Below, in pieces: positions 1 through 32,157 of a DNA stretch of 32,157 bases. Under the pieces are notes generated by a model. It searched no databases. It saw nothing but the letters and a program-made list of their open reading frames with translations, and was not told the DNA's origin. Position 1 is the first letter of the stretch, and each line of letters begins with the position of its first letter. The translations under genes and the position numbers were made by a program. Origin of the DNA: Tannerellaceae bacterium (GTDB taxonomy: Bacteria; Bacteroidota; Bacteroidia; Bacteroidales; Tannerellaceae); contig JAISDJ010000113.1 in assembly GCA_031264865.1 (NCBI GenBank), forward strand, positions 1 to 32,157, written 5' to 3'.

Positions 1-1533
1 TTCAAAATCCGATTTATTTATTGATCTTGTTGGGACATTCTCACCTTTTTTCATGCGATTCCATGCATCTCGCGAAGGACCCATATAAGGATATGCATCA
101 AATATAGAGCCCCGGCCAAACATCCTTGGATCCTGTTGTTCTGTCAGTTTTTGCAGAAGCTCGCTTTGCAATTGTTTTTTCAATGTATCGTAATTGGCAT
201 CTTCTGCCAGATTGGCCATACATTCCCGGTCTTCTGAAATATTATACAGTTCTTCTTCCTGCCGTTTGCCGAAAGAAAGTTGCCAGTAGATATCTGTTTC
301 GGGATTCCGCCGTGCTTTTAATACTTCTGTTTTTGTCGGACTGCCGTCTACATTCATATACCCTGTTTCTGGATTTCCTGCTGGCCAACGACTGGTTTCA
401 AAATTTACCAGATAAAGAAAGTCGTTCTTTATAATGCCCCTGATCGGATATCCCTGGTCATCCGGTCGTCCAACATCATGCCTTTCTTTCCCGATCAACA
501 CATAATCCCTTTGCGGCTTACTGTTCTCTTTTGTCAATAGATCGAGAAAACTTTTTCCTTCTATTGGTTGCATCCCCGATTTCTCTTCCGGTATCCCGGT
601 TACAGCAAGAAATGTCGGCGTCAGATCTATAAAACTCAAAAGATCTTTTATCTCCCGCCCGGCTTTCGTTATCCCTTTTTTCCACATCATGGCGAACGGG
701 ACATGATTGGAATATTCGTATTCCTGTCCTTTAGCGCGAGGAAACGGCATTCCATGGTCGGCAGTAACGATGACGATTGTATTTTCCAGTTCCCCTGTCT
801 CTTCCAATGCCTGAAGGATAGCAACCAGATGTTTATCAAAATGCTCTATTTCCAACGCATAATCCAGCATGTCCGTGCGTACCACCTCGTTATCCGGCCA
901 GAAAGAAGGAACGGAATCAATCTGATTGATATTTTTCCCGGCTTTTAAAGAAGATCCGAAATCGTATCCTCTATGCGGTTCTAAAGCGCCATACCAGAAA
1001 CAGAAAGGTTGGCTCTTAGGCTTATTCTTGAGGAATTCTTTAAAATTAGCAGCATAATCAATATTGGATATTCCCTTTGTCGGGGGTGACAACTTGATCT
1101 GATTCCACATTTCCCCAACCATATTCCGTGGATTTCCCAACGAGTCGTTGGCAAACCCGGGTCCCCAGCCTTTTCCTGTTGCTCCTACCTTATAACCATT
1201 CTCAGCCAATACTTCGGGATAAGACTTGAACTTCGCAGGGAAATCAGACCAGTGATTACAGGCTTCTTCCAATTGCCAGGAATTGCGCCCTGTAATAATA
1301 CAGGCACGGGAAGGTGCTGATTTGGCATTACAGGTGTACATGCGATGAAACAACAGACCTTCTTGTGATACCCGATCAAAGCCGGGTGTATTGAGCCAAG
1401 TCGTTCCATATGCCCGCATATGGGGATAGGATACGTCGTCTGCGATACAGAACAGGATGTTGGGGGCTTTCTGTTGTCCGTACATCGTGGAGCAGAAAAG
1501 ACTCAGCCCGACTAATCGAATCGTATTTTTCAT
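1..1533 (-). CDS. Secreted sulfatase, SGSH-like, serine-type (3' end outside window)
   Basis: This is an open frame of 511 codons on the minus strand with no stop before the window edge, so it is missing from the ORF track. It begins [21 protein letters not shown], a signal peptide. Sulfatase family marks are visible: the metal-binding IADD near the N-terminus, the active-site motif [13 protein letters not shown] (Ser in the position matured to formylglycine), TGKGWG, and [18 protein letters not shown]-type motifs recall N-sulfoglucosamine sulfohydrolase (SGSH). The late segment [18 protein letters not shown] is the usual C-terminal sulfatase signature, so most of the protein is present. A Ser-type site needs the radical-SAM maturase anSME, which is not in this window. 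It probably hydrolyses sulfate esters or N-sulfates from a glycan in the periplasm. It starts 18 bp after the upstream sulfatase stop, so the two are co-transcribed. The exact substrate cannot be read from sequence. Confidence 0.93.
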
Positions 1534-1551
1534 GATAGTGAATAGAATAAA

Positions 1552-2973
1552 TTACTCATCTCTAAGTTCTGGTATCTCATCGAACAGCCTAAATCCGGAT
1601 ATGCGATCGTTTGTATCCGCCCGTTTTCTTTTCCAGAAGGGGTGATCAGCTGTATCTTTTTGCCATTGGACAAGAAGTTTAGCCAACTTTCTTCCTTCCG
1701 GAATATGCTGCGGTATATCTGCAATATTATCCAGTTCGAACGGATCATTTTCCAGATCATACAACTCGATCATTGAACGGGGTGCTATAAATATTTGTTT
1801 CTGGCTATCGTTTAATTTCCCTTCCCTTTGCCATTTTTTTAGTTCATACCAGCTCAGACTGGAACTCAGATCCGCCGCCGTACCATGGGGTAACTCATAA
1901 TAGGCATTATATATCAGCTTATATTTTTCAGATCGAATACAACGCATATATTCATCGGTATTATGCCAGTTACGTTCCGCATAAATATAGTCACGCCCCC
2001 TTTTAGTAGGATCCAGAACCAACTCATGGAAACTCTCGCCATAAATTTCTTCCGGTGGAGTAATGCCGACGAGGCTTAACAGTGTCGACATAAGGTCAAT
2101 ACTACTGACAAGTCCATTTTCATGCACTTTTCCCGGCTTAATAACTCTATTCCATACAAAAATTAAAGGAGTTTGTATTCCGGAATCATATAAAGAACCT
2201 TTACTTCTCGGGAAAGGCATCCCATTATCACTTAGGAAAACAATGATTGTATTGTTAAGTTTTCCTTTTTGTTCCAGGATCGAGAGCATTTTTCCTATAT
2301 TCTGATCCATACGGGTGATCTCATCATAATAATCAGCCAGATCACGCCGGGTATCCGGTCCGTCGATCAGATATGGGGGAACCGATACTTCTTCCGGGCT
2401 GTTCCTTTGCGGACAGATCTCTCGGTTATACGGACGATGCGGATCTGCAAATCCTACCCAAAGGAAAAAAGGTTGTTCTTTGCTTTCGTCGATAAACCGG
2501 GCATAATTTGCATACGTCTCTTCCGTAAGATCGCCCTGATTGGGCAGGTATCCGCTTGGAATCATCTGGTTGAATTGTTTATTTCCTTCCCCTCCCCAAT
2601 GGGTTTTTAACATCGATCCTGTATAATAACCTACTTCACGGAAATAGGAAGGCATCATTCTAATACCAGCTTTAAGAGGTGTATGTAGGTCTTCCGTTCC
2701 GATCGTATGAGCAAACATACCTGTCATCATACTGGTTCGTGAAGGGCTGGATTGCGGAGAGGTCAGGAAAGCTTTATTAAACTTTACTCCCTGCGCAGCC
2801 AAGCGGTCGATGTGGGGTGTTTTTATAGAAAGATTTCCGTAGCAACCGAAGTCCATTCCGGCATCATCGGCTATGAAAACGAGAATGTTCGGTCGTTCTT
2901 GTTCCTTACTTTCCTGTGCTGACAGCGTTGTAGTTGCAAAAATGCCTATTGGTATAAGCCAGTTCTTTTTCAT
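1552..2973 (-). CDS. Secreted sulfatase, SGSH-like, serine-type
   Basis: This second S1-type sulfatase has 473 residues from the start chosen here. The ORF track starts 24 codons earlier, but MKKNWLIPIGIFATTTLSAQ is a clean signal peptide, so the internal ATG at 2973 is preferred. Visible motifs are NILVFIADDAG (metal ligands), SSPSRTSMMTG (Ser-type active site), KTHWGG, LSDNGMPFPRSKG (metal ligands and the SGSH-like GxPFP) and ELYDLENDPFELDNIAD near the C-terminus. The role would be periplasmic desulfation of the oligosaccharide taken up by the neighbouring SusCD. It lies between the GH36-like gene (85 bp upstream) and the edge sulfatase (18 bp downstream). The two sulfatases share family features but clearly differ in sequence, which suggests different sulfate positions rather than a recent duplication. 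Confidence 0.94.
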   Translation of the reverse strand: MKKNWLIPIGIFATTTLSAQESKEQERPNILVFIADDAGMDFGCYGNLSIKTPHIDRLAAQGVKFNKAFLTSPQSSPSRTSMMTGMFAHTIGTEDLHTPLKAGIRMMPSYFREVGYYTGSMLKTHWGGEGNKQFNQMIPSGYLPNQGDLTEETYANYARFIDESKEQPFFLWVGFADPHRPYNREICPQRNSPEEVSVPPYLIDGPDTRRDLADYYDEITRMDQNIGKMLSILEQKGKLNNTIIVFLSDNGMPFPRSKGSLYDSGIQTPLIFVWNRVIKPGKVHENGLVSSIDLMSTLLSLVGITPPEEIYGESFHELVLDPTKRGRDYIYAERNWHNTDEYMRCIRSEKYKLIYNAYYELPHGTAADLSSSLSWYELKKWQREGKLNDSQKQIFIAPRSMIELYDLENDPFELDNIADIPQHIPEGRKLAKLLVQWQKDTADHPFWKRKRADTNDRISGFRLFDEIPELRDE

Positions 2974-3058
2974 TTTTCTGGGTATTATAGTAATCTTTTT
3001 TATGATCATTCGGTTGTGTATCCGGTATCTTGCGGTAATTTTCAACCTTAGTCAAACA

Positions 3059-5527
3059 TTACAGAATATTTTCAAATATAATGGATATGCTTCCGCCTGC
3101 TTCCGAGCGTAAAGTGATTTCATCTGTGTTTTCAGATATCACACTTCCTCCAATAACTTTTATCAGTTTCTTATCTCCATATTTTACACACACGGTTGAA
3201 GTCGATGCAACCTTAATCACCAGCAGGTTATTTCCCAGTTGTATGTCATCCAACTGCCCTGTCGATGAAATGACGGATATCTTTTCTCCTTCATTACCAA
3301 TTAGAAAAGCTTCTATCGTATCATCCGGTTTATTGAAATGAAATTCCATGCTGATACTTTCGTGGTTGCTTGTATAAGGATGATTTAAAATACCGAGTAG
3401 TTGTGAACGATTCAGACTTAATTTATAAGGGAACTTTACCTTTGATCCACTGAATCCGATAACCTGTCCGAAGGCATGCATAGAATCCACCTGTGTATAG
3501 ATCTCCGGGGATGCTCCTACTTTAGCATCGTAGTCGATCATGGTGCCTTCTATATAGGGTCTTACTCGTTTGGCTTTTACCAATGTTTTACCGATATCGA
3601 CCCTTTCTTCGGGAGTAAGTCGGCTAAGATCTCCCCAAAAACCATGCCCGGCAATTAAAGCGTTATTTATATTATAACGTTGTGCACGGTATGGCGCCAT
3701 ATCATGCGGGTGAACAGCATAAGTAAATAACTCTTTAGGGAAAAAATGTCCGTATTCATTAATAACCGTACGCATAGATTTAGTTCTGTAAGTGGAATAA
3801 TCCCCATAAGCGGACGCACCGTTATTGATGAAAAAAAATATTCCTTCCTGCAATGGCATCAACCCAATCATGCATCGTTCTGGTTCTGTCAGGTCTATTT
3901 CAACAACTACATCTTTATTGTATTCTTGTAACTCTTTCATAATACGGGTTACATAGAAAGGGAAAAGGTAATTATATCTTTCTATCCTTTCTTTTTTTGT
4001 ATATGTATTATCTCCATGATAGAGACCGGACAAAGAACTATTGAAAGTGTTCATTGCATCCCATTTAAAAAAACGAATACCTTGATCTATCAAGTTCTTA
4101 CAATCTTCGAGAAATAATTCTGAAAAAGGTCCTACAATATCAAATACCGGTTTTCCCCATTGTGCTACAATAGGAATTCCGTCCGATCGGCGAATAATCC
4201 ATTCGGGATATTGTCGATATCTTTCAAAGAGGCTATCTATTGCCATCGGAGATAACCAGATCCCCGGTGTCATATTATGATCCTTCATCCGGCTAACAAG
4301 CGGAGTCAATTTATTGGGTAAACGTTTTTGGTGTGGACTCCACGCACCAAGTGCTTCTTCCCATCCGTCATCAAGTACAAAAAGTTCGATATTCATCTCA
4401 GCAACATAATCAATTTCCCGAAGTATCCGTTCCTCAGTAAGGACCTCTCTTAAATCATGCCCTTTCTTATTCAGCTCCCTTTGCATTGCCCAGGTATTGT
4501 AATAAAAATGGGATTCCCGGGATTTAGGATGCTCTGTTATCTGGCTGAAAAGATAATTGTGTATCAGTGGTTCGATCTTTTCATCTTTTCCGATAAAACT
4601 GAAACTATTCCATACAGTTTCGTAATAAGAATCATACGGTATTTTTTCATTATCAAAATAACCTCCTCTTAGTAGCTCCGTAGCTATTGTCCGGGTATTT
4701 CCACTTTGCTTATAATGATGAGTTATAAACCAGAAATTTTCATCTTTTATATCAGTTTCGTCACCTTCTACTCCCTGACTTTCATCAATATCTCCCTTTT
4801 TCTTGGAGGTAACTTCCGACAACCGAAAACTATTTGCTTCATCTTGTGAGGCATGTTCGTAAGTTAACATTACTTGATGTTTCCCCGTATAGGTAACAGA
4901 GAAAGGACCTTTCAAGAAAAGCTCATTATCATCCGTCATCGTATGATTTCTGACAGCAGGATAAAACGTATGGTTCCAATATAGATAATTGGCCATTTGT
5001 ATTTCCTGTATAGATCCTTCTGTGCTATTATTTAAACATAACCTTGGATAAATCAGATGCAACTTTCCTTCCTTTTTATTTAACTGAAAGTTATATCCTT
5101 TGGTTGATTTCAGATGTATCTTCTCTCTGGTAAGTGTTGAGTTTTGAAAATATTGTCGGTATAATTCTATTTTCAAGCCCTTGTAAGAACCCTTACCTTC
5201 AAAGTAAAAAATATACTCCAGACCTTGATTAACCAAACTTCTCTCTTCGTATTTAATAAATTCCCATACCGGCATAGACGATGTTACAGTATTTTTGTTA
5301 ATCTGAAATTCGAAGTAAGGAAGTGCATTTTCAGCTATTAATTCTTTTTGGGTTTTCTTATCGAACACGGATTGGATTGAGATCATATTATTTTTAAAAG
5401 ATAATACCTGTCGCATTAGTGTATTTTCAAAGGTGAATTCCTTGCCAATCATGTGCCCGTTGGCTAGCATATTATTATCAAAAAAGAAAAATAAAATGAC
5501 TAGTAAAAAGATGTTCTTAGGTTTCAT
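3059..5527 (-). CDS. GH36-like glycoside hydrolase (divergent alpha-galactosidase-type)
   Basis: An 822-residue secreted protein with an N-terminal hydrophobic leader (KNIFLLVILFFFF). The first 330 residues look like the beta-rich N-terminal domain of GH36-type enzymes. A TIM barrel follows with FYYNTWAMQRE (about 342), ELFVLDDGWE (about 381) and GIRFFKWDAMNT (about 484). The Asp of KWD, about residue 490, corresponds to the GH36/GH27/GH31-clan nucleophile. The canonical acid/base segment (SCGGGGRxD in GH36) is not present; at that place the protein reads VVVEIDLTEPERCMIGLMP. A C-terminal beta domain follows. It probably hydrolyses an alpha-linked sugar, but alpha-galactosidase is only a family-level guess. 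It is separated from susD by 87 bp holding a strong hairpin. Confidence 0.82.
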   Translation of the reverse strand: MKPKNIFLLVILFFFFDNNMLANGHMIGKEFTFENTLMRQVLSFKNNMISIQSVFDKKTQKELIAENALPYFEFQINKNTVTSSMPVWEFIKYEERSLVNQGLEYIFYFEGKGSYKGLKIELYRQYFQNSTLTREKIHLKSTKGYNFQLNKKEGKLHLIYPRLCLNNSTEGSIQEIQMANYLYWNHTFYPAVRNHTMTDDNELFLKGPFSVTYTGKHQVMLTYEHASQDEANSFRLSEVTSKKKGDIDESQGVEGDETDIKDENFWFITHHYKQSGNTRTIATELLRGGYFDNEKIPYDSYYETVWNSFSFIGKDEKIEPLIHNYLFSQITEHPKSRESHFYYNTWAMQRELNKKGHDLREVLTEERILREIDYVAEMNIELFVLDDGWEEALGAWSPHQKRLPNKLTPLVSRMKDHNMTPGIWLSPMAIDSLFERYRQYPEWIIRRSDGIPIVAQWGKPVFDIVGPFSELFLEDCKNLIDQGIRFFKWDAMNTFNSSLSGLYHGDNTYTKKERIERYNYLFPFYVTRIMKELQEYNKDVVVEIDLTEPERCMIGLMPLQEGIFFFINNGASAYGDYSTYRTKSMRTVINEYGHFFPKELFTYAVHPHDMAPYRAQRYNINNALIAGHGFWGDLSRLTPEERVDIGKTLVKAKRVRPYIEGTMIDYDAKVGASPEIYTQVDSMHAFGQVIGFSGSKVKFPYKLSLNRSQLLGILNHPYTSNHESISMEFHFNKPDDTIEAFLIGNEGEKISVISSTGQLDDIQLGNNLLVIKVASTSTVCVKYGDKKLIKVIGGSVISENTDEITLRSEAGGSISIIFENIL

Positions 5528-5548
5528 TTAATTTGTTGCAATATTGGA

Positions 5549-5601
5549 AGGTGTATCAAAAGTACCTCTGGGTTAAGAAAGAATAAACTTTTGACACACC
5601 T
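5549..5601. repeat. Hairpin / MITE-like inverted repeat between susD and GH36-like gene
   Basis: The arms AGGTGTATCAAAAGT and ACTTTTGACACACCT pair over 15 bp with one mismatch around a 23-nt loop. There is no T-tract right after it on the transcribed strand, so it is not a standard terminator. The arm closely matches GGGCGTGTCAAAAGT at 29769, next to the IS1182-type remnant. That suggests either a miniature IS derivative or a processing/attenuation hairpin separating susCD from the enzyme genes. Confidence 0.7.
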
Positions 5602-5614
5602 CTATGATTTTCAT

Positions 5615-7096
5615 TTATTTAGGCATAATCTGATAATCATTCTGTTTCAATTCCGGATTTACATCAACCTGTTTCTGTGGAATCGGAGTAGTGAGGTTTG
5701 TTTCATTGAGTTTAAACCCTTTACTCGTCATTACTTCTACCGCACGACCGGTGCGGATTAAATCGAACCATCGGTGCCCTTCGAAAGCCAGTTCTACACG
5801 GCGTTCGTGTTCCACAGCCAAGAAGAATTCATTTTTATCCGAAGTTTTAATATCAATGGGAGAGGTTTCTGTTGTCTGGTAACCGAATCCCCGGCGGCGC
5901 ACTTGGTTGAGGTAACCACATGCCTGCGCTGTTTTTCCATTCTGGTTCAGTGCTTCGGCATACATTAAGAGTATGTCGGCGTAACGAATTACCGGGAAGT
6001 TGTTATTACTGTCGCCGTTTTGATAAGGGACGTCAAAGTATTTCTTCACATAACGTGATTCAATCCATTCTCCGTTTTTACGTGAGTCGTTATAGCCGAG
6101 TGCCATAGAAAAGTCTCTTCTCAGGTCACCTTCTTCATAGGCGTTATACATGCCCATTTCCGGAACGTTATTACCTCCCGTTCCTCCTACCTGAACGACA
6201 TTGGCTCCCGAGTTGAAAGGTGCAAAGGTGTTCGGAAAATTACTTCCTTCTCCGTATCCGCCTTTCTTGAACTGAACTTCGAAAACAGCTTCTTTGTTAT
6301 TGTGGTTATCCGCATGGAATACACTGGCATAACCCTCATTATTCAATGAGCCTGCCGCGTTCTCTAAAAGTGCGTATGCCGAACTGTTTACCACTTCTGC
6401 CAGTTTGGCTTCGGCTTCCGGGTATTTGTTCAGTGTGAGATATACTTTGCCTAATAAAGCTTTGGCAGCTCCTGAAGTAGTCCGACCGATATTCGCGTCT
6501 TCCTTGTAAGAAGCAGGTAATGCTTCGGCTTCTTTCAGGTCGGCGATAATCTGTTCGTATACTTTTTCTTTCGAATCTATCACATATTTATATGATTCAC
6601 TGATACTTATCTCGTGCAATACCAGTGGAACATTTCCATATACGCGAACAAGATTGAAGTAGGTCAATGCCCGGAGAAATTTGCATTCCAGTTTATACCG
6701 ATCACTAAGAGTTTTCTCGATAACTACATTTTCAATACGATCTAAAACCGTGTTGACACGATTAATACCGGTATAGCTCATATTCCAGAAATTGGCAATA
6801 TAAGGATTCGTAGTACGGATATAGAACTTATCGAATTCGTCTTGATCGACTACGGAACCTGAAAGTAAATTGCGTGTATTGTCTGATGGGATTTCCGCGA
6901 AAACATACCAGTTGCCATATTGGCTGTCCTCCTGAAGCGTGGAGTACGCACCGTTGACGGCCATCGTAAATTGTTCCGCCGTTTGATAAAATTGTTCCGC
7001 TCCTAATTCATTTTTCGGTTTTAAGTCGAGAAAATCACTACAGGATGTAAGGCCTAAACACAAGCCCAATACGATTATTTTATATTTTGCTCTCAT
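5615..7096 (-). CDS. SusD/RagB-family outer-membrane glycan-binding lipoprotein
   Basis: The protein has 493 residues from the ATG at 7096. The ORF track uses a TTG ten codons upstream that touches the susC stop; MRAKYKIIVLGLCLGLTSCSDF is the better start because it gives a standard lipoprotein signal with lipobox LTSC. SusD family features include SDFLDLKPKNELGAEQFYQT, the TPR-like helical core (LECKFLRALTYFNLVRVYGNVPLV, AKALLGKVYLTLNKYPEAEAKL) and the C-terminal RYADILLMYAEALNQ and EHERRVELAFEGHRWFDLIRTG segments. It should sit on the cell surface as the lid of the SusC barrel and bind the glycan. It follows susC by 30 bp, the classic order. Confidence 0.95.
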   Translation of the reverse strand: MRAKYKIIVLGLCLGLTSCSDFLDLKPKNELGAEQFYQTAEQFTMAVNGAYSTLQEDSQYGNWYVFAEIPSDNTRNLLSGSVVDQDEFDKFYIRTTNPYIANFWNMSYTGINRVNTVLDRIENVVIEKTLSDRYKLECKFLRALTYFNLVRVYGNVPLVLHEISISESYKYVIDSKEKVYEQIIADLKEAEALPASYKEDANIGRTTSGAAKALLGKVYLTLNKYPEAEAKLAEVVNSSAYALLENAAGSLNNEGYASVFHADNHNNKEAVFEVQFKKGGYGEGSNFPNTFAPFNSGANVVQVGGTGGNNVPEMGMYNAYEEGDLRRDFSMALGYNDSRKNGEWIESRYVKKYFDVPYQNGDSNNNFPVIRYADILLMYAEALNQNGKTAQACGYLNQVRRRGFGYQTTETSPIDIKTSDKNEFFLAVEHERRVELAFEGHRWFDLIRTGRAVEVMTSKGFKLNETNLTTPIPQKQVDVNPELKQNDYQIMPK

Positions 7097-7126
7097 ACTT
7101 ATTATTCTGTTTTTAGATATTAACAA

Positions 7127-10100
7127 TTAGAAAGTCACATTCACGCCTACCGTAAAGGTCCGGTTCAAAGGGTACATTCCATAGTCGGTACCGGGAGCCA
7201 GCGAGTTATCCTGTCTATGACTTGTTTCCGGATTGAATCCGCTGTAACTGGTGAATGTCGCCAGATTCTGGATAGACATGTACACCCGGGCATTCTGCAT
7301 GGTGCACTTTTGAGCAAGTACCTTAGGCAAAGTGTAACCCAGTGTCAGGTTATTGATCCGGATAAAAGAAGCGTCTTCCACCCAACGAGAAGAAACGGCG
7401 TTGTTTTGTCCCGTGGTCAACGCATTGGCACGTGGCGTTTTACCATCCCCCGGATTTTCCTCGGATCGCCATCTGTTGAGGACTTCCTTCATCTGGTTCT
7501 GGTTTCCTTCCAACTGTGTAAAGAAACGTTTTCCTAAGAACATCACATCCCTGCCATGAACACCTTGCAACATTACACTGAGATCAAAACTCTTGTATGT
7601 TAACTGGTTGGTCATCCCCCAGGAAAATTTAGGTTCATTGTTACCAATAATGGTACGGTCGTCGGCATCAATTTTTCCATCGTTGTTTATATCGGCATAT
7701 TTAGCATCGCCCACATGCGAGTCGGCAAGGCGGGGGCTGTTATCCAGATCTGCCTGGTTCATATAAACTCCTATTTGTTTGTAGCCATAGAAATTTCCCA
7801 TCGGCTTACCGATCATTGTGATGTGTGTCGTTCCGGCGCCACCGTCGCTTTGTATCGGATCGCCTGCCGGACCGAGAGCAATTATCTTATTACGGTTCAT
7901 GGACATATTCAGATTGGTGGTCCAACTGAAGTCTTTATTCATTACATTGACAGAATGGGTCGTAAGCTCAATCCCCTTATTGTTCACTTTACCAATATTA
8001 CTCCAGGCTCTGGAAAAGCCGGTAATTGTTGGAATATCTACTTCGAGCAACAGGTCGGTTGTTTCACGTTTATACAAATCCAACATAAACGATAGGCGGC
8101 TATTGAGTATGGAAAACTCAAATCCCAGGTCGTATTGCAAGGTCTTTTCCCAAGTCAGGGCATGATTGGAAAAGCTATGTTGTGCTGACCCGGTGACAAC
8201 ATTCCCGGTTCCGGAACCAAATACGTAGTTTTGATTGTTCATCGTACCGATCGAGCCATAATTGTTCGACATGCTGTTGTTTCCGGTTAAACCAACACTT
8301 GTCCGTATTTTCATATCGCTAAGCCACTTGATGTTTTTCATGAAATCTTCCTGCGAAATTCTCCAGGCTATCGACCCCGACGGGAAATAACCGTAGCGGT
8401 TGTCCTTTCCGAAGCGGGAGGAACCATCGGAACGGATCGAGGCCGTCAGGTAGTATTTATTGTTGTAGCGGTAATTCACACGGGCCAGATAAGAGATCAA
8501 TGACCATTCATTCATATCGGAAGAACCGCTTTTTACCTTTGCATTATTCAAGGTACGGATAATATCGTCCGGAAAATCTGAACCTTCCACTTGGCTTTGA
8601 TTGTAAGTGTTCTTCTGAAAGGTAAATCCGGCTACAGCATCGATTTCATGGGCGCCGAAAGAAGTAAAATAGTTCAATGTGTTTTCGTTCAGCCAGTTGA
8701 AAACTTCTCTGTTTTCAGTATTACCTTTTCTGTCGGTTGAGGGAAGTGGAGCTACCACTCCACCTTTAGGAACGGTGGACGGACGGAAAAATTTACTTCT
8801 GTAGTTCATCATGTCGGCGCCTATCGTTGTCTTAAACTTCAGATTTTTCAAAATGGAAATTTCAGCAAACATACTTCCGAAGAAGCGGAGATTGGCACGT
8901 GTGTTCTCGATATCTTTTGCTAAAGCTACAGCATTGGGAACACCTGTCAATCCGTCGCCGGCCACAGCGTATTCAGCCTGCGAAGACCAGGTTCCATCCG
9001 GATTGTAAACAGGCATGAGGGCAGTGGTTGCCAATGCCGGGATGACGACTCCGTCATTCGTCCAGTGTCCCTCGTTCACTCGGTTTTGATCGATATAGGT
9101 CGGCGCCAGGTTGATCCCAACTTTCAGCCATTTGTTAAATTCACTTTCAATTTTCGCACGCGCTGAGAAACGTTCGTAATCGCTTCCTATGATGATCCCC
9201 TCCTGATTGAAATATCCGGCAGAGAACATATATTTTGTTTTTTCGTCTCCACCGGAGACAGAAACCTGATAGTTTTGGATAGGCGCTGTACGGAAAATTT
9301 CGTCCTGCCAGTCTGTTCCTTTACCTATGGCTGCCATAGCCTCCGGATCATCGTATATTGCCGGATAGCGATAACGGTTACCGGCAGGGCGTACTTCTAA
9401 CGGATCATTGGGCGATGCACCCGAAACACGATCTACATAATTATTGTTGAAAGCTTCCCTACTGAATTCTACGAACTCCTCAGCATTGAGCATATCCATT
9501 TTTTTAGTGATATTCTGAAAGCCATAATATATATCCAGGTTTATACTCAATTTCCCGGTTTTACCTGACTTGGTGGTAACCAGCACGACTCCGTTTGCCG
9601 CACGCGAACCGTAAATGGCAGATGCGGAGGCATCTTTCAGTACTTCTATAGATTCGATATCACTCGGATTGATAGAATTCAGATTTTGTTCGCCCAGAGG
9701 AAAACCGTCGACTACGTATAACGGGGAACTGGAAGCAGAGATCGAACCCGCTCCACGCACCCGGATAGTGGCAGCTTGTCCGGGAGATCCGCCTACCTGC
9801 TGAACCTGTACACCCGCCAGTTGTCCGGCCATGGCTTGTGTAGGGTGTGATACTTTCAGGTCTTTCATCGAACCGGCTGATATCTGGCCTACGGAACCTG
9901 TTAAGTCTTTCTTCTTAACAACTCCATAACCAATAACAACTACTTCATCCAAGATTTTCGAATCTTCTCTCATGATTATATTCAAATGAGTCTGATCAGT
10001 GATTTTAATTTCTTGAGTCATATAACTGATATAGGAAACTTGAAGAATCGCGTTTGCGAGCAAACCGGTAATGGTAAACTTACCATCCAGGTCTGTAATG

Positions 10101-10585
10101 CTTCCGTTAGTGTTACCTTTTTCGACTATGTTCGCTCCGATAATCGGCTCGCCTCTTTCATCGGTGACTATACCGGTAATTTTTTTAGCCGATTGCTGGC
10201 TTATCCTGTTTTGTTCGGAAAGGTCATCGCGTTTGATAAGTGTAACGTTTTTGCCAACTAATTTGTATTCCACGTCAGTTCCTGTGAATATTTTATTCAA
10301 AACATCAAAGACAGATTCATTATTGGCATTTAGGGAGACCTGCCGATTTACATTTACCTCGTTCTTGTTATATACGAACAGGTAATCGGTTTGCTTCTCT
10401 ATTTCATAAATGATTTCCCTGAGGGAAAGGTTTTCTGCATGTATAAACACTTTTACATTCTGCGAATTGACTTCTATTGCAAAAAGGGTGTGAAGACATG
10501 CAAACAGGGCAATAACTGTGATTTTCATAATACGAAATATGTGTTTAATTTCGGATATGGATTGTTTGTACAAAATATAATTCAT
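7127..10585 (-). CDS. SusC/RagA-family TonB-dependent transporter with STN domain
   Basis: A 1152-residue outer-membrane transporter. An N-terminal signal region ([23 protein letters not shown], after 19 extra residues) is followed by an STN (secretin/TonB N-terminus) domain at about 45-118. A carboxypeptidase-D-like beta sandwich spans about 133-205 ([22 protein letters not shown]). The TonB-dependent plug spans about 215-340 ([68 protein letters not shown]). The remainder is a 22-strand-type barrel ending in an aromatic strand ([10 protein letters not shown]). The STN domain is known to relay substrate binding to a FecR-type anti-sigma factor, and such a gene lies directly upstream. ATG 10528 is an alternative start. 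It imports oligosaccharides with SusD using TonB energy. Confidence 0.96.
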   Translation of the reverse strand: [1152 protein letters not shown]

Positions 10586-10631
10586 AATTTTGTATGTAAT
10601 TGCGTTAGTACTTTGATTAATTATTTAAGAT

Positions 10632-10679
10632 CGGGGTTCTAACCCTTAACCGGTAAGTGTTGGAGCGCTTGCCGGTTTT
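10632..10679. repeat. Tandem inverted repeats in the susC leader
   Basis: Two adjacent palindromes lie in the 194-bp gap between the anti-sigma gene and susC: GGGTT-CT-AACCC, then ACCGGTAAG...CTTGCCGGT with a roughly 10-nt loop. On the plus strand the second is followed by TTTTT, giving an intrinsic-terminator shape that would stop antisense transcription across susC. On the minus (coding) strand it would act as a leader hairpin or weak attenuator. No plus-strand gene ends here. Confidence 0.5.
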
Positions 10680-10779
10680 TCATTTATTTTTTATATCTGT
10701 ATCATATGCTATTAGTATTAGGAGGTTTGACAATAAAATCTATATAAGAATCAACGTTTGCAGAAATTTGGATGTTGAA

Positions 10780-11724
10780 TTAATTAATAATGATCAGATT
10801 TTTTTCTTCATCTTTTTTGTAGCTAAAATGATGGGTAAGCTGCAAAACATCCAGAATATGGTATAAGCCGTCTCTTGTCCGGAATTTAGCAGTAGAATGT
10901 TGTTTGTTTTGTACAACAAACTTATTGTTTATCTGAATATTCATGTCAAAATATAATTCCAGCTTTTTTAATACCTCTATCAATGGCTCATCAAAATAGA
11001 GAATGCCTTTACGCCAAAGAAAATAGTCGATATGTTGTATGGGAACGACCGATAGCTTGTTGTTTGTCAGTATCGCCTGATTATCAGGTGCTAGAGAAAA
11101 CACCTGATTTGTGGCATAGTCGGTAATCTCAACTTTTCCGGTTAACAGAGCAGTTTCAAAATCTTTTGATTGTCTGTAGGCTCTTACATTAAAAGAAGTT
11201 CCTAACGCCTTAATATCATAGTTGGGTGTAGATACAATAAACGGTTTGTCTTTATTTGCTTTTACTTCAAAAAAACCTTCCCCATTAAGACTAACTTTTC
11301 GTTTTCCTTTAGTGAAACGGGTCGGAAAATTCAGTGTGCTACCAGCATTCAACCAAACCTGAGAACCGTCGGCTAAAGTAAGTTGTGCATTTTGTCCGGG
11401 CGGAACATATATGGTTTGCATAGCAATATCCTCTTCTGTATCTACGAAAGACAGACGTATACAATAATGTAAAGCAAATCCTAAAATAAAGATCGCAGCT
11501 ATTTCTATTGCTTTTTGCCAGATGTGTTTCCGTTTTATCTTCTTTTGGAAAGGCTTTGTAATAACTTCAGGAACCTCATACCAGAAATTTATATCATATA
11601 AACGGCATAGCTGCTGATAATATTTCATATTTGCCTCATTGGCATCTAACCATTCCGTAATTAAACGGGATTGTTCATTGGTTGTACGTCCTTCGAAGTA
11701 TAATTGTAGTAACTTATCATCCAT
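10780..11724 (-). CDS. FecR-family anti-sigma factor
   Basis: A 314-residue inner-membrane anti-sigma factor. The cytoplasmic N-terminal part (about 1-70) has the sigma-binding helical look (LLQLYFEGRTTNEQSRLITEWLDAN). It is followed by one membrane segment at about 72-90 (AIEIAAIFILGFALHYCI). The periplasmic FecR domain includes VPPGQNAQLTLADGSQVWLNAGSTLNFP and GEGFFEVKANKDKPFIVSTP, with a DUF4974-like C-terminal domain (about 245-314, LIEVLKKLELYFDMNI). It should hold the upstream ECF sigma factor inactive until the SusC STN domain signals. It lies 64 bp after the sigma gene. Pairing with the STN-bearing SusC next door is inferred from order and from the known systems. Confidence 0.95.
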   Translation of the reverse strand: MDDKLLQLYFEGRTTNEQSRLITEWLDANEANMKYYQQLCRLYDINFWYEVPEVITKPFQKKIKRKHIWQKAIEIAAIFILGFALHYCIRLSFVDTEEDIAMQTIYVPPGQNAQLTLADGSQVWLNAGSTLNFPTRFTKGKRKVSLNGEGFFEVKANKDKPFIVSTPNYDIKALGTSFNVRAYRQSKDFETALLTGKVEITDYATNQVFSLAPDNQAILTNNKLSVVPIQHIDYFLWRKGILYFDEPLIEVLKKLELYFDMNIQINNKFVVQNKQHSTAKFRTRDGLYHILDVLQLTHHFSYKKDEEKNLIIIN

Positions 11725-11788
11725 ATTTTCTCTGCTTTATATATAAGACGATAGCTAGGAAAGGTTCACTAGTAGCAATCTTACTTTT

Positions 11789-12337
11789 TTAATACAAAAA
11801 CAAAAAATAAAACAGAGGCAGGTAATCTTTCAGGGAAATACGTAGGGCTTTCAGTGCTTTTGCAATATGGTAATCGACCCCTTTTACAGTGATACCTAAT
11901 GCTTCGGCTATTTCTTTTCCGGATTTTTGTTCAATGCGGCTCATCTTAAAAACGTTCCGTGTTTGTTCGGGAAGTTCTTCTAGAGTACGACTCAGGATCG
12001 TTTGTATTTCTGTGGAGAAAATATCTTCCGGATTGCATCCTTCAAGAGTTGATATACGAATGGACAACTCTCGCTGCTGCCATTCAGCCATGGCTTGGAA
12101 TGCTTCTTCGTAGCTAATCTGTGTTCTGAGGTAATCCAGGGATTTATGTTTGAGTATTGTCAACAGCAAGGCCAAAGGTTTCTCTATGGTCTCCTTTTTC
12201 ATAGCTTCCCATAATTTAATAAAGGACTCTGTCGCTATATCTTCGGCGACCTGATCGTTTCGTACATACATCCGGGAAAAGCGGTAGGCTTTCTTGTAGT
12301 ACTTTACATATATGTCGTTAATTGTTCGATCTGTCAC
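11789..12337 (-). CDS. ECF-type RNA polymerase sigma factor (PUL regulator)
   Basis: A 182-residue sigma-70 family ECF factor. Region 2 is visible (YVKYYKKAYRFSRMYVRNDQVAEDIATESFIKLWEAM), and region 4 carries the helix-turn-helix (LEELPEQTRNVFKMSRIEQKSGKEIAEALGITVKGVDYHIAKALKALR). The start codon is GTG; the overlapping ATG one base upstream is in another frame and stops at once. The C-terminus ends in a hydrophobic aromatic tail (YLPLFYFLFLY), which recurs in Bacteroides PUL sigma factors. Together with the FecR-like gene it forms the regulatory pair of the downstream SusCD operon. The target promoter, expected upstream of susC, could not be assigned by eye. Confidence 0.94.
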   Translation of the reverse strand: MTDRTINDIYVKYYKKAYRFSRMYVRNDQVAEDIATESFIKLWEAMKKETIEKPLALLLTILKHKSLDYLRTQISYEEAFQAMAEWQQRELSIRISTLEGCNPEDIFSTEIQTILSRTLEELPEQTRNVFKMSRIEQKSGKEIAEALGITVKGVDYHIAKALKALRISLKDYLPLFYFLFLY

Positions 12338-12374
12338 ATTGGATTACTTAATTTAAGTTGCTATCTATAAAGTA

Positions 12375-12406
12375 TTGAACTAAAAAAGGTTAATCCTGTA
12401 ATTTTG
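12375..12406 (+). promoter_or_regulatory. Possible Bacteroidetes promoter upstream of IS982 remnant
   Basis: TTG (12375) and TAATTTTG (12399-12406) are separated by 21 bp and match the -33/-7 pattern of Bacteroidetes promoters. The site reads toward the IS982-like pseudogene that begins about 25 bp later, and is divergent from the sigma gene. The call rests on consensus match only. Confidence 0.35.
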
Positions 12407-12429
12407 TAGTACCAACACACAAAAAAGGA

Positions 12430-12713
12430 CTGACCATAGTTACAGAAAACGTTGCAATATACGTATTTTTTGATGATATATTGAAATCTATGAATCACAA
12501 AGAGTCGGAAAGCCGTAAAACTACCGATGCTGAAATTATAACTGTCGTTTTGATTGCCGCTCAGTATTTCGCAGAAAACAGGTGGGAACTGCTTTCTCGG
12601 ATATTGCTAAATATTTGCCTAAAAAGATTCATGCGGTGGCTAAATCCGGTTTTTTGATTAAACTCATGATGTTCATTTGGGCTTATATATTTGATAAATT
12701 GTACATATTATAA
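12430..12713 (+). pseudogene. IS982-family transposase remnant, internally deleted
   Basis: The first frame reads VTENVAIYVFFDDILKSM, then HKESESRKTTDAEIITVVLIAAQYFAEN, an N-terminus typical of IS982-family transposases in Bacteroidetes. After AEN the frame shifts and continues as TAFSDIAKYLPKKIHAVAKSG, then FLIKLMMFIWAY, which fits the family's C-terminus (KKIHAV plus a hydrophobic end). About 200 residues between them, including most of the DDE core, are missing. No ORF in the supplied track covers it. It cannot make an active enzyme. Confidence 0.75.
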
Positions 12714-12779
12714 GTAGCAACTTGGATTAATTAGTTATCTTTATAATGTTCGTTGTTCTAAGCTTATATCGAACTCACG
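12430..12779 (+). mobile_element. Decayed IS982-family element with right terminal repeat
   Basis: The element comprises the transposase remnant plus about 65 bp of right end. CTTATATCGAACTCACG at 12763-12779 is the exact inverse of CGTGAGTTCGATATAAG at 32007-32023, which borders the IS982-family gene at the right edge of the window; together they look like right and left terminal inverted repeats. The subterminal ACTTGGATTAATTAG also resembles the subterminal sequence of that other copy. The left end is not recognisable. Confidence 0.6.
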
Positions 12780-12837
12780 ATAATAATAATGTCCATAGTA
12801 AAATTGTTTGTATCTTCATCAAATACTTCTCCTTATA

Positions 12838-13755
12838 TCACATTCGCCAGACATTCCATGTTTGCAACAGTACGGAAAAAAGGATAAATCCTAAACCGAT
12901 GTAAAAAGAGAAGGTAAGTTCTTTGGCTTCACCTAAGAAAAACATGGCGATTATAATACTATAAACTGGTTCGAGATTATAACTCAAGTTTACGGTAAAA
13001 GCAGATATTTGTTTTAGTACATCTATTTGTAAAAGATAGAGCAATACAGTACAGCAGACAACAAAAATTAACAGATAGATAAAATCTTGTGTATCCGGAA
13101 GAATTGTTTCGACTGGAAAAAAATGCAGATAGAGGGGTATTAGCAAGGTTAGTAAAAGGAAACCACCGAGCATTTCATAAAATACCATGACGGAAGAAGC
13201 ATATTTACTCCCTGTCTGCTTGTTTGTAATGGTGAAAAGCGCTGCCAGAAGAGAGGATGCAATCCCCAACAGGATGCCTTTACGATATTGTACATCGAAA
13301 TGGAATATCAAGCCTATTCCCGCTAATGCAATCAGGCTGAATGCCAGTTCCCTGAAAGATATTCGCCGATGACTTATCAAAGGTTCAAGTATAGCCGTGA
13401 AAAAACCGGTAAGTGAAAAGCAAATCACCCCGATAGACACATTGGATGCTTTAATACTTCCAAAAAAGAATACCCAATGAAGTGCTAACAGGGAACCGAC
13501 GCCAAATAGCTTTAGCCTGCCACTCCAACCCCCTAAAGAGGAGACAGAGAGAATCGTCCTTATTAGCCCTCTCTTTTGGAGGTTGGGGGATGGGCTGGAA
13601 TGGCGAAGTAATAGTATCACCGCCATTACCACCGCGGCAAGCATCATACGATACCAAACCAACAAGCCTTCGTTCAACGTGATTATCTTTCCGAATATAC
13701 CGGTAAATCCGGCTAACAGAATGGAAAGATGCAGTTTAATAAAGGCTTGTTTCAT
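12838..13755 (-). CDS. EamA/DMT-family membrane transporter with in-frame palindromic insertion
   Basis: A 305-residue inner-membrane protein with about ten hydrophobic segments arranged as two EamA repeats. The first includes FGKIITLNEGLLVWYRMMLA and LALHWVFFFGSIKASNVSIG; the second includes YNLEPVYSIIIAMFFLGEAKEL. Such drug/metabolite transporters export or import small metabolites, but the substrate is unknown. Residues about 53-80 (SSPSPNLQKRGLIRT...GGWSG) are hydrophilic, do not fit the family between the second and third membrane segments, and are encoded by a palindromic DNA repeat. The frame is kept. It lies 29 bp after the nucleoside kinase gene on the same strand, so the two are probably co-transcribed. 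Confidence 0.9.
   Translation of the reverse strand: MKQAFIKLHLSILLAGFTGIFGKIITLNEGLLVWYRMMLAAVVMAVILLLRHSSPSPNLQKRGLIRTILSVSSLGGWSGRLKLFGVGSLLALHWVFFFGSIKASNVSIGVICFSLTGFFTAILEPLISHRRISFRELAFSLIALAGIGLIFHFDVQYRKGILLGIASSLLAALFTITNKQTGSKYASSVMVFYEMLGGFLLLTLLIPLYLHFFPVETILPDTQDFIYLLIFVVCCTVLLYLLQIDVLKQISAFTVNLSYNLEPVYSIIIAMFFLGEAKELTFSFYIGLGFILFSVLLQTWNVWRM
13518..13600. repeat. Palindromic repeat inserted in frame in the EamA gene
   Basis: CCAACCCCCTAAAGAGG and CCTCTCTTTTGGAGGTTGG form an imperfect inverted repeat (about 14 of 16 core bases pair) around a 25-30-nt spacer. Outer parts (CCACTCC / GGAATGG) extend the symmetry. The stretch is about 84 bp, i.e. 28 codons. It resembles C-rich/G-rich palindromic repeats seen in Bacteroidetes intergenic regions. 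It is open in several frames, which is why shadow ORFs cross it. Confidence 0.65.
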
Positions 13756-13784
13756 TATCTCTTACATTTGTTTTTGTAGTAAGG

Positions 13785-15452
13785 TTAATAGCGGAATTTT
13801 CCTCCACCAAGAAATTCTCTCAATAAAGAGGTACCGGGAAGTTCTTCCGCCGGAATGGTATTAAAGTACGTCAGAAAACGCATCAAGCGATACGCTTCGG
13901 CGTTTTCTTTGTCGAATTCGCGAACTTCTCTTAAAATGGGTTCGGCGTATCGTCGGAGAACAGCTAATTCATACAAGAGAGCACTGTTGAACATTACATC
14001 TGCCGTTTCCTGATAAGGAAATATCCATTTGTCTTCTCCTTTACGGACACTGGACCAACGGGAAATTGTGTCTTTTGCCGAATAACCTCTGAACCGGTGA
14101 TCACGGATGATACGCCGCAAAAGACGGTTGTCTGTAGTAGGTATCCAGTTATGATTGTCGAGTGAGATAGACGTCAGGGCCGATACATATACTTTATATT
14201 TATACCTGTCATCAATATATCTGGTCAGTTCCGGATTCAAGGCATGGATACCTTCTATCATCAGAATGGATTTTTCTCTTAATTTCAGTTTTGTATTTCT
14301 ATAAACACGCGTACCCGTTGTAAAGCTATAAGTAGGGAGATCTATTTCTTTTCCTTCCAATAGCTTACCCATATCTTTGTTGAAGTAAGGAAGGTCGAGT
14401 GCGTATAAAGATTCAAAATCAAATTCACCATTTTCATCTCTCGGCGTGTCTGTCCGATTAAGAAAATAATCATCGAGTGAAATACTTACCGGATGAAGTA
14501 AATGGGTGATTAATTGGATGCCCAATCGTTTGGTAAAAGTTGTTTTTCCTGACGAAGAAGGTCCTGAAATTAATACGATACGGGCACCTTTATCATACCG
14601 AGCGGCTATTTGTTCGGCTATTTTTGCTATTTGTTTTTCCTGCATGGCTTCCGAAACCATGATTATTTCGGATGTATGTCCACCCTGTATCGCCCTGTTC
14701 AAATCACTAACATTGTCCATTTCCAATGTACGTTGAAGTGTTAGATGTTCTTTAAATACTTCAAACATCTTGTCTTGCCGGATGAATGGTTCAACTTCTA
14801 ATGGATTTGTCTTGCTTGGGATACGCAGAAGGATGCCTTCATAATAAGGAACGATATCGAATACGTTTATAAAACCGGTTGAAGGCGTCAGGCAACCATA
14901 AAAGAAATTAATATAACCATCCAAGTCGTAATAAGAAGTATAAGCCATACCGGCGCTTTCTATCAAGCGGGCTTTATCCTCCATTCCTCTTTCGCGGAAA
15001 AGGATAATTGCCTCTTCGGTCCGAATGTTTTTGTGGATAAAAGGAATATTCGCATCCACAATTTCGTTCATTCGCTTTTTAATTTTATCAATCGTTAATT
15101 GATCTAAATTTTTACCATTATAAATCACGCAATAATAGCCTTTGGAAACGGAATGTTCCAGATTCATGGTAGCTGAAGGAAGTATATCGTTTACGGCTTT
15201 AGCAAGTATATGGCACAGAGAACGGACATAAGCCCGAAGTCCTGATTGACTGGTACAATCCAGAAACTCCACATCTTTTGATTGCCAGCAACGATACGTA
15301 AGACCCTGTGTTTTGTTGTTTACTAAAGCATTCACCGGCGTATATTGAAGAGGAGTTCCTACGGCTTCATATATTTCCATCAAGGAAGAACCCATCGGAA
15401 CTTCTTTGTACTGTTTGTTATTTTTGCAATAAATAGTAATCGTTTCAGCCAT
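13785..15452 (-). CDS. Nucleoside (uridine-type) kinase with TGS/ThrRS-like N-terminal domains
   Basis: A 555-residue protein. Residues 1-65 form a TGS-like ubiquitin fold (ITIYCKNNKQYKEVPMGSSLMEIY). About 70-220 resembles the threonyl-tRNA synthetase second additional domain (LCHILAKAVNDILPSATMNLEHSVSKGYY). From about 285 a phosphoribulokinase/uridine kinase P-loop domain follows, with Walker A GPSSSGKTT at about 297-305, LDDYFLNRTDTPRDENGEFDFES, and MIEGIHALNPEL as a Walker B-like strand. It probably phosphorylates a nucleoside, likely uridine or cytidine, with ATP or GTP. This fusion is widespread in Bacteroidetes and Firmicutes. It is transcribed away from the Na/Pi transporter and probably with the EamA gene. 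Confidence 0.9.
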   Translation of the reverse strand: MAETITIYCKNNKQYKEVPMGSSLMEIYEAVGTPLQYTPVNALVNNKTQGLTYRCWQSKDVEFLDCTSQSGLRAYVRSLCHILAKAVNDILPSATMNLEHSVSKGYYCVIYNGKNLDQLTIDKIKKRMNEIVDANIPFIHKNIRTEEAIILFRERGMEDKARLIESAGMAYTSYYDLDGYINFFYGCLTPSTGFINVFDIVPYYEGILLRIPSKTNPLEVEPFIRQDKMFEVFKEHLTLQRTLEMDNVSDLNRAIQGGHTSEIIMVSEAMQEKQIAKIAEQIAARYDKGARIVLISGPSSSGKTTFTKRLGIQLITHLLHPVSISLDDYFLNRTDTPRDENGEFDFESLYALDLPYFNKDMGKLLEGKEIDLPTYSFTTGTRVYRNTKLKLREKSILMIEGIHALNPELTRYIDDRYKYKVYVSALTSISLDNHNWIPTTDNRLLRRIIRDHRFRGYSAKDTISRWSSVRKGEDKWIFPYQETADVMFNSALLYELAVLRRYAEPILREVREFDKENAEAYRLMRFLTYFNTIPAEELPGTSLLREFLGGGKFRY

Positions 15453-15534
15453 ACTATTTGGGTTAATATTTGTAGTTTTGCGAGTAAAAGTAAGTATATT
15501 AATCGGATGAGATTATCCGCTCAACTTTTTTTAA

Positions 15535-17223
15535 ATGGATTATTCTTTTTTTGACTTCCTTACTCTTGCCGGTTCTTTAGGCATGTTCCTGTATGGAATG
15601 AAAATCATGAGTGAGGGATTACAGAAAGTATCTGGAGATAAACTTCGCAGTATCCTTTCTGTTATGACGACAAACCGCTTTACCGGCGTTTTGACCGGTC
15701 TGTTAATTACAGCTCTTATACAATCGTCGAGTGCTACTACTGTGATGGTAGTCAGTTTTGTAAACGCCGGTTTACTTACTTTAGCACAGTCTATCAGTGT
15801 AATCATGGGAGCCAATGTAGGAACAACTGTTACTGCCTGGATTATCTCTCTTTTTGGATTTACAGTAGATATCAGCACGTTTGCTCTTCCACTTATCGGT
15901 ATTGGTATTCCATTAATTTTCTCGGGAAAGAGTAAACGCAAATCATGGGGTGAATTTATCATGGGATTTGCCCTTCTATTCTTAGGGCTTGACTATCTGA
16001 AAAACTCGGTTCCCGATCTTCAGAATAACCCGGAAGTATTAGCCTTTTTACAGAATTATACCTCTATGGGGTATGCTTCTTTATTTATTTTCCTTGCACT
16101 GGGTACGATACTTACCATTATTGTTCAATCGTCGAGTGCTACGGTAGCCATCACTCTTATTATGTGTGCAAAAGGTTGGATCCCCTTTGAAATGGCGGCC
16201 GCCATGATTTTAGGAGAAAATATCGGAACCACAATAACCGCCAATCTGGCTGCTATCTCGGCCAATATCTCCGCCAAACGCGCCGCTCTTGCTCATTTGA
16301 TGTTCAATGTGTTCGGCGTTTGCTGGGTAATGGTTGTCTTTTATCCGTTTACCCATATGATTGAATGGATTGTTACAAAATTCGGGCCGGGCGATTTACA
16401 AGTGTCAGTTTCTTATGGCTTATCTTTATTCCATTCGTTATTTAATATCACGAACGTGCTTATTATGGTATGGTTTGTGAAGTTCTATGTATATATTTGT
16501 TCTAAACTTATCAAACCCAGAAAAGGTAATGAAGAAGAAGAGTTCCAACTTACCTTTATTTCTTCTGGAATGCTTTCCACATCCGAGCTTTCATTGATGC
16601 AAGCCAAAAAAGAGATTGCAGCTTATGGCGACAGATGCTACCGAATGCTGGGTATGGTACGGGAATTGTATTATGAGAAAGATGATAACCAATTCCTGAA
16701 AATATACGGGCGTATTGAAAAATACGAAAACATCAGCGACCGCATGGAGATTGAAATTGCTAATTATCTGACGCATGTTGCCGAAGGACGTCTAAGCTCG
16801 GAAAGTAAGGAAGAATTACGTATAATGCTACGTGCCATCACTGAAATTGAAAGTATTGCCGACTCATGTAACAATTTAGCCGGAAGCATTAAACGCCGGA
16901 ACGAAGGTAAATCCACCTTTACCGATGAACAAAATGAGCATTTCGACCATATGCTATCGTTAATAGACAAAGCTTTACAGCAAATGAATAAAACGCTTCA
17001 CCAGCAGGAAACGACTCATGATGATATCAATCCTTCGTATAATATTGAAAATGAAATCAACAATTATCGTAATCAACTAAAGCTTCGTAACTTGGAAGAT
17101 GTAGACAACAAGAAGTATGATTACCAGGATGGAGTTTACTATATGGATATTATTTCCGAATGTGAGAGATTAGGAGACTATATTATTAATGTAATGCAAG
17201 CCATTGTAGAAAAAAAGTTTTAA
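15535..17223 (+). CDS. Na+/phosphate cotransporter (NptA/PhoU-domain type)
   Basis: A 562-residue inner-membrane protein. The N-terminal 320 residues carry the two Na/Pi-cotransporter repeats, each with the QSSSATT-type motif (TALIQSSSATTVMVVSF and TIIVQSSSATVAITLIM) and the GANVGTTVTA / GENIGTTITA segments. The C-terminal cytoplasmic part, about 350-560, is helical and PhoU-like (ISDRMEIEIANYLTHVAEGRLS, IESIADSCNNLAGSIKR). It imports phosphate with sodium; the PhoU-like tail may regulate it. It starts 82 bp from the divergent kinase gene and is followed after 2 bp by the S41 protease gene, so the downstream genes share its transcript. Confidence 0.93.
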   Translation: MDYSFFDFLTLAGSLGMFLYGMKIMSEGLQKVSGDKLRSILSVMTTNRFTGVLTGLLITALIQSSSATTVMVVSFVNAGLLTLAQSISVIMGANVGTTVTAWIISLFGFTVDISTFALPLIGIGIPLIFSGKSKRKSWGEFIMGFALLFLGLDYLKNSVPDLQNNPEVLAFLQNYTSMGYASLFIFLALGTILTIIVQSSSATVAITLIMCAKGWIPFEMAAAMILGENIGTTITANLAAISANISAKRAALAHLMFNVFGVCWVMVVFYPFTHMIEWIVTKFGPGDLQVSVSYGLSLFHSLFNITNVLIMVWFVKFYVYICSKLIKPRKGNEEEEFQLTFISSGMLSTSELSLMQAKKEIAAYGDRCYRMLGMVRELYYEKDDNQFLKIYGRIEKYENISDRMEIEIANYLTHVAEGRLSSESKEELRIMLRAITEIESIADSCNNLAGSIKRRNEGKSTFTDEQNEHFDHMLSLIDKALQQMNKTLHQQETTHDDINPSYNIENEINNYRNQLKLRNLEDVDNKKYDYQDGVYYMDIISECERLGDYIINVMQAIVEKKF

Positions 17224-17225
17224 CT

Positions 17226-18671
17226 ATGAGAAATCGAATCTCTTTCCTATTATATATATTACTTGTATATGTGCTATTTACCGGATGTTCAAGGGAAACA
17301 ATAATAGACAAAGATTCGGATATACCGGATGATGTAAATCACTGGATGGAGCAGAAAATGCGTGATCAGTATTTATGGTACGAAGAAATACCGGAAAGCG
17401 GAGCGTTGGATTTTTCCTTAGAACCCGAAAAGTTCTTCTATTCCTTATTGTCGGATAAAGACGGCAAATATAGAAAAGGGGTACACCAACCCTATTCTGC
17501 AATCATCCGAAAGAGTGCCACTTCAAAGGCATATATGGGCGATGGCTATTCTTTTGGATTTGAATTTCAATATTATCAGTTTCTCACTTCGAATAAATAT
17601 GGTTTGATGGTTCTTTATGTATTACCCGATTCTCCCGCATCAAAAGCAGGTTTGAAACGTGGAGATTGGATATACACAATTAATGATAAGCCTGTACCGG
17701 ATTTGGATAATATCTCCGAATTAATCACATTATTCGATACCTCAACACCTAAAACGTTGGAAATAGGAATTGCCAAAGGGATCGATCTGGAAATATCCCA
17801 TACCATTTCTATCACGGCTCAGCCTGTGACAGACAATCCTGTGCTGGTTCACAAGACGATTCCTCTGGCCAACGGACAAAAGGTAGGTTATCTGCTGTAT
17901 AATCATTTTACATCCGGGCCGAAAGATAGTGAAGATGAAACATTTAATAATATTCTTCGTAGTGCGTTCGTCCAATTTAAAGCAGATAACGTAAGCGAAT
18001 TTATACTGGATTTGCGTTTCAATGGTGGCGGGCTGGTATCCTGTGCACAGTTATTAGCAACAATGTTAGCTCCCAAATCAGCGTTGGATGATATTTTCTG
18101 CAACCTTACATACAATAATAAAAGTAAAGAGAATAAGAAGACGTTGTATTTAGATCCGAACCGAATTAATGAAGGAAGACCCGGAGCGAATCTTAATCTC
18201 AGCAGACTTTTTATAATAACAAGCGAACGTACGGCGTCGGCTTCTGAAATGGTTATCAATGGGTTGTCTCCTTATAAGGAGATGGAACTTATACAGGTAG
18301 GCACTAAAACCGAAGGAAAGAATGTGGCTTCCATTACAATCACTAACGACCGTTACGATTGGGAACTACATCCTATCATAAGCCGTTTGAGCAATAAAGA
18401 CGATTTTTCGGATTATTCAAATGGTTTCTCTCCTACGCAGGGTTTTGAATGTGATGACTCTAGACAAGGTGATTACTATCAATTAGGTGACTTGGAGGAA
18501 TATATTTTAAGTCATATCCTGAATTATATTGCCTATGGAAACTTTACCAAAAAGAAAAGTCAATCGTTTCGATCCGTTGAAGAAACAAACGTAATCCCGC
18601 TTTATAATTCGCTCGATTCAAAGAAAACAAACGGAGTAGCTATTCTACCCGCAGATTTTTACAGGCCATGA
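17226..18671 (+). CDS. S41-family peptidase, lipoprotein
   Basis: A 481-residue lipoprotein with signal MRNRISFLLYILLVYVLFTGC (lipobox Cys 21). The S41 N-terminal helical domain follows (VNHWMEQKMRDQYLWYEEIP), then a PDZ domain at about 105-185 (VLPDSPASKAGLKRGDWIYTIN) and the S41 catalytic domain (VGYLLYNHF, FILDLRFNGGG, TSERTASASEMVING for the nucleophilic Ser, GTKTEGKNVAS for the Lys). It probably cleaves C-terminal tails of envelope proteins. It is sandwiched between the phosphate transporter (2 bp) and nagA (4-bp ATGA overlap). The functional reason for this grouping is not evident. Confidence 0.92.
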   Translation: MRNRISFLLYILLVYVLFTGCSRETIIDKDSDIPDDVNHWMEQKMRDQYLWYEEIPESGALDFSLEPEKFFYSLLSDKDGKYRKGVHQPYSAIIRKSATSKAYMGDGYSFGFEFQYYQFLTSNKYGLMVLYVLPDSPASKAGLKRGDWIYTINDKPVPDLDNISELITLFDTSTPKTLEIGIAKGIDLEISHTISITAQPVTDNPVLVHKTIPLANGQKVGYLLYNHFTSGPKDSEDETFNNILRSAFVQFKADNVSEFILDLRFNGGGLVSCAQLLATMLAPKSALDDIFCNLTYNNKSKENKKTLYLDPNRINEGRPGANLNLSRLFIITSERTASASEMVINGLSPYKEMELIQVGTKTEGKNVASITITNDRYDWELHPIISRLSNKDDFSDYSNGFSPTQGFECDDSRQGDYYQLGDLEEYILSHILNYIAYGNFTKKKSQSFRSVEETNVIPLYNSLDSKKTNGVAILPADFYRP

Positions 18672-19834
18672 AAAACAAGTACAAAAAGCTCGTAAACGGA
18701 CAAATTATTACGCCATCAGGTATTTTACGAAATCACTCGCTTATTATCTCCGATAATACAATAGCCGAGATTACGGAAAGTACGATTGAAATCGACAATT
18801 GTGAAACCATCGACGCCAAAGGAAACTACATTGCGCCGGGTTGTATTGATATACATTTGCATGGTGGAAACGGCCACGATTTCACAGAAGCGACGCCAGA
18901 GGCTTTTTATACTATCGCAGAGGCTCATGCCCGGCATGGTATGACTGCAATATACGCCACGCTTGCCGCCGCTCCGCGAACAACATTCGAACAAGCTATC
19001 CGTACCTGCGAAGAAGTGATGGTTGATCCGAAAGACGGAGCACGTATCATGGGCCTCCATTTAGAAGGAAACTACCTGAATAAAATGATGTGCGGAGGAC
19101 AAGACCCCAATTGTCTTTATAATCCCGACCCACAGGAATACAAAGAATTAATAACCTCTACCCATTGTATTAAGCGATGGAGTGCCTCCCCGGAATTACC
19201 GGGAGCTATGGAATTCGGACGATATGCCACAGCACAGGGGGTATTGGTATCATTAGCTCATACCGTTGCCGATTACCCTATTGTAAAATCCGCTTTTGAG
19301 GCCGGTTATACACATGCAACCCACTTTTACAATGCCATGACGGGAGTGCATAAAGATCGTGAATTTAAACACGAAGGTACGATCGAAAGTATCTATTTAA
19401 TGGATGATATAACGGTAGAACTAGTGGCTGATGGCATCCATGTGCCTCCTGTTATCCTACAACTTGTCTATAAGTATAAGGGTCCCGAACGCATCGCTTT
19501 AGTAACCGATTCTATGTTTGCCGCTGCTTTCCAAGGCTCGGTTGAGGGAATAGACAGTCGGATTATTGTAGAAGACGGTGTAGGTAAATTAGCCGACCGC
19601 TCTGCCCTAGCCAGCAGTATCGCTACGGGCGACAGACTTATACGCACCATGGTACAAATGGCAGACATCCCTTTAACAGACGCTATTCGCATGGCATCCG
19701 AAACGCCCGCCCGAATTATGCATATAGCCGACAAAAAAGGAACCTTGGAAAAAGGAAAAGACGCTGATATCATCATTTTCGATGCGGATATCAACGTCTT
19801 CACTACGATTGTAGAAGGGAAAAAAGTATTATAA
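18668..19834 (+). CDS. nagA: N-acetylglucosamine-6-phosphate deacetylase
   Basis: A 388-residue amidohydrolase. Family marks are the metal-binding IDIHLHGGNGHDF near residue 60, the Glu of GLHLEGNYLN, His residues of VSLAHTVADY and THATHFYNAMTG, the catalytic Asp in LVTDSMFAA, and the C-terminal RIMHIADKKGTLEKGKDADIIIFD. The enzyme removes the acetyl group from GlcNAc-6-phosphate, feeding amino-sugar catabolism and cell-wall recycling in the cytoplasm. Its ATG overlaps the S41 protease stop by four bases, so translational coupling is likely. No nagB is in the window. It converges on the next gene with only 19 bp between them. Confidence 0.95.
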   Translation: MKNKYKKLVNGQIITPSGILRNHSLIISDNTIAEITESTIEIDNCETIDAKGNYIAPGCIDIHLHGGNGHDFTEATPEAFYTIAEAHARHGMTAIYATLAAAPRTTFEQAIRTCEEVMVDPKDGARIMGLHLEGNYLNKMMCGGQDPNCLYNPDPQEYKELITSTHCIKRWSASPELPGAMEFGRYATAQGVLVSLAHTVADYPIVKSAFEAGYTHATHFYNAMTGVHKDREFKHEGTIESIYLMDDITVELVADGIHVPPVILQLVYKYKGPERIALVTDSMFAAAFQGSVEGIDSRIIVEDGVGKLADRSALASSIATGDRLIRTMVQMADIPLTDAIRMASETPARIMHIADKKGTLEKGKDADIIIFDADINVFTTIVEGKKVL

Positions 19835-19853
19835 TTGTATTCCTTACGTTCTA

Positions 19854-21449
19854 TTATTTCACTTCCAGTTCTTTATCATACGCTTCCTTATTGTTGATAA
19901 TGCGGAGCGCTTCGAGATAGCTGGGGTTATCATCATTCATAATCCGGAAATATTCTGCCATATCATACATATCGCGGGCAATAAGGGCTTTTATCTGGAG
20001 TTTGATCAGCGATTTGGAATGTGTATATTGTTCTTCATTGAATTCAATCTTCTCCTCTGTAGCCATATCTAATAAATTTTGTAAGATATCATCTGTTACC
20101 TCAAATGATTTTTTATATTGTTCAAATTTACGATAGATAGAGGTCATTTCTTTTCTGTTCTGATCCAAGTAACTCATAGCAACACGATTAATCAGCCCGG
20201 TTGCAACTAACCGGCGGTGATAATCGGTAAAACGGGTCGTATCTATCGGGATAAACAGATCCGGCATAATTCCTCCTCCGCCATATACAATCCGATTATT
20301 AATCAGTGTTTTGTATTTCATAGAATCAGGAAAATGAATACTGTCGGCGCTCATTAATTCTCCACGATTATAACGATCGATCAAATCATAGTGATATTCT
20401 TCTTTCTTACCATTTTCGTAGGGCCTTTGAATCCCTCTTCCGGTGGGCGTATGGTAGCGCGAAACGGTTAAGCGGATCATTGAACCATCAGGTAGCGGGA
20501 TAGGCTTTTGCACCAGCCCTTTTCCAAATGTCCGGCGTCCTACGATAACGCCTCTGTCCCAATCCTGTATGGCGCCGGCAAAGATTTCACTGGCCGACGC
20601 AGACGATTCGTCGACCAAAACAACCAAACGTCCATCTTCAAAGTTTCCTTTTCCTGTTGCTTTGGCTTCTTCTCTGGGCTGTTTGGCTCCTTCCGTATAA
20701 ACAATCAATCGTCCCTGGCCGAGAAATTCATTGGCCATATCGATAGCTATATTCAAATAGCCACCACCATTGCCTTGAAGGTCTACGATAAGATCTTTCA
20801 TTCCGCTTTTCTTCAGTTTATCTAAAGCCTCACGGAACTCGTCGGCTGACGATGCTGCAAAACGATTTAATTTTATATAACCCGTATGTTTATCCGCCAT
20901 ATACGCAGCATCAAGGCTATAAACCGGTATTTTGCCGCGAATAATCCTAAAAGCGATCAGTTCCGGTTCGTTTTGGCGAAGGACTTTTATTCTTACCTCC
21001 GTACCTTTAGGACCGCGCAGACGCTTCATAATATCGGTAGTTTTCATTTTCACACCTGCAATCAAGGTGTCGTTTACCATAATAATGCGGTCGCCGGCCA
21101 TAAGCCCTACCTTTTCGGAAGGTCCACCGGCTATGACTTGTATTACATACAATGTATCCGTGAGCATGTTGAACTGAATACCGATTCCATCAAAATTTCC
21201 CTGTAAGGGTTCGGTCATTTCTTTTGTCTCTTCGGGATCAAGGTAATTGGAATGAGGGTCAAGTTTTTCCAACATTCCCACAAGAGCATCTTCTACTAAT
21301 TTCCCGGTATCGGTAGAATCAACATATAAGCTCGATATAGCAAATAATGCCATCGAGAGCTTCCGTGATTCCTGATTTATGTTGTTCTGTGCAGTTATTT
21401 GCATAACAGAACAACTCACAAGTAACAGGTACAATTCAATTTTTTTCAT
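19854..21449 (-). CDS. S41-family C-terminal processing peptidase (CtpA-like)
   Basis: A 531-residue exported protease with signal MKKIELYLLLVSCSVMQITAQ. An N-terminal helical part (EDALVGMLEKLDPHSNYLDPEE) precedes a PDZ domain (IQVIAGGPSEKVGLMAGDRIIMVND) and the S41 catalytic core (DLIVDLQGNGGG, VDESSASASEIFAGAIQDW for the Ser, VGRRTFGKGLVQ for the Lys). A C-terminal extension of about 150 residues follows, typical of the Bacteroidetes members. It would trim periplasmic proteins at the C-terminus. It is the last gene of a minus-strand cluster, 26 bp after coaD. It differs strongly from the lipoprotein S41 protease encoded 1.2 kb away. Confidence 0.94.
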   Translation of the reverse strand: MKKIELYLLLVSCSVMQITAQNNINQESRKLSMALFAISSLYVDSTDTGKLVEDALVGMLEKLDPHSNYLDPEETKEMTEPLQGNFDGIGIQFNMLTDTLYVIQVIAGGPSEKVGLMAGDRIIMVNDTLIAGVKMKTTDIMKRLRGPKGTEVRIKVLRQNEPELIAFRIIRGKIPVYSLDAAYMADKHTGYIKLNRFAASSADEFREALDKLKKSGMKDLIVDLQGNGGGYLNIAIDMANEFLGQGRLIVYTEGAKQPREEAKATGKGNFEDGRLVVLVDESSASASEIFAGAIQDWDRGVIVGRRTFGKGLVQKPIPLPDGSMIRLTVSRYHTPTGRGIQRPYENGKKEEYHYDLIDRYNRGELMSADSIHFPDSMKYKTLINNRIVYGGGGIMPDLFIPIDTTRFTDYHRRLVATGLINRVAMSYLDQNRKEMTSIYRKFEQYKKSFEVTDDILQNLLDMATEEKIEFNEEQYTHSKSLIKLQIKALIARDMYDMAEYFRIMNDDNPSYLEALRIINNKEAYDKELEVK

Positions 21450-21475
21450 TCTTTCTAATTTGCCTCAAATGAATA

Positions 21476-21934
21476 TTAATACAACTTCGTCTCTTTAGGC
21501 ACGAAGAGGGAGATATCTTTACCGTATTTAAGCAGTTCGCGAACGATGCTGGAACTGATATGGGTATGTTCGGGTTCTGTAAAGAGAATAAACGTATCTA
21601 TCCCGGTTAGCTTACGGTTTACATCGGCAATGCTTTTTTCGTATTCAAAATCATTGACTGTGCGGATACCACGTAAAATAGATTGCGCACCTACCTGAAC
21701 CGCAAAATCAACAGTCAGGCAATCATATAGCTCTACGCGTATACGATCGTCTCCCATATATAACTGGCGGATACTATCCAAACGTTTATCAAGCGAAAAA
21801 TAAGTCTGTTTTTTTTCATTGATACCGATAGCGATCACAACTTCGTCTACCAATGTGAGTCCCCGGCGGACTAATGATTGATGGCCGATGGTAAAGGGGT
21901 CGAATGTTCCCGGAAACAAGGCTACTTTTTTCAT
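21476..21934 (-). CDS. coaD: Phosphopantetheine adenylyltransferase
   Basis: A 152-residue enzyme, the normal length for CoaD. The nucleotidyltransferase signature [17 protein letters not shown] is at the N-terminus and the C-terminal ISSSIVREL motif is present; [15 protein letters not shown] is the substrate-binding segment. It transfers AMP from ATP to 4'-phosphopantetheine, giving dephospho-CoA. It starts 4 bp after the topoisomerase gene stop, so the two are translationally close. Confidence 0.97.
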
Positions 21935-21938
21935 CTAC

Positions 21939-23792
21939 TTATATTTCTTCTTCTACTACCAGGTTTTCAATAATAAAGCTTTGCCGTTCCATGGTGTTCT
22001 TTCCCATATAAAAGGCCAGCATTTCTTTTACAAGGTCTTCTTTCTTCATGGTAACCTGATCAAGACGAATATCTTTTCCAATGAAATTTTTAAACTCATC
22101 CGGCGATATTTCCCCTAATCCCTTAAAACGGGTGATTTCAGGATTTTTCCCGGCAGCAGCCATCGCCGCCAACCGTTCTTCTTCTGTATAACAATACCAG
22201 GTTTTTTGCTTGTTTCTTACCCTAAACAAAGGCGTTTGCAAGATATACACATGATTCCGTTTGATCAGGTCGGGGAAAAATTGTAAAAAGAAGGTAATCA
22301 GCAACAACCGGATATGCATACCATCCACATCGGCATCTGTCGCAATAATTACCTTGTTATAACGAAGTCCTTCCAGTTCATCTTCAATATTTAATGCAGC
22401 TTGCAACAAGTTGAATTCTTCATTTTCATAAACAATTTTCTTTGTTAGCCCATAACTGTTTAATGGTTTTCCGCGTAAACTAAATACGGCTTGTAGATTT
22501 GGGTCCCGGCTTTTCGTTATCGAACCGCTTGCAGAATCCCCTTCTGTAATAAAGATACACGTTTCTTCCTGCTGATCTCCTTTTGCATCATTCAGGTGGA
22601 TACGGCAATCGCGTAATTTTTTATTGTGCAGATTGGCTTTTTTCGCCCGTTCGCGCGCCAGTTTGGTAACACCTGCAATGGCTTTCCGTTCTTTTTCGGA
22701 TTCCAGGATTTTCTTCAGCAACGCATCAGATGTTTCTTGGTTCTTGTGCAAATAGTTATCCAACTCTTTTTTAATAAAATCACCGATAAATTTGGATACG
22801 GTAGGCCCTTTAGGCCCCATGTCTTTTGAGCCTAGTTTCGTTTTTGTCTGGCTCTCAAATACAGGTTCTTCTACTTTGATACTGATAGCAGATACAATTC
22901 CGGAGCGGATATCCGAATAGTCAAAGCTTTTATTATAATATTCTTTAATAACACGCCCGATCGTTTCTTTAAATGCTGAAAGATGTGTTCCACCTTGTGT
23001 GGTATATTGTCCGTTTACAAACGAATAATATTCCTCTCCGTATTGATTGCTATGTGTGATTACCAGTTCAATATCTTCGCCTTTCAGGTGGATAATCGGA
23101 TAAAGAGGCTCAGTCGTCATATTTTCGTTCAGCAAATCGGCTAAACCATTACGTGAAAAGAATTTTTTGCCATTATATATAATGGTAAGTCCGGAGTTCA
23201 GGAAAACATAGTTTTTCAGCAGGCTTTCGATATACTCATCTTTATAGGCATACTCTCTGAAGATATCTTTATCCGGAGTAAATGATGTAAGCGTACCATT
23301 GGTTTCTTGTGTACGGACAATCTTCGACTCATCTGTAATAATAGCCTGGTTGTATTCTACCCTTTTACTTTCGCCATCCCGGTTGCTTTGTATCAGGAAC
23401 CGGCTACTCAGCGCATTCACCGCTTTGATACCTACCCCGTTCAGTCCAACAGATTTTTTAAAAGCCTTGCTATCGTATTTCGCTCCGGTATTCATTTTAC
23501 TTGAAACGTCTACCACTTTTCCCAACGGAACGCCACGCCCATAGTCACGTACTGTTACGGATCCATCTTCTACTGTTACTTCAATTGTTTTCCCAAATCC
23601 CATCATATATTCGTCGATGGAGTTATCCAGTACTTCTTTTAGCAATACATAAATACCGTCGTCTGCGTGAGTGCCATCGCCTAACTTGCCGATATACATA
23701 CCCGGACGCCGGCGAATATGCTCCATCCATTCGAGGGTTTTTACATCATCATCATCATAATCTACCGGATTCAAAGGCCTGTTCTCTTCCAT
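21939..23792 (-). CDS. parE: DNA topoisomerase IV subunit B
   Basis: The protein has 617 residues from the ATG at 23792. The ORF track begins seven codons earlier at a TTG; the ATG is preferred because GAAAGGTG lies about 13 bases before it. GHKL ATPase motifs are [20 protein letters not shown] and [13 protein letters not shown]. The transducer domain follows, then the Toprim domain with [10 protein letters not shown] and [13 protein letters not shown] and the [11 protein letters not shown] segment. Length and the absence of a large insertion favour ParE over GyrB; the partner parC is not in the window. It works with ParC to decatenate chromosomes. It is preceded by the GNAT-like gene with 17 bp between them. 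Confidence 0.93.
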
Positions 23793-23809
23793 ATTCCAAT
23801 TTTCACCTT

Positions 23810-24943
23810 TCAATTTTTTAACTCTTTTTTAAATGCCCTTCTTGTCTTATGATGTTCGCGTTTAAAATAGTCCCATTGTGCCTGGACAGCGTTGTTCGTT
23901 TCCAGTTCCGGATTACTTTCGGCATACTCTACGCCTGCGTTCATATATACGGGAATCAGATCGTTGAACAATAAGGCATTCACACCTTTTCCTTGATATT
24001 CGGGTAATACACCGGTTAAATATAGATCTACTACTTTGGGTTTCGACTTTAGCGCTCTCAGCAAAGGGATAATACCAAAGGGAAAGATTCGCCCCTTTGC
24101 TTTTTGCAGCGCTCTTGATAAATTGGGGAGGGTAATACCAAATCCTACCACTTCATCATCCTCCTCGCGTATAATTACCGTTACCATATCAAGCCGGATC
24201 ATCGGGATATACATTTTTACATAGTAATCTATCTGTTTATCCGTTAGGGGTGCAAAACCATATAATGGAGAATAAGCGGCATTTAATGCGTGAAATATTT
24301 TATAGGCATAGGGCCAAATTTCCTTCCGATTTTTAAATTTCATGGTTTTCAGACCATATTTCTTTTTCACGATTTCGCCTATCCTCAGATGCTTTTCCGG
24401 TATTTTATCCGGAATGTATATCTTAAATTCTTTCCAGTCTTGTTCTTTTTCATACCCTATCCGCTCCATGTGTTCGGGATAATACGGATGGTTATATATC
24501 GTAGCCATGGTTCCCAATTGGTCGAATCCATCAATCAACATTCCTTCATGGTCTAAATCTGTAAAACCTAACGGGCCGTGAAGTTCGTCCATACCCCTGT
24601 CTCTCGCCCAGTTTTCAACAGCGTCAAATAAGGCATCGACTACTTCAGCATCATCAATAAAATCCACAAAACCAAAACGCGCCCTTTTTTGTTCCCATAC
24701 CTCATTGCTACGATAATTGATTAGACCTGCAATCCGACCTACTATCTTGTCGTCACGATAAGCAAGAAAACAAACGCCCTCACCAATTTCGAATGCAGGG
24801 TTCCTGTTCTTGTCTAACGTCATCATCTCTTCGTCAATCAAACCTGGTACATGATAAGGGTTGCCTTTATAGAGCTCGATATTAAACTTTACAAACTTCC
24901 TACGTTCTTTTTTGTTTGTTACTTCTTTGATTATTACACCCAT
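23810..24943 (-). CDS. GNAT-like N-acetyltransferase superfamily protein
   Basis: A 377-residue cytoplasmic protein. It opens [34 protein letters not shown] and has an acetyltransferase-type fold: [18 protein letters not shown] in the first half, and [15 protein letters not shown] followed by [22 protein letters not shown] in the second half, where QGKGVN resembles the acetyl-CoA loop (Q/RxxGxG/A). Two GNAT-like halves are likely. Substrate is unknown. It is the first gene of the parE-coaD-ctp cluster. The call is at superfamily level. Confidence 0.8.
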
Positions 24944-24964
24944 TTCTAACTTTTATTAAGTAGG

Positions 24965-24972
24965 CAAAGTTA
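24965..24972 (-). promoter_or_regulatory. Possible -7 box for the GNAT-parE-coaD cluster
   Basis: TAACTTTG on the minus strand fits the Bacteroidetes -7 consensus TAnnTTTG and lies 22 bp upstream of the GNAT gene start. A clear -33 TTG at the usual distance is not seen, so this is tentative. Confidence 0.3.
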
Positions 24973-25119
24973 CATAATAAATTCGAATCATTACTTACCA
25001 TACAAAAAAACAACAGCGATCCTTACGGTCAATGTAGCTACTATCCAAATAAGAAAAATGTTTGATACGATAAGCGGTACTAATATGCTCCGCGGATTGT
25101 TCGGCATGCTCTTTCATCA

Positions 25120-25154
25120 GAATAGGATTGAAATCCTATTTGTTTTAATTTTTG
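25120..25154 (+). terminator. Hairpin with T-rich tail 3' of the LptF/G gene
   Basis: AATAGGATTGAAATCCTATT forms an 8-bp stem with a TGAA loop. On the plus strand it is followed by TGTTTTAATTTTT; on the minus strand the T-run is missing. It lies directly downstream of the minus-strand permease gene, so it may act as a transcript end or stability hairpin. The rest of the 211-bp gap (24944-25154) shows no gene. Confidence 0.45.
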
Positions 25155-27068
25155 CTATAAATTGGAAATCATATCTTTTAATTCCTGGCTTACTTTCATA
25201 ACGGTATTGATATCTTGGCGTAACAGTTTCCGTTGGTAAGTAGCGATGAAATAAACAAGTAACCCTAAGGGGAAGAATAAACCGATAAGCATACTGATCT
25301 TCTTGTTAAGATGAGCTCCTAATTGTTTGTATCCTCCGATAATAGGGTAGTCCATTAATTTATTTAAAACTAAATTTTGGTCGGAGTTCGACAACTCGTC
25401 TACCATATCCTCCATTCCTAGGGCTAATTGTTCGGCTGCGGGGTCTTTTCCTCCTTCCTTCCAATAGGTGAAATAATTAATCCAACGTTTTTGTTTGTTT
25501 AGATAATCACCACAATCAATTGCTAAATCAGTAAGGCGCGGAACTAAATTTTGATAATCAGGGCTGTAAATAATGACTTCTTTCTTCTCTACCTTTCGTG
25601 TAGTACGTTTGCCTAGAAGGCTTTTTAAGGCATTTAAATATGTATCGGCGTTCAAAATAGCAGAATCATTAACCGCTTTATAGGTGAGGAATATACCTAA
25701 AGGAGCCAATACTACCGAACTTAGCCACATGCCTTGCCAGGCAGGCCAAACGCCGTCGCGCGCCATCTTGAAACCAATATTATTGACTACATAATAAAAA
25801 ATAAACAGAACAACGGATAGAACGACCGGCGTACCCAGTCCTCCTTTTCTGATAATGGCGCCTAAAGGAGCTCCAATAAAGAAGAATACCAGGCAGGCAA
25901 AGGGAACAGAGAATTTGTTATGCCATTCGGTAAGGTGGCGCCTCATTTTTAATGACTCGTCGCCAATAACGGCAGCTTTAAAGAAATTATCCGATTTTAA
26001 ATACTCCAGGGAGGATTTTGTCCGTGTAAGTAGGGATACTTGATTGCTGGCAGATTCTGCCAGGTACAAGCTATCAAAATTCAATGCCAGAGAGTCTGTC
26101 TGTAAAGTTGTTTTTCCTTCTTTTGCGCCTCTTTGAGGAGTACCCGGAAAGACTTTTTTGTAGGAAACCGTATATACGCTGTTCGCATTTACTTCTCTCA
26201 TGCTATCAAGACGCATCGACATAGAATCAATGGATGTTTGCAAATTTTCCAGGTTCTTACCGATATAATTGTTTTGGAATAAAGATTCGTCTGTCCGGGA
26301 AAAGTTTGCATCAAATTCAATAAATAATTCTTTACTTTGAAAAGTTTCCCTCCTGTAAGGAACAGCCTGTTTATTCTGTGCGGAACTAGATTGCGTCTTC
26401 AAATCCAAATTTTCGAATGATTCACCGCTGTATAAGATTAAGACAAGAAATAACTTATCCGACGACATTTTCAACCGGCCCGAATCGGCGACAAACACAC
26501 GGGCTTTATCAAAACCATTCGAGTAGTCGTAGATCATTAAATCTTTCAGCAAACCGCTTTTGTCGCTTTTATCTCTTACATATATATTATAGTTGGAAAT
26601 CTCTGAGCAGAAAACCCCTTCGGGAATATTTAATTCCGGTGATTTCTGTCGCATGGAGTAAAGCAATGAATAGAATTTAACCTGTACCACAGGCATAATA
26701 TTGTTCTGGTAAAAAAAGGCGCCGATACTGGCAAGCCCGATGAAAATAATCAATGGCTTCATAATATTAATAAGAGAAACGCCTGCCGATTTCATGGCAA
26801 GCAACTCTAAGCGTTCGCCTAAATTACCAAAAGTCATGAGGGAAGCCAAAAGAATGGCAAGAGGCAGCGCCATGGGTACCAGCATCAAGGCGGCATACAG
26901 AAACATTTCGCCTAATATCAGCATATCAAGCCCTTTCCCTACCATATCATCTATATACCTCCAAATAAACTGCATAAGTACGATAAACAAACAAATGCCG
27001 AAAGTCATGATGAATAACGGCAGGAATGTTTGCAGCATGAATGTATATAGTCGCTTAATTTTCAGCAT
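25155..27068 (-). CDS. LptF/LptG-family permease (LPS export)
   Basis: A 637-residue inner-membrane protein of the YjgP/YjgQ family. The N-terminal membrane segments include LPLFIMTFGICLFIVLMQFIW, LYAALMLVPMALPLAILLASLMTFG, and LLAMKSAGVSLINIMKPL. A large periplasmic part follows (about 120-370), then further membrane segments from about 390 (FSVPFACLVFFFIGAPLGAIIRKGGLG). The C-terminal part is longer than in proteobacterial LptF/G and ends with another helix (MLIGLFFPLGLLVYFIA). It would be the transmembrane subunit of the lipopolysaccharide export ABC transporter with LptB. It starts 41 bp after the START-like gene, probably in one transcript. Confidence 0.92.
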   Translation of the reverse strand: MLKIKRLYTFMLQTFLPLFIMTFGICLFIVLMQFIWRYIDDMVGKGLDMLILGEMFLYAALMLVPMALPLAILLASLMTFGNLGERLELLAMKSAGVSLINIMKPLIIFIGLASIGAFFYQNNIMPVVQVKFYSLLYSMRQKSPELNIPEGVFCSEISNYNIYVRDKSDKSGLLKDLMIYDYSNGFDKARVFVADSGRLKMSSDKLFLVLILYSGESFENLDLKTQSSSAQNKQAVPYRRETFQSKELFIEFDANFSRTDESLFQNNYIGKNLENLQTSIDSMSMRLDSMREVNANSVYTVSYKKVFPGTPQRGAKEGKTTLQTDSLALNFDSLYLAESASNQVSLLTRTKSSLEYLKSDNFFKAAVIGDESLKMRRHLTEWHNKFSVPFACLVFFFIGAPLGAIIRKGGLGTPVVLSVVLFIFYYVVNNIGFKMARDGVWPAWQGMWLSSVVLAPLGIFLTYKAVNDSAILNADTYLNALKSLLGKRTTRKVEKKEVIIYSPDYQNLVPRLTDLAIDCGDYLNKQKRWINYFTYWKEGGKDPAAEQLALGMEDMVDELSNSDQNLVLNKLMDYPIIGGYKQLGAHLNKKISMLIGLFFPLGLLVYFIATYQRKLLRQDINTVMKVSQELKDMISNL

Positions 27069-27109
27069 TGCCTATCCATTGAAGGGGCAAAAGTAGTGAA
27101 AAAATGGTA

Positions 27110-27493
27110 TTAAATACCTAACGTACGCTTTAATTCAATAATCTGAGAATCCCATAATTCGATTGCATCTTGTTTTTCATCAGGTTCGGCAAAGTCGGTT
27201 ATTTCAAGGGCAATGTCGCCGGTTAGTTCTATTGTATGGATATGGAACTCAAAATAAGTAGCGTCATCTTCTTCATCAACCCAATGGTAACGAACACTTA
27301 TTTCAGGTTTCATAAACACAACTTCAGCCTCTTCTTCCTGTTTATCCCATTTAAAAATATACTTATTATCATGGATAGATATGTCGTTGGCAAACCACGA
27401 AGCAAGTCCCGGTGGGGTAGTGAGATGATTCCATAAACTCCTTCGTGAAACGGTGGCAAAAACATATTCAATATGATACTTTTCCTTTTTCAT
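27110..27493 (-). CDS. START-like (SRPBCC) domain protein
   Basis: A 127-residue soluble protein matching the small START-like proteins common in Bacteroidetes: KYHIEYVFATVSRRSLWNHLTTPPGLASWF at the N-terminus, alternating strands rich in acidic residues (KWDKQEEEAEVVF, YHWVDEEDDATYFEFHI), and a C-terminal helix (IELWDSQIIELKRTLGI). The fold suggests binding of a hydrophobic ligand. The gene sits directly before the LptF/G permease, but no role in LPS export is shown. Confidence 0.85.
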   Translation of the reverse strand: MKKEKYHIEYVFATVSRRSLWNHLTTPPGLASWFANDISIHDNKYIFKWDKQEEEAEVVFMKPEISVRYHWVDEEDDATYFEFHIHTIELTGDIALEITDFAEPDEKQDAIELWDSQIIELKRTLGI

Positions 27494-27630
27494 CTCTCAA
27501 TCCATTAAATTTGCCCTAAGATAGAAAAAAGAATCGAATCACATATCACTTTATAGGTAGAAAAATTATTTTTACACAGAATCGTTTCGAAACCCGATAC
27601 ATTCAAGCGTCTATTTTTTTATAAAAAGAG

Positions 27631-27661
27631 TTGCACAAGATAAAAATAACTCCTACTTTTG
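27631..27661 (+). promoter_or_regulatory. Promoter of the CAU tRNA
   Basis: TTGCAC (-33 region) and TACTTTTG (-7 region, 27654-27661) are separated by 20 bp and fit the Bacteroidetes sigma-ABfr consensus well. The predicted start of transcription is about 15-20 bases before the tRNA 5' end. Confidence 0.7.
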
Positions 27662-27684
27662 CACCGTCCAAAAAGGCCGGTATT

Positions 27685-27758
27685 GGCGAGATAGCTCAGC
27701 CGGTTAGAGCGCATGATTCATAATCATGAGGTCCCCGGTTCAATCCCGGGTCTCGCTA
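27685..27758 (+). tRNA. tRNA-Met (anticodon CAU)
   Basis: A complete 74-nt cloverleaf. The acceptor stem GGCGAGA pairs with TCTCGCT (G-U at the first pair); the D arm is GCTC/GAGC; the anticodon stem is CATGA/TCATG with loop TTCATAA (anticodon CAT); the T arm is CCCGG-TTCAATC-CCGGG; the discriminator is A. The anticodon stem lacks the GGG/CCC of initiator tRNA, so it is elongator Met or the lysidine-modified tRNA-Ile2 (CAU), which cannot be separated by eye. CCA is not encoded. Confidence 0.93.
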
Positions 27759-27766
27759 CTCGAAAC

Positions 27767-27808
27767 AAAATAGGCTTATGAGAAATCGTAAGCCTATTTT
27801 GTTTTTTT
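27767..27808 (+). terminator. Intrinsic terminator after the tRNA
   Basis: AAAATAGGCTTA and TAAGCCTATTTT form a perfect 12-bp stem with a 10-nt loop, followed by G and seven Ts. It lies 9 bases after the tRNA 3' end. Confidence 0.9.
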
Positions 27809-28188
27809 ATTTGTACACAGAAAGACTGGAGACAGACCAGCACTATACTTACAAACTTTTTCGCCCTGACCCGCTGGTGGATATGGCAACATCAAACCGC
27901 TCCGACGCCCTTGTATATCCTTCAGTCTCTACGGCAGCCGTTTGCTTGCGATATGTTTAAATGAATCTGAAGCGATCGGATCAACAAGATGAGTAATCAC
28001 CCCCCAATGTACCCAAAAATCACAGTTATTCCTTGTGATTCAAAATAAGAAACAATATAGAGTGTGGACCCTTGTGTGAAAAAGGTAGGCGTGATTTTTT
28101 TAACATATCGTATTATTTGTAATATATAAAAACATCTGTTCAGAAAAGGAACTAAACGAAAATTGAACAAGAAAGTAACCGTACTTAA
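27809..28188. other. Non-coding or decayed stretch after the tRNA terminator
   Basis: No intact gene is recognised. A plus-frame stretch ending at 27960 (HYTYKLFRPDPLVDMATSNRSDALVYPSV) has natural-looking composition and might be the tail of a lost gene, but no family is recognised and the only upstream ATG lies inside the terminator hairpin. No integrase fragment is seen. Confidence 0.4.
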
Positions 28189-28302
28189 CAGCACGCCGAA
28201 AATGAATTCGAAAAATATTGTCCTGTTCAAGATTATTTATTTGAGTCAGATTTTGATAAAGAAATCAAACGTATTAAAAGAAATTCAGGTAACTTGCAAT
28301 AA
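28189..28302 (+). pseudogene. Probable C-terminal fragment of a RhuM-family protein
   Basis: The frame QHAENEFEKYCPVQDYLF, then ESDFDKEIKRIKRNSGNLQ and a stop, resembles the C-terminus of virulence RhuM-family proteins (AExEFEKYRxxQDxLFxSDFD). The preceding bases (KKVTVLN in a neighbouring frame) also fit if one base has been gained or lost. Everything upstream is gone. RhuM proteins are accessory genes often found near mobile elements. The assignment is from memory of the family motif and is moderate at best. Confidence 0.45.
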
Positions 28303-28513
28303 GATGAATGATTTTGAATACCCCTATTCTCTGCATCACATTTGTACCAGAAACTTATAAATGGCTGATATACTGGCAGGGTAATTTTCAAGGGAATGAA
28401 GCAAAAACAGCTAAGAACGAATATTAAGAATGGCGAAGCCACAGTAAACAATTGATACAAATAGTAGCCATTCTATCATTCTTTAAGCTCACCCTGGAGA
28501 TTTATCTGAAAAA

Positions 28514-28545
28514 TTTCCATGAACCGAGAAAAATAATTAAATTTG
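28514..28545 (+). promoter_or_regulatory. Possible promoter of the acyltransferase pseudogene
   Basis: TTTC (28514) and TAAATTTG (28538-28545) are separated by 20 bp, close to the Bacteroidetes -33/-7 pattern, 49 bp before the ATG at 28595. Only the -7 box is a good match. Confidence 0.4.
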
Positions 28546-28594
28546 CCCGGTACTAATTTTTAGAATAACAACAATTTCATCTTATATAATAAAA

Positions 28595-29659
28595 ATGACC
28601 AAAATACGACATTCAAATTTTGAACTATTACGTTTAGTCTGTATGTTGTTTATTCTTTTTAATCATTTATTGCACATGGCTTAAAAGCAGCAGGGTATTA
28701 TGAGGAAGATAGCATAACAACTATCAGTGTTATGCTAAACAGCCATTTTATAATTGCAGTCAATTGTTTTATTATAATTTCCGGATATTTTTCAATTAAA
28801 GCGAGTGTTAAAGGTTTTTTACATTTGTATTTATTCTGTTTTTTTTATAAAATGGGATTAACTCTATTTGCAGTTTTATGTACAGGTATTTTTTCTTATA
28901 AAAGTATAATAGTTGCGTTTTTTCCATTATCACATTCGGAGCTTTGGTTTATAACATTTATATCTACTTTCACCTCTATTGAATGATTTAGTCAACAGAA
29001 TAAGCCAAAAAGAATTTACAGTAATATTGTTATGTTTTAGTATATTGACATTTTATTTTGGCTTTTTATGGAGAGGGGTAATAAACAGTAATGGTTATAA
29101 TATAATGAATTTTATATTCTTATATCTTATTGGTAGATTTATTGCATTATACACGAGTAATACAAGAGGACAGAGCAAAAAGATCATATACATAATAATT
29201 TATTTTATTTGTTCATTTTTAATCGCCTGTTTTGTGATTATTATATGCAAATTAAATCTAAATAAAGACTATATACCGGCCTTAGGATATCCATATAACA
29301 GTCCATTAGTAATAATATCATCAATAGCATTTTTTCTGTTCTTTAGAACTTTAAGAATCAGAAGTAAATTAATTAACTGGCTGGCAAGCTCTGCACTTGC
29401 AATATATCTGATGCATGAGAATTCAGTTATAAGAGATCATCTTTATAACTATATAAGCGAAATTGGAAAACAAACAACGAATGGATTTTTATTGACTGGA
29501 TATTTTATTATATTGGCAATTGAAATAATGGTCATTTGTATTTTAATAGATCAAATAAGGATTTTTGTTATGAGTCCGATTGAAAGGATATTATGGAAAA
29601 TAAACATTGAAAAATATATAAATAGAATAGTCGATAAAATAGTACATATGATAAAATAA
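28595..29659 (+). pseudogene. Acyltransferase-3 (OafA/WecH-like) membrane protein, frameshifted
   Basis: The parts together make about 350 residues, the usual length of an O-acyltransferase. Frame 1 starts MTKIRHSNFELLRLVCMLFILFNH, the family's N-terminal signature (ELLR plus first helix), then breaks at the next codons. The second frame continues HGLKAAGYYEEDSITTISV, FIIAVNCFIIISGYFSIKA and SHSELWFIT. A second break near 28965 shifts to LLSPLLNDLVNRISQKEF and the remaining helices to LIGRFIALY, LASSALAIYLMHENS and the stop. The first break can be repaired by adding one T in a T run; the second also appears to lack a few codons. The gene is very AT-rich compared with the core genes, which suggests transfer, as for surface-polysaccharide genes. 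If intact it would acylate a cell-surface sugar. Confidence 0.8.
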
Positions 29660-29768
29660 AAAAGATTTAATACCTGATAGATTTGTTGTCACATTTACTG
29701 TCCAGCCTGATCACAAAAGAATCGAATCCATTTGAAATGTCTGGGAAATAGGTTAAAAGCGTAGGGAA

Positions 29769-30318
29769 GGGCGTGTCAAAAGTGGCGTATCTTCTTTTTC
29801 TATTGCATATATCTCATGAGACATTTTTCATATTGAAGCATCCTTTTTGGTTCACTTTTGGTTGTGGGAGAAATGTTTGACTTTTAAAGAAAATAACATG
29901 CACATATAATGTTTTAATTTGTCTAAAAGAGCAACAAAAGCCTCTTTTGAGACGCTTCTGCATAGTTTTTTCAGATTAAAGGCCATAGTAAAATTACCAA
30001 AGTCCAGTTGAACTTTGGCAAAGAGTTTGTGTCGGAACCTTTTGTAGGCTATTGTATTGAACTTCATCTGCTCAAATACGATTTCCTTTTGTTCTGATAT
30101 ATAGCCTTTTAATAGAACAATCCTCACAATTGACTGCCTGATAACGACTTAGTTTCGATTCAAAACCATGTTTGTTGGTTAATGTTTTCTCTTCGGTCAA
30201 ATGCATCTGTTACCCCGTCGGACAAACCAGATAATCTTCGCGGGTATAGTAATAAGAGCTTTCCTGACGGGAGAGGTCGTTCTTAAAGATCGGGATAACC
30301 GCATCGAAATAAGTTTTT
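29769..30318 (-). mobile_element. IS1182-type element remnant (C-terminal half)
   Basis: The minus strand reads FDAVIPIFKNDLSRQESSYY, then YTREDYLVCPTG-stop, and next KHGFESKLSRYQAVNCEDCSIKRLYIRTKGNR. This is the cysteine-bearing middle part of IS1182-family transposases. After a deletion with a frame change it continues EQMKFNTIAYKRFRHKLFAKVQLDFGNFTMAFNLKKLC, the end of the DDE domain, stopping at 29852. The N-terminal half is missing, cut next to the ISAs1 remnant. GGGCGTGTCAAAAGT at 29769 may be the element's outer end. Confidence 0.65.
29852..30318 (-). pseudogene. IS1182-type transposase fragment with internal stop and frameshift
   Basis: This is the coding part of the remnant above. 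The 91-residue ORF of the track (29852-30127) is only its last piece; upstream the frame changes near 30100 and there is an in-frame TAA after LVCPTG. It cannot be functional. Confidence 0.65.
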
Positions 30319-30340
30319 CAAAAAGTTTTACCTTTGTAGT

Positions 30341-31383
30341 ATGAAACATTCCTTGTTCCAGTATTTTGATTCAGTACCCGATCCTCTTGTAGTTGGTCGT
30401 TGCGATCATCTGTTATCTGATATTTTAGTTATAGCCATTTGTACATATTTGACAGGCAGCAGTGATTATCAAGACATGCATCTCTTTGGTAAAGAACGAA
30501 GTAAAGAGTTATCCGATATCTTACTTACCCAATGGAGTTTCTTCGGTTGATACCTTTGAAATGGTGTTCAAATGTATTGACAGCAAGGCATTGGAAGAAT
30601 GTCTTCATATTTACGAAAAAACAATTTTATCCGGTCTTTTTCAAAAACAAGTTATTTTGGATGGTAAGAAACAATGTAAAGTCTCTCCAACTAGTCGAGG
30701 TAATAATGGATTGTATCTGCTGAATGTTTGGGTAAGTGAAAATAAGTTTTGTATAGCTCAGAAGAGAGTAGAAGATAAGTCCAATGAAATAACAGCTATT
30801 CCTGAACTCTTCGATTCAATAGATATGATTGATTTTGTGGTAACCATTGGTACACAAAAGAATATCGCTAAACAGATACGAGATAAGGATGCACATTATT
30901 TACTATCGGTAAAAGGCAATCAGCAAGATTTACTTGATGATGTAGAATGTGCTTTCAAAACACACACAAGATATGATTGCTATCAAGAATTGGATTACGG
31001 ACATGGCCGAATTGAAACTCGGAAATGCTCTATTTTAAAAGCAACGGATTATCTCTTAGCTGAAACCATTGCGGCATGGAAAGATGTTACTACGTTAGTC
31101 AAAGTAGAATCAATTCGCGAAATAAAAGATGTTAAGAGTAAAGGACCCGTTATATATCAGTGATGAAACTATCATGAGTGCTCGCTATTATAACGCCTTG
31201 GTAAGAGGACATTGGAGTATTGGCATTTAGATGTCATTCAAGGAAGATGCTTGCAGAGCCAGAAAGGAGAATGCTCCTGAGTATTTATTCATTCTTAGAA
31301 AGTTTGCTTTACAACTAGTATCTGCCAAGAAAGATAAGCTAAGCATGAAGAAGAGGTTATACAAGGCAGCATTGGATATCTAA
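30341..31383 (+). pseudogene. ISAs1-family (H-repeat type) transposase, inactivated
   Basis: The assembled frames follow the full length of ISAs1-family transposases (about 350-370 residues). They start MKHSLFQYFDSVPDPLVVGR and run via LPNGVSSVDTFEMVFKCID, VILDGKKQCKVSPTSRGNNG, HYLLSVKGNQQDLLDDVE and YGHGRIETRKCSILKATD to SMKKRLYKAALDI and a stop. Frames change near 30525 and near 31147. Two deletions are seen by comparison with the family: VVTI-GTQKN lacks three residues where DAM is expected, and HWSI is followed directly by the WHLDV bases, so ENHLH is missing. These remove the expected second Asp and the Glu of the DDE triad. It is certainly inactive. Confidence 0.85.
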
Positions 31384-31411
31384 AAAGGATAATACAATTT
31401 TGATGCAGTTA

Positions 31412-32006
31412 CCCTAATTTAGATCCTGTTTAAATTTTATTCAACAATAATCTTATAGATGCAATTTTGACCATTTCTTCCGCTGAATCGAATGTGAGCT
31501 CATAATTCCTGCAAAGCCTCCTGTAATTGTCAAACCAGGAAAAAGTCCTCTCGACAATCCAACGCTTATGGATAGGACGAAAGCCTTGCCTCTTGAAATT
31601 GCTAACCACCACTTGTATGGCGTAACCGAAAGCTTTCCTGAACGTATCTATGATTTCGCCCCGATACCCACCATCGGCCAATATGACTTTCACCGGAGAG
31701 CATAACTCCTTTAAGGTTCGCATCAGCAAATAAGCGGCTTTGCAATCGGCTATATTGGCAATTGTCACCATAACAGCTGTAAGAAAACCGTTTTTATCAA
31801 TTATCACATGCCCCTTGATCCCTTTGACCTTTTTATTGCCATCAATGCCGTTTAAAGAACAATTGTTACCCCAACGTACACTTTGGCTGTCCATTATGCC
31901 AACTGTAGGTTCTTTGTTCTGCCCATGTTTGAAACGGTTTTTTTCTCGTAATTCATTCAATAACAAGTCAAAATCCGATAATGCCGACCATTTGAGATAA
32001 TAATAA
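31412..32006 (-). mobile_element. IS5-family element, 5' truncated
   Basis: The element runs from its right end (AGATCCTGTTTAAATTT region near 31420, just after the transposase stop) to 32006, where the coding sequence is replaced by a different element. The left half, including the N-terminal third of the transposase, is absent from the window and may lie beyond the IS982-type element. Confidence 0.7.
31430..32006 (-). pseudogene. IS5-family transposase lacking its N-terminus
   Basis: The frame reads RYYYLKWSALSDFDLLLNEL at its 5' limit and continues through the ORF-track start (31966, a TTG) to LLLNKI and the stop. The DDE residues are visible: VGIMDSQSVRWG (first Asp), VILADGGYRGE (second Asp) and RWIVERTFSWFDNYRRLCR (Glu). 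Upstream of RYYY the bases belong to the neighbouring terminal repeat, so roughly the first quarter to third of the protein is missing. Relative to its neighbours this copy is well preserved, so the cut is recent. Confidence 0.85.
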
Positions 32007-32038
32007 CGTGAGTTCGATATAAGAAAAAAGATAAAAAA

Positions 32039-32116
32039 TTAGCATAATAACTATGGATTGATTATCTTTATAGTGCTTATTTACAAATGATTAATCAATC
32101 CAAGTCGTTATGCTAA
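32039..32116. repeat. Palindrome covering the IS982 transposase start codon
   Basis: TTAGCATAATAACTATGGATTGATTA (32039-32064) pairs with TAATCAATCCAAGTCGTTATGCTAA (32092-32116), with about 22 of 26 positions complementary and one bulge, around a 27-nt loop. The ATG at 32110 lies in the right arm, so RNA folding would hide the start. Confidence 0.75.
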
Positions 32117-32157
32117 GCACGAACGAAGTTATGGAAATATTCTATTTAATCGATGAA
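32110..32157 (+). CDS. IS982-family transposase, N-terminal end only
   Basis: Sixteen codons to the window edge, MLSTNEVMEIFYLIDE, match the usual opening of one group of IS982-family transposases in Bacteroides and Parabacteroides. Too short for the ORF track. Nothing can be said about intactness. The start codon is inside the palindrome described above. Confidence 0.65.
   Translation, partial: MLSTNEVMEIFYLIDE

Follow-up and report, generated by a model that had tools for sequence, protein, structure and literature searches.

A palindromic repeat family with in-frame copies in unrelated genes of a Tannerellaceae clade

The window analysed here is a stretch of 32,157 nucleotides from the genome of a Tannerellaceae bacterium (4.69 Mb in 376 contigs; G000 in the following). 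It holds a gene for an EamA-family transporter, within which lies a palindromic element that is read without a stop as residues ~55–79 of the protein (Table 1). The flanking GGGCTGG, which reaches to about position 13600, is common to this copy and another one in the YgiQ gene. The original prediction, made from the sequence of the window, had proposed an element of about 84 bp that adds 28 residues without breaking the frame. The insert and its intact frame proved to be real, but the usual unit is 72 bp, or 24 codons, and the gap in the alignment of EamA orthologs corresponds to a net gain of 18–22 residues. An 18-nt imperfect inverted repeat (13661–13678 / 13734–13751) lies near the start of the same gene.

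Table 1. Position and basis of the features in and around the EamA copy, and the linker peptide of a related copy
Feature	Position	Strand	Basis or sequence
EamA-family transporter gene, host of the element (305 codons, 305 aa)	12838..13755	minus	ORF; Pfam PF00892, 5e-25; orthologs
Canonical 72-bp (24-codon) unit, decayed copy	13520..13591	.	Covariance model from 16 copies, this one among them: 62 bits, E 2.5e-11; BLAST against the C72 copy, 83% over 79 bp
Left arm, CCACTCCAACCCCCTAAAGAGGAGA (consensus ACCCCCCAACCCCCTAAAGGGGGGG)	13520..13544	+	Alignment of copies
22-nt spacer (consensus TAGAGAGAATCGTCCCTGTTAG)	13545..13566	.	Common to most copies of the same genome; differs in G007
Right arm, CCCTCTCTTTTGGAGGTTGGGGGAT (inverted left arm)	13567..13591	minus	Alignment and consensus structure
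CarAB linker peptide in PH5-46			AMPPQPPKGGANEVALCPPFRGLGGEFR

In an AlphaFold2 model of the transporter (24-sequence alignment, mean pLDDT 85.7), residues 52–76 lie between two helices (29–51 and 77–103), and pLDDT in the insert is 54–66, compared with at least 90 in most helices. The model agrees with the expected loop position between membrane segments, and the element is predicted to form a flexible loop joining transmembrane helices 2 and 3. Among EamA orthologs from the same genus and a wider set, the insert is absent except for a fresh copy in Parabacteroides sp. PH5-46 (G007) and a single relic arm in G011; no ortholog from outside the genus has it, and the alignment shows the anticipated gap.

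Taken alone, the window copy is inconspicuous. Its DNA folds no better than dinucleotide shuffles (z = -0.21), and a default inverted-repeat scan does not pick it up, because its arms hold several mismatches. Its covariance score is lower than that of most other full copies, and it is among the most decayed members of its family. It is certain as a member of that family rather than by its own hairpin: BLAST with the window element yields 23 matches in its own genome, and a search with the 17-mer arm CCAACCCCCTAAAGGGG, allowing one mismatch, yields 25, compared with none for the reversed control.

The element is thus a dispersed palindromic repeat, with about 19 copies in G000, gathered by searches and from individual stretches of the genome, and 17 in G007 (whose contig C15 matches NZ_JARXXA010000015.1 in length and position). 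Its consensus is ACCCCCCAACCCCCTAAAGGGGGGG - spacer - CCCCCCCTTTAGGGGGTTGGGGGGT, i.e. two inverted arms of ~25 bp, each of which is also a small palindrome by itself (CCCCCTAAAGGGGG); solo arms occur besides these doublets. Most G000 copies have the spacer TAGAGAGAATCGTCCCTGTTAG in either orientation, and the spacers of G007 vary from locus to locus, save for three copies within one gene cluster. On each strand, the arms contain a stop in one of the three frames and are open in the other two, which read TPQPPKGG/PPNPLKGG and PPFRGLGG/PPLGGWG. The element is used in two frames and in both orientations. It has no match in Rfam at E<=1.

Neither of the refuting outcomes named in the original prediction was found: distant genera lack the insert residues, and other copies abound, many of which lie in frame in unrelated genes. 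In G000, gene-internal copies are found in EamA, YgiQ, MetH, three HlyD paralogs (one with a solo arm), TolC and an ABC ATPase; in G007, they are found in EamA, YgiQ (a solo arm), TolC, an ABC ATPase, an ABC permease, PnuC, a GH67 alpha-glucuronidase, the CarA-CarB junction and a Tricorn-like protease, where the arms are decayed. The host proteins have detectable Pfam domains. Across the two genomes, 17 of 17 copies that lie inside genes keep the frame, with at least 11 different genes as hosts; this count is partly conditioned by the recognition of such copies as open ORFs. Likewise, 14 of the 15 full units measured within genes are multiples of three, the exception being the 70-bp unit in EamA of G007. 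Two of the G007 copies located between genes or at their ends measure 68 bp, and one has no open frame. The remaining copies lie in C-terminal tails, near N-termini or in short gaps (one on contig C8 of G007 is 9 and 19 bp from the neighbouring genes), and their neighbours look intact. Since no copy that splits a gene was seen among them, the frame is probably kept by purifying selection rather than for a coding benefit.

Orthologs of five host genes were gathered across the 19-species genus. Insert-free orthologous sites exist for EamA, YgiQ, MetH, CarAB and TolC; the HlyD, PnuC, GH67, ABC ATPase, ABC permease and protease copies stand outside this comparison. Pfam domain limits place the MetH copy in the linker that connects the pterin-binding with the B12-binding domain, and that of CarAB where the two subunits join. 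In both proteins, orthologs have a native linker of similar length that is missing where the element is present, so that the element appears, judging from the alignments, to have replaced this linker rather than lengthened it. In nearly all species of the genus, carA and carB form one fused gene, and they are separate in G006 and G015; the linker of the G007 fusion is the element. A role of the element in fusing the two genes was rejected, as most of the genus has them fused with a native linker. The long TolC copy of G000 has a 'spacer' that consists largely of native TolC codons (EELILTTPS; compare GELLLAMPS in G017), and the arms there therefore bracket host codons.

One might read these shared loops as natural low-complexity linkers rich in proline and glycine instead of insertions, given that the sites are length-variable throughout the genus and that the TolC 'spacer' is native coding sequence. 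Near-identical 25-nt arms, however, recur both between genes and within genes unrelated to one another; they are used in either orientation and in two frames, and the control has no match. As one and the same DNA is also intergenic and is used in different frames, such a reading is refuted; codon bias cannot yield the arms, and we give this reading practically no credence.

A tree of four host genes, calculated after removal of gappy columns, has the topology (G007,(G011,(G016,(G000,(G013,G017))))), with a backbone support of 0.985 to 1.0 and a weaker value of 0.82 for the branch joining G000 to G013 and G017. Within this group, the TolC site is occupied in G007, G011, G013 and G000, and relics that score above all of 300 shuffles are found in G013 (YgiQ, TolC) and G011 (TolC, CarAB, EamA). 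Candidate relics seen by eye in MetH and TolC of G017 and in YgiQ of G016 were not counted (shuffle p = 0.15, 0.45 and 0.03). Outside the clade, the examined sites look native (in G004 by the shuffle test, in the others by eye); covariance-model matches in G004 were rejected as relics, as they belong to another palindrome (CCTCCCCACAAGGGAGGGG). Both the fresh copies and the decayed relics that share sites are restricted to one supported clade. In the simplest reading of these sequences, the sites would have been colonised in an ancestor, with subsequent decay in the sister species and retention of fresh arms in two lineages. Another species of the genus carries, in frame within a DUF6057 gene, a different palindromic element (CCTCCCCACAAGGGAGGGGAGAA...TTCTCCCCTCCCTTGTGGGGAGG; G004:C134:10808-10880).

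Where G000 and G007 share a site, the arms are near consensus and the spacers unrelated, a pattern that needs homogenisation or re-insertion into the same loops in addition to ancestral colonisation and decay. There is a good chance, if somewhat short of an even one, that the shared-site copies were not inherited but re-inserted independently in the two species, owing to the small number of tolerant loops: the EamA and TolC spacers of G000 and G007 are not clearly homologous despite their near-consensus arms, and in the sisters G013 and G017, relics or no recognisable trace are left. Yet relics occupy the same sites in G011 and G013, the TolC copies of G000 and G013 have the bracketed sequence in common, so that at least this copy was inherited, and homogenisation of inherited arms would fit the data equally well. 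More tentatively, an active homogenising process, be it conversion or repeated re-insertion, might keep the arms at coding loci near-identical in G000 and G007; the same loops would then have been rewritten over the divergence of the species, with arms trapping native codons as in TolC, in a palindrome-driven replacement of loops in conserved metabolic genes.

Beyond the clade, the 17-nt arm is found with at most one mismatch in 9 of 125 genomes of the family and in 15 of 218 of the order; the 14-nt core has exact matches in 7 of 297 genomes of the phylum. The copies we read elsewhere are mostly intergenic or at gene ends. A notable exception is DUF2400: in G239 and G354, two species of another family, this protein has an arm or a pair of arms at one and the same internal loop. 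The clade of G000 and G007 thus shows a strong coding habit, which is not unique to it. Right arms in genomes of another family frequently stop directly at a start codon or a few bases before it. In G140, arms bracket intergenic stretches of 300–500 bp that hold several other palindromic repeat families (GTTCGGCGTAGCG..., GCTGGCGCAGATTTAAATCTG), and in G007 (C5:290357-291413), a left and a right arm stand 1 kb apart around a DUF3791/DUF3990 cassette, as if the arms had carried the cassette or the cassette had entered a palindrome.

Such bracketing would fit a MITE, the arms being the terminal inverted repeats of some unseen DDE transposon. But the arms are palindromic themselves and also solitary, the arm pairs we read enclose no transposase, and by eye no copy shows a target-site duplication, although the divergence of the loops keeps the empty site from being placed to the exact base. 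We regard this origin as improbable.

In its architecture, the element resembles the BIME/REPIN systems, which consist of two inverted REPs and a spacer, occur along with solo REPs, and have a RAYT gene in the genome (TnpA-REP; PMC6006769). It has the same inverted doublet with a variable spacer and the same solo arms, and there are RAYT genes in G000 (one) and G007 (three). Y1_Tnp is found in 8 of the 9 element-bearing genomes of the family compared with 32 of the 116 others (Fisher p = 0.0004, with phylogeny and genome size ignored). Furthermore, the sole RAYT found in G000 sits amid doublets of analogous design that the covariance model matches weakly; at this locus (G000:C227:12512-14591), the RAYT/Y1 transposase lies amid a nested palindromic doublet (GCCCTGCAAGGGCGGAAT...ATTATCCCGCCCTTACAGGGC) inside AGGGTAGGGTTTCAACCCTA repeats. 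The element might accordingly be a true REPIN, mobilised in trans by the RAYT (Y1 HUH) transposase of the same genome. Against this, the repeats beside the RAYT genes of G000, G007, G140 and G138 differ in sequence, no CCCCCTAAAGGGGG arm lies near them even with two mismatches, and in G129, which carries arms, no RAYT passes the cut-off used. A cognate transposase with matching flanking repeats was thus not found in these four genomes, and the RAYTs were rejected as partners, as the genomes correlate but the flanking repeats do not match. We therefore do not file the element as a REPIN, though it is REP-doublet-like, and hold such an identity to be rather unlikely. A further difference is that REPINs are mainly extragenic, whereas the two genomes contain 17 gene-internal copies of the element.

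The observations are very probably explained by a non-autonomous, REP-doublet-like palindromic repeat that spread in the ancestor of the clade and whose copies within genes are retained only where they let translation run on. Such a repeat, made of inverted arms that are each a small palindrome and a short variable spacer, would have been dispersed through the genome of a Tannerellaceae ancestor, presumably as a mobile element that depended on factors supplied in trans. Insertions into genes would persist only if reading continues, which the unit could allow by its 72 bp, equal to 24 codons, and by arms that leave two of the three frames of each strand open. The tolerated sites would be loops, linkers, gene ends and intergenic gaps. 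The EamA copy would be one such case, read as a flexible loop between transmembrane helices 2 and 3, and the element would presumably be translated into functional proteins.

A close parallel, already drawn in the original prediction, is offered by the palindromic elements of Rickettsia (RPE; Ogata et al. 2000, 2002, per PMC10969869), short palindromes that lie in frame in many unrelated genes and also in intergenic DNA. The coding habit is indeed alike, and both reside at sites compatible with protein structure. The parallel is not complete, as the present element, set against RPEs by description, belongs to Bacteroidota, is shorter (~72 bp versus ~150 bp) and combines the use of two frames and both strands with a REP-doublet layout and a variable spacer. 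REP dimers of the GTAG and CGTC families are similar too: according to the main text of PMC3733652, inverted dimers encode 20–30 residues within ORFs in several phyla, and many copies lie beside gene ends. That main text has no intragenic example from Bacteroidota, and compared with the dimers it describes, our element has many gene-internal copies and occupies the same loops in several species.

The repeat shares several hallmarks with protein-coding palindromic elements: it is a dispersed palindrome, found in frame in unrelated conserved genes and, for EamA, YgiQ, MetH, CarAB and TolC, absent from orthologs. The literature we searched, which mostly did not include subscription journals, contains no match to the 17-nt arm and no precedent for a coding palindromic repeat in Bacteroidota, in line with the expectation that such insertions are little described in Bacteroidales. 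The evidence thus supports well a new repeat family of an already known sort, in a phylum for which we found no precedent.

This extends protein-coding selfish DNA to Bacteroidota. As the clade includes an isolate genome, that of Parabacteroides sp. PH5-46, translation, protein function and mobility are directly testable. The set of shared sites is unusually informative, since the fresh, decayed and empty versions of the CarAB, TolC, YgiQ and EamA sites form a series in which a selfish repeat may be followed as it becomes, or ceases to be, a protein loop.
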